Made by a program: the position numbers and the translations under genes
Notes under the pieces: model-generated
What the model was told of the DNA's origin: nothing
Database searches by the model: none
Seen by the model: only the letters and a program-made list of their open reading frames with translations
Assembly: GCF_026914305.1 (NCBI RefSeq)
Contig: NZ_CP113866.1
Span: 690,183 to 754,182, forward strand
Length of the DNA stretch: 64,000 bases
Reading direction: 5' to 3'
DNA from: Caldicellulosiruptor acetigenus
GTDB taxonomy: Bacteria > Bacillota > Thermoanaerobacteria > Caldicellulosiruptorales > Caldicellulosiruptoraceae
Shown: piece after piece, positions 1 to 64,000 of the stretch
How positions within the stretch are numbered: position 1 is the first letter of the stretch
How the letters are laid out: each line of letters opens with the position of its first letter

Positions 1-1
1 T

Positions 2-2188
2 AATGGAAGCTTGGGTGCTATGATTTATGGTGGAGTTGAATATGAGACCATCCAATTAAATGAAGAAAGTATTTGGTCATGTGGTCCTCGAAGAAGAGAA
101 AATCCTGATGCATTAAAATATTTACATGAGATACGAAAAAGCATTTTAGAAGGCAATATAAAAAGAGCTGAAGAGCTTTCTGTTTTTGCTCTTTCTGGAA
201 CACCCCATAGCGAAGGAAATTATGAACCGCTAGGTTACCTTGATATATATTTTGAAGGGATTGAGACAGATAAAGTTGAAAAATATACCAGATATCTTGA
301 TATTTCAAATGCTACTTGTAAAGTTGAATTTGATGTAGATGATATCAGATATGAAAAGATTTACTTTTCTTCTTATCCAGATAAGGTGATTGTAGTAAAG
401 ATATGCTGTAGCAAAAAAGGGGCAGTATCTCTGAGAGCAAAATTTAGACGTGAGTATCAAGAAGACATAGACAAGTGCGGTAAAGTAGATAATGATAAAA
501 TATTTTTTGAATGCTCAGCTGGTGAGGGAAGAGGAGTTTCTTTTTCTGCTGTATTAAAGGCTGTATTAAAAGATGGGGATGTCTATACAATTGGTGACAA
601 TTTGTTTGTAAAAAATGCAACTGAGGTTATGCTTTTAATTACCTCAACAACCAGCTACAAAGAGAGAGATTATTTTAACTGGTGTTTGAAAACATTAGAA
701 CAAGTATCTAAACATGATTTTGAGGAACTTTATAAGAGGCATACAGAAGATTATAAATCATTGTTTGACAGAGTTGAGTTTTATATCGATACAGCAAATA
801 CTAACAAACGTACTGAATTGACAACTCCTGAGAGGATTAAATTATTAAAAGAAGGATATAAAGATGAAGAATTAATAGTACTACTTTTTCAATTTGGAAG
901 ATATTTGCTAATATCAAGTAGCCGCCCAGGGTGTCTGCCACCAAATTTGCAGGGAATTTGGAACAAAGAGATGAAGCCACCTTGGGGCAGTAAGTATACA
1001 ATAAATATTAATCTACAGATGAACTATTGGCCTGCTGAGGTTTGTAATCTTTCAGAATGTCATATGCCTTTATTTGATTTACTAGAGAAAATGTATGAAA
1101 ACGGTAAGATTACTGCCCAGAGAATGTATGGATGTAGAGGATTTTGTGCGCATCATAACACAGATATTTGGGGAGATACTGCACCGCAGGATATTTACAT
1201 CCCTGCAACATATTGGCCAATGGGTGCTGCATGGCTTTGTCTTCATATATGGGATCATTATGAATACACAGGAGATTTAGAGTTTCTGAAAGAATACTAC
1301 TATTTAATGAGGGAAGCAGCGCTGTTTTTATTAGATTATCTCATTGAAGATAGAAACGGCTATCTTGTAACATGTCCTTCCTGTTCGCCAGAGAATAGGT
1401 ATAAACTGAATGGTGAAGTATATAGTCTGACATATATGCCAACTATGGATATTCAAATAATTACTGCACTTTTTGATAAGATAAAAAAAGCTAATGATGT
1501 ATTAGAATTGAATGATGAAATAGTTGAAAAAATAGAATATGCATTAAATAAACATCCGTCGATAAAAATAGGTAAACATGGACAAATTCAAGAGTGGATA
1601 GAAGATTATGAAGAAGCAGAGCCGGGGCACAGGCATATTTCTCATTTGTTTGGGCTTTATCCTGAAAACCAGATAACTCCTGAAAAAACACCACAGCTTT
1701 TCAAAGCTGCAAAGAAAACGTTGCAAAGAAGACTTGAACATGGTTCTGGACATACTGGTTGGAGCAGGGCTTGGATTATATGTTTCTGGGCAAGGCTTAA
1801 AGAAGGGGATAAAGCTTATGAAAATATTTTAGAACTTCTTAAAAAATCAACTTTGCCCAATTTGCTTGACAACCACCCACCGTTTCAAATTGATGGGAAC
1901 TTTGGTGTGACTGCTGGTATTGCAGAGATGATTATGCAGTCATATGACGACACGATTGAACTTTTACCTGCACTTCCGAGTGATTGGAAAAGCGGATATA
2001 TAAAAGGTTTAAAAGCACGTGGAGGACATACAGTTGATATTTATTGGGAGAATGGTATTTTTAAGAAAGCAAAAGTTATTCTGGGATTTAAAGAAAGTGT
2101 TGTTTTAAAGTATAAGGACAGTTATATTGAAATAAAAGGAAATCTAGGAGAAGAAAAAGTTATCTCTTATGATAATTTCTCTAAGTAA
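2..2188 (+). CDS. GH95 alpha-L-fucosidase-like glycoside hydrolase (5' partial)
   Basis: The reading frame is open from the window edge, so the start lies upstream. The visible N-terminus (NGSLGAMIYGG followed by IQLNEESIWS) matches the family's N-terminal domain shortly after its usual start. GH95 enzymes are inverting alpha-1,2-L-fucosidases, and some act on alpha-L-galactose. Counting from the first TTG at 11, the catalytic-region signatures are NINLQMNYWPAEV near residue 332, SPEN near 459 (general acid region) and QIDGNFG near 627. No signal peptide can be judged because the start is missing. The next gene, GH127, lies about 110 bases downstream on the same strand, probably in the same operon. 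The family assignment is firm. Fucose against L-galactose specificity is open. Confidence 0.93.
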   Translation, partial: NGSLGAMIYGGVEYETIQLNEESIWSCGPRRRENPDALKYLHEIRKSILEGNIKRAEELSVFALSGTPHSEGNYEPLGYLDIYFEGIETDKVEKYTRYLDISNATCKVEFDVDDIRYEKIYFSSYPDKVIVVKICCSKKGAVSLRAKFRREYQEDIDKCGKVDNDKIFFECSAGEGRGVSFSAVLKAVLKDGDVYTIGDNLFVKNATEVMLLITSTTSYKERDYFNWCLKTLEQVSKHDFEELYKRHTEDYKSLFDRVEFYIDTANTNKRTELTTPERIKLLKEGYKDEELIVLLFQFGRYLLISSSRPGCLPPNLQGIWNKEMKPPWGSKYTININLQMNYWPAEVCNLSECHMPLFDLLEKMYENGKITAQRMYGCRGFCAHHNTDIWGDTAPQDIYIPATYWPMGAAWLCLHIWDHYEYTGDLEFLKEYYYLMREAALFLLDYLIEDRNGYLVTCPSCSPENRYKLNGEVYSLTYMPTMDIQIITALFDKIKKANDVLELNDEIVEKIEYALNKHPSIKIGKHGQIQEWIEDYEEAEPGHRHISHLFGLYPENQITPEKTPQLFKAAKKTLQRRLEHGSGHTGWSRAWIICFWARLKEGDKAYENILELLKKSTLPNLLDNHPPFQIDGNFGVTAGIAEMIMQSYDDTIELLPALPSDWKSGYIKGLKARGGHTVDIYWENGIFKKAKVILGFKESVVLKYKDSYIEIKGNLGEEKVISYDNFSK

Positions 2189-2300
2189 AGTAGCCAAAGT
2201 GGCAACCAAAAATTCTTTTAATAGCAAAAACAAAAAATTCTTGATTTAATGCAGTGTTTGAGAAGACAAAAAAATAATGTTATTAAGAGGGGAGAAAGTT

Positions 2301-4064
2301 ATGAAGGGACATGGTCAAATTTTAATTCCTTTAAAAGCATCTCTTCACAATGAGAGTGAATTTTACAGAAGATTTGAGATAAATAGGAACTACATGCTTT
2401 CTCTAAAAACTGAAAACTTACTTCAGAATTTCTATTTAGAATCTGGATTAGTAAGCTGGAGTTTTTTGCCACAAGATATTCATGGTGGTTGGGAGTCACC
2501 AACATGCCAATTAAGAGGGCATTTTTTGGGACATTGGTTATCAGCAGCAGCAAAAATATATGCAAATTTTGGAGATGAAGAGATAAAAGGAAAGGCAGAT
2601 TATATTATTAATGAATTAGAGAAATGCCAAAGAGAAAATGGTGGAGAATGGGTAGGTTCCATTCCAGAAAAATATTTTGAGTGGATGGCACGCGGAAAGT
2701 ATGTATGGGCACCACACTATACTGTCCATAAAACCTTTATGGGACTTGTAGATATGTATAAGTATGCGTCAAATCAAAAAGCATTAGAAATAGCAGATAA
2801 ATGGGCTAATTGGTTTTATAGATGGAGTGGACAATTTTCACGGGAAAAGATGGACGATATTCTCGATTATGAAACTGGTGGTATGCTTGAGATTTGGGCA
2901 GAACTATATGATATAACAAAAGACAGTAAATATAAAGATTTAATGGAACGTTATTACAGAGGTCGCTTATTTGACAGATTATTAATGGGTGAAGATGTAT
3001 TAACAGGTAAACATGCAAATACTACTATACCAGAGATACATGGAGCGGCGAGAGTATGGGAAATTACAGGAGAAGAAAAGTTTAGAAAAATAGTTGAATC
3101 TTATTGGAAAGAAGCAGTAGAAGAACGAGGATATTTTTGCACAGGGGGACAGACGTTAGGAGAAGTTTGGACACCTAAGCAAAAAATAAAAAATTATCTT
3201 GGAACAACAAATCAAGAGCATTGTGTAGTTTATAATATGATACGCTTGGCAGAATTCTTGTTTAGATGGACAGGGGATAAGAGATATAGCGATTATATAG
3301 AAAGAAATATTTATAATGGATTGTTTGCTCAACAGAGGCTAAAAGATGGAATGGTCACATATTATCTTCCGCTAATGCCAGGTAGTCAAAAGAGATGGGG
3401 AACACCAACAAATGATTTTTGGTGTTGTCATGGGACGTTGGTGCAAGCACATACTATTTACAATGATCTAATCTATTACAAGAGCCAAAATGGGATAGTA
3501 ATAAGCCAGTTTATACCTTCTTCTGTAACTTGGAAAGATGACAAAGGAAACGACATTACAATAACTCAATACTTTGAAAGAAAACATGGAAGTTTTGCCT
3601 ATACAGCAGAAAAGGATGAAATATATATAGAGATTCAATGTAAGAGTCCTGTAGAATTTGAGCTTGCAATAAGAAAACCTTGGTGGGCTAAGAAAGTAGA
3701 AATAGAAATAAACGGAAACTCATATTATGCTGCTGACGATTCTTCATACATCCAATTAACGCAAAGATGGAACAACGAGAAGATAAAGATTACTTTCTAC
3801 AAAGCAGTTGAAACTTGTTCGATGCCAGATGATCCGCAGCAAGTAGCTTTCATGATAGGTCCTGTTGTATTAGCAGGACTTTGTGAAAGGAGAAGAAAGA
3901 TCTATATTGGTGAAAGAAAGATAGAAGAGATAATTGTACCAATTGATAAAAGAGGTTATGGACCGTTATTATATACAACTCAAGGTCAGATTGAGGATAT
4001 ATTCTTTTTACCACTTTGTTACATTGATCAAGAAAAATATACCGTATACTTTTTAATTGATTAA
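2301..4064 (+). CDS. GH127-type beta-L-arabinofuranosidase (DUF1680)
   Basis: Retaining hydrolase that removes beta-L-arabinofuranose, for example from hydroxyproline-linked arabinans or RG-II side chains. In the characterised bifidobacterial enzyme, a Glu and three Cys bind zinc and one Cys is the nucleophile. Here the matching residues are visible as QEHC (E306, C308) and FWCCHG (C375, C376). I chose ATG 2301 because GAGGGGAG lies just before it; an in-frame ATG at 2277 lacks such a site. The product is 587 residues, with no signal peptide or membrane segment, so it is probably cytoplasmic. It follows the GH95 gene and ends at the edge of a transposase relic, which may have cut an older operon. 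GH146 is a close alternative family. Confidence 0.9.
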   Translation: MKGHGQILIPLKASLHNESEFYRRFEINRNYMLSLKTENLLQNFYLESGLVSWSFLPQDIHGGWESPTCQLRGHFLGHWLSAAAKIYANFGDEEIKGKADYIINELEKCQRENGGEWVGSIPEKYFEWMARGKYVWAPHYTVHKTFMGLVDMYKYASNQKALEIADKWANWFYRWSGQFSREKMDDILDYETGGMLEIWAELYDITKDSKYKDLMERYYRGRLFDRLLMGEDVLTGKHANTTIPEIHGAARVWEITGEEKFRKIVESYWKEAVEERGYFCTGGQTLGEVWTPKQKIKNYLGTTNQEHCVVYNMIRLAEFLFRWTGDKRYSDYIERNIYNGLFAQQRLKDGMVTYYLPLMPGSQKRWGTPTNDFWCCHGTLVQAHTIYNDLIYYKSQNGIVISQFIPSSVTWKDDKGNDITITQYFERKHGSFAYTAEKDEIYIEIQCKSPVEFELAIRKPWWAKKVEIEINGNSYYAADDSSYIQLTQRWNNEKIKITFYKAVETCSMPDDPQQVAFMIGPVVLAGLCERRRKIYIGERKIEEIIVPIDKRGYGPLLYTTQGQIEDIFFLPLCYIDQEKYTVYFLID

Positions 4065-4067
4065 TAG

Positions 4068-4890
4068 GCCAAACACAACATGAATACTGTGCTTAGATAA
4101 AAATTTCTTTAAAGTGGAGTAAATGATGTGGGAATCTAAGGCTCTGTCATAAATGAAGGCAGAAGGATCTTTTGGTATATAAAAGAAAGAGTTTGAAATG
4201 AAGAAATTTAAAGCCTTTAGAGTCAGAGATAATCTTGTGCATTGCAGAAGGTCCGTAGCAAAAGAATCAGAATCAAAAAGAGAGAATAAAAGCTAACGGT
4301 ATACCAAGAGCGTTGATAATAGAAGAAGATTTTAAAAGCCCAGCAGAAAGGGTCATTTATGGGCATAAGGCTGATGTTAGAATTAGGATTAGCAGTGTTG
4401 GTCAAAGAAGAATAGACAAGAGAGTAGATTTTGTCAAAAGAAAGTTCAGGATTAGCTTTTTGATGTATTTTTCAAGAGAGATTGAATGAATTTAGGGTTG
4501 TTTTCACGGACCTGTGGGGCGATGCCAGTTGTATCGAAGATTAAGGTTGAAGCAAGTTCAGGAGATTGTTAGAGAAAAATATTGTGTACATGGATAGAGA
4601 TATTTTGGAAAAGTTTAAAGATTTCGCTGTTGAAGATTTTTCTGAAGCGAGAGAAAGTAGAAATAGAAGGAACATTACCATTTAGGTTACAGAAAGAACG
4701 AAGTTCATGGGAGCTAAGAAGAACTGCGCAAAGCTGAGTAAGGGTATTGGAGTTTGAATAATTTTTGGGACAAAAAAACAGAGAAGCATAAATTCTAAGG
4801 AGAAGCATCTATGCTTGCCAAAGTGTTTATAGTAAGCATTGTAGAAAGAAGAAGGTATGTAGTTAGATAAGTCAATGATTTATCGAACAA
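4068..4890 (-). pseudogene. Decayed DUF772/IS4-like transposase
   Basis: No intact gene is present, but the minus strand carries a collinear series of transposase-like fragments in shifting frames. From 4885 downward these read DLSNYIPSSFYNAYYKHFGK, then LSSHELRSFCNLNG with VPSISTFSRFRKIF, then ASTLIFDTTG with FIQSLLKNTSK, then LTNTANPNSNISLMPIND, then ALDSHIIYSTLKKFLSKH near 4090. The order and spacing fit an N-terminal DUF772 domain followed by a DDE catalytic domain, with at least four frameshifts or stops and the C-terminal third missing. The relic stops a few bases after the GH127 stop codon. The exact IS family is from memory and uncertain. Confidence 0.75.
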
Positions 4891-4998
4891 GCCAAAGAAG
4901 ACATCAAGAGTTGGAGAGAACTGAAGGTTTTAATATGGGGGGAATTAGATTATATAGGGCCAAAAAATTGTTTAGGTTTGGTGTTAAACATTTTGAAC

Positions 4999-5071
4999 CC
5001 CTCCTCATAGTATCAAATTTGTTTTATGTAATCATTTATGTAATCATATTTTACTACAACTATGAGGAGGG
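4999..5071. repeat. Inverted repeat enclosing a 12-bp tandem repeat
   Basis: CCCTCCTCATAGT (4999-5011) and ACTATGAGGAGGG (5059-5071) are perfect 13-bp inverted arms. Between them lie two head-to-tail copies of TTTATGTAATCA (5023-5034 and 5035-5046). The block sits between the transposase relic and abfA, with no recognisable protein. It could be an IS end, a regulatory hairpin or an operator. The arms contain AGGAGG-like sequence, so an RNA hairpin would hide a Shine-Dalgarno-like element. Confidence 0.7.
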
Positions 5072-5106
5072 TGGCTAGACTTTTTTGAATCTTTATAAAG
5101 CTTGAT

Positions 5107-5125
5107 AACGCTCATATTGAGCGTT
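5107..5125 (+). promoter_or_regulatory. Short perfect hairpin upstream of abfA
   Basis: AACGCTCA and TGAGCGTT form an 8-bp stem with a 3-base loop, about 50 bases before the abfA start. There is no T tract, so it is more likely a leader structure or operator than a terminator. Confidence 0.45.
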
Positions 5126-5143
5126 TCTGCAAAAGGCTAATAA

Positions 5144-6691
<1,548 letters not shown>

Positions 6692-6712
6692 TTGCATTGC
6701 TATGCAAGCAAC

Positions 6713-6760
6713 ACAGCTTCTTAAAGAGTACAAAATTTAAGAAGCTGTCTTGTTTGTTTT
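6713..6760 (+). terminator. Rho-independent terminator after abfA
   Basis: ACAGCTTCTTAAA (6713-6725) pairs perfectly with TTTAAGAAGCTGT (6736-6748). A T-rich tail follows (CTTGTTTGTTTT). Confidence 0.85.
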
Positions 6761-6858
6761 ATAAAATTTTAAGAGGAATTTCAAAGTTATTAGATTTAAA
6801 CTACCGCCACTGAGAAGTTAAAATAAAAAATGTATTTCAGAGCAAAGGAGATGAGGGT

Positions 6859-8175
6859 ATGCTCAAAATAGCTATCATAGGTGCAGGAAGTGGAGTTTTC
6901 ACAAGGAACTTGGTAAGAGACATTTTGTCATATCCAGAACTAAGAGACTCTACAATAGCGCTTATGGACATTGACAGTATAAGACTTGAATTTATGAGAA
7001 AAGCTCTGCAAAAACTCATTGACCAGGAAAAGTATCCAACCAAACTTGAAGCCACAACTGATAGAAAAGAGGCTTTAAAAGGTGCAAAATATGTGGTTGT
7101 CACAATACAAGTTGGAGGTTTAAAACCTTACGAATATGACATTTACATTCCTCTAAAATACGGTGTAAAACAGGCAGTTGGTGATACAATAGGTCCAGGT
7201 GGAGTTTTTAGGGCTCTTAGAACAATACCGGTTTTGCTTGACATTGCAAAGGACATGGAAGAGCTTTGTCCTGACGCACTTTTGCTCAATTATGTAAATC
7301 CAATGGCAATGAACTGCTGGGCGTTAAATAAGGCTACGAATATAAAAAATGTAGGGCTTTGTCACAGTGTTCAAGGAACTGCTGAATTTTTAGCAAAAAT
7401 TATTGGGGCAAAAATGGAAGAAATTTCATACTTATGTGCAGGTATAAACCACATGGCATGGTTTTTGAAATTTGAGTGGAATGGGAAAGATGCATATCCC
7501 CTTATAAAAGAGAAAGCAAATGACCCCGAAATCTATACACAGGATGTTACAAAATTCGAGATACTAAAACATTTTGGATATTATGTTTCAGAGTCAAGTT
7601 TTCACATGTCTGAATATGTTCCTTATTTTAGAAAGAGCGACGATTGGATAAACAAAATACATAAAACACATTCATGGCACAAAGAACATTACAATGGCAT
7701 GTATCTGCACTGCTGCTTAGATGCTGCGAAAACTTTACTTGATGACCTGAAGAAAATGGCAGAGGCAGACTACATCGACCCGAAAAGAAGTAACGAATAC
7801 TGTGCAACTATCATCCATTCCATAGAGACAAACACTCCAAGTGTGATAAATGGTAATGTTGAGAACAAGGGTTTGATAACAAATTTGCCTGAAGGGTGCT
7901 GTGTAGAAGTGCCATGTTTGGTTGACAGAAATGGTATTCAGCCAACTTATGTTGGAAATCTTCCTCCACAGCTTGCAGCTTTGAACAGGACAAATATAAA
8001 CGTTCAAGAGCTTGCGGTAATTGCTGCTTTGACAGGTGATAGGGAAGTAGTTTATCATGCAATTATGATGGACCCTCTCACAAGTGCAGTTTTAGATTTG
8101 GATGAAATACGCAAGATGGTAGATGAGATGTTTGAAGCAGAAAAAGAATGGCTGCCAGAAAAAATTTACAAATAA
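6859..8175 (+). CDS. GH4 alpha-galactosidase-type hydrolase (CHSV motif)
   Basis: GH4 enzymes use NAD+ and a divalent metal in an oxidation-elimination mechanism. The N-terminal dinucleotide fold is visible as IAIIGAGSGVFTRNLVRDI, followed by GDTIGPGGVFRALRTIP and the metal-site Cys in GLCHSVQG (C168). In the published GH4 motif scheme, CHSV indicates alpha-galactosidase, CHEV alpha-glucosidase and CHGx alpha-glucuronidase. The call therefore favours a MelA-like activity, but motif and specificity do not always agree. The start is ATG 6859, about 10 bases after an AAGGAGATGAGG ribosome site. The next gene (GH31) begins 21 bases downstream, so the two are co-transcribed. The protein is cytoplasmic, 438 residues, with no signal peptide. 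Confidence 0.9.
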   Translation: MLKIAIIGAGSGVFTRNLVRDILSYPELRDSTIALMDIDSIRLEFMRKALQKLIDQEKYPTKLEATTDRKEALKGAKYVVVTIQVGGLKPYEYDIYIPLKYGVKQAVGDTIGPGGVFRALRTIPVLLDIAKDMEELCPDALLLNYVNPMAMNCWALNKATNIKNVGLCHSVQGTAEFLAKIIGAKMEEISYLCAGINHMAWFLKFEWNGKDAYPLIKEKANDPEIYTQDVTKFEILKHFGYYVSESSFHMSEYVPYFRKSDDWINKIHKTHSWHKEHYNGMYLHCCLDAAKTLLDDLKKMAEADYIDPKRSNEYCATIIHSIETNTPSVINGNVENKGLITNLPEGCCVEVPCLVDRNGIQPTYVGNLPPQLAALNRTNINVQELAVIAALTGDREVVYHAIMMDPLTSAVLDLDEIRKMVDEMFEAEKEWLPEKIYK

Positions 8176-8196
8176 AAGTGAATGAGGTGAAAAGAG

Positions 8197-10182
8197 ATGG
8201 CAAGGCTTTTCTCAGTCCATGGGGATAAATTGGTAAGTAAATACGATAAGGAGATACTGTGGATTGAGGCATGGGGCAGAAACAGTTTGCGAGTTCGCGC
8301 AACTCAAGAAGGAAGTATGCCAGAAAATGATTGGGCTTTGTTGCCAAAAACTGAAATTAGTAGTAATAATATAGAAATTAAAATTTTAGACAATAGAGGA
8401 ATAATAAGAAATGGCAATATATGTGCTGTAATTGAGCCAACTGGCGATATTAAATTTTACAACAGCGAAAACAAAATTATATTGCAAGAATATACTTCAA
8501 GATTTGCTGGAGGATTACGCAAAAAAGGACGTGAATTTCAACCTATTTTAGGAGGTAGCTATCGATTAACTGTTCGTTTTGAATCAGAACCTGACGAGAA
8601 GCTTTATGGAATGGGGCAATATCAGCAACCATTTTTAAATTTAAAAGGTTGCGCATTAGAACTTGCACATAGGAATTCTCAATCAAGTGTCCCGTTTTTA
8701 GTTTCAAACATTGGATATGGTTTTTTATGGAACAATCCGGCAATTGGAAGGGTTGTATTTGGTAAAAATATAACTGAGTGGGAAGCATTTGTAACTAAAA
8801 CTATGGATTATTGGATAACAGCAGGTAATAATCCTGCTGAAATTTTAGAACAATATATGGAAGTAACAGGAACGCCTCCAATGATGCCTGACTATGCAAT
8901 GGGATTTTGGCAAAGTAAACTGAGGTATAGAAATACTCAAGAATTAATGGATGTAGCGTATGAATATAAAAGGCGTAATCTTCCTCTTGATGTAATTGTG
9001 ATTGATTTTTTCCATTGGCCACATCAGGGAGACTGGAAATTTGATGAAGATTACTGGCCTCATCCAGAAAAAATGGTAGAAGAGCTCAGAAAAATGGGTA
9101 TTGAAGTAATGGTATCTATATGGCCGACTGTTGAAAAAGAAAGCGAAAATTATGAAGAGATGCTTTCAAAGGGCTTACTTATGAGTACCGACCGGGGACC
9201 GCGAGTGACTATGCAGTTTGTCAATGACACTCTTTTTGTTGATATGACTAATCCCGAAGCACGTGAATTTATGTGGGGAAAAGTCAAAGAAAATTATTTT
9301 TCAAAAGGTATTAAAATGTACTGGCTTGATGAAGCTGAGCCAGAATTTCATAAATATGAATTTGATAATTATCGATATTATTTGGGACCATGTTTAGAAA
9401 TAGGAAATATATATCCTCTATTGTATGCAAAAACTTTTTATGATGGATTGAAAAAGGAAGGTATTGAAAATATAATTAACTTAATTCGCTGTGCTTGGGC
9501 TGGTTCCCAACGCTATGGAGTGGTTGTGTGGTCGGGGGATATTGCATCCACCTTTGAATCATTGAGAAATCAAGTTGCATGTGGCCTAAATATGGCAATG
9601 GCGGGGATACCCTGGTGGACAAGCGACATAGGAGGTTTCTATGGTGGCGATCCAGAGGATCCTTCTTTTAGAGAATTGATAATCAGATGGTTTCAATTTG
9701 GAGCATTTTGTCCTGTTTTTCGTATACATGGCGATAGAAAGCCTTATATTCCACCGACGAGTAATAAAGGTGGAGGAAAAGTAGGTTCTGGTGGTCCTAA
9801 TGAGGTATGGAGCTATGGAGAAGAAGCTTACGAAATTTTCAAGAAGTATCTCACTATACGTGAAAAACTTAAACCGTATATTAAAAGACAAATGTTACTC
9901 ACACATAAAAAAGGAACACCTATAATGAGACCACTGTTTTACGATTTTCCATCTGATACAAAGTCATGGGAGATTGAAGATGAATTTATGTTTGGACCTG
10001 ATATATTAGTTGCTCCTGTCTTATATGAAGGTATGAGAGAAAGAATTGTTTATCTACCTGAAGGTGCCCACTGGAGAGAGTGGGAAACAGGAAAAGTATA
10101 TGAAGGTGGAAAAGAAATTATTTGCCAAGCTCCTTTAACTACAATACCGATTTTTATACGGGATGGAGTTGAGTTGTTGTAA
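8197..10182 (+). CDS. GH31 alpha-glycosidase
   Basis: Retaining alpha-glycosidase of family 31, which includes alpha-xylosidases, alpha-glucosidases and alpha-galactosidases. The N-terminal beta-sandwich (about residues 1-215) contains EKLYGMGQYQQPFLNLKGC. The (beta/alpha)8 barrel carries the nucleophile D378 in MYWLDEAEPEF and the likely acid/base D448 in VWSGDIAST. The late barrel loop has FCPVFRIHGDR. At 661 residues it is shorter than the YicI-like protein at 33027, and its nucleophile motif differs (WLDEAEP against KTDFGE), so the two are not recent duplicates. It sits 21 bases after the GH4 gene. Joint action on galactose- or xylose-bearing oligosaccharides is inferred. There is no signal peptide. 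Confidence 0.92.
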   Translation: MARLFSVHGDKLVSKYDKEILWIEAWGRNSLRVRATQEGSMPENDWALLPKTEISSNNIEIKILDNRGIIRNGNICAVIEPTGDIKFYNSENKIILQEYTSRFAGGLRKKGREFQPILGGSYRLTVRFESEPDEKLYGMGQYQQPFLNLKGCALELAHRNSQSSVPFLVSNIGYGFLWNNPAIGRVVFGKNITEWEAFVTKTMDYWITAGNNPAEILEQYMEVTGTPPMMPDYAMGFWQSKLRYRNTQELMDVAYEYKRRNLPLDVIVIDFFHWPHQGDWKFDEDYWPHPEKMVEELRKMGIEVMVSIWPTVEKESENYEEMLSKGLLMSTDRGPRVTMQFVNDTLFVDMTNPEAREFMWGKVKENYFSKGIKMYWLDEAEPEFHKYEFDNYRYYLGPCLEIGNIYPLLYAKTFYDGLKKEGIENIINLIRCAWAGSQRYGVVVWSGDIASTFESLRNQVACGLNMAMAGIPWWTSDIGGFYGGDPEDPSFRELIIRWFQFGAFCPVFRIHGDRKPYIPPTSNKGGGKVGSGGPNEVWSYGEEAYEIFKKYLTIREKLKPYIKRQMLLTHKKGTPIMRPLFYDFPSDTKSWEIEDEFMFGPDILVAPVLYEGMRERIVYLPEGAHWREWETGKVYEGGKEIICQAPLTTIPIFIRDGVELL

Positions 10183-10210
10183 ATTGTAAATAGTTGGATT
10201 TGCAAATAAA

Positions 10211-10262
10211 AAAGGGCTTTGCATAAACAAAAAATTTGATAATCTGCAAAGTCCTTTAGTTT
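10211..10262 (+). terminator. Probable terminator after GH31
   Basis: AGGGCTTTGCA and TGCAAAGTCCTT form a roughly 10-bp stem with one G-T pair around a loop of about 20 bases, followed by a short T-rich stretch. It overlaps the extreme end of an IS256-type relic, so it may partly derive from it. Confidence 0.55.
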
Positions 10263-10311
10263 TCTTCGCCAAACTCTTTACACAAAAATATTTAAAGTCT
10301 CTTTTTACCTT

Positions 10312-10889
10312 CTAAATCGATACCAAGGCTGGCATTGCAAGTAGCTTGTTTAACTTTAGAATTGTCCTTAACTTCACTTCTGAATAACCGTCGATGATAA
10401 GAGCAAAAGCACTTGTGGGCAATTCTCTTTGTTTAAATGATTGAAGTTCATTTTTAAGGTCTTCTTTAATTTTTAGTATTTCATTTTCGGAATAGGGAAG
10501 ATTCAAAACTTTCAAAGTTTGAACAAGAGAACTTTCAGAATAACCGTTGACAACTAAAGACATAAGAAGGTAAATGTATGAACTATCCACTCTTTTATAA
10601 CAGTCGGGAAGGATAGAGGGACGAAAATTTAAAGTAGCGAGTGCGAGGGACAGAGAATTCAAGCTTGCCAACAGGTGTTGCTAGTTTTACTTCAATAAAA
10701 ACCGTTGCCCTTGTCATTGTCATTTTTAGCAAGGCTACTTATCTTTCCGATAACATCAAGCAATCGAGCAAGTTTTACTTTCAGTTGCTTTAGAGCTGGG
10801 CGGTTAGGATCATCTTTGGAGCAATACATATTTAATACTTGCTCTACAGCCATGTTTTTAGCAGTTTCGTAAATTTCGTTTTTATTCAT
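10312..10889 (-). pseudogene. Truncated IS256-family (mutator type) transposase
   Basis: Two consecutive minus-strand fragments make up one broken gene. The first (10889-10692) begins MNKNEIYETAKNMAVEQVLN after an AGGGGG ribosome site. The second (10671-10312) contains SLVVNGYSESSLVQTLKVLN and RELPTSAFALIIDGYSEVK. A further frameshift near 10390 continues the family sequence as VKDNSKVKQATCNASLGID, after which the DDE catalytic core is deleted. Fragments such as FADYQIF may persist to about 10215. The family is recognised from the N-terminal and pre-catalytic segments. The element cannot be active. One IS end probably lies near 10930-10945 (CAGTGAACACAATTTT). Confidence 0.8.
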
Positions 10890-10945
10890 TCTCAGTAACC
10901 CCCTTTGATGATTATTTCAATACTAATTATACAGTGAACACAATT

Positions 10946-11467
10946 TTATTTTAACTCCCTATGGCTATTCCGGCAGAAAAGGCAGTAGAACTTAATGCAA
11001 GGTATTTGGAGCAGTTGAATTATAAATTTGTAAAAAGAAACTTCGATAATAATTTATGATAGAAGAAATAACAAAAAATAAATTTACAAGTTTGATAAAA
11101 AGGTAATTGTTAAAAACACTCTGTTGATAAATTGTTAGATTAATACCACTAAAAGACAAAGGTCAATTTTGTCCAACTTTAAGAAAGACTTTTTACAGGA
11201 GTTGTTCAATTAATTCATGTTATCTGAACGGTAAGTTTATTTTATAAATAACAACAGCAATAATTGTAATGGCTTTATAGTTAAAAGCTTACAGCACAAA
11301 TTGGCAAATTTAAAGATTTATGTTAATTCCGAATTCTTAACTTGATTTTAGAAAAAATTTTTTAGATAATTAGGACAAAAAAAGACAATAAAATACCGAG
11401 CCACTCAGCATGGAAAAATTTAACTGGCAGCTTGTTTTGAGAAGATTATTAAATTAAGAAAATGGGA
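10946..11467. other. Non-coding stretch between two IS relics
   Basis: This is AT-rich DNA with no convincing gene. A 32-codon plus-strand frame at 10961-11059 starts MAIPAEKAVELNARYLEQLN but lacks a ribosome site. It may be another transposase scrap. I see no strong promoter, terminator or repeat in the rest. Confidence 0.5.
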
Positions 11468-12721
11468 TTAACTAAGTATTGTAAACATCACCTCTTTCTT
11501 GATATATTTGACCAAGGCTAGAGCATTGCAAAGATCAGAGGAATTAATCGTCTTGCGGTAAGGACAAGGGCACGTTTATGCTGATGACAGGTCAACCTCT
11601 GAGAGCTTCTTGTTGTAGAAGGCTTTATAACGGACTGTGTGCTACAGCACACAGTTAGCAGCCTCAACAAGATAGTATTCTGAGAATATTGGTTACCACA
11701 CTTAGCTAATGAGGTTTCCTGGGCATTGAAATTGCCTGATTGGTATTGAGTCCAAACAAGGCCGGAGTATTTAGCTAAAGCAGCTTCATTTTTGAAGCGC
11801 TTGATATCACCGATTTCAGCGCAGATAGCAGCTGCAAGAACATCTCCTATGCCAGGGGATGGTGGTCAAGGTTTGGGAGAAAGCTTTAAGAAGTTTTGAG
11901 ATTTCTTTGTCGAGTTTTTTAAGTTGTTCTTGCATAAATCTAATATTTTCAAGAGTCATAGACAAAGCTAAGGCATTTGCCTCAGCCAACAGAGGATGTA
12001 ATCTGTATGAACGATTAGCAGCGGTTTTAAGTATTTCAGCGATTTTATTGACATCTGATAATCTGTTGTTGCCGTTGTCAGATACAAATTTAATTAAATC
12101 TTCTAAAGACATGGAAGCAATGTCATCTGGGGTGAAGTTTTCGATGATAGCGCAAGATGCCTTACCGAAGATATCAGAAAATGGACAGTCTTGAGAGTAA
12201 GTAGAGAATTTAAGGTATATGAGATTGAGAGCTCTGTTTTTTTCGCGAGTTAGATTATGAACAAGGTGGTAGCGCATTCTGGTAAGGCGTTGTAGCGCAG
12301 CATATTTAAAATCAGGCAAAGGTGTTGGATTCAGCTTACTGAACCTAACGCATTCAGCGATGATAATTGCATCGATGCTATCTGTTTTAGGCAAGAAAGT
12401 GTAGATTTTTTTAAAGCCTTTGACTATGCTTGGGTTGAGAACATAAAAAGTTGGTTTATATGGCAGCAGTTCAGATGAAGAAGCAAGATACAAGTGCAGA
12501 TGCCAAGCGTAATGTGAAGTTGCTTCCATGCCAAACTTAATACAGGATAGATTATACTGGCTGAGGCAATCAATAACTCTTTTGATTAATTCGTTAGCGC
12601 CTTCTTGATCGTTAGGCAAGGAAAAAGGTTTTTTAATCAAGTGATTTCCGGCATCATCGATGAAGAAGATAGAATTTGACTGACTACTGATATCAATGCC
12701 CACGATTAAAGTATTTGGCAA
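11468..12721 (-). pseudogene. Frameshifted IS110-family transposase (DEDD type)
   Basis: The intact N-terminal 290 or so codons read down from 12721: NTLIVGIDISSQSNSIFF, GMEATSHYAWHL, KTDSIDAIIIAE and TREKNRALNLIY. These are the RuvC-like DEDD domain of IS110 transposases. Near 11865 one extra C (ATCCCCTGGC where ATCCCTGGC is expected) shifts the frame inside the Transposase_20 segment, which otherwise continues as IPGIGDVLAAAICAEIGDIK and AALAKYSGLVW. A second shift follows near 11690 (then YYLVEAANCV), others near 11640 (VRYKAFYNKKLSEVDLSSA) and 11525, and the gene ends as LALVKYIKKEVMFTILS. The decay is mild, which suggests recent inactivation. A GGAGG ribosome site precedes the start. Confidence 0.88.
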
Positions 12722-12781
12722 TTTGAAGACCTCCTTTTTGCAAGTAGTGGTAAGAAAAAGTATTAAGCCCTTTATCCCTGG

Positions 12782-12917
12782 GGATTACACGTAATGCAGC
12801 CTCGCCGATATTAGAGCTACTTGAGCAGTTTACAGGGTGCACACATCTGACATGCTCAAATCAGATGTGGTAAACTGCCAGTGCACAGCAAACGAGTAAA
12901 CATTACTCATGTAATCC
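12782..12917 (-). ncRNA. Candidate IS110 bridge RNA
   Basis: Upstream of the transposase (its left, non-coding end) lies a 136-base region with nested complementarity. The outer helix is GGATTAC (12782-12788) with GTAATCC (12911-12917), followed by GTAATG (12791-12796) with CATTAC (12901-12906). Inside it is a second arm, CAGTTTAC (12826-12833) with GTAAACTG (12870-12877), an 8-base one-sided bulge (12834-12841), then CACATCTGA (842-850) with TCAGATGTG (861-869) around a 10-base loop. Known IS110-group elements encode a bridge RNA in exactly this position, with internal loops that pair to target and donor DNA. The strand is inferred from the transposase. Function and exact ends are not shown. 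Confidence 0.6.
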
Positions 12918-13146
12918 TTTGGGGTTCAGTCTTTCTCAAGCTGTGGCGTGCAGATATCAAAGCACGTCCAGCAGGAGGTGATCAAAAAATATCCAAATAA
13001 ACTAAATCAGGCTTAAACTTTTTCTGATATTAGTTTACCAGAGATAAAGGGCAAATTTAAACTGTAGCAGTCAATTTTAATATTCAATTTTTTAAGAAGT
13101 GAATGTTTTAAGAAAAGCTTTGTTATCAAGGTCAGTTTCCAGTAAT

Positions 13147-13178
13147 CAATTGGTACTAATAATTTAATGTACCAATTG
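13147..13178. promoter_or_regulatory. Perfect 10-bp inverted repeat upstream of the esterase operon
   Basis: CAATTGGTAC (13147-13156) and GTACCAATTG (13169-13178) are separated by 12 bases, about 65 bases before the esterase start. It could be an operator for a dimeric regulator or an RNA hairpin. There is no T tract. The rest of 12985-13244 shows no convincing gene. Confidence 0.45.
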
Positions 13179-13244
13179 AGATATGAAGTTTTAAGTGACT
13201 TGATAATCATATTATAAGAGGTATATTGAGAGAGAGGGATTTAT

Positions 13245-14759
13245 ATGTTAAGAAGAGCAGTTACAGAAAATGGAATAGTAGAAGGGCTTCCTGCATCTGA
13301 CCCGAGGATAACTGTTTTCAAAGGGATTCCTTTTGCAGCACCTCCAGTAGGTGAATTGAGATGGAAACCTCCGCAACCGTGCAAAGATTGGAAGGGTGTT
13401 CTCAAGGCTTACACATTCGCACCAATTTCAATTCAGGCAACGCCAGGATTAGATCCAAATAATATTTACACGAAAGAGTGGCATGTTGATCCTGACATTC
13501 CTATGAGTGAAGACTGCTTGTATTTAAATATTTGGACACCTGCAAAACACCCTGATGAAAAATTACCTGTAATGATTTGGTTTTTTGGTGGAGGATTACA
13601 GGTTGGTTATACTTCAGAAATGGAGTTTGATGGAGAGCGCATAGCAAGAAGAGGAATAGTATTTGTAAGTGTAAACTATCGATTGAATGTATTTGGCTTT
13701 TTTGCACATCCTCAGATTTCAGAGGAGAATAAAAATGGACCAAAGGCTAATTTTGGATTATTAGACCAACTGGCAGGAATTGAATGGGTAAGACGCAACA
13801 TTTCAGCATTTGGAGGGGATCCAAATAATATTACTATATTTGGCCAATCTGCTGGTGGCGGTTGTGTTACTGCTCATATCACATCACCTGTTAGTAAAGG
13901 TTTATTTCAAAGAGCCATCATTCAAAGTGGAGGAGGGTTTGCTCCACGTTTTAACCAGGGATATCCTGATTTGAGTGAAGCCGAAAAAATAGGAGAAGAG
14001 TTTTTTAAGTTTTTAGGTGTAAAAAGTTTGGACGAGGCAAGAAGAATAGATGCAAGGATTATATTTGAGAAATCCGAAGAATTTGGGCATAGATGGGGAT
14101 TTGTGAAAGATGGATTTTATATAGTTGATGATCCTGTAAAACTTATTATCAAGGACAATTGGCACAAAATACCTCTGATCATAGGGCATACAGCAAATGA
14201 ATTTGTGGAGGAACCCAATGTTGAAACAATAGAGGAATTCAAAGAGTATGCTTACAAAAGGTTTGGAGAGGATGCAGAAGAGTATATAAGGCTTTGTAAC
14301 GTTGATAATAATGATATTGTACAGATCAGGAAAAAAGGCGCAATTAACATGTTTGAGATAGGGAATCTGATGTGGTGTGAGCACAATGCCAAGACAAAGG
14401 ATACAACAATTTACTGTTATTGCTTTGATCCGGAGATACCAGGCGATGATGCAGGCTCTTTTCACTCTTCTGAATTGTGGTTTGTATTTGAAACCTTAGC
14501 AAAGTGTTGGAGACCTTTTGTAGGCAAACATTATGATTTAGCTCGACAAATGTGTAACTATTGGACAAATTTTGCTAAAAAGGGTGATCCTAATGGAAAT
14601 GATGCAGATGGAACTCCAATGCCAGAGTGGAGACCTTATACTGAAGAGGAAGCATTTGTAATGTTGTTTGGGGACAAACCATGTAAAGATCCAAACAGGC
14701 CAACTGAACTTATGAAGTTTATGGTGAGACATCTTTTTAAAAAGTTAAAAATAGATTAA
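13245..14759 (+). CDS. Type B carboxylesterase (alpha/beta hydrolase)
   Basis: Carboxylesterase of the cholinesterase-like family, which cleaves ester bonds. In this setting it may remove acetyl, methyl or feruloyl groups from plant-wall oligosaccharides, though the substrate is unknown. The family N-terminus FKGIPFAAPPVGELRWKPPQ is present, then SEDCLYLNIW, the oxyanion region WFFGGG, the nucleophile elbow FGQSAGGG (Ser near residue 205), and a His in FHSSELWFVFET near 408. The length of 504 residues is typical. No signal peptide is visible, so it is cytoplasmic. A GAGAGAGAGGGA ribosome site precedes ATG 13245. The beta-lactamase-fold gene follows within 40 bases. Confidence 0.92.
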   Translation: MLRRAVTENGIVEGLPASDPRITVFKGIPFAAPPVGELRWKPPQPCKDWKGVLKAYTFAPISIQATPGLDPNNIYTKEWHVDPDIPMSEDCLYLNIWTPAKHPDEKLPVMIWFFGGGLQVGYTSEMEFDGERIARRGIVFVSVNYRLNVFGFFAHPQISEENKNGPKANFGLLDQLAGIEWVRRNISAFGGDPNNITIFGQSAGGGCVTAHITSPVSKGLFQRAIIQSGGGFAPRFNQGYPDLSEAEKIGEEFFKFLGVKSLDEARRIDARIIFEKSEEFGHRWGFVKDGFYIVDDPVKLIIKDNWHKIPLIIGHTANEFVEEPNVETIEEFKEYAYKRFGEDAEEYIRLCNVDNNDIVQIRKKGAINMFEIGNLMWCEHNAKTKDTTIYCYCFDPEIPGDDAGSFHSSELWFVFETLAKCWRPFVGKHYDLARQMCNYWTNFAKKGDPNGNDADGTPMPEWRPYTEEEAFVMLFGDKPCKDPNRPTELMKFMVRHLFKKLKID

Positions 14760-14796
14760 TTTTGTTGAACCATTAAATAAGGAAGGAGTGTTGTGT

Positions 14797-15963
14797 ATGG
14801 CAAGATTTGATGATTTATCAAGGTTATTAAATAGCTTTGTAGAAAACGGTTTGCCGGGTTGTGCATGTGCTATAGCAAAGAATGGAGAAATTCTGTGGGA
14901 AGGATATTTTGGTTATGCAGATTTAGAAAGAAAAATACCCATAAATGAAACTAGCGTTTTTAGATTAGCCTCAATGACCAAAATTATAATTTGTACTGCT
15001 GCTTTGATACTTTATGAAAGAGGGAAGTATCTTTTAAGTGATCCGGTTTATGAGTATATACCGGAATATAAAGAAACATATGTATATGTAAGGGATAAAA
15101 AGGGTAATGTACGAATAGAAAAAACAAAAAATCCTATACTTATAAAACATGCTTTTACTATGACGTTAGGTTTACCATATCCTTTCAGAGACTCTCCCAC
15201 AGCAATTGAAATGAGAAAAGTAAAAGAAGAGTTGACAAAAAAATATGGGAAATATGATATAGTTACTGAAGCAAAGGCTATGGCTACAGTACCTCTTGAA
15301 TTTGAACCGGGAACACGATGGTTGTATGGATATGGGCATGATATAGTGGCAGCATTGATACAAATAATATCTGGCAAAAAAGTAAGTGAATTTTTGCGTG
15401 AAGAAATTTTTGAGCCTTTAGGAATGAATGATACTGGATATCGTTATTTTGGTGACATAGAAAATAGAATGGTTTCCTGCTATAAAAGAAATGAAGATGG
15501 AACGTTTGAAAAAGTTAAAGGGATGTTAGATGAATTTCATCAACCTGATGCAGTATATGAAGCAGGAGGAGCAGGTCTTTTTTCTACAGTAAGGGATTAT
15601 TTAAAATTTTCGCAAATGCTTGCTAACGGGGGAGTTTATAAAGGACAAAAGATAATTGGTAGAAAAACTATCGATTTAATGAGGACCAATCAATTAAATA
15701 GAAGACAGTTGTTAGATTTTAACAAAAATAATATTTACTTATCAGGATATGGATATGGTTTAGGCGTGAGGACTCTTATGAGTATTAATGAGAGTAACTT
15801 TAACAGTTCTATTGGTGAGTTTGGATGGACAGGTGCACTTGGAACTTATGTTTCAATTGATCCGAGTGAAGGTTTTTCTTTAGTATATATGCATCAGATG
15901 ATACCGAATATGGAGGAATACTATCATCTAAGAGTAAGGTCAGTTGCTTATGGTTGTTTGTAA
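14797..15963 (+). CDS. Class C beta-lactamase-fold serine hydrolase
   Basis: Member of the beta-lactamase/transpeptidase-like family (AmpC, esterase EstB, D-aminopeptidase). The nucleophile motif SxxK is visible as RLASMTKII (Ser near residue 54), a tyrosine motif region as WLYGYGHDI, and a late WTGALGTY segment in place of the HxG/KTG box. There is no signal peptide, which argues against a secreted antibiotic resistance enzyme and for an esterase or similar cytoplasmic hydrolase. I chose ATG 14797 because GGAAGGAG lies 8 bases before it; the upstream GTG at 14788 overlaps that site. It sits between the carboxylesterase and the dehydrogenase in one apparent operon. Confidence 0.88.
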   Translation: MARFDDLSRLLNSFVENGLPGCACAIAKNGEILWEGYFGYADLERKIPINETSVFRLASMTKIIICTAALILYERGKYLLSDPVYEYIPEYKETYVYVRDKKGNVRIEKTKNPILIKHAFTMTLGLPYPFRDSPTAIEMRKVKEELTKKYGKYDIVTEAKAMATVPLEFEPGTRWLYGYGHDIVAALIQIISGKKVSEFLREEIFEPLGMNDTGYRYFGDIENRMVSCYKRNEDGTFEKVKGMLDEFHQPDAVYEAGGAGLFSTVRDYLKFSQMLANGGVYKGQKIIGRKTIDLMRTNQLNRRQLLDFNKNNIYLSGYGYGLGVRTLMSINESNFNSSIGEFGWTGALGTYVSIDPSEGFSLVYMHQMIPNMEEYYHLRVRSVAYGCL

Positions 15964-16015
15964 ATAATTTTTAAAAGGTCTTGAGAGCAAAAATAATAGA
16001 AGGGGGGTCTCCTTT

Positions 16016-17056
16016 GTGGAAACGATGAAGGCTGTTGTTTTGGAAAAACCAAAAGTTTTAAAAATGGAAATAAGGAATAGACCTGTGATTATGGAGGATG
16101 AAGTATTAGTCGCTGTCAAATGTGTAGGGATTTGTGGTTCTGATATTCATTATTACGAACATGGGAAAATAGGTAATTATGTAGTGGAAAAACCATTAAT
16201 TTTGGGTCATGAAGCAAGTGGAGAAGTTATTAGTATAGGGAGGAATGTGAAAAAATTTAATGTTGGAGATAAAGTAGTTATTGAACCTGGAGTGACTTGT
16301 GGGAAATGTGAATATTGTAAGAGTGGACGATATAATCTATGTCCTGATGTTAAGTTTTTGGCTACACCACCTGTTGATGGAGCATTATGTGAATATTTAG
16401 CGGTAAAAGAAGATTATTTATTTAAAATTCCTGATAACATCGAATATGATGTTGCAACTTTAGTTGAACCTTTGTCAGTTGGTATTCATGGTGCTATAAG
16501 AGGTAATGTAAAACTTGGAGATAATGTTTTAATTTTAGGTTTGGGGCCAGTTGGGTTGTTAACTATTTTAGCAGTGAAAGCTTTTGGAGCGAGTCAAATA
16601 ATTGCTGTAGATGTCCAACCTCTAAGATTGAATGCTGCAAATGAATTAGGTGCTACTCATATAATAAATGCTAAAGACAGCAATTATAAACAATTAATAC
16701 TTGAAGCGACACAAAATGTAGGCCCAGATGTAACTTTTGAGACAGCTGGTTCTAAAGAAACGAGCAGATTAGCATTTGAAATAACTAAACGAGGTGGAAG
16801 AATAGTTTTAATAGGGTTATTGCCAGACAACGAAGTATCAGTTAATATAAATTCTATAGTTGATAATGAGTATAACATTTATGGTGTTTTTAGATATGCA
16901 AATACTTACAGAAAAGCAATTGATGTTTTATCAAATAATTTAGAAAAGGTTAAAAAGTTAATAACTCATAGATTTAAGTTCGATGAAGCAACTGAAGCAT
17001 TTGAATTTGTGAGAGAAAACAAAGACAAGTGCATTAAAGCGGTAATTACAGTATAG
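16016..17056 (+). CDS. Zinc-dependent medium-chain alcohol/polyol dehydrogenase
   Basis: Medium-chain dehydrogenase of the sorbitol/xylitol/threonine dehydrogenase group, which interconverts polyols or secondary alcohols with ketones using NAD(P). The catalytic zinc ligands are in CVGICGSDIHYYEHG and LGHEASGEV. The structural zinc loop GKCEYCKSGRYNLCP has the usual cysteines, and the Rossmann motif is LGLGPVGLL. A GTG at 16016 is 9 bases after AGGGGGG and gives METMKAVVLEK; ATG 16025 is an alternative. In context it may process a pentitol or similar sugar product, which is inference. No terminator is obvious downstream. Confidence 0.92.
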   Translation: METMKAVVLEKPKVLKMEIRNRPVIMEDEVLVAVKCVGICGSDIHYYEHGKIGNYVVEKPLILGHEASGEVISIGRNVKKFNVGDKVVIEPGVTCGKCEYCKSGRYNLCPDVKFLATPPVDGALCEYLAVKEDYLFKIPDNIEYDVATLVEPLSVGIHGAIRGNVKLGDNVLILGLGPVGLLTILAVKAFGASQIIAVDVQPLRLNAANELGATHIINAKDSNYKQLILEATQNVGPDVTFETAGSKETSRLAFEITKRGGRIVLIGLLPDNEVSVNINSIVDNEYNIYGVFRYANTYRKAIDVLSNNLEKVKKLITHRFKFDEATEAFEFVRENKDKCIKAVITV

Positions 17057-17196
17057 TTATTAATTATTCACATAAACACAAAAAATATTGAGTGGTAGAT
17101 AATTATATCATTTGGATGAATTAATAAATATTGTAAATTTAAGGCAAAACATACTTTAGGAAAAATTTTATTTTTGTATTTTTGCTTATTTTAACC

Positions 17197-17400
17197 TCAT
17201 ATTTGCTGAGCTAGCAAAGAGACAAACGTTTGTATCTGAAGATAGTTCTTTGAAAATTTCTCGATAATGAGATTTTCAAGTTCAGAAGAAAGTTTTTCAG
17301 GGAAAGTTTTAGGTTTTCTTGAATTTATCCTCAAGGGGACTATATATTCCTCTTCTTACAGTGCGCCTTGACACACCTAATATTTAACAGTCTTTAGTAT
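17197..17400 (-). pseudogene. Fragment of an integrase-type transposase (helix-turn-helix part)
   Basis: The minus strand encodes ILGVSRRTVRRGIYSPLEDK, then after a one-base shift KTFPEKLSSELENLIIEKFS and a stop. This is the N-terminal helix-turn-helix region seen in IS481/IS3-like transposases. No catalytic domain remains. It accounts for the first part of the 17057-17991 gap. Confidence 0.6.
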
Positions 17401-17477
17401 GTTTTTGTTATTTTTTTTAACGCTTTTTGGATTAATTATCTTGCTTTTTCAGAAAATATTTTCCTTATCTCGTGATA

Positions 17478-17607
17478 TGATATAATATTCATAGCAGGCT
17501 GTCCTTCCATCCTGGTAGTTTATTGATTTTTCTTTTGGATGGGAGATTACACTTTTTAATTATATTCATGATATTCATGCCAGGATAGAGACAGCTCCAA
17601 TTTTTTT
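17478..17607 (+). ncRNA. Candidate small structured RNA
   Basis: An extended -10 element (TGATATAAT, 17478-17486) is followed about 8-10 bases later by a long hairpin. GGCTGTC (17498-17504) pairs with GACAGCT (17590-17596), and ATCCTGG (17509-17515) pairs with CCAGGAT (17580-17586). CCATCC and GGATGG form an alternative inner pairing. The second arm is followed by CCAATTTTTTT, a terminator-like tail. No coding frame fits. It could also be a small inverted-repeat element. No matching -35 was found. Confidence 0.4.
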
Positions 17608-17693
17608 ATAAGTTATTCCTTAATGTTTTAAAACATTTTATCCATTGTGATAAATAACTCTGCGCCTATTTTAGTTATTCAATATATTTGTAG

Positions 17694-17724
17694 TTGACAA
17701 GAAAAATGTATATAGGAATATAAT
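17694..17724 (+). promoter_or_regulatory. Possible promoter for the GH29 gene
   Basis: TTGACA (17694-17699) and TATAAT (17719-17724) are separated by 19 bases, slightly long for a sigma-A promoter. The leader to the GH29 gene would be about 285 bases. Confidence 0.45.
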
Positions 17725-17831
17725 AAAAACGTGATAGGGCAAAACTAAGAAGTTTTTATTTTACAGTATATTGCTGGATATTCAATTTTTTGTAGAGAAA
17801 ATTGAGAAAGTGTTTCTGTAAAACAAAAGTT

Positions 17832-17839
17832 AAACGTTT
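17832..17839. promoter_or_regulatory. AAACGTTT palindrome, possible LacI-type operator core
   Basis: The palindrome lies in TTAAACGTTTCAC, downstream of the candidate promoter and about 180 bases before the GH29 start. AAACGTTT cores are typical of LacI-family sugar regulators. No regulator gene of that family lies nearby. Confidence 0.35.
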
Positions 17840-18015
17840 CACGAACTTAATTTCCTTTTTGCCAATGAGTTTTGCATTTCAAAAACAAAAAGAAAGGAGT
17901 GATATTGAAAATATCAAATATAAAATTAAATGTCATTATAGGTAAAAGATTATTGAAGACTGTTCCAAGATATATAAAAATTTAAAATAATTTGTGTGCA
18001 AGGAGGTATCTTTAT

Positions 18016-19476
18016 ATGAATGAACTTTTTAAAACCATTCAAAAAGGCCCATTTGAACCTACTTGGGAATCTTTAAGACAATTCAAATGCCCTCAATGGT
18101 TTTTGGATGCAAAGTTTGGAATTTGGGCACACTGGGGACCACAATCTGTACCAATGTATGGAGATTGGTATGCAAGAAATATATACATTGAAGGTTCTCC
18201 ACAATACTACTATCACTGGCGCAAGTATGGTCATCCTTCAAAGGTTGGTTACAAAGATATTGTTCAGATGTGGAAAGCTGAAAATTTTGACCCGGAGCAG
18301 CTGATTGATCTGTATATCAAAGCAGGTGCAAAATATTTTGTTGCTCAGGCTGTTCACCACGATAACTTTGATAACTGGAATTCTCGATACCATAGGTGGA
18401 ATGCAGTGAATATGGGCCCTAAGAAAGATATTGTTGGAATGTGGTGCAAAGCTGCAAGAGAAAGAGGTCTTCCGTTTGGTGTATCAGAACATTTGGCTGC
18501 AAGCTTTTCGTGGTTTGCGACAAGTAAAGGACATGACACAAAAGGACCATATAAAGGTATCCCATATGATGGGAATGACCCGGCTTTTGAGGATTTTTAT
18601 CATCCAAATAGGGACGAGTACGAGTTGGAAAAACAGCATGGAAAGATTGTCAATTGGTACTCGCCCAATCCACAGTGGCATATGAAATGGTTTTTAAGAA
18701 TCAAAGATTTGATTGACCAGTATGAGCCAGACTTTTTATATTCAGACGGCGGTGTTCCTTTTGGGGAGGTTGGACTCAATATTGTTGCGCATCTTTACAA
18801 TACAAGTGCCAAAAATCACGGTGGTATAAATCAAGCAGTATACACTCAAAAAGACACAAATCCAGAAGTCTATAAAATTGGTGTTTTGGACATTGAACGT
18901 GGAGCTGCCGAAGATATCCTGTCTCATCCATGGCAGACGGATACATGTTTAGGTGGCTGGTTTTATGATGTAAGAGCTGTATATAAAACTCCGCAACAGG
19001 TAATTGAAATGCTTATTGATATTGTCAGCAAAGGTGGAAACCTGCTTTTGAATATTCCGCAAAAACCAGATGGCACGCTGGATGAAGAATGTCTTTATAT
19101 TCTTGATGAGATTGCAAAATGGATAAAAGTAAACGGAGAAGGTATATATGCAACACGTCCATGGATAAGATATGGAGAAGGTCCGACAAAAGGGCAAGGT
19201 GGAGCTTTTCAGGAAAAAAAGCTTGAGTGGACGCAAGAGGATTTTAGATTTACCCAAAAAGATGGAAAAATTTTTGCTTTTCAAATGAAATATCCAGGGG
19301 ACCACAAGGCAATCATCAAAAGTTTGGGACTATCAAGTGGTATTTTTGTGAAAAAGGTAAAACTTTTGGGATTTGAAAATGAGGTTGAATTTGAACAGTT
19401 AGAAAACGCTCTGGTTATCAAATTGCCAGAAAAGTGCTATAGCACAAGATATCCACATTGTTTTTGCATAGAGTAA
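18016..19476 (+). CDS. GH29 alpha-L-fucosidase
   Basis: Retaining alpha-L-fucosidase family. The N-terminal signature KFGIWAHWGPQSVPMYGDWY contains the substrate-binding HWG, and AQAVHHDNFDNWNS carries the HHD pair. The nucleophile Asp is probably in DFLYSDGGVPFGE (near residue 245). SKGGNLLLNIP is also conserved in the family. I chose ATG 18016 because GCAAGGAGG lies 9 bases before it; a longer frame from TTG 17992 has no ribosome site. The product is 486 residues with no signal peptide, so it is cytoplasmic. Together with GH95, the island has two unrelated fucosidases (retaining and inverting) and may cover different fucose linkages. Confidence 0.94.
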   Translation: MNELFKTIQKGPFEPTWESLRQFKCPQWFLDAKFGIWAHWGPQSVPMYGDWYARNIYIEGSPQYYYHWRKYGHPSKVGYKDIVQMWKAENFDPEQLIDLYIKAGAKYFVAQAVHHDNFDNWNSRYHRWNAVNMGPKKDIVGMWCKAARERGLPFGVSEHLAASFSWFATSKGHDTKGPYKGIPYDGNDPAFEDFYHPNRDEYELEKQHGKIVNWYSPNPQWHMKWFLRIKDLIDQYEPDFLYSDGGVPFGEVGLNIVAHLYNTSAKNHGGINQAVYTQKDTNPEVYKIGVLDIERGAAEDILSHPWQTDTCLGGWFYDVRAVYKTPQQVIEMLIDIVSKGGNLLLNIPQKPDGTLDEECLYILDEIAKWIKVNGEGIYATRPWIRYGEGPTKGQGGAFQEKKLEWTQEDFRFTQKDGKIFAFQMKYPGDHKAIIKSLGLSSGIFVKKVKLLGFENEVEFEQLENALVIKLPEKCYSTRYPHCFCIE

Positions 19477-19484
19477 AACTAACT

Positions 19485-19526
19485 GGGCTATTCCATGAGC
19501 AAGGAGGAATAGCCCTGATGATTTTA
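19485..19526 (+). terminator. Terminator after GH29
   Basis: GGGCTATTCC (19485-19494) and GGAATAGCCC (19506-19515) form a perfect 10-bp stem. The tail is only moderately T-rich. It lies between convergent genes. Confidence 0.7.
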
Positions 19527-19535
19527 TCTGCTTTT

Positions 19536-20669
19536 TTAAAGATTTTTTACTCTTAAAATCAAATTCACAATACTCTTTGTAGTTTCTTTAAGTAGCCGTG
19601 ATGCTTCTTTGAGACATCTGTCAAGAGATGATGCCATATCAACAATAGAGAAAATTGAGGTTATACCTTCTTTTGTGTACTCTTCAAAAGGACAATCAAT
19701 TGACCCTGAAATAACAATTACCATTTTGCCAAACTTTGCACCAAGCCGGGCAATTCCAATTGTGGATTTTCCAGATAGGCTTTGCCTGTCAAATCTTCCT
19801 TCACCAGTGATGACAATATCTGTCCATTTGACATGTTCTTCAGCGTTCGAAGCACTCAGTATATAGTCTATTCCCGATACATACTGAGCGTTTAAAAAAG
19901 CCAAAAGTGCAAATCCCAAGCCTCCTGCAGCACCAGCTCCGCTGGATAGCGATAAGTCTTTTCCAAGATACTCTTTAGCGACATTTGCAAAATTTTTTAA
20001 TCCTTCATCAAGAAGCTTTACAGCATTTTCATCTGCCCCTTTTTGAGGTGCAAACACATACGCTGCACCATTTTCTCCGTATAATGGATTTGTAACATCA
20101 CACAAAACTGTAAATTTTACTTTGCGAACTTCATTCAAGAATTCTGAATCATCTATCTTTTTTATTTTAATCAAGTTTTCTCCGATTGGTTTTAATTCCT
20201 CTCCATTTTCATTCAAAAATTTCATTCCAAGCGCACTCAGCATTCCTGTACCTGCATCATTTGTTGCAGAGCCGCCAATGCCAATGATGATTTCTTTAAC
20301 TCCTTTTGAAATTGCGTATTTGATGAGCTCACCAACACCATATGTTGTTGTGTAAAGAGGATTTCTTTCTTCATCTTTTAAAAGGAGAAGACCTGAACAT
20401 TCTGCCATTTCAATGATTGCTTTGTCTTCAAAAAATCCTATTCTGCTTTTAATTTTCCTAAAAAGAGGGTCATTTACCTCAACCTCTTCTATTTTGGCAC
20501 CAAAAATTTTAGATAGAGCGGTCAAGGTTCCTTCTCCACCGTCGGCAAGCGGAAGCTGAAAAACTTCTGCACCTTTGTCAACCTCAACAATAGCTTCTTT
20601 TATTATTTCGGATGCAACAAAAGCGTCAAACGACCCTTTATATTTATCTGGTGCAACCAAATATTTCAA
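19536..20669 (-). CDS. Glycerate kinase (GlxK/GarK family)
   Basis: Phosphorylates D-glycerate with ATP to 2- or 3-phosphoglycerate. The family N-terminus KYLVAPDKYKGSF is followed by PLADGGEGT, GVKEIIIGIGGSATNDAGTG, SSGAGAAGGLGFALLAFL and TGEGRFDRQSLSGK, which are diagnostic of glycerate kinase type 1. I chose TTG 20669 because AAGGGGGAA lies just before it; the frame extends to another TTG at 20693 without a ribosome site. It is transcribed alone, opposite to GH29. It may recycle glycerate from sugar-acid or photorespiration-like side routes, but the context does not show which. Confidence 0.93.
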   Translation of the reverse strand: MKYLVAPDKYKGSFDAFVASEIIKEAIVEVDKGAEVFQLPLADGGEGTLTALSKIFGAKIEEVEVNDPLFRKIKSRIGFFEDKAIIEMAECSGLLLLKDEERNPLYTTTYGVGELIKYAISKGVKEIIIGIGGSATNDAGTGMLSALGMKFLNENGEELKPIGENLIKIKKIDDSEFLNEVRKVKFTVLCDVTNPLYGENGAAYVFAPQKGADENAVKLLDEGLKNFANVAKEYLGKDLSLSSGAGAAGGLGFALLAFLNAQYVSGIDYILSASNAEEHVKWTDIVITGEGRFDRQSLSGKSTIGIARLGAKFGKMVIVISGSIDCPFEEYTKEGITSIFSIVDMASSLDRCLKEASRLLKETTKSIVNLILRVKNL

Positions 20670-20795
20670 TAAGATTTCCCCCTTTCTTATCAATGCATAG
20701 CTTACATTGATATTTTACCAAAATTTTTGTTAGATGCCTTGTATTTTTAGAATGAAAGTATTCTTGAGGTTATTCAAAAATCCTTGTCCAAGCAA

Positions 20796-20824
20796 TTGAC
20801 ATTGACAATATAATGTATTAGAAT
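20796..20824 (+). promoter_or_regulatory. Sigma-A promoter of rplM-rpsI
   Basis: TTGACA (20796-20801), a 17-base spacer and TAGAAT (20819-20824). The leader to rplM is about 80 bases, long enough for an L13 autoregulatory structure, although I cannot identify one by eye. Confidence 0.75.
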
Positions 20825-20913
20825 ATTTTATGTTTTAAAATGAGGCCCCGAGTATGAGTTGATAATATAGATTTTCAGAAAACAAAATTTCAAAAGGAGT
20901 GTAGGGAGAAGCG

Positions 20914-21342
20914 ATGAAGACATACCTTGCAAAACCAAACGAGGTTCCGAAGAAGTGGTATGTTATTGATGCAACAGGAAAGCCGCTTGGAAGACTTGCA
21001 GCTAAAATTGCTGTGATATTGAGAGGCAAGCACAAACCTCAGTTTACTCCGAATGTTGACACTGGCGACTATGTTATTGTAATCAATGCTGAAAAGGTTG
21101 TGTTGACTGGCAAAAAGCTTGATAAGGATGGATACAGATATCATACAAAGTATCCAGGTGGACTCAAGTTTATCCCATATCGCAGACTTCTTGAAAAGCA
21201 TCCGGAGAAGGCAATTGAGATTGCGGTGCGCGGAATGCTTCCTAAAAATAGGCTTAGAGATAGGTTCATGAGAAAGCTCAAAGTTTACAGAGGACCAAAT
21301 CACCCACATGCAGCACAGAAGCCGGAAGTGCTGGAAATATAG
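20914..21342 (+). CDS. rplM: 50S ribosomal protein L13
   Basis: Early-assembly protein of the large ribosomal subunit. The 142-residue sequence opens [20 protein letters not shown] and contains [18 protein letters not shown] and [16 protein letters not shown], all typical. The start ATG 20914 has AAAAGGAGTG upstream. rpsI follows after about 20 bases, the standard bacterial order. Confidence 0.98.
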
Positions 21343-21365
21343 TTTTGTAAGGGGAGGATATGAAA

Positions 21366-21758
21366 GTGGCACAGGTAAAATACTATGCAACTGGTAGAAG
21401 AAAAACTTCTGTTGCAAAGGTTTGGCTTTCACCTGGAAGTGGCAAAATTATTGTGAACGATAAGAACATGGAAGAGTATTTTCCTCTTGAGACATTGAGA
21501 ATTATTGTAAAGCAGCCATTGACACTTACTGAGACACTCAACAAATATGATGTAATTGCGAAGGTTAAAGGCGGCGGTCTTTCTGGTCAAGCAGGTGCAG
21601 TAAGACATGGTATTGCAAGAGCACTTGTGCTTGCTGACCCAACTTTAAGACCAGCTTTGAAAAAAGCAGGATTTCTTACAAGAGACCCACGTATGGTGGA
21701 GAGAAAGAAATACGGTCTCAAGAAAGCAAGGAGAGCACCCCAGTTCTCAAAAAGATAA
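21366..21758 (+). CDS. rpsI: 30S ribosomal protein S9
   Basis: Small-subunit protein whose C-terminal tail reaches the P-site t[41 protein letters not shown] and the basic C-terminus [17 protein letters not shown] are characteristic, and the terminal KR is retained. GTG 21366 is preferred. It gives the usual [13 protein letters not shown] start and lies 8 bases after GGGGAGG, whereas ATG 21360 is only 2 bases from that site. It is co-transcribed with rplM and ends at a strong terminator. Confidence 0.97.
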
Positions 21759-21770
21759 AGGAATTTTTAC

Positions 21771-21800
21771 AGCTCCTTTTTCCAAGGAGCTTTTATTTTT
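21771..21800 (+). terminator. Terminator of rplM-rpsI
   Basis: AGCTCCTT (21771-21778) and AAGGAGCT (21784-21791) form an 8-bp stem with a 5-base loop, followed by TTTATTTTT. Confidence 0.9.
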
Positions 21801-21829
21801 GCAATTTAGAAGTTTTTCTCTTTCACCTA

Positions 21830-21858
21830 TTGACAATTTACGCACAAGAGAATATAAT
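21830..21858 (+). promoter_or_regulatory. Sigma-A promoter of the amtB-PII operon
   Basis: TTGACA (21830-21835), a 17-base spacer and TATAAT (21853-21858): a consensus promoter. Transcription should start near 21865, just before the hairpin at 21874. Confidence 0.85.
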
Positions 21859-21873
21859 AAAATTGTAATTGCC

Positions 21874-21907
21874 AATGGGGGCATACCAAAAAAGGTATGT
21901 CCCCATT
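21874..21907 (+). promoter_or_regulatory. Leader hairpin of the ammonium transporter operon
   Basis: AATGGGGGCATACC (21874-21887) pairs with GGTATGTCCCCATT (21894-21907): 14 consecutive pairs including one G-U, around an AAAAAA hexaloop. TTTTGCATTTTG follows. It begins about 10 bases after the predicted transcription start. It could be a transcription attenuator, an antiterminator-protein target or an RNA stabiliser. The weak U tract leaves termination uncertain. Confidence 0.7.
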
Positions 21908-21959
21908 TTGCATTTTGGGCGGATATAGACTTTCAAAATAAAATTTGGGGGTGTTTTGG

Positions 21960-23180
21960 ATGAACTATGCAGACATTGTATGGGTTTTAATTTCAACTGC
22001 TTTGGTTATGCTGATGACACCAGCAGTAGGTCTTTTTTATGGAGGTATGGTCAGAAGAAAAAACCTTCTTTCCACAATTACCATGTCAGCACTGACTCTG
22101 GGATTAATAAGCATTGAATGGGTTTTGATCGGTTATAGCATGGCTTTTGGACCTGACAAGTTTGGATTGATTGGGGGCTTTGAGTGGGCAGGGTTAAAAA
22201 ATGTTGGATATAAGCCTAACCCTGACTATGCAGGTAGCATTCCACACCTTTTGTTTATGGCATTTCAGATGATGTTTGCAGCAATTACTCCTGCGCTTAT
22301 TGTAGGTGCTTATGTTGAGAGAATAAAATTTAGCAGTTATATACTTTTTACATTACTATGGTCAATATTTGTTTACAATCCAGTTGCGCATTGGGTGTGG
22401 GCAAAAGGCGGATGGCTCAAAAACTTAGGAGCTTTAGACTTTGCAGGAGGTACTGTTGTTCATATTACTGCTGGTGTGTCAGCTCTGGCGCTTTCCCTTG
22501 TGCTAAGAAAAAGAAAGGACTTTGGCAAAGTTCAGATGGAGCCAAATAATATTCCTTTAACCCTTGTTGGTGCATTTTTACTCTGGTTTGGATGGTTCGG
22601 GTTCAACGGCGGAAGCAGCTTAGCTGCAAACGAGATCGGAGTAAATGCCTTTGTTGTCACAAATGTTGCGGCAGCCTCTGCTGCAGTTTCCTGGATGATT
22701 ATAAGCTGGCTTTACAAAAAACCAAGCGCAATTGGGATTGCAACAGGTGCAGTTGTTGGGCTTGTTGCAATAACACCTGCATCAGGTTATGTAAACTCTC
22801 TTTCAGCAATTGTGATTGGTGCAGTTGCTTCCATAATATCATTTTACTGTATTAGACTGAGAGAAAGATTAGAACTTGATGAGACGTTAGATGTTTGGGC
22901 TTGCCACGGAATGGGTGGAACTTGGGGGGCGCTTGCAACAGGAATATTTGCAAGCAAGGCGGTAAATCCAGCAGGAAATGATGGGCTCTTGTTTGGAAAC
23001 TACAAGCTGTTTTTTGTTCAGCTTATCTCAGTGTTAGTTGTCTGGGCGTTTTCGTTTATTGTGACCATAATAATTTCAAAAGTGCTTGATAAAACAGTTG
23101 GTTTGGCAGTGACATATGAAGAGGAGACTGTTGGTCTTGACATATCTCAGCATGGCGAAGAGGCTTATGGCGGAATTTAA
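21960..23180 (+). CDS. amtB: Ammonium transporter Amt
   Basis: Trimeric membrane channel for NH3/NH4+ uptake. The protein has about 406 residues with 11 or so membrane helices, starting directly with WVLISTALVMLMTPAVGLFYGG without a cleaved signal peptide. Conserved Amt segments are FVYNPVAHWVWAKGG, GGTVVHITAGVSAL (with one of the twin pore histidines), WFGWFGFNGGS and CHGMGGTWGALATGIF (with the second histidine). ATG 21960 lies after the site TTGGGGGTG. A nearly identical TTTGGGGGTGTTTT segment precedes the PII gene. The operon has a consensus promoter and a leader hairpin, and nitrogen control is expected. Confidence 0.96.
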   Translation: MNYADIVWVLISTALVMLMTPAVGLFYGGMVRRKNLLSTITMSALTLGLISIEWVLIGYSMAFGPDKFGLIGGFEWAGLKNVGYKPNPDYAGSIPHLLFMAFQMMFAAITPALIVGAYVERIKFSSYILFTLLWSIFVYNPVAHWVWAKGGWLKNLGALDFAGGTVVHITAGVSALALSLVLRKRKDFGKVQMEPNNIPLTLVGAFLLWFGWFGFNGGSSLAANEIGVNAFVVTNVAAASAAVSWMIISWLYKKPSAIGIATGAVVGLVAITPASGYVNSLSAIVIGAVASIISFYCIRLRERLELDETLDVWACHGMGGTWGALATGIFASKAVNPAGNDGLLFGNYKLFFVQLISVLVVWAFSFIVTIIISKVLDKTVGLAVTYEEETVGLDISQHGEEAYGGI

Positions 23181-23198
23181 TTTTGGGGGTGTTTTGAG

Positions 23199-23534
23199 AT
23201 GAAGAAAATAGAGGCCATCATAAGAGAGGAAAAGCTCAATGACCTCAAAGAGTGCCTTGAAAAAGAGGGCATATACGGAATGACAGTTATGAGAGTTAAA
23301 GGAAGAGGCATCCAGCGCGGTATTACCTTGCAGTGGAGAGCTGGAAGCTATACCGTGGACCTTCTTCCAAAAGTGCTTGTGATGATTGTTGTGAGTGATG
23401 AGAAGTTTGAAAAGGTGATTGACATTATTTTGGAGTGCTGTTCAACAGGAAATCCAGGTGATGGTAAGATTTTTGTATCAGAGGTAAGTGAAGTTATAAG
23501 GATTAGTAGCAAGGAAAGAAACGTAAAGCTATGA
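23199..23534 (+). CDS. glnK: PII nitrogen-signalling protein (GlnB/GlnK family)
   Basis: Small trimeric signal protein that binds ATP/ADP and 2-oxoglutarate and blocks the Amt channel when nitrogen is ample. The sequence of 111 residues has the N-terminal MKKIEAIIREEKLNDLKECL, the T-loop region GRGIQRGITLQWRAGSYTVD, the B-loop TGNPGDGKIFV and a C-loop with VIRISS. The T-loop keeps the equivalent of Gln39 and Tyr51. It replaces the usual KGHTELYRGAEY by RGITLQWRAGSY, so covalent modification or partner binding may differ. It lies 18 bases after amtB, the classic pairing. The glnK symbol rests on that linkage. Confidence 0.93.
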   Translation: MKKIEAIIREEKLNDLKECLEKEGIYGMTVMRVKGRGIQRGITLQWRAGSYTVDLLPKVLVMIVVSDEKFEKVIDIILECCSTGNPGDGKIFVSEVSEVIRISSKERNVKL

Positions 23535-23556
23535 ATTTCTTAAAGTTTATAAAATC

Positions 23557-23625
23557 AAAAGGGCTACCTTAGTAAGGAGGTTTGAAAATAAGACTTTTCA
23601 AGTAGGTAGCCCTTTTACTTTTTTG
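23557..23625. terminator. Bidirectional terminator between the PII gene and the glycosyltransferase gene
   Basis: AAAAGGGCTACC (23557-23568) pairs with GGTAGCCCTTTT (23605-23616) around a loop of about 36 bases. T-rich sequence follows on the plus side and A-rich sequence precedes it, so it can serve both convergent transcripts. It overlaps the stop codon of the minus-strand gene. Confidence 0.75.
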
Positions 23626-24742
23626 AAAGTATGCTTTTATAAATCTCAAATTGCATTTTTGCCATATTTTCCGCAGAGAACTTTTCTCTTGCTTTTTTAG
23701 AAAGAAGCTGTCCAAACTCTTTGATGAGATTTTTATTTTGCAAAAGTATTTCTATCTTTTGAGCAAGCCCTTTATAATCTCCAACCCCAAATAAAAAACC
23801 GTTTTTGCCATCTTCAATCAGATCTGGCACGGAGCCTACTTTGCTTGATATACAGCACTTTTCAAGTGCTGTTGCTTCTAAGATTGAATATGGGAAGGTT
23901 TCAGAATATGAACTGATGACATTTATATCTATGCTATTAAAAAAGTCATATGGATTTTTTATACTGCCAAGTAGAAATACTCTGTCATTTAAATTGTATT
24001 CACTTATCATTTGCTTTAAAAACTCCTTTTGAGGACCACTTCCGCCGATTAAAAAAATGACATCAGGATATTTTTTGGCTATTATATTTGCAGCTTTTAT
24101 AAACACATCCAGACCTTTTACCTTGTATAACCTGCTCAAGTTCCCTATTATTATTTTGGAATCAAATACTTTTCTATCAAGAAATCTTGATAAGAACTCA
24201 TCCTTTTGCACATAATGTATCTCTTTTGAAAAATCAAAACCGTTGTACAAAAGAAAAATCCTATCTTCTCTTACTCCAAGCCCTTTTATCTTGTCAATCA
24301 GTGCAGAGCCCACAGAAATAAAATAGTCAAATCTTTTTAAAGCAAGTTTGTTAAGAAATGAAAACACTACTCTTTTGTAAAAAATATCTTGAAAATCCAA
24401 ATCAAAATCACTATGTACTGTTGTGATAAATGGCTTGTTTTTGATTTTTCGTTTTAGAAACATTCCAATGAAATTTGCTCTTGCGCCGTGGCAATGGATT
24501 ATATCATAACCTTCAGCCTCAACGATATGTGCTATCTTGTCAACCACGCTCAAGTCAAATCGAGAAGATTGCTGAATAACATCTATGTCAATCCCAGCAT
24601 TTTTTACCTCTTCATAGAATTGCCCGTACATGAAACATATAATTTTAAGACTGACAATATCTTTTAGCTTTGAACACAGGTTTATTATATGTGTCTTTGC
24701 TCCTCCTGTATCACCACCGCTTATAAGGTGCAGAACCTTCAT
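23615..24742 (-). CDS. GT4-family glycosyltransferase
   Basis: GT-B fold glycosyltransferase of the GT4 family, which transfers a sugar from a nucleotide donor. The N-terminus LHLISGGDTGGAKTHIINL is the acceptor-domain glycine-rich motif. The donor domain has GNLSRLYKVKGLDVFIKAA, FLIGGSGPQK and the EX7E-like region SSYSETFPYSILEATALEK. It has 375 residues, without membrane segments, and is likely associated with the inner membrane face. It stands alone, divergent from radA. The acceptor may be a cell-wall or exopolysaccharide lipid intermediate. A minus-strand extended -10 element lies at 24787-24795. Confidence 0.9.
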   Translation of the reverse strand: MKVLHLISGGDTGGAKTHIINLCSKLKDIVSLKIICFMYGQFYEEVKNAGIDIDVIQQSSRFDLSVVDKIAHIVEAEGYDIIHCHGARANFIGMFLKRKIKNKPFITTVHSDFDLDFQDIFYKRVVFSFLNKLALKRFDYFISVGSALIDKIKGLGVREDRIFLLYNGFDFSKEIHYVQKDEFLSRFLDRKVFDSKIIIGNLSRLYKVKGLDVFIKAANIIAKKYPDVIFLIGGSGPQKEFLKQMISEYNLNDRVFLLGSIKNPYDFFNSIDINVISSYSETFPYSILEATALEKCCISSKVGSVPDLIEDGKNGFLFGVGDYKGLAQKIEILLQNKNLIKEFGQLLSKKAREKFSAENMAKMQFEIYKSILSKK

Positions 24743-24786
24743 TTTAGAAAAACAAACCTCCTCAAATTAAATGGCCTATCGATTAG

Positions 24787-24795
24787 ATTATATCA
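24787..24795 (-). promoter_or_regulatory. Extended -10 promoter element for the glycosyltransferase gene
   Basis: TGATATAAT on the minus strand, about 45 bases before the start codon. No clear -35 is visible, which is common with extended -10 promoters. Confidence 0.5.
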
Positions 24796-24871
24796 TAACT
24801 CTTTATAAAAGGGTGAAAATATGATAAAAATATATCGTGTGGATTTGAAATGATTTTGAGGAGAAACTAAA

Positions 24872-26212
24872 ATGAAAACAAAAAGCGTTTATGTTTGCCA
24901 GGAGTGCGGCTTTAGAACCTCAAAATGGCTTGGAAGATGTCCAAACTGTTCAAGCTGGGACACCTTTGTACTTGAAAGAATGGACCAAAACAAAAAAGAA
25001 ACTATCTCTATTTCAAAAGAGAATTCAGCAGTATTAAAACTTTCTAATGTCAGCACAAGAGAAGAAAGGTTTTTGTCTGGCATAGAAGAGCTGGATGGTG
25101 TCCTTGGTGGCGGATTTGTAAAGGGAGAGCTTGTTTTGCTTGGTGGTGAGCCGGGGATTGGAAAGTCAACTTTGCTTTTGCAGGTTGCAAATATATTAAG
25201 TGAAAGAATGAAGGTTTTATATGTCTCAGGCGAGGAAGGAGCAAACCAGCTAAAACTTCGAGCACAAAGGCTCAATATTGATGGAAACTTTGATGTTGTG
25301 TGTGAAACTAATTTTGATTTGGTAAAAAATATTATCTTGGAAACAAAACCAGAGTTTGTTATAATTGATTCTATACAGACCATGTATATACCAGAAAACC
25401 AGTCAGCGCCGGGAAGTGTAACCCAGGTCAGAGACGTGACAATGCAGCTTTTAAAAATCGCAAAGACTTATAAAATAACAGCTGTAATTGTGGGGCATGT
25501 GACAAAAGATGGTCTTATTGCAGGACCGAGGGTTTTAGAACACATGGTTGACTGTGTTTTGTATTTTGAAGGAGAGAGGTTTAACACCTATAGGGTAATC
25601 AGAGCTTATAAAAATAGATTTGGTCCTACAAACCAGCTTGGAATTTTTGAGATGACAGACGGTGGACTTGTTGAGGTAAAAAATCCTTCAAGCATTTTTT
25701 TGGAAAGCTCCTACAATGTTGAGGGTGTTGCTATTTACTCAGCAATAGAAGGAACAAGGTCTATTCTTTTAGAGATACAGGCGCTTAGCACTCCAACATC
25801 TTTTGGCACTCCAAGAAGGACAGTGACTGGAATTGATTATAATAGATGCGTGATGCTCTGTGCTGTGCTTGAAAAGAAAATTGGACTTGTACTGAGCACT
25901 CAGGATATATATGTAAACGTAGCAGGCGGGTTTAAGGTTTCAGAGCCAGCGGCAGACCTTGCAATTGTGTGTGCAATAGCTTCAAGTTATAAAGGAATTC
26001 CTATTGGAGATACTGTATTAATAGGTGAAGTGGGTTTGACAGGCGAGATTAGAGCTGTGTCTAATATAGAAAAAAGATTGAATGAAGCAAAAAAACTGGG
26101 GTTTAAAAGGGCTATCATTCCAAAGAGAAATATGGAATCAATCCAAAATGACGGCACTATTGAAGTCTATGGTATGTCAAATATAGAGGAAGTCTTGAAT
26201 TTTATATTTTAG
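24872..26212 (+). CDS. radA: DNA repair protein RadA
   Basis: RecA-like, Lon-like branch-migration helicase for recombination intermediates. The N-terminal zinc finger is CQECGFRTSKWLGRCPNCSSW, the Walker A motif GGEPGIGKST, the RadA-specific motif YKNRFGPTNQLG, and the C-terminal Lon-like domain contains AGGFKVSEPAADLAI and GEVGLTGEIRAV. The length of 446 residues is standard. A GAGGAGAAAC ribosome site precedes ATG 24872. It is followed after 21 bases by the QueG-like gene. Confidence 0.97.
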   Translation: MKTKSVYVCQECGFRTSKWLGRCPNCSSWDTFVLERMDQNKKETISISKENSAVLKLSNVSTREERFLSGIEELDGVLGGGFVKGELVLLGGEPGIGKSTLLLQVANILSERMKVLYVSGEEGANQLKLRAQRLNIDGNFDVVCETNFDLVKNIILETKPEFVIIDSIQTMYIPENQSAPGSVTQVRDVTMQLLKIAKTYKITAVIVGHVTKDGLIAGPRVLEHMVDCVLYFEGERFNTYRVIRAYKNRFGPTNQLGIFEMTDGGLVEVKNPSSIFLESSYNVEGVAIYSAIEGTRSILLEIQALSTPTSFGTPRRTVTGIDYNRCVMLCAVLEKKIGLVLSTQDIYVNVAGGFKVSEPAADLAIVCAIASSYKGIPIGDTVLIGEVGLTGEIRAVSNIEKRLNEAKKLGFKRAIIPKRNMESIQNDGTIEVYGMSNIEEVLNFIF

Positions 26213-26233
26213 CTAAAGAGAGATGATTGAAAA

Positions 26234-26923
26234 ATGCTTTTAGAAGAGCTCAAAAAGATGTTAATTTCCGAGGGTGCAAGTGATGTGGGGTTTTCTTCTA
26301 TAAATCCATACCTGCCAGATGAACTGAAGATGTTCAAAACATGTATAACAGTGGTTATAAAGCTTTCAGATGCCATCGTAAACGAGATTGTAGACTCACC
26401 GACGTTTACATACTATCATCACTACAAAGCTGTAAACAACCTCATTGACCTTTTGACCTTAAAAGGTGTGCTGTTTTTAGAATCAAAAGGATATTATGCT
26501 TTAAGTATTGCTGCATCACAAAGTGTCCACGGTAAGGACAATGGGTTTTCGGGTGTGCTGTCACACAAGATAGGAGCAGTACTGTCTGGCATGGGTTTTA
26601 TTGGAAAGAGCAATCTTTTTATTCATGAAAGATTTGGGCCGCGCGTGCGCCTTGGTACAATACTCACAACGTATGAGCCAGAAAATGAAATTAAAAATAA
26701 TGTTATTGAGCCAAAATGTGGCGATTGCAATCTTTGCGTTGTGAGCTGTCCTGCACAGGCAATCTATGGGAGAACATGGCATTTAGGTATTGATAGAAAC
26801 GAGATGATAGACCCCCATGCATGCAGCAGTTATATGAAGGAAAAGTTTAAGTGCATTGGGCGGGGTCAGGTGTGCGGCATATGCATGAGGGTCTGTCCTT
26901 ATGGAAGTGAAGTCAAAAGATAG
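26234..26923 (+). CDS. Short QueG-like 4Fe-4S protein
   Basis: Related to epoxyqueuosine reductase (COG1600), the cobalamin and Fe-S enzyme of the last queuosine step. Two clusters are visible: CGDCNLCVVSCPAQAI and, at the end, CIGRGQVCGICMRVCPYG. The upstream domain includes FSGVLSHKIGAVLSGMGFIG and FGPRVRLGTILT. At 229 residues it is much shorter than full QueG and lacks the C-terminal HEAT-like part. It may therefore be a separate reductase or ferredoxin-like protein rather than QueG itself. It is probably co-transcribed with radA and ends 3 bases before the convergent DUF1540 gene. Confidence 0.75.
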   Translation: MLLEELKKMLISEGASDVGFSSINPYLPDELKMFKTCITVVIKLSDAIVNEIVDSPTFTYYHHYKAVNNLIDLLTLKGVLFLESKGYYALSIAASQSVHGKDNGFSGVLSHKIGAVLSGMGFIGKSNLFIHERFGPRVRLGTILTTYEPENEIKNNVIEPKCGDCNLCVVSCPAQAIYGRTWHLGIDRNEMIDPHACSSYMKEKFKCIGRGQVCGICMRVCPYGSEVKR

Positions 26924-26926
26924 GTG

Positions 26927-27085
26927 TTATCTTTTGAGCTGATATGTGTGGCAGTTTGTCTTTTCTTTTGTTCCATGAGCAGATGAGCCACCACCGTCTA
27001 CAGAGACTTCAATTGATGGGGCAGTACATCTTTTGTTATCCCAGTACATACAGTCTGAAACATTGCATGTGATTCTGTCTGGCAT
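26927..27085 (-). CDS. DUF1540 small cysteine-rich protein
   Basis: A 52-residue protein, MPDRITCNVSDCMYWDNKRC followed by SAHGTKEKTNCHTY. The four cysteines in CxxxxC...C...C spacing are the DUF1540 pattern, likely a metal-binding knuckle of unknown function. ATG 27085 is chosen because GGAGG lies about 9 bases upstream; the frame continues to 27118 without a second site. It is tail-to-tail with the QueG-like gene, with only 3 bases between stop codons. Confidence 0.85.
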   Translation of the reverse strand: MPDRITCNVSDCMYWDNKRCTAPSIEVSVDGGGSSAHGTKEKTNCHTYQLKR

Positions 27086-27188
27086 CTTCAATACCTCCAT
27101 TTTGATTTGAATTTGCAACTTTCAAGGTTTATTTTCTGCAACAAGACTTTAGTTTATTCAAAATATAAAATTTGGGTGAGAAAAGAGA

Positions 27189-29027
27189 ATGAAAAATATT
27201 GTTATATCAGGATATTATGGACAATTAAATACTGGTGATGAGGCCATACTAAGGGTTTTAATAGATAGACTGAGAGAGTATGAAAGGCAAGAGAATGAAG
27301 ATTTAAATATTATTGTACTTTCATCGAGACCGCAGCTGACAAGTAGTATTTACAATGTAGAGTCTGTAAATAGGAAAAAGATATGGCAGGTTGTAAAGGC
27401 ACTAAAAAGGTGTGATGTTTTTATTTCTGGTGGAGGAAGTCTTTTTCAGAATGAGACAAGCAACAGAAGTCTTTATTATTACCTGTTTCAAATTTTTATT
27501 GCCAAACTGTTTGGCAAGAAGGTTTTTATTTTTTCTCAGGGGATAGGACCAATAAAAAAGTGGTATAATATTTTGATTTTCAAGCATATAATCAAACTTG
27601 CTGATTATATTACAGTAAGAGACTATGACTCTTTTGACCTGTTGCACAGACTAAAGCTTAAAAATAAAGTAGACTTGTCGGCAGACCCTGCATTTTTAAT
27701 GAGTCCTTGCTGTGAGAAGAAAGTTGAAAAATTATTAGAAAAATATAACATAGACTTTAGTAAAAAGACAATAGGGATAGTGGTAAGAAAGTGGAAAAAA
27801 GAAAAAGATATGACCGACAAAATTGCTCAGATTGCGGACATTCTTATAGAAAATGAAGGATATAATGTAGTTTTTATTCCTTTTCAGGGCAAGTGGGACA
27901 TAATAAAGATAAATGAAATTGTTTCAAAAATGAAAACAAAACCATATATTCTTTCTGAAAATCTTCAGCCTCATGAACTTTTAGGTATTTTTAGATATTT
28001 TGATTTAATAGTTGGTATGCGGCTTCACAGCCTCATATTCGCAGCTAAAATGAACAAGAGGTTTGTTGGAATATCCTATGACCCTAAAATTGACAGCTTT
28101 CTTAAAATATATGGTTTAAAACCGGCGGGGTATGTTGACAGTTTTGATGTTAACAATGTGCTTTTGAACATCCAGTACATGCTTCATGAACCAAAAATTC
28201 AAAAGAAGATAGAGCAGACCACCCAGAACTTGGTTCAGAAGGCTGAAAAATCATTTGAGATTTTAAAAGAAGCCTTGGCCTCAATCAAAAAAAGAAAGAG
28301 CATCAATGTTTTGGGTGTAAGAGTCGATTGTATCAATTTTGATAAGGCAAAGAAAAAATGCATTGACTTTTTATCTGCATCTTCACCCAAAGCGGTATTT
28401 ACACCCAATGTAGAGATGATAATGCTGGCCCGAAAGGATGAAAAATTTAGAAAAGTTTTAAATTCGGGCGATTTAAACGTGCCTGACGGTATTGGTGTTG
28501 TGTGGGCTTCAAAGTATTTTGGTGAAAAGCTGTATGAAAGGGTCACAGGTTTTGACCTTATGATGTCTCTTATGCCAGAGCTTGAGAAAAAAAGAGCAAG
28601 AGTATTCTTGCTTGGTGCAAAACCGGGGGTTGCCGAAAAAGCAAAAGAGAATCTGTTAAAACAGTTTAAAAATTTAGAAATTTGTGGGGTTCATCATGGA
28701 TATTTTAGTGAAGAAGAGAATAACACGGTTTTGGAGATTATAAACTCCTCAAAAGCAGATGTTTTATTTGTTGCAATGGGTATGAAAAGACAGGAAGAAT
28801 GGATTTACAAAAATAAAAAGAAGCTCAAATGTAAGCTCATTATGGGTGTTGGTGGCAGCCTTGATGTTTTGTCAGGTGAGGTAAAAAGAGCACCCAAGAT
28901 GTTCCAAAGACTTGGGCTTGAATGGTTTTATAGACTTATGACCCAGCCCTGGAGGTTCAAAAGGATGCTTGCACTTCCTAAATTTGTATTTGTTGTTTTG
29001 AAAAACAGGATATTTGGGGGAAGATAA
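27189..29027 (+). CDS. Fused CsaB-like pyruvyltransferase and TagA/WecG-type glycosyltransferase
   Basis: Residues 1 to about 360 form a CsaB-type polysaccharide pyruvyltransferase: NIVISGYYGQLNTGDEAI, FISGGGSLFQNETSNRSLYY, FIFSQGIGPIKKW and RLHSLIFAAKMNKRFVGISY. Residues from about 375 to 612 form a TagA/WecG/CpsF enzyme: NVLGVRVDCINFDKA, FTPNVEMIMLARKD, NVPDGIGVVWAS and VGGSLDVLSGEVKRAP. The first activity places pyruvate ketals on wall polymer for S-layer anchoring. The second adds N-acetylmannosamine to a lipid-linked GlcNAc. The two are usually separate neighbouring genes. Here the reading frame is continuous across a short linker. The next gene starts directly after the stop codon. Confidence 0.92.
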   Translation: MKNIVISGYYGQLNTGDEAILRVLIDRLREYERQENEDLNIIVLSSRPQLTSSIYNVESVNRKKIWQVVKALKRCDVFISGGGSLFQNETSNRSLYYYLFQIFIAKLFGKKVFIFSQGIGPIKKWYNILIFKHIIKLADYITVRDYDSFDLLHRLKLKNKVDLSADPAFLMSPCCEKKVEKLLEKYNIDFSKKTIGIVVRKWKKEKDMTDKIAQIADILIENEGYNVVFIPFQGKWDIIKINEIVSKMKTKPYILSENLQPHELLGIFRYFDLIVGMRLHSLIFAAKMNKRFVGISYDPKIDSFLKIYGLKPAGYVDSFDVNNVLLNIQYMLHEPKIQKKIEQTTQNLVQKAEKSFEILKEALASIKKRKSINVLGVRVDCINFDKAKKKCIDFLSASSPKAVFTPNVEMIMLARKDEKFRKVLNSGDLNVPDGIGVVWASKYFGEKLYERVTGFDLMMSLMPELEKKRARVFLLGAKPGVAEKAKENLLKQFKNLEICGVHHGYFSEEENNTVLEIINSSKADVLFVAMGMKRQEEWIYKNKKKLKCKLIMGVGGSLDVLSGEVKRAPKMFQRLGLEWFYRLMTQPWRFKRMLALPKFVFVVLKNRIFGGR

Positions 29028-29879
29028 ATGCTTAAAAAAATTTTCAGGGTAATATATGAATATGCTGCAATAACTTTTGGTTCACTTTTGGTTGCACTGT
29101 CTTTGAATCTTTTTCTTGTTCCAAATAAGATTGCAGCTGGTGGTTTTTCGGGTATTGCAACAGTTGTATATTATGTTTCACACTACAAGCTTCCTGTTGG
29201 TATGACAATGCTTGCATTAAACATTCCTGCCTTTATTCTTGGTGTTAGAACAATTGGCGTGGATTTTGGTGTAAAAAGCGTTTATGGGACAGTGATACTT
29301 TCGGTGCTTACAGACATTACAACATTTGTGCCATGCATTACATATGATAAACTTTTGGCGTCGGTGTTTGGTGGAGCGCTGATGGGGATTGGTCTTGCAA
29401 TTGTTCTGTTGTTTGGTGCAACAACTGGTGGAACAGAGATGCTTGCAAAGATAATTCACAAGTTCATTTCATTTATCTCTGTTGGCCAAATTCTTTTGGG
29501 ACTTGACGTTGCTGTTATTGTGCTTGCATCGGTTGTGTTTAAAAACTATGAGCTTGGACTTTGGGCAGTTTTGACCCTCTTTGCATGTTCAAAACTTATT
29601 GACGCGATACTTGAGGGTGTCAACTTTGCAAAGGCGCTAATAATAATCTCAGATAAATCTGACATAATTGCTGAAAAGATTTTAAAGGAGCTTGACAGAG
29701 GTGTAACAGGGCTTCATGGTATTGGGATGTGGACAAAGACAGAGAAAAATGTTCTGCTGTGCGTTGTAAAAAGACATGAGGTGAGCCGTGTCAAAAACCT
29801 TGTCAAGAGCATTGACCAGAGAGCATTTGTGATTTTGACAGATGTTCGTGAGGTTTTAGGTGAAGGTTTTTCTGTTTGA
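29028..29879 (+). CDS. YitT family membrane protein (DUF161 and DUF2179)
   Basis: Integral membrane protein of unknown function. The N-terminal half has five or six hydrophobic helices, including FGSLLVALSLNLFLVPNKIA and GGTEMLAKIIHKF. The C-terminal DUF2179 domain contains KILKELDRGVTGLHGIGMW and VKRHEVSRVKNLVKSIDQRA, a PII-like fold. Its 283 residues are typical. Its ATG immediately follows the stop codon of the CsaB-TagA gene, implying translational coupling, but a functional link is unproven. Confidence 0.93.
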   Translation: MLKKIFRVIYEYAAITFGSLLVALSLNLFLVPNKIAAGGFSGIATVVYYVSHYKLPVGMTMLALNIPAFILGVRTIGVDFGVKSVYGTVILSVLTDITTFVPCITYDKLLASVFGGALMGIGLAIVLLFGATTGGTEMLAKIIHKFISFISVGQILLGLDVAVIVLASVVFKNYELGLWAVLTLFACSKLIDAILEGVNFAKALIIISDKSDIIAEKILKELDRGVTGLHGIGMWTKTEKNVLLCVVKRHEVSRVKNLVKSIDQRAFVILTDVREVLGEGFSV

Positions 29880-29904
29880 GAAAAAAATGATTTGATGGTA
29901 TAAT
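29876..29904 (+). promoter_or_regulatory. Promoter of the transketolase genes
   Basis: TTGAGA (29876-29881), a 17-base spacer and TATAAT (29899-29904). The -35 box overlaps the stop codon of the YitT gene. Confidence 0.7.
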
Positions 29905-29991
29905 ATAAAGAAAAAAGATACTAAGAACACCAATTAACAGGCAAAAACCAACCCAAAAATTGTATTTTGCAAAGGAGGTTTAAAAGCTAAG

Positions 29992-30840
29992 ATGGACAAG
30001 GCAAAAGAACTTGAACTCAAAAAGATAGCGACTGAAATAAGAAAGAGCATAATTATTCAAACTGCATCGGCAGGGTCTGGTCATCCTGGCGGGTCGCTCT
30101 CTGGCGTTGAAATTTTGACATATCTTTACTTTGTTGAGATGAACATTGACCCGAAAAATCCAAAAGACCCCAACAGAGACAGATTTGTTCTTTCCAAAGG
30201 TCACGCATCCCCTCTTTTGTATGCTGTTTTGGCTGAAAAGGGTTTCATCAACAAAGATGAGCTTACAGGCTTCAGACAAATTCATTCAAATTTGCAGGGC
30301 CATCCTGACATGAAAAAAGTGCCTGGAGTTGAAATGTCAACAGGGTCACTTGGGCAAGGTTTGTCTGTTGCAAACGGTATGGCATTGGCTGCAAAGCTGG
30401 ATGGAAAAGACTATAGAGTTTATGTTTTGCTTGGTGATGGTGAGATTCAGGAAGGTCAAATTTGGGAAGCTGCCATGACTGCTGCTCATTACAAACTTGA
30501 CAATCTTACAGCCTTTTTAGACCACAATGGGCTTCAGATAGATGGAAAAATCACAGAGGTTATGTCCCCCGAGCCTGTTGATGAGAAGTTCAAAGCATTT
30601 GGCTGGCATGTGATAAAAATAGACGGACATGATTTTAATCAGATTGAAAAGGCTGTAAACGAGGCAAAAACAATAAAAGGGAAACCAACAATCATAATTG
30701 CTGAAACAGTGAAGGGCAAAGGCGTATCTTTTATGGAAAATGAAGCTGGCTGGCATGGAACAGCACCAAATAAAGAGCAGGCACAAAAAGCTTTAGAGGA
30801 GCTACAAAAGCAGCTAGAAAGTTTGGAGGTGCAAGGATAA
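29992..30840 (+). CDS. Transketolase, N-terminal subunit
   Basis: Thiamine diphosphate-binding subunit of a split transketolase of the pentose phosphate pathway, needed for xylose and arabinose use. [51 protein letters not shown] and the ThDP motif [15 protein letters not shown] with [11 protein letters not shown] are visible. The protein has 282 residues. ATG 29992 follows AAAGGAGGT by about 11 bases. The C-terminal subunit starts one base after the stop codon. This two-gene form is normal in many anaerobes and is not a frameshift. Confidence 0.96.
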
Positions 30841-30841
30841 G

Positions 30842-31783
30842 ATGGCAAAGATAGCGACAAGAGAAGCATATGGTCAGGCATTGGCTGAGTTTGGTGAAGT
30901 ATACAAAGACATTGTTGTGCTTGATGCTGACCTTTCAAAATCAACAAGGACAGAGATTTTCAAAAAGAAATTTCCTGACAGGTTTTTCAATATAGGAATT
31001 GCAGAACAGGACCTTATGGCAACAGCAGCAGGACTTGCAACATGCGGCAAGATTCCGTTTGCAAGCACATTTGCAGTATTTGCCGCTGGAAGAGCTTATG
31101 ACCAGGTGAGAAACTCAATAGGTTATCCACATCTAAATGTCAAGATTGGAGCATCACATGCAGGTGTATCAATCGGCGAAGATGGAGCATCGCATCAGAT
31201 GCTTGAAGATATAGCTTTGATGAGAGTAATCCCTGGGATGGTGGTACTCTCTCCTTCTGATGCAGCATCCACATATGAGTGTGTAAGACTTGCAATTGAG
31301 CATGAAGGCCCTGTTTATATTCGTCTGGGCAGACTCGGTGTTGAGGAGATTTACAAAAAAGGAGAGCTAAAGCTCACTCTTGGCAAAGGCATTGTTCTTC
31401 AAAAAGGTACAGATGTTGGAATTTTGGCAACAGGGCTGATGGTCCATGAAGCTATAAAGGCTGCAAAAATGTTACAGGATGAGGGAAATTCAGTATATCT
31501 TGTTGACATGCCGTGCATAAAACCAATTGATGTTGATTTGATTTTAGATGTTGCAAAAGTGACTGGCTGCATTGTCACAGCAGAAGAGCACAATGTGCTG
31601 GGTGGTTTTGGAAGTGCTGTTTCTGAGGTTTTGATTCAAAACTATCCTGTACCGGTAAAAATGGTTGGTGTAAATGATGAGTTTGGAAGATCAGGTAAGC
31701 CTGAAGATGTTCTAAAATACTATAAGCTTACAGCAGAGGAGATTGTAAATAAAGCAAAAGAGGTTATGAAGATGAAAAAATAA
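30842..31783 (+). CDS. Transketolase, C-terminal subunit
   Basis: Pyrimidine-binding and C-terminal domains of the split transketolase. Markers are DLSKSTRTEIFKKKFPDRF, FNIGIAEQDLMATAAGLA (with the catalytic Glu that activates thiamine), SHAGVSIGEDGASHQMLEDI and the C-terminal TAEEHNVLGGFGSAVSEV. It has 313 residues and pairs with the preceding subunit, with no gap between them. In this genome context it channels the pentoses released by the neighbouring arabinosidases and xylosidases. A strong terminator follows. Confidence 0.96.
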   Translation: MAKIATREAYGQALAEFGEVYKDIVVLDADLSKSTRTEIFKKKFPDRFFNIGIAEQDLMATAAGLATCGKIPFASTFAVFAAGRAYDQVRNSIGYPHLNVKIGASHAGVSIGEDGASHQMLEDIALMRVIPGMVVLSPSDAASTYECVRLAIEHEGPVYIRLGRLGVEEIYKKGELKLTLGKGIVLQKGTDVGILATGLMVHEAIKAAKMLQDEGNSVYLVDMPCIKPIDVDLILDVAKVTGCIVTAEEHNVLGGFGSAVSEVLIQNYPVPVKMVGVNDEFGRSGKPEDVLKYYKLTAEEIVNKAKEVMKMKK

Positions 31784-31808
31784 ATAAGAATATCGAGAGA
31801 TGAAAATG

Positions 31809-31848
31809 AGCTGCCGCAATTTTTGAAAAAGCGGCAGCTTTTTATTTT
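31809..31848 (+). terminator. Terminator of the transketolase operon
   Basis: AGCTGCCGC (31809-31817) and GCGGCAGCT (31831-31839) form a 9-bp stem, followed by TTTTATTTT. Confidence 0.92.
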
Positions 31849-31926
31849 GTTGTAGTTGTGTTAAAATCTAATTGAGACTCATATATTGCTTTTGTTTAAA
31901 ACATACAATAAAGTGGGGAAATCACA

Positions 31927-32784
31927 ATGGATGAAAGACTAAAGCTCAAAGAAAAGGTTCAGCATGGCAGTGCTGTGTTTCCTATAAATGTGTATGAAAA
32001 AATATTTGTTCATGAAAACAATACCCTTCTTCCTCACTGGCATGATGAATTTGAGATAGTCTATCTTGAAAAAGGAACAGCAAGTTTTAGAGTTGATGGC
32101 AAAGAATATTTTTTGGGACCAAAACAGTTTTTATTTGTCAACTGTGGCTCAATTCACGGTGGAAAAGCTGAAGAAAATCCAGAGCCTTATGCTATTGTGT
32201 TCAATTTAAGCATGCTCTTTTCTGAAGGCCCAGATATATGCAAAAACAAATACTTGCAATCTATTTTAGAAAGAAAAGCGCTTGTTCAAAATAAGTTTGA
32301 TGACTCTTGTGTTGGAGAGCTGATTTCAAACATAATAACAGTGTGGAAAGAAAGAAAAAAAGGTTATGAACTCTTAGTAAAAGGCTATTTATTTGTCATA
32401 TTTTATCATCTTTTTAATAAAGGATATATAACAGCCGGTGGTGCTGATAGAGAGCTTGATTTGAAACTTGAAAAGATAAAATCCGCACTTGATTACATCA
32501 ATTCTCACTATTCATCTGAACTTGATATTGACCTGCTTGCAAAGCTCGCAAACCTGAGCAAATTCTATTTTTGTCGTCTTTTTAAGGAGATTACTCATCT
32601 TACACCAGTTGATTACATAAACAAGTTCAGGGTTGAAAAGGCAATAGAGCTTATCAAAAACACAAACATGAGTATTTCTGAGATTGCATTTGAAGTAGGT
32701 TTTAACAATGTAAGTTACTTTATCAAAGTGTTTAAAGAGTATGTGGGCATTACTCCGTTCAAATACAAGAAAAATATCTTGTAA
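31927..32784 (+). CDS. AraC-family transcriptional regulator with cupin domain
   Basis: One-component sugar regulator. The N-terminal cupin-like ligand domain (about residues 1-150) contains LLPHWHDEFEIVYLEKG and FLFVNCGSIHGGKAE. The C-terminal double helix-turn-helix domain reads LAKLANLSKFYFCRLFKEIT and ISEIAFEVGFNNVSYFIKVF, followed by GITPFKYK. It has 285 residues. It precedes the YicI-type xylosidase by about 240 bases on the same strand and is a good candidate to control that gene. The ligand is unknown. Confidence 0.92.
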   Translation: MDERLKLKEKVQHGSAVFPINVYEKIFVHENNTLLPHWHDEFEIVYLEKGTASFRVDGKEYFLGPKQFLFVNCGSIHGGKAEENPEPYAIVFNLSMLFSEGPDICKNKYLQSILERKALVQNKFDDSCVGELISNIITVWKERKKGYELLVKGYLFVIFYHLFNKGYITAGGADRELDLKLEKIKSALDYINSHYSSELDIDLLAKLANLSKFYFCRLFKEITHLTPVDYINKFRVEKAIELIKNTNMSISEIAFEVGFNNVSYFIKVFKEYVGITPFKYKKNIL

Positions 32785-33026
32785 TTTTCACCTCAATATT
32801 AATGTACTCCGAATCATTATACCTCAAATTATTATACTTTAAAATATAGTACTAAAAAAAATGGATAATAATCCCATGGTACTTGTTTAGAGCAAGGTAT
32901 TTATACTTTTTTGCAAAAGAGTATGAGAAGTAAGAAAAGAGGTCTTTTATAATAAGACTAGATTATTTCCAAACTTCTCTTTAACAATGATCCATTTTCA
33001 CTCTAAATAAGGGGGAATTACTTGAA

Positions 33027-35345
33027 ATGAAATTTACAGACGGTTTTTGGCGTGTCAAAGAAGGAATAAGATTATATCATCCAGCTCATGTGTATGATTA
33101 TGAAGTTGCAAAAGATTCAGTTACTATTTTCGCACCGGCTCACTTCATTACAAACAGAGGGCAAACACTTCAAGGTCCTGTTTTTACCATACGATTCTCT
33201 TCACCTTTTGAGGATGTTATAAGAGTGCAAATTTGGCACTACAAAGGACAAAAGGATAAAAAGCCATATTTTGAATTTCATCAAGAAGAAGGATACTGTC
33301 CTTCAATAGAAGATTTTTCAGATAATATAGTAATAACAAGTGGAAAGCTCAAAGCTACCATTAATAAAAAAGGCGGATGGGGGGTAACATATTACTACCA
33401 AGATAAATATCTAACAAAAAATGGTTGTAAATATTTTGGCTATGCAATCATGCCTGATAATACTGCTTACATGAGAGAACAGCTTTCTTTGAGTGTTGGC
33501 GAGTGCGTTTACGGGCTGGGCGAAAGGTTTACTCCTTTTGTTAAAAACGGACAAGTGGTTGATATGTGGAACGAAGATGGTGGTACAATTTCTGAGCTTG
33601 CTTACAAGAACATTCCTTTTTACATCACAAACCGTGGGTATGGTGTTTTTGTCAATGACCCGGGACGTGTGTCGTTTGAGGTTGCATCTGAGAATGTCGA
33701 GAGAGTTCAGTTTTCTGTGGAAGGTGAATATTTGGAGTATTTCATAGTTGGTGGCAGCGATATGAAAAATGTTTTAGAAAATTACACAAAGCTGACAGGA
33801 AGGCCAAGTCTTCCACCTGCATGGTCTTTTGGGCTGTGGCTTACAACCTCATTTACTACAAACTATGATGAGAAAACAGTCACAAGTTTTATAGATGGAA
33901 TGATTGAAAGAGATATTCCACTTCATGTATTCCATTTTGACTGTTTCTGGATGAAAGATATGCACTGGGTTGACTTTGAATGGGACAAAAGAGTTTTCCC
34001 AGACCCGAAAAATATGCTTGAAAGATTAAAAGAAAAGGGAGTTAAAATTTGTGTTTGGATAAATCCTTATGTGTCTCAGCTTTCAAAACTTTTTGATGAG
34101 GGAAAAGAGAAAGGATATTTTCTAAAAAAACCAAACGGAGATATTTGGCAGACAGATAGCTGGCAACCTGGTATGGCTATTGTTGATTTTACAAACCCAG
34201 AGGCGTGCAAGTGGTATGCAGAAAAGCTCAAAGATCTAATTAGAATGGGGGTTGACTGTTTTAAGACAGATTTTGGTGAAAGAATTCCAACAGATGTTGT
34301 ATACTTTGATGGTTCTGACCCTCAAAAGATGCACAACTATTACACATACCTTTACAACAAGACTGTGTTTGAGACGCTTCAAGAGGCGTTTGGCAAAGGA
34401 AATGCAGCAGTGTTTGCAAGGTCAGCAACAGCAGGAAGCCAGAAATTTCCTGTACACTGGGGTGGAGACTGTTTGGCTTCATATGAGTCCATGGCAGAAA
34501 CACTCAGGGGTGGTCTTTCACTTTCACTTTGCGGGTTTGGTTTTTGGAGTCATGACATAGGTGGCTTTGAGAGCACAGCCACAGCAGACCTTTATAAAAG
34601 ATGGGTGGCATTTGGGCTTTTGTCTTCACACAGCAGACTTCATGGGAATTCTGCCTATAAAGTTCCATGGCTTTATGACGAAGAGGCGGTTGATGTACTT
34701 AGGTTCTTTACAAAATTAAAATGCAAGCTTATGCCATACATCTTTTCAGCGGCTGTAGAAGCGACAGAAAGAGGAATTCCTGTTTTAAGACCAATGGTCT
34801 TAGAGTTTCCTGACGACCCAGCATGCCTTTATCTTGACAGGCAATATATGCTTGGAGACAGCCTTTTAGTTGCACCAGTCTTTTCAAAAGATGGATATGT
34901 TGAGTATTATGTGCCAGAAGGGGTTTGGACAAATATTCTGACAGGAAAAAAGATTGAAGGTGGCAGATGGAGAAAAGAAAAGCACGGCTATTTTAGCCTT
35001 CCACTTTTAGCAAGGCCAAATACTATAATCCCAATGGGAAGTGTAGACACAAAACCCGACTATGATTATGCTGATAATGTGGTGCTCAATGTTTACCATA
35101 TTGATAGCGGGAAAACTGTGAAGTCTCAGGTAAGAAATACAGAAGGTAAGGCAGAAGTTGAAATTGAAGTGATAAGGGATAAAGATATTATTTATGTGAC
35201 AAAGATAAAGGATACGAAAAAACCATGGAGTTTGTATTTTGATTCTCTAAAGATAGAAGCTTTGTCAGGAGCAAGTGTAGAGGTCAAAGAAAAAGGCAGC
35301 AGAGTAATTATTAGTGACGATACTGCTGTATTGAAAGTAATTTGA
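33027..35345 (+). CDS. yicI: GH31 alpha-xylosidase, YicI type
   Basis: Removes alpha-1,6-linked xylose from the non-reducing end of isoprimeverose-type units, the repeating side chain of xyloglucan. The catalytic nucleophile is D415 in FKTDFGERIPTD and the acid/base D481 in HWGGDCLASYESM. These sit one residue from the positions in E. coli YicI (416 and 482), and KTDFGE is the alpha-xylosidase signature. LHGNSAYKVPWLYDEEA also fits. At 772 residues it has the usual four-domain length. There is no signal peptide, so it acts on imported oligosaccharides. AGGGGGAATTA precedes ATG 33027. The sensor kinase gene lies 60 bases downstream. Confidence 0.95.
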   Translation: MKFTDGFWRVKEGIRLYHPAHVYDYEVAKDSVTIFAPAHFITNRGQTLQGPVFTIRFSSPFEDVIRVQIWHYKGQKDKKPYFEFHQEEGYCPSIEDFSDNIVITSGKLKATINKKGGWGVTYYYQDKYLTKNGCKYFGYAIMPDNTAYMREQLSLSVGECVYGLGERFTPFVKNGQVVDMWNEDGGTISELAYKNIPFYITNRGYGVFVNDPGRVSFEVASENVERVQFSVEGEYLEYFIVGGSDMKNVLENYTKLTGRPSLPPAWSFGLWLTTSFTTNYDEKTVTSFIDGMIERDIPLHVFHFDCFWMKDMHWVDFEWDKRVFPDPKNMLERLKEKGVKICVWINPYVSQLSKLFDEGKEKGYFLKKPNGDIWQTDSWQPGMAIVDFTNPEACKWYAEKLKDLIRMGVDCFKTDFGERIPTDVVYFDGSDPQKMHNYYTYLYNKTVFETLQEAFGKGNAAVFARSATAGSQKFPVHWGGDCLASYESMAETLRGGLSLSLCGFGFWSHDIGGFESTATADLYKRWVAFGLLSSHSRLHGNSAYKVPWLYDEEAVDVLRFFTKLKCKLMPYIFSAAVEATERGIPVLRPMVLEFPDDPACLYLDRQYMLGDSLLVAPVFSKDGYVEYYVPEGVWTNILTGKKIEGGRWRKEKHGYFSLPLLARPNTIIPMGSVDTKPDYDYADNVVLNVYHIDSGKTVKSQVRNTEGKAEVEIEVIRDKDIIYVTKIKDTKKPWSLYFDSLKIEALSGASVEVKEKGSRVIISDDTAVLKVI

Positions 35346-35418
35346 TTTTTTCCATTGCTTTTGAAAAAATTTTTAAGCTAAAATGAAAACATGACCAGCT
35401 TTATGTGTGGTGAAAGGT

Positions 35419-37182
35419 ATGAAAAGCCTTCTTACAAATCTTCAAATGAGGAAAAAATTTATACTGGCATTTCTCATATCAGCATTTATTCCCCAAATTA
35501 TTTTGGGGATTATTCTTTTTTTAAATCTTCATTCTATTGCTTTGGAAAATGCAGTGAGTAATACAAAAAGGAACGTCCAGGATGTAAAAAATAAGCTCTT
35601 AGATGTTTTACAAAATGCTGTGGATATTTCAAACAAGCTATACCTTGATAAAAAATTATTAGGTATACTTTCTACTGAGTATAATGACATATCAAAGCTA
35701 TATGAAGATTATACATCGTATACAGAATTTTCTAATTTGATCTCCATATATTACAAAAATATTCATGCTATTAGAGTATTTGCTTTTAATCCAACACTTC
35801 TCGAGACAGGGGAGTTTGTGAAAATAGATGACTTTGTTAGAAGACAAAAGTGGTTTGTTCATGCAGTTGAAAAAGATGGTAAAATATTATGGGAACTTGT
35901 CTTTGATAATGACCCCTTCAGACCACAGTATTATTTTAGTTTGGTAAGGCTAATTAAGAATTCTTTTGGAGAGAAACTTGGTGTAATGGTAATTTACATA
36001 AAAAAGGAAAGAATTGATGAGATTCTCTCTCAAAACGGAAACACCATTGTTGTTACTGATAAAGGAACCATAGTTGCAGCAAACGATCAAAATTTGGTTG
36101 GTAAAAGTATAGATATAACACCTTTTGGTGGGGATGATAGGTTAGTTGAGAGTGTCAAGATAAACCAGCAAGATTTTATGGCTTTTGTTGGAACTATTAT
36201 GCCGAATGTAACAAGTGGCAATTACTTAAAAATTATTTCTTTTTTCTCTAAAAAAGAAATTTTTAAGGTACCAAATAGAATATCACTTTTTGCGTTCGGT
36301 GTGATAACAACAGATTTATTAATTTCTTTATTCTTGATGCTTCTTTTTTCAAAGTTTATTACTGACAGGTTAACTGTATTAAATGAAAAAGTAAATCAGA
36401 TTTCACATGGGCACCTTGACACCAGCATAGAAATTCTGGGAAAAGATGAAATAGGTCAGCTTGCAGAAAATGTAAGTGAAATGGCAAAAAATATTAAAAA
36501 TCTTATTGAACAGGTTTATTTAGCAGAGATTCAAAAACAACAAATACTCACCAAACAACGGGAGATTCAGTTTGAAATGCTATCAAGCCAGATAAATCCT
36601 CACTTTCTCTTTAATACCCTTGAAGCAATAAGAATGAAAGCAGTTTGTAACGGACAAGAAGAAATTTCACATATTGTATATCTTCTGAGTAACCTGTTAA
36701 GAAGAAGCATAACAGTAAGTTCAGAACTGATTTCATTGAAAGAAGAGGTAGAATTTGTTCAACAGTTTTTGGAGATTCAAAAATTCAGATTTGGAGATAG
36801 AATAGATTTTGATATTCAGGTTGATGAAGAACTTTTTGATTATAAGATACTACCTTTTATAATACAACCTCTTGTAGAGAATTCGATTAAGCACGGAATT
36901 GAACCTAAAGTTGGAAAGGGTTATATTAGTATCAGAATTTTCAAAAGAGAAGAAAAAATAGTAATTAAGGTTGAGGATAATGGAATTGGAATGAAGGAAG
37001 ATGAATACGAAAAGCTTATTTCAAGGCTCAAGTCAGATCAAAAGGATGCTCATGTAGGACTTAAAAATGTATACACAAGGTTGAAATTGTTTTATGGTAA
37101 TGAATTTGAGTTTTTAGTCAAAAGTAAATTTGAAAGTGGAACAGTGGTTGAAATAATTGTTCCAAGGAAAGGAGATGAATAG
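35419..37182 (+). CDS. YesM-like sensor histidine kinase
   Basis: Membrane sensor of the LytS/YesM class that pairs with AraC-type response regulators to control sugar transporters. A first membrane helix lies near residues 13-35 (FILAFLISAFIPQIILGIIL), then an extracellular Cache-like domain of about 240 residues, and a second helix with ITTDLLISLFLMLLF. After that come HAMP, the His_kinase phosphoacceptor in QINPHFLFNTLEAIRMK, and a HATPase domain with IIQPLVENSIKHGIEPK and EDNGIGM. The start is uncertain: GTG 35407, GTG 35410 and ATG 35419 are all possible and none has a strong ribosome site. It overlaps functionally with the next gene, 3 bases downstream. Confidence 0.92.
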   Translation: MKSLLTNLQMRKKFILAFLISAFIPQIILGIILFLNLHSIALENAVSNTKRNVQDVKNKLLDVLQNAVDISNKLYLDKKLLGILSTEYNDISKLYEDYTSYTEFSNLISIYYKNIHAIRVFAFNPTLLETGEFVKIDDFVRRQKWFVHAVEKDGKILWELVFDNDPFRPQYYFSLVRLIKNSFGEKLGVMVIYIKKERIDEILSQNGNTIVVTDKGTIVAANDQNLVGKSIDITPFGGDDRLVESVKINQQDFMAFVGTIMPNVTSGNYLKIISFFSKKEIFKVPNRISLFAFGVITTDLLISLFLMLLFSKFITDRLTVLNEKVNQISHGHLDTSIEILGKDEIGQLAENVSEMAKNIKNLIEQVYLAEIQKQQILTKQREIQFEMLSSQINPHFLFNTLEAIRMKAVCNGQEEISHIVYLLSNLLRRSITVSSELISLKEEVEFVQQFLEIQKFRFGDRIDFDIQVDEELFDYKILPFIIQPLVENSIKHGIEPKVGKGYISIRIFKREEKIVIKVEDNGIGMKEDEYEKLISRLKSDQKDAHVGLKNVYTRLKLFYGNEFEFLVKSKFESGTVVEIIVPRKGDE

Positions 37183-37185
37183 AAT

Positions 37186-38760
37186 TTGTTTAAAGTAGTT
37201 TTAATTGATGATGAGCCGATAATTATTGAAGGGCTGAAAAAGATTTTAGACTGGAGTGCACTTGGATTTGAAATAGTTGCTGTTGCATATGATGGTGTAG
37301 ATGGTGTTTCGAAACTGCTCGAAATAAATCCTGAGGTTGCTTTAATTGATATAAGAATACCTGGGATTGATGGACTTTCACTTATACAGAAAGTAAAAGA
37401 AAAAAATCTGTCAACCAAGATTGTTATCCTTTCTGGTTATTCGGAGTTTGAATATGCTCAAAAGGCTGTAGAACTTGGAGTTGAGGGTTATCTTTTAAAA
37501 CCTGTTGATAAAAACCTTCTTGAAGAAAAGTTAAAAATCATAAAACAAAAACTGGAAGAAGAGTTTGAAGTAACACAGATAATTTCAAGTACAAAAAAAT
37601 TGACTAAGGAGAAAGCAATTGAAAAACTAATATTTGGGGCTTTGAGCAATAGCGAAATAGACTATATAAATAAATTTTTTGAACTTCAGCTTCCGTGGAA
37701 AAAATATCAAGTTGCTATAGTTCAGCTGCTCGAGGAAAATTTGAGCTGTTGTGAGATAAGTCAAAAAGTTTTATATGTAAAAGAAAAAGTGGATGGTTTT
37801 TTAGAAAAAAATATGTGCGGTTTTTCTGTTATAATTAACAACAATATTTGTATACTTTTCAAGGATTTTTATTATCCATTCAATGGGAGAAGTATTAATA
37901 TTTTAAAGGATACTCTTATGAAACATACTGGTGGTCAAATTATTATTTCAATTGGAAGTGAAGTAGAAAATTATAGTGAAATACCAAAGTCTTTTAAAGA
38001 AGCGAATGTACTTTTAAAGAAAAGGTTTTTATTGGGGTATCGTGGATTAATATTTACAAAAGAAGTATTTTTCCAAAGAGATACAGGTGAAAGAAGTTTT
38101 GATAACAAAAGATTTGCTTCTGATTTGGCAGTTGCTATTGAACTTGGCAACTTTGCCAAAATAAATGAAATATTAGAGATAAAAGCAAATAACTTGATAG
38201 AAAAAGATGTTTCTGAGGGGGAAGCAAAGAGTGACTTTTATAATTTCTTTGTTGAGGTTTTATATAAGTTGTCTCAAAATGAAGAGTATAAAAAAGTTGT
38301 AGAAGGATACCTCTCTCAAGAAGTTTTCAGAAATCTATTTTTACAAAAAACTTTAACAGAACTGAAAGGTCTTGTAAAATACTATTTTGTTATGATTTCA
38401 GAACGAATAAGAAAACTTTATTCAGAAGACTTTAAGGATAAAATTGAGGAGTTTTTAAAAAAGAACTATTTCAGAGATATAAAGCTTGAGGCTTTGGCAG
38501 AGAGTTTTGGTTATAATACCTCTTATTTTAGTAAACTTTTCAAAAAGACTTTTGGTGAAAACTTTTCATCCTACGTCGAAAAAGTAAGAATTGAAAAAGC
38601 AAAAGAATTTCTAAAAGGTGGCGAAAAGGTTTCGGAAGTTGCCAGGAAAGTTGGGTATGAGGATATAGATTATTTTTGTTCAAGATTTAAAAAATATGTG
38701 GGATGTTCACCAAAAGAATACAAAGTAGGGAATAAAAATGAAGAAAAAAATTCACCTTGA
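37186..38760 (+). CDS. YesN-like response regulator with AraC output domain
   Basis: The N-terminal receiver domain FKVVLIDDEPIIIEGLKKIL carries the acidic pair and the phosphorylated Asp in PEVALIDIRIPGIDGLSLI. The switch lysine lies in GYLLKPVDKN. A middle region of about 270 residues lacks known motifs. The C-terminal AraC-type domain reads LEALAESFGYNTSYFSKLFK and VSEVARKVGYEDIDYFCSRF. The start is TTG 37186 after AAAGGAGATG. It lies 3 bases after the kinase gene, so they are a cognate pair. The ABC transporter genes downstream are the likely target. Confidence 0.94.
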   Translation: MFKVVLIDDEPIIIEGLKKILDWSALGFEIVAVAYDGVDGVSKLLEINPEVALIDIRIPGIDGLSLIQKVKEKNLSTKIVILSGYSEFEYAQKAVELGVEGYLLKPVDKNLLEEKLKIIKQKLEEEFEVTQIISSTKKLTKEKAIEKLIFGALSNSEIDYINKFFELQLPWKKYQVAIVQLLEENLSCCEISQKVLYVKEKVDGFLEKNMCGFSVIINNNICILFKDFYYPFNGRSINILKDTLMKHTGGQIIISIGSEVENYSEIPKSFKEANVLLKKRFLLGYRGLIFTKEVFFQRDTGERSFDNKRFASDLAVAIELGNFAKINEILEIKANNLIEKDVSEGEAKSDFYNFFVEVLYKLSQNEEYKKVVEGYLSQEVFRNLFLQKTLTELKGLVKYYFVMISERIRKLYSEDFKDKIEEFLKKNYFRDIKLEALAESFGYNTSYFSKLFKKTFGENFSSYVEKVRIEKAKEFLKGGEKVSEVARKVGYEDIDYFCSRFKKYVGCSPKEYKVGNKNEEKNSP

Positions 38761-38768
38761 GCTTCTTG

Positions 38769-38800
38769 AAAGGCCTATTCTGAAAGGCTTTTATTTTTTT
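38769..38800 (+). terminator. Terminator after the response regulator gene
   Basis: AAAGGCCT (38769-38776) and AGGCTTTT (38785-38792) form an 8-bp stem with one G-T pair, followed by ATTTTTTT. Confidence 0.75.
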
Positions 38801-38934
38801 GTGGGTAAGACAAAACAAAACTGTCGGGTATAACATGTCAAAATATTGGGGTATGAGTTTTTAATTTTTGATTTTAGAATTATAATTGCAAGCAAGATTC
38901 AAAAAAATAAACAGAAAACCTTGGAGGTTTATAA

Positions 38935-39849
38935 ATGAATAAATCTAAATTAACCAAAACATTGTGGAAACAAAGATATTTAATCTTAATGGTATTCCCA
39001 TTTATTGTTTGGTTAATAATATTTAGATACATACCCCTGTGGGGATGGATAATGGCTTTTCAAGATTACAGACCTGGAAAACCAATTTGGCAACAAGAAT
39101 GGGTAGGGATAAGATGGTTTGCAGAGATGTTCCAAGACCCAGATTTTTATAAGGCTATGCGAAATACACTGGTAATGAGCATTATGGGATTAGTATTTGG
39201 TTTTCCGCTACCGATAATATTAGCTTTGCTTTTAAATGAAATAAAGAATATGGCGTTTAAGAGGACTGTCCAAACAATTTCATACCTTCCCCACTTTGTT
39301 TCATGGGTTGTTGTTGCAAGTTTGGTAAGTGAGATTTTGTCTCCAAGCGGTATTATAAATCAAATCTTGCAAAAACTCCATTTGACAAATTACCCAATTA
39401 TGTTTATGGCAGAACCGCGTTATTTTTGGTGGATAGTTACATTTTCTGATATTTGGAAAGAACTTGGCTGGAACACGATAATTTATTTAGCAGCAATCAC
39501 TTCAATAAATCCCGAACTTTACGAGGCAGCAACTGTTGATGGTGCAGGAAGGTTTAGAAAAATGATAAGTATTACCCTTCCCGGAATAATGCCGACCGTT
39601 ATTGTCCTTCTTATTTTAAGCATAGGAAATATAATCAATATAGGCTTTGAAAGACAGTTTCTTTTAAGAACAGCTGCAACAAGGGATGTGGCAGATGTCA
39701 TTGACCTTTATATTCTTTCGTACGGAATTGGTACAGGCAGATATTCTTTTGGCACAGCTGCGGGGGTATTCAAGTCAGTTTTAAGTCTTACGCTTTTGAT
39801 CTTTGCAAACTGGCTTTCTAAAAAGACAACTGGCTATAGAATGATGTAG
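38935..39849 (+). CDS. ABC sugar transporter permease, LplB type
   Basis: First inner-membrane permease of a CUT1-type oligosaccharide importer. Six membrane helices are expected. The N-terminal LILMVFPFIVWLIIFRYIPL and the family loop EAATVDGAGRFRKMISITLPGI (the EAA motif that contacts the ATPase) are visible. It has 304 residues and belongs to the LplB/YtfT subgroup, which typically works with YtcP-type permeases and large solute-binding proteins. ATG 38935 follows TTGGAGGTT. No ATPase gene is in the operon. Confidence 0.94.
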   Translation: MNKSKLTKTLWKQRYLILMVFPFIVWLIIFRYIPLWGWIMAFQDYRPGKPIWQQEWVGIRWFAEMFQDPDFYKAMRNTLVMSIMGLVFGFPLPIILALLLNEIKNMAFKRTVQTISYLPHFVSWVVVASLVSEILSPSGIINQILQKLHLTNYPIMFMAEPRYFWWIVTFSDIWKELGWNTIIYLAAITSINPELYEAATVDGAGRFRKMISITLPGIMPTVIVLLILSIGNIINIGFERQFLLRTAATRDVADVIDLYILSYGIGTGRYSFGTAAGVFKSVLSLTLLIFANWLSKKTTGYRMM

Positions 39850-39885
39850 TTAAAAATTGGAAAACGATGTGGGAGGCTTTTTAAG

Positions 39886-40776
39886 ATGAAAAAGAAGACA
39901 GTGGGCGACATAGCATTTGAGATTTTTAATTACACGTTAATGATAGTCTTAGCAATTGTAACCTTATATCCATTTTTACATGTCCTTGCTGTATCACTAA
40001 ATGACCCTTACGATGCAATAAAAGGTGGAATAACTATTTTTCCCAGAAAATTTACATTGGTAAATTACATAGAAACCTTAAATTATCCTCAAATTCCATG
40101 GGCTGTGTTTATAACTGTATTAAGAACAGTAACTGGAACAGTTTTAGGAGTACTTTCATCTGCAATGGTTGCCTATGTTATAAACCGAAAGGATTTTATT
40201 GCAAGAAAAGCTGTTTCGATAATGTTTATTATAACCATGTACGTGAGCGGGGGACTTATTCCAGAGTATATGCTCATGCGTGGTCTTGGACTTATGAACA
40301 ATTTCCTTGTGTACATTCTGCCCGGGCTTATAAGTCCGTTTAACGTGATTGTCATAAAATCTTACATGGAAGGCATTCCAGCTGATGTAGAAGAGTCTGC
40401 AATGATAGATGGTGCTAATGACTTTTTGATATTCTGGAAGATAATATTGCCACTTTGTGCACCTGTAATCGCAACAATAAGCTTATTCATTGCCGTGGGG
40501 CACTGGAACTCATGGTTTGATACATATCTTTATTGCTCAAGTGAACCAAAGCTCACAACCTTGCAATATGAACTTCAAAAGATTTTGTCTAATGCAACAG
40601 CTTCATCTCAGGTAGATTACTACAGCAATCTTGACCCTAACAGAACAATGAAGGTAACCCCTCATTCTCTCAGAATGGCTATGACCATAATTGTAACCTT
40701 GCCAATATTGTTCGTGTATCCATTTGTTCAGAGATATTTTATTCATGGTATGACAATTGGTGCTGTAAAGAGTTAG
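39886..40776 (+). CDS. ABC sugar transporter permease, YtcP type
   Basis: Second permease of the same importer, 296 residues. The start KKTVGDIAFEIFNYTLMIVL and the VLAVSLNDPYDAIKGGI region are typical of YtcP-like proteins. The ATPase-contact EAA loop is VEESAMIDGANDFLIFWKII. It lies 36 bases after the first permease gene. A small hairpin and the solute-binding protein gene follow. It needs a shared ATPase (MsiK/MalK type) encoded elsewhere. Confidence 0.94.
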   Translation: MKKKTVGDIAFEIFNYTLMIVLAIVTLYPFLHVLAVSLNDPYDAIKGGITIFPRKFTLVNYIETLNYPQIPWAVFITVLRTVTGTVLGVLSSAMVAYVINRKDFIARKAVSIMFIITMYVSGGLIPEYMLMRGLGLMNNFLVYILPGLISPFNVIVIKSYMEGIPADVEESAMIDGANDFLIFWKIILPLCAPVIATISLFIAVGHWNSWFDTYLYCSSEPKLTTLQYELQKILSNATASSQVDYYSNLDPNRTMKVTPHSLRMAMTIIVTLPILFVYPFVQRYFIHGMTIGAVKS

Positions 40777-40794
40777 TAGAGTGGATGGGCTTTT

Positions 40795-40815
40795 AGCTGG
40801 TAAAAACCAGCTTTT
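40795..40815 (+). promoter_or_regulatory. Intercistronic hairpin between permease and binding-protein genes
   Basis: AGCTGGT (40795-40801) and ACCAGCT (40806-40812) enclose an AAAA loop, followed by TTT. Such a structure may end some transcripts or protect the binding-protein mRNA from decay, so that more of it is made. Confidence 0.5.
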
Positions 40816-40851
40816 AGCATAAAACAAAAAATGGGGAGGGTTAAATGAGGT

Positions 40852-42549
40852 ATGAGAATTTCAAAAAAGTTACTCTCGGTTTTATCAATTGTAGTGGTTG
40901 TAAGCTTTGTTTTAGGAATTGGCTTTGTTGGGAATGCTGGTAGTTCAAAGCTTGTCCATCCTCTAAAACCAACACCAGAAGCTAAAACTCCTATTACATT
41001 TACAATGTATAGTGCTGAAACAAACCCAAATGATGATGGATTTAAGTCTCCAGTCGCGCAGAAGATAAAAGAACTTACAGGTGTTACATTAAAAATTGAG
41101 TATGCAATAGCTGCAGGTGCTGGTCAACAAAAACTTCAGCTTATGGCAGCAAGTGGTGACTACCCGGATTTGGTTTATGCAAAGGGAGATTTGCAGCTTC
41201 TTAAGAATGCCGGTGGTATTGTACAGCTGGATAGTTTAATAGAAAAATACGGTCCTAATATCAAAAAGGCATATGGCAAAAATCTTAAAAGGCTCAGATG
41301 GAGTCCTCAAGACCCGCATATCTATTGCTTGGGAATAACAACAGATAATGATGCAACACTGGATGTAAATGGCGGTTTTATGGTTCAGCACAGAGTAGTA
41401 ATTGAGCAGAAATATCCTAAGATTAGGACAATAAAAGATTTTGAAAATGTCATAGTAAATTACTGGAAAAAACATCCTACAACAGACGGTCTTCCAACCA
41501 TTCCTCTGACACTTTCTGCTGATGACTGGAGAACGGTTATTTCTGTAACAAATCCAGCATTTATAGCAACTGGTGCACCTGATGATGGAGAGTTTTATGT
41601 TGATCCAAAGACTTTAAAGGTAATTAGACATTATAAAAGACCTATTGAAAAAGAATATTTCAAATGGTTAAATCACTTGTGGAATGCTGGAATTCTTGAT
41701 AGAGAAACATTTGTTCAAAAGGATGACCAGTACAAAGCAAAGATTGCATCGGGAAGAGTGCTTGCTTTGATTGATGCTGGCTGGGCTGTGAGCGAGCCTA
41801 TTACAGCACTTAAGAAAGCAGGAAAATATGAATACACATATGGTTATTATCCTGTTACAGTAAACGAAAAGATTAAACAGGCTCCGCCCGATGTTAAGGT
41901 TGGATACACAGGTGGCTGGGGTGTTGCAATAACTGTCAAGTGCAAGGACAAGGTAAGAGCCATTAAATTTTTAGATTGGATGTGCACAGAAGATGCAAAT
42001 ATCTTAAGACAGTGGGGAATAGAAGGAGTTCATCACACATATGTAAATGGTAAAAGAGTATTTCTTTCAAAAATTGACCAGATGCGAAAAACAGACCCAA
42101 CGTTCTCTAAAAAGACTGGGATTGGTGCATACCTTTATCCATTCCCAAGACTGCCCAATACGTATATTGATTCAACAGGAAATCCAATTGCACCTGATAC
42201 AAGGAAAGAAGATATAAGAAAGAACTATAGTGATGTTGAAAAGAAAGTTCTCTCAGCATACAAAGCTGAGATTTGGAAGGACTTGTTCCCAAAATCAAAT
42301 GAATATCCAGAAAAAACGTGGGGATATCTGTGGATGATTTCAATTGATGATCCTAATATCAAAACAATAAACGATAAAATTTGGAATTATACACTTTCGA
42401 CCATTCCAAAAGTTGTAATGGCAAAAGAAAAGGATTTTGATAAGGTATGGAACGAATTTTTAGCTGGTTTTGAGAAACTTGGCAACAGCAAAGTTGAAGA
42501 ATATTATACAAAGAGAATTAAGCAGAATATTGAATTGTGGACAAAATAA
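40852..42549 (+). CDS. Extracellular solute-binding protein of the sugar importer
   Basis: Large (565-residue) substrate-binding protein that captures oligosaccharides for the two preceding permeases. It begins with a lysine-containing N-region and the hydrophobic segment LLSVLSIVVVVSFVLGIGFV. Conserved features of the LipO-like family are PITFTMYSAETNPNDDGF near the mature N-terminus and VGYTGGWGVAITVKCKDK. Unusually, no lipobox cysteine follows the hydrophobic segment (it ends VGNAGSSK). It may therefore be released or held by the uncleaved helix instead of a lipid anchor. A GGGGAGGG ribosome site precedes ATG 40852. Confidence 0.93.
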   Translation: MRISKKLLSVLSIVVVVSFVLGIGFVGNAGSSKLVHPLKPTPEAKTPITFTMYSAETNPNDDGFKSPVAQKIKELTGVTLKIEYAIAAGAGQQKLQLMAASGDYPDLVYAKGDLQLLKNAGGIVQLDSLIEKYGPNIKKAYGKNLKRLRWSPQDPHIYCLGITTDNDATLDVNGGFMVQHRVVIEQKYPKIRTIKDFENVIVNYWKKHPTTDGLPTIPLTLSADDWRTVISVTNPAFIATGAPDDGEFYVDPKTLKVIRHYKRPIEKEYFKWLNHLWNAGILDRETFVQKDDQYKAKIASGRVLALIDAGWAVSEPITALKKAGKYEYTYGYYPVTVNEKIKQAPPDVKVGYTGGWGVAITVKCKDKVRAIKFLDWMCTEDANILRQWGIEGVHHTYVNGKRVFLSKIDQMRKTDPTFSKKTGIGAYLYPFPRLPNTYIDSTGNPIAPDTRKEDIRKNYSDVEKKVLSAYKAEIWKDLFPKSNEYPEKTWGYLWMISIDDPNIKTINDKIWNYTLSTIPKVVMAKEKDFDKVWNEFLAGFEKLGNSKVEEYYTKRIKQNIELWTK

Positions 42550-42564
42550 TAAAGTTTGCCGGAG

Positions 42565-42619
42565 GAGGCTGCTTTCCGAAAGTTAAAAAATGGTGAGCAG
42601 CCTCTTTAATTTTCTTAAA
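42565..42619 (+). terminator. Terminator of the transporter operon
   Basis: GAGGCTGCT (42565-42573) and AGCAGCCTC (42596-42604) form a 9-bp stem, followed by TTTAATTTTCTT. Confidence 0.85.
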
Positions 42620-42672
42620 TTATGTAGTATAAAATATAAGTATAATCTCACATCCTAAAGAGGGAATCTTGA

Positions 42673-43323
42673 ATGCTGCAGGATATATTGAAAATCATAT
42701 TTGCAATCTTAGCAGGTGGACTCATTGGCATTGAACGTGAAAATGTCCACAGACCGGCAGGTTTCAGAACGCACATTTTGGTGTGTGTAGGTTCAACGCT
42801 TGTTATGATGACATCTGAGTATATCTATGATATTTATTACAAAGGGCATGCAAACATAGATGTTGCAAGGCTTGGGGCTCAGGTCATCTCAGGAATTGGT
42901 TTTTTGGGTGCAGGGACAATTATAAAAGATGGTGCGACAGTAAAGGGATTGACCACTGCTGCAACTCTGTGGGCTGTTGCGTGTATTGGTCTTGCAATTG
43001 GAATTGGGTATTACAAAGGAGCTTTTTTAGCAACAGCAGCTGTGTATCTTACTTTGATTCTATTAAAAAAGTTTGAAGTAAGATTTGTATCAAAAGGAAT
43101 TTTGAGGTCAATTACTGTCGAGGGGCACAACTTGAAAAGTTTTATTCAAAAGATAGATTCAATTTTGACTGCACACTCCGTGACAATAAAGGATATCAAA
43201 TTTATGCATGAAGAGAATGAAAAGGTTTGTTATAAAGCTTTGGTTTTGCCAGATACCAGCATAAATCAACTTATAACAGAGTTATATCTGATTGAAGGCG
43301 TGAGCCGCGTAACTTTTGAGTAA
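42673..43323 (+). CDS. MgtC/SapB family membrane protein
   Basis: Membrane protein of the MgtC/SapB family, linked in other bacteria to magnesium limitation or ATPase regulation. The N-terminal domain (residues 1-140) has the family motifs GGLIGIEREN, RPAGFRTHILVCVGS, GAQVISGIGFLGAGTI and GLTTAATLWAVA, with four or five helices. The C-terminal part of about 75 residues is soluble and ACT-like. It has 216 residues and is transcribed alone. Confidence 0.92.
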   Translation: MLQDILKIIFAILAGGLIGIERENVHRPAGFRTHILVCVGSTLVMMTSEYIYDIYYKGHANIDVARLGAQVISGIGFLGAGTIIKDGATVKGLTTAATLWAVACIGLAIGIGYYKGAFLATAAVYLTLILLKKFEVRFVSKGILRSITVEGHNLKSFIQKIDSILTAHSVTIKDIKFMHEENEKVCYKALVLPDTSINQLITELYLIEGVSRVTFE

Positions 43324-43352
43324 AAAAAAATACTTTTAAAAAAATTGCAGTG

Positions 43353-43361
43353 TGGTATAAT
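43353..43361 (+). promoter_or_regulatory. Extended -10 promoter of the decarboxylase gene
   Basis: TGGTATAAT, a TGn extended -10, lies about 35 bases before the start codon. No good -35 is seen. Confidence 0.55.
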
Positions 43362-43396
43362 TATCAATCAGAAAATTAAAAAATATAGAGAAAGAA

Positions 43397-44878
43397 ATGG
43401 AGGCAGGGCAGAATAAGGTGACAAAGGAGGATCAGAGCAAAACACCCTTATTTGATGCTGTAAAAAGACATATTGAAAAGAACATAATACCGTTCCACGT
43501 TCCAGGGCACAAATATGGAAGAGGTCTTAAAGAGTTTACCGATTTTGTCGGGCAAAACGTCATGCTCATGGATTTAAATGGCATGGAAGATTTAGACAAT
43601 GCAAACAACCCAATTGGTGTCATCTATGAAGCTGAAAAACTATTTGCAAGCGCGTTTGGTGCTCAGTATGCATATTTTCTGGTAAATGGCACGACATCCG
43701 GTGTTCAGACAATGATAATGTCGGCATGCGAACCTGGAGATGAGATAATACTGCCTCGAAATGCACATAAAAGCGCGTTTGGCGGGATAATCCTAAGCGG
43801 GGCAATTCCTGTTTATGTTCAGCCAGAGGTCAATGAAGAGCTTGGGATTACTATGGGTGTTACAATTGAGAATGTAAAAAAGGCAATATTGAAACATCCT
43901 CATGCCAAAGCAGTTTTTGTTATAAACCCAACATATTATGGAATTGCAAGTGATTTGAAGTCCATAACAAGGACAGCGCACAAGTTTGGAATGGCCGTTT
44001 TGGTAGATGAAGCGCATGGTGCACATATGGGATTTCATAACGATTTTCCGCTCACTGCAATGGAAGTTGGAGCAGACATGAGCGCAGTTTCTACTCACAA
44101 AACAGGCGGGTCGCTCACTCAAAGTTCAGTGCTTCTTCTTAGAGGCCACAGGATTCAACCAGAAACTGTCAAGCAGGTTTTGAACCTTACTATGACAACA
44201 AGCTCGTCATACATTCTGATGTGTTCCATAGACGTTGCAAGAAAACAGCTTGCAATGTATGGTGAAGAGATGTTAGAAGAAACTTTGCGACTTGCCAGAA
44301 TGGCAAGAGAAGAGATTAACAAGATTGAAGGACTTTATGCATTTGGAAAAGAGCTAATTGGGACGCCAGGTGTTTATGACTTTGATGAGACAAAACTTGG
44401 TATAAATGTAAGAAGACTCGGCATAACTGGATATGAAGCTGAGAGAATTTTGAGGGATGAGTATAACATCCAGGTTGAGATGTCTGACCTTTACAATATC
44501 CTTGCAATAATCTCTTTGGGAGATACACAGGAGAGTGTGGAAAAGCTAATTGAAGCTCTTCGCGATATGGCGAAAAAGCTTGGTGTCAAGGATGTAAAGA
44601 CACCAACCATAGTACTGCACTCACCGCAGGTGATTGTGTCGCCAAGAGATGCGTTTTATAGCTCTAAAAAGGTTGTTGAGCTTGACAATGCAGTCGGAGA
44701 GATTTCGGGTGAGATGGTCATGGCGTATCCGCCTGGAATACCACTTATTTTGCCGGGTGAAAGAATTACAAAGGACCTTGTTGATTATATAAAACTTTTA
44801 AAAGAAGAAGACTGCCAGCTGCAGGGCACAGCCGACCCTTATGTAAATACAATAAGGGTACTTGGAACAGCTGATTAA
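43397..44878 (+). CDS. Orn/Lys/Arg decarboxylase (SpeA-like)
   Basis: Pyridoxal phosphate enzyme of the group I decarboxylase fold. In Firmicutes, members of this short form are usually arginine decarboxylases for polyamine synthesis. The N-terminal IPFHVPGHKYGRGLKEF, FLVNGTTSGVQTMIM, the Asp/Ala/His motif VLVDEAHGAHMGFH and the PLP lysine in STHKTGGSLTQSS are visible. It has 493 residues and lacks the N-terminal wing domain of inducible enterobacterial enzymes. Start choice: ATG 43397 lacks a strong site, and GTG 43418 has an AGGCAGGG upstream and is possible. Substrate (Arg or Lys) is not settled by sequence. Confidence 0.92.
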   Translation: MEAGQNKVTKEDQSKTPLFDAVKRHIEKNIIPFHVPGHKYGRGLKEFTDFVGQNVMLMDLNGMEDLDNANNPIGVIYEAEKLFASAFGAQYAYFLVNGTTSGVQTMIMSACEPGDEIILPRNAHKSAFGGIILSGAIPVYVQPEVNEELGITMGVTIENVKKAILKHPHAKAVFVINPTYYGIASDLKSITRTAHKFGMAVLVDEAHGAHMGFHNDFPLTAMEVGADMSAVSTHKTGGSLTQSSVLLLRGHRIQPETVKQVLNLTMTTSSSYILMCSIDVARKQLAMYGEEMLEETLRLARMAREEINKIEGLYAFGKELIGTPGVYDFDETKLGINVRRLGITGYEAERILRDEYNIQVEMSDLYNILAIISLGDTQESVEKLIEALRDMAKKLGVKDVKTPTIVLHSPQVIVSPRDAFYSSKKVVELDNAVGEISGEMVMAYPPGIPLILPGERITKDLVDYIKLLKEEDCQLQGTADPYVNTIRVLGTAD

Positions 44879-44884
44879 TAAAGA

Positions 44885-45334
44885 GTGCGCTTTTTGGATA
44901 TTTTAAAAACGTATTTGAAAGAGAGTGAGGACAGGTTGCTCAGTCCTTTAGTATATGCTTATATTGGAGATGCAGTATATGAGTTGTTTGTAAGAAACAA
45001 AATAATAGCTGAAAATCCAGATTTGACCCCCTACCTATACTATCTTAGAACTACTATGTATGTAAAAGCTTCGAGTCAAGCAATGGCTATAAAAAAATTA
45101 TATGAAGAGCTTGATGAAGATGAAAAAAGAATTGTAAAGAGAGGCAGAAATGCAAAACCAAAAACCATTCCCAGAAATGCCAAGTTGAGTGATTATAAAT
45201 ATGCCACGGCCCTTGAGGCACTAATTGGTTATCTTTATTTAGCAAATAACATTGAGAGATTAAATTATATTCTTTCACAAACGTATGATATAATAACTGA
45301 AGAATACAGCAATGCCAAGAATAGCTGTCAATAA
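44885..45334 (+). CDS. mrnC: Mini-ribonuclease III
   Basis: RNase III domain without a double-stranded RNA-binding domain, which matures 23S rRNA ends in Firmicutes. LLSPLVYAYIGDAVYELFVR is the metal-binding signature, and SDYKYATALEALIGYLYLAN the second RNase III motif with acidic residues. It has 149 residues. The start is GTG 44885, 6 bases after the decarboxylase stop codon. In Bacillus the gene sits beside rlmB, yacP and sigH. Here those genes lie 5 kb away, after an insertion of other genes. Confidence 0.93.
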   Translation: MRFLDILKTYLKESEDRLLSPLVYAYIGDAVYELFVRNKIIAENPDLTPYLYYLRTTMYVKASSQAMAIKKLYEELDEDEKRIVKRGRNAKPKTIPRNAKLSDYKYATALEALIGYLYLANNIERLNYILSQTYDIITEEYSNAKNSCQ

Positions 45335-45355
45335 TATTAGGAAGGAGTTTTCCAA

Positions 45356-46381
45356 ATGATTGCAGGATTAATAATTCTGCTATTGGTTATTTTATTTTTA
45401 CCCTTTTTATTAAAGGCAGTTGAGCACAATTTGGAGTATTTCTTGTTTGTAATGGGTATTATTGGTGTTATTATTTCTAAACAGATGAATTTAAAGTTAT
45501 TTGAGCACATACTTCAAAATAGATTAATCTACTATATAACTTTTGCAGTTTTGATAGCAGGTTTGCTGTTTTTCTTCTTTAGAAGTAGAATAAACAAAAT
45601 GATTGAATTATTGACCCATAAGATTTCAATACAATTTTTTGTGTTCATTTTAATTCTTATCTTAGGATTAAGTTCCAGTTTTATTACCGCGATAATTGCA
45701 TCATTGTTATTGACCGAAATTTTACATCATACACCGCTTGAGAGAAATACCAAATTAAAAGTTATTGTATTGGCATGTTTTGCGATAGGATTTGGAGCAG
45801 CATTAACGCCAGTGGGTGAACCATTGGCGACTATTACTATTTCAAAGCTCAAAGCTGATTTTTTCTATTTAGCAAGGGCTATTGGATTTGAAATTATTAT
45901 CACAATATTGCTTATGGCATTTTTGGCAGCCTTAGTTGTTAAAAAGGCAAATAAAGTTGATAAAGATGAATATATAGAAAATACAGAGGGAGTTAAAGAT
46001 GTTTTTTTAAGGGCTTTCAAGGTTTTTGTATTTGTGTTTGCACTTGAGCTTTTAGGAACAGCTTTCAAACCATTGATAGATTTGTACATTATAAAGTTGG
46101 ATGCAAAGATTCTTTACTGGGTAAATATGATTTCTGCTATAGTGGACAACGCAACCCTGGCAGCAGCTGAAATTTCTAAAGAAATGACAAATGAACAGGT
46201 TAGGGCGATTATTCTTGGAATGATTATAAGCGGAGGAATGTTAATACCTGGGAATATACCGAACATAATATCAGCAGGAAAATTTAAAATAAAAAGCAAA
46301 GAATGGGCAAAAATTGGAGTTCCAATAGGTTTGATTTTAATGGTCACCTATTTTGTTTTGGTGTTTATAGTTAGGGTGTAA
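45356..46381 (+). CDS. DUF1646 membrane protein, possible cation transporter
   Basis: Integral membrane protein of 341 residues with about ten hydrophobic segments. The pattern FGAALTPVGEPLATITIS and the later IVDNATLAAAEIS with GMIISGGMLIPGNIPNIIS recall the paired discontinuous helices of the ion transporter superfamily (NhaD/ArsB). The family is annotated as DUF1646; no substrate is established. It has a GGAAGGAG ribosome site. It lies between mrnC and fabZ, with no clear functional link. Confidence 0.85.
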   Translation: MIAGLIILLLVILFLPFLLKAVEHNLEYFLFVMGIIGVIISKQMNLKLFEHILQNRLIYYITFAVLIAGLLFFFFRSRINKMIELLTHKISIQFFVFILILILGLSSSFITAIIASLLLTEILHHTPLERNTKLKVIVLACFAIGFGAALTPVGEPLATITISKLKADFFYLARAIGFEIIITILLMAFLAALVVKKANKVDKDEYIENTEGVKDVFLRAFKVFVFVFALELLGTAFKPLIDLYIIKLDAKILYWVNMISAIVDNATLAAAEISKEMTNEQVRAIILGMIISGGMLIPGNIPNIISAGKFKIKSKEWAKIGVPIGLILMVTYFVLVFIVRV

Positions 46382-46426
46382 GAGTTTGAGTTTTTAGGAT
46401 TTTAGATTAGAAAGGAAGATTAAGTT

Positions 46427-46849
46427 ATGTATAACATTGACAAAATACTACAAATTATTCCTCACAGATACCCTTTTTTGCTTGTGGACAGAATTATAGA
46501 AGTTGAAGAAGGAAAGCGAGCAAAGGGAGTTAAAAACGTTACAATCAACGAACCGTTTTTCCAGGGACATTTTCCTTCAAATCCTGTGATGCCGGGTGTG
46601 TTAATTGTTGAGGCAATGGCACAGGTTGGAGCTGTTGCAATGCTTTTAAAAGAAGAGTTTAGAGGAAAAACTCCGTTTTTTGCAGGCATTGACAAGGTAA
46701 GGTTCAAAAAAGTTGTAAAACCTGGCGATGTTCTTGTGATTGAGACAGAGCTAATTTCTCTCAAAGGTTCAATTGGCAAGGCAAAAGCAGTAGCAACAGT
46801 TGATGGCGAAGTTGTATGTGAAGGTGAACTACTTTTTGCTATAAAATAA
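46427..46849 (+). CDS. fabZ: 3-hydroxyacyl-ACP dehydratase FabZ
   Basis: Dehydrates 3-hydroxyacyl-ACP in fatty acid elongation. The hot-dog fold protein has [17 protein letters not shown], the catalytic His in [20 protein letters not shown] (the HFP motif with a downstream acidic residue), and [10 protein letters not shown]. It has 140 residues, the normal length. It ends at a bidirectional terminator and stands away from other fatty acid genes. Confidence 0.96.
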
Positions 46850-46890
46850 AGGTAACCGGCAAAATTACAAGCTGGTTACCTTTATCTTTT
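46845..46890. terminator. Bidirectional terminator between fabZ and dnaI
   Basis: ATAAAGGTAACC pairs with GGTTACCTTTAT (arms about 46846-46857 and 46874-46885), with an inner GC pair near the loop. A T-rich tail is seen in both directions. It separates convergent genes. Confidence 0.82.
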
Positions 46891-47930
46891 TATGATAATT
46901 CTAAAGTTCTCTTTTCAAGCTGAAGTTTTGCTTTTATTACCCTCACGTCTTCTCCGAACAGATGCAAAAACATAAAATATTCCTGAAGCCTTCCCATTAT
47001 GAACTGCGAATAAACGGTAACAAGCCCGTCAAGGCTGTAGTTTGTTGTTATAACCATTTTTTTGCCTGCCAAAAATCTTTTATCCAGCAAACTTTGAAAA
47101 ACGCCATGGCAAAACTCAGCATTCTTTCCTTCATTCCCAAGGTCATCAATAATCAGAAGGTCCACTTCTTCAAGGCTTTTGTACTCTTCATCGCTTACCT
47201 CTTCATAGAGACGAACCATTTTGGAATACTTGTCTTTTAATATCTCAAAGAAAGAGATACTATCCAAAAATATTACTGTTTTGCCCTTATCAATGATTTC
47301 CTTAGCAATACAGTGAGCAAGAAACGTCTTGCCAAGACCGGTTGGTCCATAAAACAACAGATTTTTTTGATTTGGCTTATCAAAATTTTCTACAAACTTT
47401 TTCGCTTCTTCGACTATCTTGAGCATGTTCTTATATGGTGATAGACCTTCTTTTAAGTCCACTTCTTTGGAATAGTAATTCAAGTTGAAATTGTCAAAAT
47501 TATGATCTTTTAGAATGTCCTTTAGCTTGCTCTGTTCATACAGAAGTTCAATGAAAAGCTGGGTCCTGCATTTGCAAACATCAACTCTGTCTTCTAAAAC
47601 AACAAAACCCGTGTCCTGGCATGCCTTGCACACATAGTCTGGTTCTAAATAGTCGCTTGGATATCCCATCTCAATTAAAAGTTTTGTCCTTTTTGAAATA
47701 AGCGTATCTAAAATTTTGGAATATTTAGCTATTTGCTCTTTATTTTGCATAAGCGACGCTTTTGACAGCTTCAAGCCAGCTAATTTTATCTTGTCACATA
47801 TGTCGGCAAACTCTTTTGATTTTGTATAAAGTTCACTTATTTTTCTTTCTTTTGAAAGCTCTGCATTGTAGCGTCTTTGCTTGTATATTCTATCTATCGT
47901 CTCTAATATTTCTTTCTTATTCGTCATCAT
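46890..47930 (-). CDS. dnaI: DnaI/DnaC-like helicase loader ATPase
   Basis: Loads the replicative helicase at origins or restart sites. A central zinc-binding region is CKACQDTGFVVLEDRVDVCKC. The AAA+ domain has Walker A GPTGLGKT, Walker B LLIIDDLGNEG and the sensor region MVITTNYSLD. It has 346 residues. ATG 47930 is preferred, 8 bases after GAGAGG; the frame also offers ATG 47936 and 47927. The start overlaps the end of the DnaD-like gene, implying translational coupling. Confidence 0.93.
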   Translation of the reverse strand: MMTNKKEILETIDRIYKQRRYNAELSKERKISELYTKSKEFADICDKIKLAGLKLSKASLMQNKEQIAKYSKILDTLISKRTKLLIEMGYPSDYLEPDYVCKACQDTGFVVLEDRVDVCKCRTQLFIELLYEQSKLKDILKDHNFDNFNLNYYSKEVDLKEGLSPYKNMLKIVEEAKKFVENFDKPNQKNLLFYGPTGLGKTFLAHCIAKEIIDKGKTVIFLDSISFFEILKDKYSKMVRLYEEVSDEEYKSLEEVDLLIIDDLGNEGKNAEFCHGVFQSLLDKRFLAGKKMVITTNYSLDGLVTVYSQFIMGRLQEYFMFLHLFGEDVRVIKAKLQLEKRTLELS

Positions 47931-48936
47931 TTGCATTACCTCTCAAGGCTTTTTTGTAAAGTTCTTCTAACGCAGTGTATGTAGATGGGTCTCTTTCTTC
48001 ACGGAGGCTCTTTTTATTTGAGGACTGTTTTTTGCTCTTTTCTTTCTTTTGAGCATTTTCAAGCTCAAACTTTTTAATTGATTCTAAATCTTTTAGACCT
48101 GCTTCATACCACCTTTTTATTATACCATTTACATAGCTGACAGTGGGATTGTTCACATTTTTCACAAGGCTCAAAGCATACATAATAACATCTTCTGGCA
48201 CTTTCCAGTCGTTTATCCATACATTCATAATTTCATCTTCCACCTTGGTCGGAGCCCTGTTGTATATTCCAAGATACTGAAGAACAAGCCTTTTTATTCT
48301 GCTTGTATCTTCCTGTGACTTTATATATTCTTCAGCTTTTTCAATACTATCAATATTAAGCTCCTTCCATTTGATTGCTAATTGCTCAAGGAATTTAAGG
48401 TTTTTATTATTTTTGGTTATCGTAGCATAGTTTATTAACATAAATATAACCTCAATAGGCAGTTTTAGCCAGTCATAAATCTCAAGCAAAACATCAATAT
48501 CACTTTTGTTAAATGTCCTACAGTACTGTTTTTGGGCAAATTCAAGAAGGTTTCTAAACTTTTCATCTGTCTCAAAAAATCTGGATAAGTCCTCTGTTGT
48601 ATAAACTGGAGGTGTTGGCGTGCTTTCAACCTTTTCAGATGCAAACATCTCATCCAAAAACTCAATTGAAAAATTGCCATCAACGTCTTTGGAAAGCCTT
48701 ATAAGATTTCTTTGCGCCCAAAATTCAAGTGCTTTTACAACATCACTCTCAAGAAGATTTAGTTCCTTTGAAATCCTATCTATTTCAACTGCTTCAATTT
48801 TGTTCTGGAAAAGATATTTAAGGTAGATATATACCTTCACAAATTCCCCGTCAGAAAAAGGCATATGATTTTTAATAAAATCGTAGCCTATTAAAACAAA
48901 GTTTTGCTGTTTAGGCGTAATAAATAGTTTTCCCAT
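47917..48936 (-). CDS. dnaD: DnaD-like replication protein
   Basis: Replication initiation/restart protein of low-GC Gram-positives. The N-terminal winged-helix-like part ([20 protein letters not shown]) is followed by two DnaB_2/DnaD domains, with [50 protein letters not shown] and [17 protein letters not shown] basic, low-complexity tail ([20 protein letters not shown]) ends the protein. ATG 48936 ([11 protein letters not shown]) follows AAGGGGG. It is divergent from thyX, with about 100 bases shared as promoter region. Confidence 0.9.
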
Positions 48937-49037
48937 GTATAAAATTGCCCCCTTTTTGTGATACAATAATTTTATCACAAAACTTCATTTATTTTTATAC
49001 CAGCAAAATGCAATTATTGTACATGGAGGAATTGATT

Positions 49038-49829
49038 ATGAAGTTCAAGGTTGTTCTTTTATCCCACACACCAGAGCCTGAAAAGGTTGTTGCAACTGCT
49101 GCAAAACTTTGTTATTCTAATACAACCATTGAGAATATCTTCGAAAGTTTAGATGATGAGGCAGTTAAAAACTTTCTGAATTTTTTGGTAGAGGTGGGGC
49201 ATCAGTCACCCTTAGAACATGTAAGCTTTACATTTGGGATAGAAGGAGTTTCAAGAAGCTTTACACACCAGCTTGTCCGTCACAGGATTGCTTCGTATTC
49301 GCAACAATCTCAGAGGTATGTCAAGATGGACGGATTTGATTATATAATTCCGCCAAACATAGAAGAAGATGAGGAGCTTAAAAATATTTTTATAGAGACT
49401 ATGGCTCAGATTTCACAGGCTTATGCTATTTTGTCTGAAAAACTTCAAAAGAAGCACTTTGAAAGATTTAAAATGCAAGGAATTTCAGAGAAAGAGGCTT
49501 TAAAAAAAGCAGAAAAAATGGCGATAGAAGATGCAAGATATGTTCTTCCAAATGCCTGTGAAACAAAGATTATCATGACAATGAACGCAAGAGAGCTTTT
49601 ACATTTTTTCAGCGAAAGGTGCTGCAACAGAGCTCAGTGGGAGATAAGAGCTGTTGCAGATAAGATTTTAGAGCTTGTAAAAGAGGTTGCGCCAAACATG
49701 TTCAAATTTGCAGGACCTAAATGCATAAGACTTGGCTATTGCCCGGAAGGAAAATTTTCCTGTGGAGAGCTTGAAAGGGTAAGAGAAAAATATCTTGGGA
49801 AAAAGAGGGAGAAGCATGAGGACAATTGA
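49038..49829 (+). CDS. thyX: Flavin-dependent thymidylate synthase
   Basis: Makes dTMP from dUMP with methylenetetrahydrofolate and reduced FAD. The ThyX signature RHRxxSxxxxSxRY is visible as [33 protein letters not shown] and [16 protein letters not shown] are also typical. ATG 49038 ([14 protein letters not shown]) is chosen because TGGAGGAATTG lies before it; the open frame extends upstream to 48945 without a site. It has 263 residues. Its last 14 bases overlap the next gene. Confidence 0.96.
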
Positions 49830-50577
49830 AGGGAAAAATCCAGTAAAAGAAGCGCTCAGAAGCGGGGCTAAGGTAACAGAGGTATATATCTCAAATTCGG
49901 CAAAAGATAAAGAGACTGCTAAAATAATAGAGCTTTGCAGACAAAATGGTGTTGTGGTAAAATTTGTTGATAAAAGCAAAATAGATAAAATGGCGCAGAC
50001 CAAAAACCCGCAAGGTGTCATTGCCATTGCGCGGGAATTTGAATATTGTGATATAGATGACATCTTGGCTGAAGCAAGGCAGAGAGGAGAGACGCCTTTT
50101 TTAGTTTTGCTTGATGGCATAACCGACCCACAAAACTTTGGGTCTATCATAAGGTCTGCACATTTGTGTGGAGCGCATGGAATTGTGATTGAAGCAAGGA
50201 ATTCATGCCCTGTGACACCAGCTGTTGAAAAGGCTTCTGCAGGTGCTGTTGAGTATATGAAGATTGCAAGGGTTGTAAACTTAAGAAGGACTATTGAGGA
50301 GCTGAAAGAGAAGGGCATATGGGTGTTTGCTACAGATGCAAGTGGTCCAAAACCTGTTTATGAGTGTGATTTTACTATTCCAACATGTATTGTGATAGGT
50401 TCTGAAGGAAAAGGTATATCCAGGCTTGTGAAAGAAGGTGCTGACTTTTTGATAAAAATCCCACAAAAAGGATATGTCAATTCGTTTAATGCTTCTGTTG
50501 CGGCCGGTATCATATTTTTTGAGGTTTTGAAACAAAGACTTAAAGAAGGAGAAATCAAAGGTGCACTTAATGGTTGA
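49816..50577 (+). CDS. rlmB: 23S rRNA 2'-O-methyltransferase RlmB/TrmH family
   Basis: SpoU-type methyltransferase with a deep trefoil knot. The N-terminal substrate-binding part is [16 protein letters not shown]. The catalytic domain carries [20 protein letters not shown] (motif 1), [15 protein letters not shown] (motif 2) and [17 protein letters not shown] (motif 3). ATG 49816 follows GAGGGAGAAG and lies inside the end of thyX. It has 254 residues. It precedes yacP and sigH as in Bacillus. Confidence 0.95.
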
Positions 50578-51067
50578 TGGATACAACTTTATAAATGCGT
50601 GGGAAATATTAAGGAAAATTGCTGAAGATGATTTGGACAGTGCACGAAAAAAGTTAATTGACATTTTGGCTGATTTTTCTGGCTACAAAGGGTATAAAAT
50701 TACCATTGTGTTTGATTCACACTTGGTTAAAGGAGCTATGCGGAAAAAGGAGACTATCAGCAATGTAGAGGTAATATTTACAAAAGAGGGAGAGACAGCT
50801 GACAACTACATAGAACAGTATGTTTACAAGAATAGCAAAAACGAAAAGATTGGTGTTGTAACCTCAGACTATTTAGAACAGCTTATGATACTTGGAGATG
50901 GTGCATTGAGAATACCTCCAAGAGAACTTATATACGAAATTGAGCACTATAGAAAAGAAATCGAGAAGAAAGAAAAAGAAAAGATGCATACAAGTGGAAG
51001 ATTAGAAGATGCTTTAGAAGATGAGGTTATTCGCAAATTGGAGAAGTTCAAAAAAAACCTGGAATGA
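50561..51067 (+). CDS. yacP: NYN-domain ribonuclease YacP (Rae1-like)
   Basis: PIN-like nuclease. The Bacillus homologue Rae1 cleaves mRNA in the ribosomal A site. The N-terminal [21 protein letters not shown] and KEGETADNYIEQYVY supply the acidic residues, and VVTSDYLEQLMILGDGALRI is the C-terminal motif. It has 168 residues. GTG 50561 overlaps the end of rlmB; ATG 50570 is a close alternative. The C-terminus is charged and helical (KEIEKKEKEKMH). Confidence 0.92.
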   Translation: MHLMVDGYNFINAWEILRKIAEDDLDSARKKLIDILADFSGYKGYKITIVFDSHLVKGAMRKKETISNVEVIFTKEGETADNYIEQYVYKNSKNEKIGVVTSDYLEQLMILGDGALRIPPRELIYEIEHYRKEIEKKEKEKMHTSGRLEDALEDEVIRKLEKFKKNLE

Positions 51068-51069
51068 GC

Positions 51070-51099
51070 TTGAAAGAAGCTTTAGTGATAATATATAAT
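51070..51099 (+). promoter_or_regulatory. Promoter of sigH
   Basis: TTGAAA (51070-51075), an 18-base spacer and TATAAT (51094-51099), just after the yacP stop codon. Confidence 0.6.
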
Positions 51100-51161
51100 T
51101 AATGTGAGAGTTTTTTCTTTATTTCAATACAAGGCTTAAAAACTTAAGGAGGCTTATTGCC

Positions 51162-51797
51162 TTGACATTACAAAAATGGCTTTTGAATTTTAAAGAATGT
51201 TCAGATGAGGAATTAGTGAAATATTCAAGAGAAGGAGTAAAGGAAGCAACTGAAGAGCTTCTTTCCAGGTATCAAAACTTTGTGAAGGCAAAGTGCAGGA
51301 TGTACTTTTTGATTGGGGCTGATAAGGAGGATATTTATCAAGAAGGCATGATAGGTCTGTTTAAAGCTGTGCGTGATTTTGATGAGACAAAATATCCTTC
51401 GTTTAGATTGTTTGCAGAGATGTGTATTACACGCCAGATGATAACTGCAATCAAGACTGCCAGTAGGCAAAAACATATTCCTCTTAACACCTACATATCA
51501 CTTAACAAGCCTGTGTACGAAGAAAATGATGAAAGAACGCTAATTGATACGTTAGCAGACACATTCATTTCTGACCCCGAAGAGGTTATGATTACAAAGG
51601 AGGAGCTTGAAAACGCTATAAATGTTATTACTGAATGTCTTTCTCCTTTTGAGTTCAAGGTTTTGAGCCTTTACCTTGAAGGAAGGAGTTATCAGGAGAT
51701 TGCTGATATGATTCACAAGGATGTAAAGTCAATTGACAATGCACTTCAGCGGGTTAAAAAGAAGATTGAAAAGTACTTGGCTCCAGCTGACAAATGA
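51162..51797 (+). CDS. sigH: RNA polymerase sigma factor SigH
   Basis: Sigma-70 family factor for the transition to stationary phase and sporulation. Region 2 contains LIGADKEDIYQEGMIGLFKA and the -10 recognition helix FRLFAEMCITRQMITAIKTA. Region 4 has LSPFEFKVLSLYLEGRSYQE and IADMIHKDVKSIDNALQRVK. It has 211 residues. The start is TTG 51162, downstream of AAGGAGG. The order rlmB-yacP-sigH is conserved in Firmicutes and supports the name. Confidence 0.95.
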   Translation: MTLQKWLLNFKECSDEELVKYSREGVKEATEELLSRYQNFVKAKCRMYFLIGADKEDIYQEGMIGLFKAVRDFDETKYPSFRLFAEMCITRQMITAIKTASRQKHIPLNTYISLNKPVYEENDERTLIDTLADTFISDPEEVMITKEELENAINVITECLSPFEFKVLSLYLEGRSYQEIADMIHKDVKSIDNALQRVKKKIEKYLAPADK

Positions 51798-51806
51798 AGA
51801 AGGAAG

Positions 51807-51848
51807 GATGACCGGATTTCTATATTTTCTGTCCGGTCATCTTTTTTG
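51807..51848 (+). terminator. Terminator after sigH
   Basis: GATGACCGGA (51807-51816) pairs with TCCGGTCATC (51832-51841), followed by TTTTTTG. Confidence 0.92.
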
Positions 51849-51852
51849 TTTA

Positions 51853-51880
51853 TTGTAAAAATTTCAAACTATATTATAAT
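51853..51880 (+). promoter_or_regulatory. Promoter of the phosphohexomutase gene
   Basis: TTGTAA (51853-51858), a 16-base spacer and TATAAT (51875-51880), about 38 bases before the start codon. Confidence 0.6.
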
Positions 51881-51917
51881 ATATTTGTCCAATCTTTTTT
51901 GGTGGAGGGAATAAAAG

Positions 51918-53321
51918 ATGAGAAAAATCTCATTTGGAACAGATGGCTGGAGAGGAGTTATAGCAGACGATTTTACTTTTGAGAATGTAAAAATTGTTGC
52001 TCAGGCGATATCTGAATATGTTTTAGAAAACTACGAAAACCCGACAATAATAGTTGGCTATGACTATAGATTTCACTCAGAAAATTTTGCAAAGGTATGT
52101 GCCGAGGTTCTAAGTAGCAATGCAATACACGTTCTTCTTTCAAAAAAGCCGATTCCAACACCAGCTTTAGCACACGCTGTTGTTAAAAAAGGTGTAAGCG
52201 GAGCAATAATGATAACAGCAAGTCACAACCCATATTACTACAATGGAATAAAGTTTATTCCACACTATGGCGGACCTGCCAACACACAGATTACAGATAA
52301 GATAGTAAAAAACGTGGAAAGGATTCAAAAAGAAGGACTTGGCAGTTTAAATCCTGATGAGAAGCTCATTGAGTACTTTGACCACAGGGAAGAGTATATA
52401 AATGATGTTTTGAACTTGATAGACAAAAAGGCATTTGAAGGGAAAACTTTAAAAGTTCTTGTAAATCCTATGTATGGCTGTGGAATAGGGTATGTTGATG
52501 AAGCGCTCAAGAGGCTTGGATGTGAAGTAAAGGTAATTAATAATTGGCGCGACCCGCTTTTTGGTGGACATTTGCCAGAGCCTAATTTGGAGAATATGAA
52601 AGACCTTTTAGAGGTTATAAAGAGCGAAAAATTTGACTTAGGCCTTGCAACAGATGGAGATGCAGACAGGTTTGGTGTTGTAAATCCAGACGGCACATAT
52701 ATTTCAGCGAATGAGGTAATCTTTATGCTTGCAGACTATTTGATAAAAACGCGCGGGAAAGCATCGTCAATTGCAAGGACAGTTGCAACAACTTCTATGC
52801 TCGACAAAATTGCACAGAAACACAATATGCGCTGTATCGAAACGCCTGTTGGATTTAAATATATTGCAGAGTGTTTGATGAAGGAAGATAGCTTAATCGG
52901 TGGAGAGGAGTCTGGAGGACTTTCCATAAAGGGGCATGTGCCTGAGAAAGATGGGATTTTGGCTGACCTTTTGGTTGCAGAGGCGGTTGCAAAGCTTCAA
53001 AAATCTCCAAAAGAGATTTTAAAGAGCATTGAATCTGAGTACGGGAAGCTTTATAATAAAAGAATTGATGTGAGGACAACTTCTCAGAAAAAAGAAGAGG
53101 CTTTGGAAAGGATAAAAAATTTCGGCAAAAGTGAAGTTGCAGGGCTTAGATGTGTAGAATACAGAACAAGGGATGGATTGAAGGTTATACTTGAAGATAT
53201 GTCGTGGTTTTTGGTAAGACCATCTGGAACAGAAGACCTTATAAGAATTTATGGCGAAAGCCCAGATGGACAGAAATTAGAGGAAATTTTGCTTGATGTT
53301 AAAAGCTATCTTGGATTATAA
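51918..53321 (+). CDS. Phosphoglucomutase/phosphomannomutase family enzyme
   Basis: Alpha-D-phosphohexomutase that interconverts hexose 1- and 6-phosphates. The N-terminal ISFGTDGWRGVIADDF, active-site serine loop ITASHNPYYYNGIKF, metal-binding loop ATDGDADRFGVV, sugar-binding loop GGEESGGLSIKGH and phosphate-binding loop VRPSGTEDLIRIY appear in order. It has 467 residues, the usual length for bacterial PGM/PMM. The specificity among glucose, mannose and glucosamine is not clear; GEESGG hints at glucose/mannose. It has its own promoter. Confidence 0.93.
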   Translation: MRKISFGTDGWRGVIADDFTFENVKIVAQAISEYVLENYENPTIIVGYDYRFHSENFAKVCAEVLSSNAIHVLLSKKPIPTPALAHAVVKKGVSGAIMITASHNPYYYNGIKFIPHYGGPANTQITDKIVKNVERIQKEGLGSLNPDEKLIEYFDHREEYINDVLNLIDKKAFEGKTLKVLVNPMYGCGIGYVDEALKRLGCEVKVINNWRDPLFGGHLPEPNLENMKDLLEVIKSEKFDLGLATDGDADRFGVVNPDGTYISANEVIFMLADYLIKTRGKASSIARTVATTSMLDKIAQKHNMRCIETPVGFKYIAECLMKEDSLIGGEESGGLSIKGHVPEKDGILADLLVAEAVAKLQKSPKEILKSIESEYGKLYNKRIDVRTTSQKKEEALERIKNFGKSEVAGLRCVEYRTRDGLKVILEDMSWFLVRPSGTEDLIRIYGESPDGQKLEEILLDVKSYLGL

Positions 53322-53396
53322 AAACCGTAATAAAGTTGTCTGCCTAATGAATAATATAAATTTACAAAAAGCATATTTTTGGAGGTAATATTGATA

Positions 53397-54491
53397 ATGA
53401 CCAAGTTAAAGGTTGCTGTTTTGTTTGGAGGAGTTTCAACAGAACACGAAATATCTATAGTTTCGGCAAAATCAATCATGCAAAATATGGATAAGGAAAA
53501 ATACGAAATAATTCCAATAGGTATAACAAAAGAAGGAAAATGGCTCTTGTACACAGGTAAAATTGAAGATTTGGATAACAAGTGGACTCAGTTTTCTATA
53601 GAATGTTTTATCTCTCCTGATAGAACCAAAAAGGCACTTGTAAAAATAAAAGATAACGAGGCTACCTTTATCGACATTGACGTTGTGTTCCCAGTTTTGC
53701 ATGGACTGAATGGTGAGGACGGGACAGTTCAGGGACTTTTAGAGTTGTCTAACATACCGTATGTGGGCTGCGGTGTTCTTTCGTCGGCTATATGCATGGA
53801 CAAAGCATTTGCTAAAAAGCTTGCACTTTTAGAAGGAATACCACAGGGGCATTTTTTGGTTGTATACAAAAACGAATATTCAGCTAAAAAAGATTATTTT
53901 ATAAGGCGAATAGAGAGTGAGTTTTCGTATCCTGTTTTTGTAAAGCCTGCAAACTCAGGCTCATCTGTTGGTATTTCAAAAGCAAAAGACAGAGAAGACC
54001 TTGTTTTAGCAATACATGAGGCTTTTTTGTATGATACAAAGATTTTGATTGAACAGGCTATCAACGCTCGTGAGATAGAATGCGCAGTTCTTGGGAATGA
54101 TGAGGTATTTGTCTCTGAACCTGGAGAAATAATTCCGTCAAGAGAGTTTTATTCGTATGAGGCAAAGTATATTGATAATTCATCAGAGCTCATCATCCCG
54201 GCAAGACTTCCAAAAGAAGTTGTTGAAGAGATAAAAGATTTGGCAGCAAGGATTTACAAAATTTTTGAGTGCTGTGGAATGGCAAGAGTGGACTTTTTTG
54301 TTGATAAAGATACGAACAAAGTGTATTTCAACGAGGTAAACACAATACCCGGTTTTACAAGTATTTCGATGTATCCAAAACTTATGGAGTTCAGTAGCAT
54401 TCCATATTCTCAGCTCATTGATAAACTAATTTCTCTTGCCATTGAGAAGAATGAGCAGAAAAAAAGCATAAAATATAGCAAAGAGGGCTGA
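53397..54491 (+). CDS. ddl: D-alanine--D-alanine ligase
   Basis: ATP-grasp enzyme that makes the D-Ala-D-Ala dipeptide of peptidoglycan. [70 protein letters not shown] and the metal-binding [19 protein letters not shown] are diagnostic. It has 365 residues. ATG 53397 is chosen, 11 bases after GGAGG. The upstream frame from 53379 would place the start before that site. It is followed by murI after 7 bases; both serve peptidoglycan synthesis. Confidence 0.96.
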
Positions 54492-54498
54492 AATAGCT

Positions 54499-55302
54499 AT
54501 GGATTTGCGACCGATCGGTATATTTGATTCTGGTTTGGGTGGGCTTACCGTCTTCAAAGAGATTGTAAGTCTTATGCCAAATGAGAGCATTGTGTATTTT
54601 GGCGACACGGCAAGAATTCCCTATGGTTCTAAGTCTAAAGAGACAGTTACAAAGTTTGCAATGCAAAACACAAGGTTTTTGCTATCAAAAAATGTTAAAA
54701 TTGTGGTTGTGGCATGTAACACTGCCTCTGCATATGCATATGAAGCTTTGAAAGCAAAATTTGACATTCCCATTGTTGCAGTAATTGAGCCGGGAGCTGA
54801 GGCAGCAGTAAGAGCTACTAAAAATAAAAGAATAGGGGTTATAGGAACAGAAGGAACAATTGCAAGTGGGGCTTTTGAAAAGAAGATATTAGAGCTTGAT
54901 AGTAGCCTACAGGTTTTTTCAAAGCCGTGTCCTCTTTTTGTTCCGCTTGTAGAAGAAGGATGGACAGATAAAGAGGTAACTTATCTTGTCGCGAAAGAGT
55001 ACTTAGAAGAGTTCAATGAAAAAGAGATAGATACTCTTGTTCTGGGATGTACACACTATCCTTTTTTACAGGATGTCATAAAAAAGGTATTGCCGGACGT
55101 TATGCTAATAAATCCTGCACTTGAGACAGCCAAGCAGGTGTTTGAACTATTAAAAGAGAATGATATGCTAAACAGTTCCAGCGAAGAACCAACATATTAC
55201 TTTTATGCAAGTGATAATCTCAAAAAGTTTGAGTCTGTAGCTTCAATATTTTTGAATGAAAAGATAAAATGTGAAGAGAAGATAGACATAGAGAGATACT
55301 GA
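54499..55302 (+). CDS. murI: Glutamate racemase
   Basis: Makes D-glutamate for peptidoglycan by a two-cysteine mechanism. IGIFDSGLGGLTVFKEI, the first Cys in VVACNTASAYAYEAL and the second in LVLGCTHYPFLQDVI are visible. It has 267 residues. The ATG follows the ddl stop codon closely, with AGAGGGCTGA as ribosome site overlapping ddl. It is the second gene of a ddl-murI-DUF1934-argS cluster. Confidence 0.96.
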   Translation: MDLRPIGIFDSGLGGLTVFKEIVSLMPNESIVYFGDTARIPYGSKSKETVTKFAMQNTRFLLSKNVKIVVVACNTASAYAYEALKAKFDIPIVAVIEPGAEAAVRATKNKRIGVIGTEGTIASGAFEKKILELDSSLQVFSKPCPLFVPLVEEGWTDKEVTYLVAKEYLEEFNEKEIDTLVLGCTHYPFLQDVIKKVLPDVMLINPALETAKQVFELLKENDMLNSSSEEPTYYFYASDNLKKFESVASIFLNEKIKCEEKIDIERY

Positions 55303-55330
55303 AAATAGCCATTTTTTGGGGTGTGGAAAT

Positions 55331-55771
55331 ATGAAAAAAGACGTCCTGATTTACGTAAAAGGCACGCAGGAATACCCCGTCAGCAGCTTTGAAAATAGTA
55401 GCATAGAATTTTTCACAGAGGGCAAGTTCTATAAAAAAGGAGAAAGTTATTTTGTGACGTATAAGGAAAGCGAACTGACCGGGCTTGCAGGTACGACAAC
55501 AACTTTTAAGATTCAGCCCGACCTTATCACTTTAATCCGCTGGGGTGATGTTACATCAACCTTTGTATTTGAGCCTGGAAAAAGACACATCTCAACATAT
55601 ATAACCGACCAAGGAGTTATAATGATTGGGGTTTATACAAAAAGAATGAAAGTTGACTTGGACGATAGCGGTGGAGAGGTTTTGGTTGAGTATGCCATAG
55701 ATTTGGATTCGCATATGATGTCTGAAAATGACTTTTTACTTAAAATCAAAGAGGCAGGTGTAAAAAATTGA
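55331..55771 (+). CDS. DUF1934 beta-barrel protein
   Basis: Small protein (146 residues) of the YwiB/DUF1934 family, calycin-like beta barrel, function unknown. FFTEGKFYKKGESYFVTYKE, GLAGTTTTFKI and KMKVDLDDSGGEVLVEYAID are typical. ATG 55331 (MKKDVLIYVKG) is preferred, after GGGGTGTGG. It overlaps the argS start by 4 bases. The same DUF1934-argS order occurs in other Firmicutes. Confidence 0.9.
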   Translation: MKKDVLIYVKGTQEYPVSSFENSSIEFFTEGKFYKKGESYFVTYKESELTGLAGTTTTFKIQPDLITLIRWGDVTSTFVFEPGKRHISTYITDQGVIMIGVYTKRMKVDLDDSGGEVLVEYAIDLDSHMMSENDFLLKIKEAGVKN

Positions 55772-57453
55772 ATTTGGTAAAACTTGCAAAACAGCAGATT
55801 CAAGATGTAGTTCAAAATGCCATAAAAAACTGTATTGATAAAGGAATATTTGAGCTTGACAGCATTCCAGATATAATGATTGAAAAGCCGAAAGAGAAAT
55901 CTCACGGCGATTTTGCAACAAACATAGCAATGGAGCTTACAAGAAAACTAAAGAAAAATCCCCGGGAGATAGCCCAGAGCATTTTAAGCTCAGTTGATTT
56001 ATCAAATACTTTCATTGAAAAGGTTGAAGTTGCAGGGCCAGGATTTATAAATTTCTTTTTCAAAAAAGACTGGCTTTACAAAGTTGTGGATGTGATTTTG
56101 TCTGAAGGCGACGACTATGGAAAGGTAAATATTGGAAATAGCAAAAAAGTGATGGTTGAGTTTGTCTCGGCAAATCCGACTGGTCCTATGCACATGGGGA
56201 ATGCCCGCGGAGGTGCGCTTGGGGACTGCCTTGCAAACCTTTTAAAATGGGCAGGATACAATGTCACAAAAGAGTTTTATGTCAATGATGCTGGAAACCA
56301 GATAGAAAAGTTTGGACAGAGCCTTGAGATTAGATACAGACAGCTCAAGGGCGAAAATATAGAGCTTCCTGAAGATTGCTATCATGGTGAGGATATAATC
56401 GAAAGGGTAAAAGAATATTTAGATGAGCACGGGGATGATTTAGAGAACTTGTCCTCAGATGAGAGAAGGGAAAAACTTGTTGACTTTGCCCTAAAGAGAA
56501 ATATTTCGCTTATGAAAGAGCACTTGAGAAAATATGGCATAGAATATGATGTATGGTTTCATGAAAGTAGCCTTTATGAAAGTGGAGAAGTTTTTGAGAC
56601 AATTGAGGATTTAAAATCAAGAGGATACACGTACGAAAAAGACGGGGCGCTGTGGTTTGCAGCATCAAAGATAGATGAAAGCTTAAAAGATGAGGTTTTG
56701 ATAAGAGCAAATGGGATTCCAACCTATTTTGCAGCTGATATTGCTTATCACAGAAACAAGTTTGAAAAAAGAGGCTTTGACATTGTGATAGACATCTGGG
56801 GTGCTGACCATCACGGGCATGTTGCAAGAATGAAAGCTGCAATGAAGGCGCTTGGGATTGACCCAGAAAGGCTCATAGTTATTCTTATGCAGCTTGTAAG
56901 GCTGGTAAGAGGCAAAGAAATTGTCAGAATGTCAAAGAGAACTGGCAAGGCAATAACCCTTATTGACCTTATTGACGAAATAGGCAAAGACGCTGCAAGG
57001 TTTATGTTCAATACAAAATCAGCAGACACCCACATTGAGATAGATTTAGACCTTGTGACCCAGCAGACACTTGACAACCCTGTGTTTTATGTCCAATACG
57101 CTCATGCAAGAACATGCGGAATCCTTAGAGCTCTTTCAGAAGAGGGAATAGTGTTAGATAAAAGTAGAATAAAAGTAGAACTTTTGCAGCAAGAAGAAGA
57201 GCTTGAACTTTTGAAAAAGCTTTTAGAGCTTCCTGAAGAAATAGAGATAGCTGCAAAGAACTTAGACGTTAGCAGAGTGACAAAATATCTTTTAGATTTG
57301 GCATCTATGTTCCATGCCTTTTATAACGCGTGCAGAGTTAAAAATGAAAATGAAGATCTTATGTTTACAAGGCTTTCTCTTGTTGAGTGTGTGAGAATTG
57401 TCATAAAGAACATGCTAAGACTGCTTGGAGTTGACGCTCCAGAGAAAATGTAA
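55768..57453 (+). CDS. argS: Arginyl-tRNA synthetase
   Basis: Class I synthetase that charges tRNA-Arg. The N-terminal Add-1 domain (KPKEKSHGDFATNIAMEL), the HIGH-like motif SANPTGPMHMGNARGGALGD (HMGN), YGADHHGH-like WGADHHGHVARMK, the KMSK-like motif RMSKRTGKAIT and the C-terminal DALR domain are seen in order. It has 561 residues. The start is TTG 55768 inside the end of the DUF1934 gene, with strong coupling. A terminator follows. Confidence 0.96.
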   Translation: MNLVKLAKQQIQDVVQNAIKNCIDKGIFELDSIPDIMIEKPKEKSHGDFATNIAMELTRKLKKNPREIAQSILSSVDLSNTFIEKVEVAGPGFINFFFKKDWLYKVVDVILSEGDDYGKVNIGNSKKVMVEFVSANPTGPMHMGNARGGALGDCLANLLKWAGYNVTKEFYVNDAGNQIEKFGQSLEIRYRQLKGENIELPEDCYHGEDIIERVKEYLDEHGDDLENLSSDERREKLVDFALKRNISLMKEHLRKYGIEYDVWFHESSLYESGEVFETIEDLKSRGYTYEKDGALWFAASKIDESLKDEVLIRANGIPTYFAADIAYHRNKFEKRGFDIVIDIWGADHHGHVARMKAAMKALGIDPERLIVILMQLVRLVRGKEIVRMSKRTGKAITLIDLIDEIGKDAARFMFNTKSADTHIEIDLDLVTQQTLDNPVFYVQYAHARTCGILRALSEEGIVLDKSRIKVELLQQEEELELLKKLLELPEEIEIAAKNLDVSRVTKYLLDLASMFHAFYNACRVKNENEDLMFTRLSLVECVRIVIKNMLRLLGVDAPEKM

Positions 57454-57464
57454 TTGCTTTCGAT

Positions 57465-57507
57465 GTCTCTTGCCCATTTTTTACAAAGGGGTGAGAGACT
57501 TTTTTAT
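57465..57507 (+). terminator. Terminator after argS
   Basis: GTCTCT (57465-57470) with AGAGAC (57494-57499), extended by CCC/GGG pairs, then TTTTTTATT. Confidence 0.8.
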
Positions 57508-57546
57508 TTATTTTTCACGAAAATCTGATTAAAATTATTTAATCTA

Positions 57547-57576
57547 TTGTTTGTTTTTTGAAGCATGTGGTATAAT
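57547..57576 (+). promoter_or_regulatory. Promoter of the CapK-like gene
   Basis: TTGTTT (57547-57552), an 18-base spacer and TGGTATAAT with an extended -10 (57568-57576). Confidence 0.6.
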
Positions 57577-57617
57577 TTGAATAGTAAATTAAAAAAGTTC
57601 GATTGGGAGTTTAGGAT

Positions 57618-59033
57618 ATGGATTTTATTGGATTGCTTATAAGAAACGTATTCTTTTCTTTAATGGAAATTTTTAAAGGAAACACAATAAGAAAGAAACT
57701 AAGGATTTTGTCACAAAATAGCAGAGCTTCTCAAGAAAAAATTGAAGATGTTCAAAGAGAAGAGCTCAAAAAGCTGTTGTTGTATTGTATTGAACACGTC
57801 CCAGCATATAAAAAGTACGACTATCTCAAAAAAGATATAGAAGCTTGTCCAGAAATGGCTTTAAAAGAATTTCCCATCTTGGAGAAAAAAGAGTTTTCGG
57901 AAAACAGAGATTTTTACTTATCAGAAAAAGCAGATCTTTCAAAGTGCATCTTAAATAGAACAGGCGGGTCTACAGGCGAGCCAGTGAAGTTTTACATGGA
58001 CAGAGAAACTGTTGAGTGGTACGAAGCAGCAAGGTATTTGGGACTTTCGTGGTGGGGGATAAACATTGGTGATAGGTGTCTGATGCTTTGGGCATCAAGA
58101 AATGACATGGGTTATGTTAAGGATTTGAAAGGAAAAATTAAAGAGCGAGTGCTGAAAAATAGGCTTATAATTTCTTCATGGGATATAAACGAGAAAACCA
58201 TAAAGGAGATTGCAAAAAGAATCAAGAGATTTAAGCCTTTATATATATACGCATATCCTTCTGCAGCATATAAACTTGCATATCTTTTAAAAGAAAATGG
58301 TATAGACTTGAAGCTAAAGCTCAAGGGAGTTGTCACCACAGCTGAAAATTTATATGAATACCAAAAGGATTTAATTCAAGAAATATTTAAATGCCCTGTG
58401 ATAAACGAATACGGTGCGAGGGATGGTGGAATAATTGCATATCAATGTCCAAAAGGTAAGATGCATTTGATGACCTTGACAGGATTTTATGAGTTTGTAG
58501 ATATCGAAGGATTAGAGAATGAAAAGAGAAAGTCAATCTTGGTAACAGATCTTCATAATTATGTAATGCCAAGACTAAGATATAGACTTGGCGATGTGGT
58601 GACTCTTGATGATGAAAGCTGTGACTGCGGTATAGGATTTCCAACTATTAAGGAAATAGATGGTAGGATTGATGAGATATTTGTCACAAAGAATGGAGAG
58701 GTTTATGACAGCCACTTTTTCAATATATTAGCAAGAGAGATGGAAGGAGTGCTGCAGTATCAGCTTGTTCAGCATGATTTGGAGAATATGACGCTCAGGA
58801 TTGTAAAAGGTAAGGGATTTGATGAAAGTGAGGTTACCAGATTTGTAGAAAGTATTAAGAGCAAATTTGGTGATATTTCTATAAAGATTGATTATGTCAA
58901 TGAAATTGAATGTGGTCCTTCTGGAAAGGTTAGATATATAGTGAGAGAATACAAAATTCCAGCGATGAGGGCTTTACTCTCGTTTTTAAAGATAGCAGTT
59001 TCTGTACTTACAGTATTCACTTTTGATTTGTAA
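57618..59033 (+). CDS. CapK/PaaK-like adenylate-forming enzyme
   Basis: Related to phenylacetate-CoA ligase and to CapK proteins of polysaccharide loci. Family segments are LKKLLLYCIEHVPAYKKY, the ATP-binding loop NRTGGSTGEPVKFYMD, WWGINIGDRCLMLWAS, VVTTAENLYEYQKDLIQEIF and CPVINEYGARDGGIIAYQCP. The C-terminus has GPSGKVRYIVREYK with the expected lysine-containing subdomain. It has 471 residues. It is a lone gene with its own promoter. No polysaccharide gene is adjacent, so the substrate cannot be guessed. Confidence 0.85.
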   Translation: MDFIGLLIRNVFFSLMEIFKGNTIRKKLRILSQNSRASQEKIEDVQREELKKLLLYCIEHVPAYKKYDYLKKDIEACPEMALKEFPILEKKEFSENRDFYLSEKADLSKCILNRTGGSTGEPVKFYMDRETVEWYEAARYLGLSWWGINIGDRCLMLWASRNDMGYVKDLKGKIKERVLKNRLIISSWDINEKTIKEIAKRIKRFKPLYIYAYPSAAYKLAYLLKENGIDLKLKLKGVVTTAENLYEYQKDLIQEIFKCPVINEYGARDGGIIAYQCPKGKMHLMTLTGFYEFVDIEGLENEKRKSILVTDLHNYVMPRLRYRLGDVVTLDDESCDCGIGFPTIKEIDGRIDEIFVTKNGEVYDSHFFNILAREMEGVLQYQLVQHDLENMTLRIVKGKGFDESEVTRFVESIKSKFGDISIKIDYVNEIECGPSGKVRYIVREYKIPAMRALLSFLKIAVSVLTVFTFDL

Positions 59034-59098
59034 TTAATTTTGGTTGCTATATTTTCAATTTTAATAAAAATTATGTAGCAAGGGAGGATGGTTGTAAG

Positions 59099-60688
59099 AT
59101 GAATTTAAGAAGACCAAATGCAAATGAAGCAACAGGCACTTTTAACCGCTCAAAAGATGTTGTGCCAATGTCAGGAATTTGTACAAGGTGTGTGGATGGG
59201 TGTCAGGGAAACTGTGAAATCTTTTTGGCCTCTTTTAGAGGAAGAGAGGTTTTGTATCCAGGACCATTTGGAGAAGTTACTGCAGGTGCTGACAAGAATT
59301 ACCCTGTTGATTATTCGCATCTCAATATTCAGGGTTATGCTGTTGGAGCAAAAGGACTTCCTGAAGGTATTGAGCCAAATCCAGACACAGCTATATTCCC
59401 CAATGTTGACACAACAACCGAGTATGGCTGGGAAAAGAAGGTTAAAATGAAGGTACCCATATTCACTGGTGCTCTTGGTTCAACAGAGATTGCACGCAAA
59501 AACTGGGAACATTTTGCTGTTGGTGCTGCTATTTCAGGCATTACACTTGTTTGTGGTGAGAATGTGTGTGGGGTCGATCCAGAACTTGAGCTCACATCAG
59601 ATGGCAAGGTCAAAAAGTCTCCTGAGATGGACAGGAGAATAAATACATATAAGAGATTCTATGAAGGCTGGGGCGAGATTTTGGTCCAGATGAATGTTGA
59701 GGATACTCGCCTTGGAGTTGCAGAGTATGTAATTGAAAAGCACGGGCTTGACACAATTGAGCTCAAGTGGGGTCAGGGTGCAAAGTGTATAGGTGGTGAG
59801 ATAAAAGTAAAGAGCTTAGAGAGGGCTTTAGAGCTCAAAAAGAGAGGATATGTTGTTTTGCCAGACCCAACACAAAAAGATGTTCAGGAAGCGTTCAAAA
59901 AAGGAGCTATTAGAGAGTTTGAAAGACATTCAAGGCTTGGATTTGTTGAAAAGGAAAGCTTTTTGAAAGAAGTTGAACGGCTCAGAAGTCTTGGATTTAA
60001 GAGAATAACACTCAAAACTGGAGCATATTCAGCTGTTGAGCTTGCAATGGCACTGAGGTTTGGCGCTGAGGCAAAACTTGATTTGATAACAATTGATGGT
60101 GCACCAGGTGGAACAGGCATGAGTCCGTGGCCAATGATGAACGAGTGGGGAATTCCAACATTCTACTTAGAAGCTCTGGCATATCAGTTTGCTGAAAAGC
60201 TTACAAAGAAAGGCTTTAGAGTTCCTGACCTTGCAATTGCAGGTGGTTTTTCAACTGAGGATGGTGTGTTCAAGGCAATTGCAATGGGTGCACCATATGT
60301 AAAAGCTGTTTGTATGGGAAGAGCTTTGATGATACCAGGCATGGTAGGCAAGAATATTGAAAAGTGGCTAAAAGAAGGCAATCTTCCAAAGACAGTATCC
60401 AAGTATGGTTCAACACCCGAAGAAATATTCATAACATATGAAGAGCTGCGTGAAAAGTATGGTGATGAGATAAAGAACATACCTCTTGGCGCAATTGGTA
60501 TCTATACGTTTGTACAAAAGTTCAAAACAGGTTTGCAGCAGCTCATGGCAGGGTCAAGAAACTTCAGAATCTCTACAATTTCAAGAAAAGACCTTATTGC
60601 CCTCACTGAAGATGCGGCTAAAATATCAGGTATTCCGTATGTGATGGATGCCTACAGAGAAGAGGCAGAAAGAATTTTAGAAGAATAA
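59099..60688 (+). CDS. Glutamate synthase-related FMN protein
   Basis: Member of the FMN-binding glutamate synthase family (COG0069), resembling the central and FMN domains of GltB without the amidotransferase domain. An N-terminal cysteine cluster CTRCVDGCQGNC (residues 29-40) may bind Fe-S. The FMN barrel has TGALGSTEIARKNWEHFAVG, ELKWGQGAKCIGGEIK, ITIDGAPGGTGMSPWPMMNE and IAGGFSTEDGVFKAIAMGA. It has 529 residues, transcribed alone. Because the glutaminase part is missing, it may use ammonia or another partner, or catalyse a different reaction. Confidence 0.9.
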   Translation: MNLRRPNANEATGTFNRSKDVVPMSGICTRCVDGCQGNCEIFLASFRGREVLYPGPFGEVTAGADKNYPVDYSHLNIQGYAVGAKGLPEGIEPNPDTAIFPNVDTTTEYGWEKKVKMKVPIFTGALGSTEIARKNWEHFAVGAAISGITLVCGENVCGVDPELELTSDGKVKKSPEMDRRINTYKRFYEGWGEILVQMNVEDTRLGVAEYVIEKHGLDTIELKWGQGAKCIGGEIKVKSLERALELKKRGYVVLPDPTQKDVQEAFKKGAIREFERHSRLGFVEKESFLKEVERLRSLGFKRITLKTGAYSAVELAMALRFGAEAKLDLITIDGAPGGTGMSPWPMMNEWGIPTFYLEALAYQFAEKLTKKGFRVPDLAIAGGFSTEDGVFKAIAMGAPYVKAVCMGRALMIPGMVGKNIEKWLKEGNLPKTVSKYGSTPEEIFITYEELREKYGDEIKNIPLGAIGIYTFVQKFKTGLQQLMAGSRNFRISTISRKDLIALTEDAAKISGIPYVMDAYREEAERILEE

Positions 60689-60806
60689 ATAAAAACTAAA
60701 AGGAAGCGTCTAAAAACAAAATTCTGAATCCATTATTTTCCAATATATAGCCAAAACTAGACAAATAAAGTACTAAATACTATAATGAAAAAGATACTAT
60801 GAGAAA

Positions 60807-60838
60807 GGGGCTGTCTAGATTGGACAGCCCCCTTTTTA
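60807..60838 (+). terminator. Terminator upstream of tRNA-Trp
   Basis: GGGGCTGTC (60807-60815) and GACAGCCCC (60823-60831) form a perfect 9-bp stem with a 7-base loop, followed by CTTTTTATG. It probably ends the FMN-protein transcript. Confidence 0.85.
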
Positions 60839-60854
60839 TGCTTTTTTTAGATAT

Positions 60855-60890
60855 AAAAAAGCCTTCCTTCTGCCACCTTACCCGGAAGAC
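60855..60890 (-). terminator. Terminator of the tRNA-Trp gene
   Basis: On the minus strand, GTCTTCC pairs with GGAAGGC (plus positions 60884-60890 and 60861-60867), followed by a run of T (plus-strand A run 60855-60860). Confidence 0.65.
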
Positions 60891-60909
60891 CTTTTCCTTA
60901 TGCTTTTTA

Positions 60910-60985
60910 TGGCAGGGGCGGAGGGACTCGAACCCCCAGCCAACGGTTTTGGAGACCGCTACTCTACCAATTGAGCTACGCCCCT
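60910..60985 (-). tRNA. tRNA-Trp (anticodon CCA)
   Basis: On the minus strand the acceptor AGGGGCG pairs with CGCCCCT, then G and an encoded CCA. The D-arm (TAGCTCAATTGGTAGAGTA), anticodon loop CTCCAAA with anticodon CCA and T-loop GGTTCGAGTCC are all present. It is 76 bases including CCA. It stands alone, not beside secE-nusG as in some bacteria. Confidence 0.97.
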
Positions 60986-61129
60986 ACACTTATTTTATTA
61001 TAAGGGAAGAGATGTAGAATTGTCAATATCTTTTTAGGATACACTTTTGAAAAGTTAAAGAAAAAACAAGATATACTGGGTATAAATTAAATTTAAAGAT
61101 AATAATGGTTTGGTTTTGAGTAAGATTTG

Positions 61130-61138
61130 TGATATAAT
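61130..61138 (+). promoter_or_regulatory. Extended -10 promoter of the GH4 gene
   Basis: TGATATAAT, about 36 bases before the start codon. No strong -35 is seen. Confidence 0.5.
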
Positions 61139-61173
61139 TTATTTGAAATTCACAATTATTATAGGAGTGAGTA

Positions 61174-62568
61174 ATGTTGAATACCACATCAGAACAACAA
61201 AAACAAATCAATATAGCATACATTGGTGGGGGTTCACGCGGCTGGGCATGGAGGTTGATGACTGATTTAGCTTTAGAGAAGGACCTGGGTGGTACTGTGA
61301 GACTTTACGACATTGACTTTGAAGCTGCCAAGACCAACGAAGTAATAGGCAATAAACTATCAAGCAAACCTGAAGTAGTAGGGAAGTGGCAATATGTTGC
61401 TGTAGGGAGTTTAGATGAAGCTTTATATGGAGCAGATTTTGTTATCATTTCAATTTTGCCTGGGACTTTTGAAGAGATGTATTCAGATGTCCATGCTCCT
61501 GAGAAATATGGTATATACCAATCTGTAGGAGACACAACAGGACCAGGTGGTCTTATTAGAGGACTTAGGACTGTTCCTATGTATGTTGAATTTGCAGAAG
61601 CTATAAAGAGAAATTGTCCAGATGCTTGGGTTATCAATTACACAAATCCAATGGCTATATGCTTAAAAGCCCTATATGAGGTATTTCCTAAAATAAAAGC
61701 TTTTGGCTGCTGTCATGAAGTTTTTGGTACACAAAAGCTTTTGACAGAGGTTGTAAAAGAATTTTTAGGAGAAGAAAGAGAAATCTCAAGAAGAGAAATC
61801 AAGGTGAATGTTCTTGGTATAAATCATTTTACGTGGTTTGACAAAGCATCATACAAAACTCACGATTTATTCCCTCTTTACAAAGAATTCGTGAACAAAT
61901 ACTATGAAGAAGGTTTTGAAAAAACAAAAGGCTTGTGGGAAAAAGATTATTTTGCTTCTGCAAATAGAGTAAAGTTTGACTTATTTAAACGCTTTGGACT
62001 TATTGCTGCAGCAGGTGATAGACACTTGGCTGAATTTGTTCCTTACATTTATCTTACAGACAAAGAGACAGTTTATAAATGGAAATTCAACTTAACACCT
62101 GTCGAATGGCGAATTAAACACAGAGAAGAATTGATTAAACTTAGCAAAGAATATGCATCTGACCAAAAAGAAGTTCCATTGAATCCTTCTGGAGAAGAAG
62201 GAGTCATGCAGATGAAAGCTATTTTAGGTTTGGATACGTTGGTGACAAACGTGAATTTGCCAAATATGGGTCAAATACCAAACCTTCCGATAGGTGTTAT
62301 AGTTGAGACAAATGCAGTATTCACACATGATGACGTCAGACCAGTTTATGCAGGAAAGCTGCCTTCAGATTTAGCAAGCATAATGACAAGACATATCAGC
62401 AATCAAGAGCTTATAGTTAAAGCTGCTTTAGAAAAGGACTTAAGCCTTGCAAAAAGAGCATTCTTAAATGACCCTGCAGTTGAGAGACTACCGCAGAACA
62501 AAGCTGAGCAGCTTTTTGAAGAGATGATAAATAACACTAAAAAGTATCTGGCATATTTAAACTTGTAA
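61174..62568 (+). CDS. GH4 alpha-glucosidase-type hydrolase (CHEV motif)
   Basis: NAD+ and metal-dependent GH4 enzyme. The N-terminal dinucleotide motif is IAYIGGGSRGWAWRLMTDLA, followed by GDTTGPGGLIRGLRTVP and the metal-ligand motif GCCHEVFG (C180). CHEV marks alpha-glucosidases in the published GH4 scheme, unlike CHSV in the paralogue at 6859. GINHFTWF and AAGDRHLAEFVPYIY are also family features. It has 464 residues, with no signal peptide. ATG 61174 follows ATAGGAGTGAG. It is transcribed alone, between tRNA-Trp and a mobile-element scar. Confidence 0.9.
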   Translation: MLNTTSEQQKQINIAYIGGGSRGWAWRLMTDLALEKDLGGTVRLYDIDFEAAKTNEVIGNKLSSKPEVVGKWQYVAVGSLDEALYGADFVIISILPGTFEEMYSDVHAPEKYGIYQSVGDTTGPGGLIRGLRTVPMYVEFAEAIKRNCPDAWVINYTNPMAICLKALYEVFPKIKAFGCCHEVFGTQKLLTEVVKEFLGEEREISRREIKVNVLGINHFTWFDKASYKTHDLFPLYKEFVNKYYEEGFEKTKGLWEKDYFASANRVKFDLFKRFGLIAAAGDRHLAEFVPYIYLTDKETVYKWKFNLTPVEWRIKHREELIKLSKEYASDQKEVPLNPSGEEGVMQMKAILGLDTLVTNVNLPNMGQIPNLPIGVIVETNAVFTHDDVRPVYAGKLPSDLASIMTRHISNQELIVKAALEKDLSLAKRAFLNDPAVERLPQNKAEQLFEEMINNTKKYLAYLNL

Positions 62569-62598
62569 GGATTACAACAATTTCAAAAATGGCTATTT

Positions 62599-62638
62599 GG
62601 GGCTTGTTAGGTGTCTCATAACGAGCCCCTTTATTTTT
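62599..62638 (+). terminator. Terminator after the second GH4 gene
   Basis: GGGGCTTGTTA (62599-62609) pairs with TAACGAGCCCC (62619-62629) with one G-T pair, then TTTATTTTTGT. Confidence 0.88.
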
Positions 62639-62851
62639 GTACTATATTTGAATTTGAAATTCTAAATTAATAGCTTTTCAAATCTGAGAAATCAAAAAAG
62701 AGTTTCGCTTATATCTATTTAATGCTATAATATGCAAGAAGGAAACATTATTAATATTAACCGGAATTCATTCATGGTTTGTCAAGTTTATTACAGAACA
62801 CAACATAATACAGCAAAGAAGGTGGTTCGGGTGGAAACAAAGTTGTGTCAT

Positions 62852-63078
62852 AATAAAATCCATCTCACGACTATGTCAGAAAGCTAAACCTGTATAATCA
62901 GTTTAAAGTCAAGGAGTATTGGATTGTAAATCCAAACAACCAAACAATCTTTGTATACAGACTCAAAGACAATGAAGATTACTTGCTGCCAGAAGTTTAC
63001 ACATTCAATGACAAAGTCAAAGTTGGTATCTTTGAAGACCTTATAATAGACTTTGTACAAATCAAAGAGGTGTTATAA
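62852..63078 (+). pseudogene. Uma2 (DUF820) endonuclease-like fragment
   Basis: The frame after a stop codon at 62849 reads NPSHDYVRKLNLYNQFKVKE, then YWIVNPNNQTIFVYRL and VGIFEDLIIDFVQIKEVL to a normal stop. This is the C-terminal half of a Uma2-family protein, a PD-(D/E)XK nuclease-like group. The N-terminal half is absent. The preceding 62640-62850 holds no recognisable gene. Confidence 0.75.
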
Positions 63079-63124
63079 AATGCCTGTCAATATTATTCCA
63101 AACCTCAGACCTCTTGAAAACAAC

Positions 63125-63168
63125 TGGCGCGCCCAGGAGGACTTGAACCCCCAACCCTCAGAGCCGTA
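63125..63168 (-). other. 3' fragment of a tRNA gene, probably tRNA-Arg: candidate attachment site
   Basis: On the minus strand this holds the anticodon 3' side, the T-arm GGGGGTTCAAGTCCTCC, acceptor GGGCGC, discriminator G and encoded CCA. The loop remnant CTACGGC would fit an ACG anticodon (Arg) if complete. Upstream (5' in the tRNA) the sequence changes at once into integrase-derived DNA. A tRNA 3' end beside a tyrosine integrase is the usual product of site-specific integration. The fragment cannot fold into a whole tRNA. Confidence 0.75.
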
Positions 63169-63720
63169 TTCTATTCTTCTACTATTAAGACTTTCATTTC
63201 CTTTTCACTGGTGTTTTTTTGGTAAAGTAGTTGCTTAACTGACATTTCACACAATGAGTCCGTTTTTAATTGCTTGATTTAAAGCTTAATGTAAGATGAC
63301 ATGAATATGCTTGATTCTTTTTGTTGAAAGACCTACTTTGTGTTTTTCATTGTAAAGCATTTGCAGATTTTCTGGACGCAAATCTTTGAGTTTATATTTT
63401 CCAAGTAGAGGATTTATGTGATTTTTTATTATGCTTTCATAATCATCAAAAGTTGATTCGTTAATTTGATTTTTTTTGTACTGATGCAGCCAAATGTTAA
63501 GCCAATTTTCAAGTGTAATATTATTGTCAGTTATTAAAATTCCCTGTTTAATTTCATTTGGTGCTTGATTTATTTTATCAGCCACTTCTTGTCTTGTTCT
63601 GCCATAAAAGAATTTCTTTTTTTTATTTCCTTTTTCATCATAGCCAACAGTAATAAAGCCACACCATCTTCCATCTTTTCTTTTGAAAATACTGCCTTCA
63701 CCTTTACCGCGCCTTCCCAT
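63169..63720 (-). pseudogene. Decayed tyrosine recombinase (phage-type integrase)
   Basis: An open frame of 144 codons starts at 63720 with MGRRGKGEGSIFKRKDGRWC and holds the N-terminal arm-binding and SAM-like core-binding domains (NWLNIWLHQYKKNQINESTF, HINPLLGKYKLKDLRPENLQ). It ends HVILH at a TAA at 63286 that replaces a sense codon. Beyond it the same frame continues ALNQAIKNGLIV, stop, NVS, stop, ATTLPKK, then with a shift EMKVLIVEE, and runs into the tRNA fragment at 63168. The catalytic R-H-R-Y domain is absent. The protein is therefore non-functional and marks a lost integrated element. Confidence 0.85.
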
Positions 63721-63849
63721 TATTACACCTCTCCCAGAGAAAAAGGTTTTACAATTTAAAACTTCTTACAAAAAATGGTATCAGAAATAATGTTCCTGTC
63801 AACCTCTCTTTCATCAACCAAAAATAAAAGAGTTTGTCTATAGCTTATT

Positions 63850-63886
63850 AAGGCAGAGAACGGATTTCCTCTGCCTTTTTTATTTT
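63850..63886 (+). terminator. Terminator in the gap before the last gene
   Basis: AAGGCAGAG (63850-63858) and CTCTGCCTT (63869-63877) form a 9-bp stem, followed by TTTATTTT. Confidence 0.8.
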
Positions 63887-63919
63887 GAACCAAATTTTTT
63901 TTGAGGAGGGTTAAGGGAA

Positions 63920-64000
63920 ATGGTAAAGAATTATTTGATTACATTGACTTTGAAGAACAAATCTTTAGATGAAATAGAATCATATAAAATGTTAGGAAAG
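63920..64000 (+). CDS. Unidentified protein, 3' partial
   Basis: ATG 63920 follows GAGGAGGG by 9 bases, an excellent ribosome site. The 27 visible codons read MVKNYLITLTLKNKSLDEIE and onward to the window edge. Not enough is visible to name a family. Confidence 0.6.
   Translation, partial: MVKNYLITLTLKNKSLDEIESYKMLGK

What the first reader, a model, noticed from the sequence alone, without database searches (positions are those of the whole stretch)
12782..12917. Candidate bridge RNA at the non-coding end of a decayed IS110 element
Seen: a 136-base segment directly 5' of the IS110-type transposase has nested helices. These are an outer GGATTAC/GTAATCC plus GTAATG/CATTAC stem, and an inner CAGTTTAC/GTAAACTG stem with a one-sided 8-base bulge capped by a perfect 9-bp stem. 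Known: IS110-group elements express a bridge RNA from this end, whose internal loops guide the recombinase to target and donor DNA. Inference: this is the bridge RNA of a thermophile IS110 element, with the one-sided bulge and the region around 12797-12825 as candidate guide loops. A guide RNA from a thermophile could be unusually stable.
Basis: partly seen in the sequence, partly recalled or inferred. Interest (0 to 1): 0.72.

Follow-up and report, generated by a model that had tools for sequence, protein, structure and literature searches.

The report
Bridge RNA targeting ribosome-binding sites
The stretch is half of a genuine IS110 bridge RNA, a guide RNA that steers a mobile element; its relatives insert into the ribosome-binding sites of genes in many Firmicutes, apparently because their guide copies the ribosome's own recognition sequence.

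Summary
Confirmed and extended. The 136 bases fold as described, but the RNA lies on the minus strand (the transposase's strand), and the segment is only the donor-binding half. The whole RNA (13052-12767, minus) folds as a four-way junction: closing stem, 5' stem-loop, target-binding loop, donor-binding loop (z = -8.15). The element is a decayed copy in a Caldicellulosiruptor-like genome: frameshifted recombinase, right end lost.

The left donor guide matched the element's own right end in 13 of 13 donor types (0 of 100,000 permutations). Target guides tracked insertion sites. Three stems covary. The circle junction rebuilds a TTGACA-17-TATAAT promoter, and empty sites show clean insertion at a CT core.

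New here: the target guide resembles the anti-Shine-Dalgarno sequence (CCUCCU), and 43 of 59 insertions lie in a Shine-Dalgarno box in front of an ORF, against 14% of background sites. The core regenerates AGGAGG. Bridge RNAs are known; I found no description of Shine-Dalgarno homing or of the closing stem. Counter-evidence: five copies carry a donor guide that does not match their own donor end. Expression and binding are untested.

The parts
11346..13220 (-). Decayed IS110-group element: left end at 13220, right end truncated near 11346
   Evidence: Boundaries from copies with different flanks; intact copies run about 30 bp further at the right end
13211..13216 (-). TATAAT, the -10 half of the circle-junction promoter; the -35 half (TTGACA) is at the right end, lost in this copy
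   Evidence: TTGACA-17-TATAAT in the sister copy L052 and in nearly all relatives checked
13038..13052 (-). Closing stem P1, 5' strand (GCCCUUUAUCUCUGG)
   Evidence: Fold; covaries with its 3' strand in 21 families
12998..13037 (-). 5' stem-loop
   Evidence: Fold; hairpin of different sequence at the same place in relatives (read by eye)
12918..12997 (-). Target-binding loop domain
   Evidence: Fold; holds the guides that track insertion sites
12973..12981 (-). Left target guide UCACCUCCU, anti-Shine-Dalgarno-like
   Evidence: Guide tracks left target, 8/20000 permutations with one entry per guide
12931..12939 (-). Right target guide UUGAGAAAG (pairs with CT-TTCTCAA)
   Evidence: Guide tracks right target, 1/20000 permutations
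12782..12917 (-).
12889..12894 (-). Left donor guide CGUUUG
   Evidence: Matches right end CGTTTGT-CT; 13 of 13 donor types covary
12801..12809 (-). Right donor guide AUCGGCGAG
   Evidence: Pairs with CT-CGTAT in the skip-two scheme of IS621; becomes GCAAG where the left end reads CT-TG
12767..12781 (-). Closing stem P1, 3' strand (CCAGGGAUAAAGGGC)
11816..12721 (-). Recombinase gene, N-terminal part up to the frameshift; remnants continue to about 11475
13221..13260 (+). Shine-Dalgarno region (GAGAGGGATTTATATG) and start of the esterase-type ORF next to which the element landed
   Evidence: Orthologues without the element keep GAGGGATTTATATG

Best explanation
The sequence upstream of the transposase encodes an IS110-group bridge RNA on the minus strand. 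When the element excises as a circle, its joined ends form a sigma-70-type promoter that transcribes the left end (inferred). The donor loop base-pairs with the element's own joined ends (CGTTTGT-CT-CGTAT). The target loop carries an anti-Shine-Dalgarno-like guide (UCACCUCCU) and pairs with ribosome-binding sites read antisense (CCTC-CT). The recombinase then exchanges strands at the CT core, placing the element in front of a gene while the core restores AGGAGG. Shown by sequence: guides, covariation, promoter geometry, target context, empty sites. Inferred: transcription, RNA binding, catalysis. The window copy itself is dead or at best mobilised in trans.
For: Donor guide equals own right end in 13 of 13 donor types, 0 of 100,000 permutations. 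Target guides track insertion sites, 8/20000 and 1/20000. Stems covary: strand-swap tests 0/20000 each, pair counting. Whole fold z = -8.15. Junction promoter TTGACA-17-TATAAT. 43 of 59 insertions sit in front of an ORF at Shine-Dalgarno spacing versus 14% background, p = 2e-24. Empty sites. Intact copies encode PF01548 plus PF02371 and resemble IS621 and ISCro4 recombinases.
Against: Five copies in four species (L054, L073-L076) have donor guide CGAAGG but donor CGTTTGT. Position 7 of the donor and some target positions do not match the guide. Permutation tests ignore shared ancestry. No transcript or binding data. Rfam has no matching family.
Confidence: 0.94

Rival explanations
1. The folded leader is mainly a translational regulator: the CCUCC stretch masks the transposase's own Shine-Dalgarno sequence, and its likeness to target sites is a by-product.
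For: In a longer fold ACCUCC pairs with GGAGGU of the transposase leader.
Against: The guide does not track the transposase's Shine-Dalgarno (own 6.0, permuted 6.16 matches) but does track the insertion sites. It cannot explain donor covariation.
Confidence: 0.03
2. A bridge RNA guides the element, but the Shine-Dalgarno location is only survival bias: insertions elsewhere were lost by selection.
For: Surviving insertions are expected outside genes; no unselected insertion data exist here.
Against: The core falls at a fixed distance (median 12 nt) from the start codon, and sites change with the guide, even between two subtypes in one genome.
Confidence: 0.08
3. The inverted repeats are an ordinary palindrome or terminator at an IS end with no guide role.
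For: Strong inverted repeats occur at many IS ends (general knowledge).
Against: No terminator-like site in 12700-13300; loop sequences covary with donor and target.
Confidence: 0.01

Closest known systems
IS621 bridge RNA and recombinase (IS110 group; PMC11208160, PMC11208158)
   Same: RNA in the left end, upstream of a DEDD-Tnp recombinase; order 5' stem-loop, target loop, donor loop; CT core; junction promoter; left guides pair with the bottom strand and right guides with the top strand; skip-two right donor guide.
   Different: An additional closing stem P1 encloses both loops; left end about 340-590 nt; recombinase 414 aa against 326; targets are Shine-Dalgarno boxes, not REP elements; the left donor guide matches 5-6 nt, not 8.
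seekRNA of IS1111 and IS110 type elements (PMC11187229)
   Same: Non-coding end gives a transposase-associated RNA that selects the target.
   Different: IS1111 types carry the RNA downstream of the gene and have subterminal inverted repeats; here the RNA is upstream.
ISCro4 transposase (PDB 9t56)
   Same: Best sequence match among solved structures (E = 1.8e-12).
   Different: Distant relative; its RNA and target were not compared here.

Membership tests
IS110-group bridge RNA system | Recombinase with N-terminal DEDD (PF01548) and C-terminal PF02371 domains | tested here: met
   Intact copy has both; the window copy keeps the first
IS110-group bridge RNA system | Structured RNA in a long left end, upstream of the gene and on its strand | tested here: met
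IS110-group bridge RNA system | Two internal loops whose sequences pair with donor and with target | tested here: met
IS110-group bridge RNA system | Stems conserved by covariation | tested here: met
IS110-group bridge RNA system | Short core shared by donor and target, scarless insertion | tested here: met
   CT core; empty orthologous sites run through the join
IS110-group bridge RNA system | Promoter rebuilt at the circle junction | tested here: met
   TTGACA-17-TATAAT; activity not tested
IS110-group bridge RNA system | RNA is expressed, binds the recombinase and is needed for recombination | not testable with these tools
   Needs small-RNA sequencing and assays
IS1111 group | Guide RNA in the right end, downstream of the gene | tested here: not met
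   The guide RNA is upstream; the right end is only about 150 nt
IS1111 group | Subterminal inverted repeats of 7-17 bp | not tested
   No dedicated search was made

The most novel reading that the evidence does not exclude
A clade of IS110 elements spread through the Firmicutes carries a distinct, closed (P1-bearing) bridge RNA whose target guide is an anti-Shine-Dalgarno sequence. It uses the ribosome-binding site as a generic landing pad and restores that site on insertion, so host genes stay translatable.
Probability: 0.75. Interest if true: 0.7.

Novelty: new variant of a known kind. Interest (0 to 1): 0.6.

Why it matters
Bridge recombinases are being developed as programmable DNA-insertion tools; this gives about 20 diverged natural versions, some from thermophile genera, with donor and target guides read directly from sequence. 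Homing to Shine-Dalgarno boxes would be a simple answer to how a site-specific element finds abundant, tolerable sites in any bacterial genome, and it is directly testable. The closing stem suggests that bridge RNA architecture varies more than the IS621 model implies.

Tried and rejected
Rfam: no family matches the region. MAFFT plus RNAalifold on the diverged set recovered mainly the outer donor-loop stem because inner stems misalign; replaced by per-sequence folds and an alignment-free strand-swap test. For the same reason no covariance model was built. The first automatic extraction of the left target guide picked wrong sequence in the Caldicellulosiruptor-like group and was corrected, partly by hand. 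The one-sided bulge as a guide: rejected. Guide as a mask of the transposase's Shine-Dalgarno: no covariation. A guide of the second IS110 element matching the first element's end: suggestive in one genus, not reproduced in another, left open. Empty site of the window copy: not found as one contiguous match, only the esterase side is shared. Literature: no paper held links IS110 with Shine-Dalgarno targeting, but many subscription papers and preprints are missing.

Full report
OBSERVATION. The helices described are in the sequence at 12782-12917 and are stronger than chance (z = -3.49, no shuffle of 200 as stable). The transposase ORF reads on the minus strand (12721 to 11816; PF01548, E = 4.9e-30), so its RNA would be minus-strand too. 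Extending the segment to 13052-12760 on that strand gives -109.5 kcal/mol and z = -8.15, and the fold is a clean four-way junction.

THE ELEMENT. The window lies in a 2.74-Mb chromosome (G000) with one further near-identical copy 75 kb away. Ten of 13 genomes of the family hold matches, up to 17 per genome. Comparing copies with different flanks fixed the ends: left end CT-CGTATAATATG, right end TTGACATTATACCGTTTGT-CT, length about 1.89 kb. The window copy lacks about 30 bp of the right end and its ORF is frameshifted; intact copies encode 414 aa with PF01548 and PF02371, most similar among solved structures to ISCro4 and IS621 recombinases. Joining the ends gives TTGACA-17-TATAAT, conserved in 14 of 15 relatives checked, the fifteenth having a variant -10.

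RELATIVES. Protein searches in the class and phylum and in genome contigs gave about 20 distinct families at 39-75% identity, most with intact ORFs, recognisable ends and a folded left end.

DONOR GUIDE. In the first families examined, the 5' side of the donor loop repeats the element's right end and changes with it. For the more distant families the loops were read before the right ends were retrieved. In all, 13 of 13 distinct donor types are matched by their own guide over 5 nt, at -148 to -173 from the gene start, with 0 of 100,000 permutations as good; 10 of 13 match over 6 nt. The 3' side reads AUCGGCGAG against CT-CGTAT, the skip-two scheme described for IS621 (PMC11208158), and becomes GCAAG where the left end is CT-TG (L114, L116). 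Five copies (L054, L073-L076) are exceptions: guide CGAAGG, donor CGTTTGT.

TARGET GUIDE. Over 59 insertions own guide and own left target agree at 4.42 of 7 positions versus 3.72 permuted (0/20000); with one entry per guide, 8/20000. The right guide gives 1/20000, and the first base right of the core agrees in 53 of 56 sites, including switches to C and A. Two subtypes in one genome (G007) differ in guide (ACCUC, ACCCC) and largely in sites accordingly. These permutation counts ignore shared ancestry. Nine copies whose left flank is another element were left out.

SHINE-DALGARNO HOMING. Read outward from the left end, sites look like AGGAGGTAAAGTGATG. A start codon within 20 nt of the core followed by an ORF of at least 60 aa occurs at 43 of 59 sites, against 14% of background CT positions (binomial p = 2e-24; median spacing 12). 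Of 23 distinct guides, 11 contain CCTCCT exactly and 8 more match 5 of 6, against 0.3% and 2.4% of background 9-mers. Because the AG of the core is shared, AGGAGG is rebuilt after insertion. Empty orthologous sites in related genomes run straight through the join (for example GTACCTCC-CT-TT). The window copy lies before an esterase-type ORF (13245) whose orthologues in two genomes keep the same Shine-Dalgarno.

STRUCTURE. Individual folds of 26 relatives mostly put the left donor guide on the 5' side and the right donor guide on the 3' side of an internal loop below an inner stem, a one-sided bulge and an apical hairpin (several members, such as L102, L085, L114 and L116, fold differently on their own). 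Swapping strands between 21 families weakens pairing for P1 (-28.7 own, -20.4 swapped), the outer (-22.9, -13.6) and the inner donor-loop stem (-24.8, -14.7), each 0 of 20,000 permutations. Pair counting on the outer stem gives 86.6% paired versus 64.2% shuffled and at most 44% when slid. IS621's 177-nt RNA ends with its donor loop (PMC11208158), so it has no stem in the place of P1; whether other published bridge RNAs have one I could not see.

STATUS OF STEPS. Shown from sequence: anatomy, covariation, target context, clean insertion. Inferred: transcription from the circle, recombinase binding, strand exchange, and any benefit of restoring the Shine-Dalgarno. The window copy is not expected to move by itself.

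Noticed in passing
L040, L043, L046, L047, L049, L050 (G002), L054, L055 (G011), L116/L149 (G395); window 13221-13232: A second IS110-family element (about 1.99 kb, end ...TTCATTACAGGAATG) sits exactly on the left end of the first in two genera, as if it uses that end as its target. The window copy's left flank CTCTCAATATAC looks like a footprint of it.
   Followed up: partly
L039-L050 (G002); window and L052 (G000): Twelve copies in G002 that differ by at most 2 bases sit at different sites yet share the same frameshift at residue about 235, and no intact recombinase of this clade was found there; the two G000 copies also share frameshifts. This suggests movement in trans or an unrecognised frameshift mechanism.
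   Followed up: partly
L053-L057, L073-L076 (RNA region and ORF): Decayed copies in several species carry the same short block substitutions at fixed places in different combinations, including one that replaces the donor guide by CGAAGG, a real guide in the distant L128/L129. They look like template switches or conversion between copies.
   Followed up: no
window 12973-12983 (minus): The target guide with its flank, GAUCACCUCCU, matches the conserved 3' end of 16S rRNA as I recall it (GGAUCACCUCCUUUCU); not checked against this genome's own rRNA.
   Followed up: no
L031 (JAOAJI010000023.1): A copy 96% identical to the window transposase lies on a contig labelled a Micrarchaeota MAG; binning contamination is the likelier reading.
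   Followed up: no
G002:C1:2513240 and G006:C1:2428273: Right-end matches without a full element in the copy list; G006 has a 483-bp partial copy there. They may be short deletion derivatives.
   Followed up: no
window 12735-12760 with 12973-12985 (minus): In a longer fold the target guide can pair with the transposase's own Shine-Dalgarno, a possible feedback on translation, though the two do not covary.
   Followed up: partly
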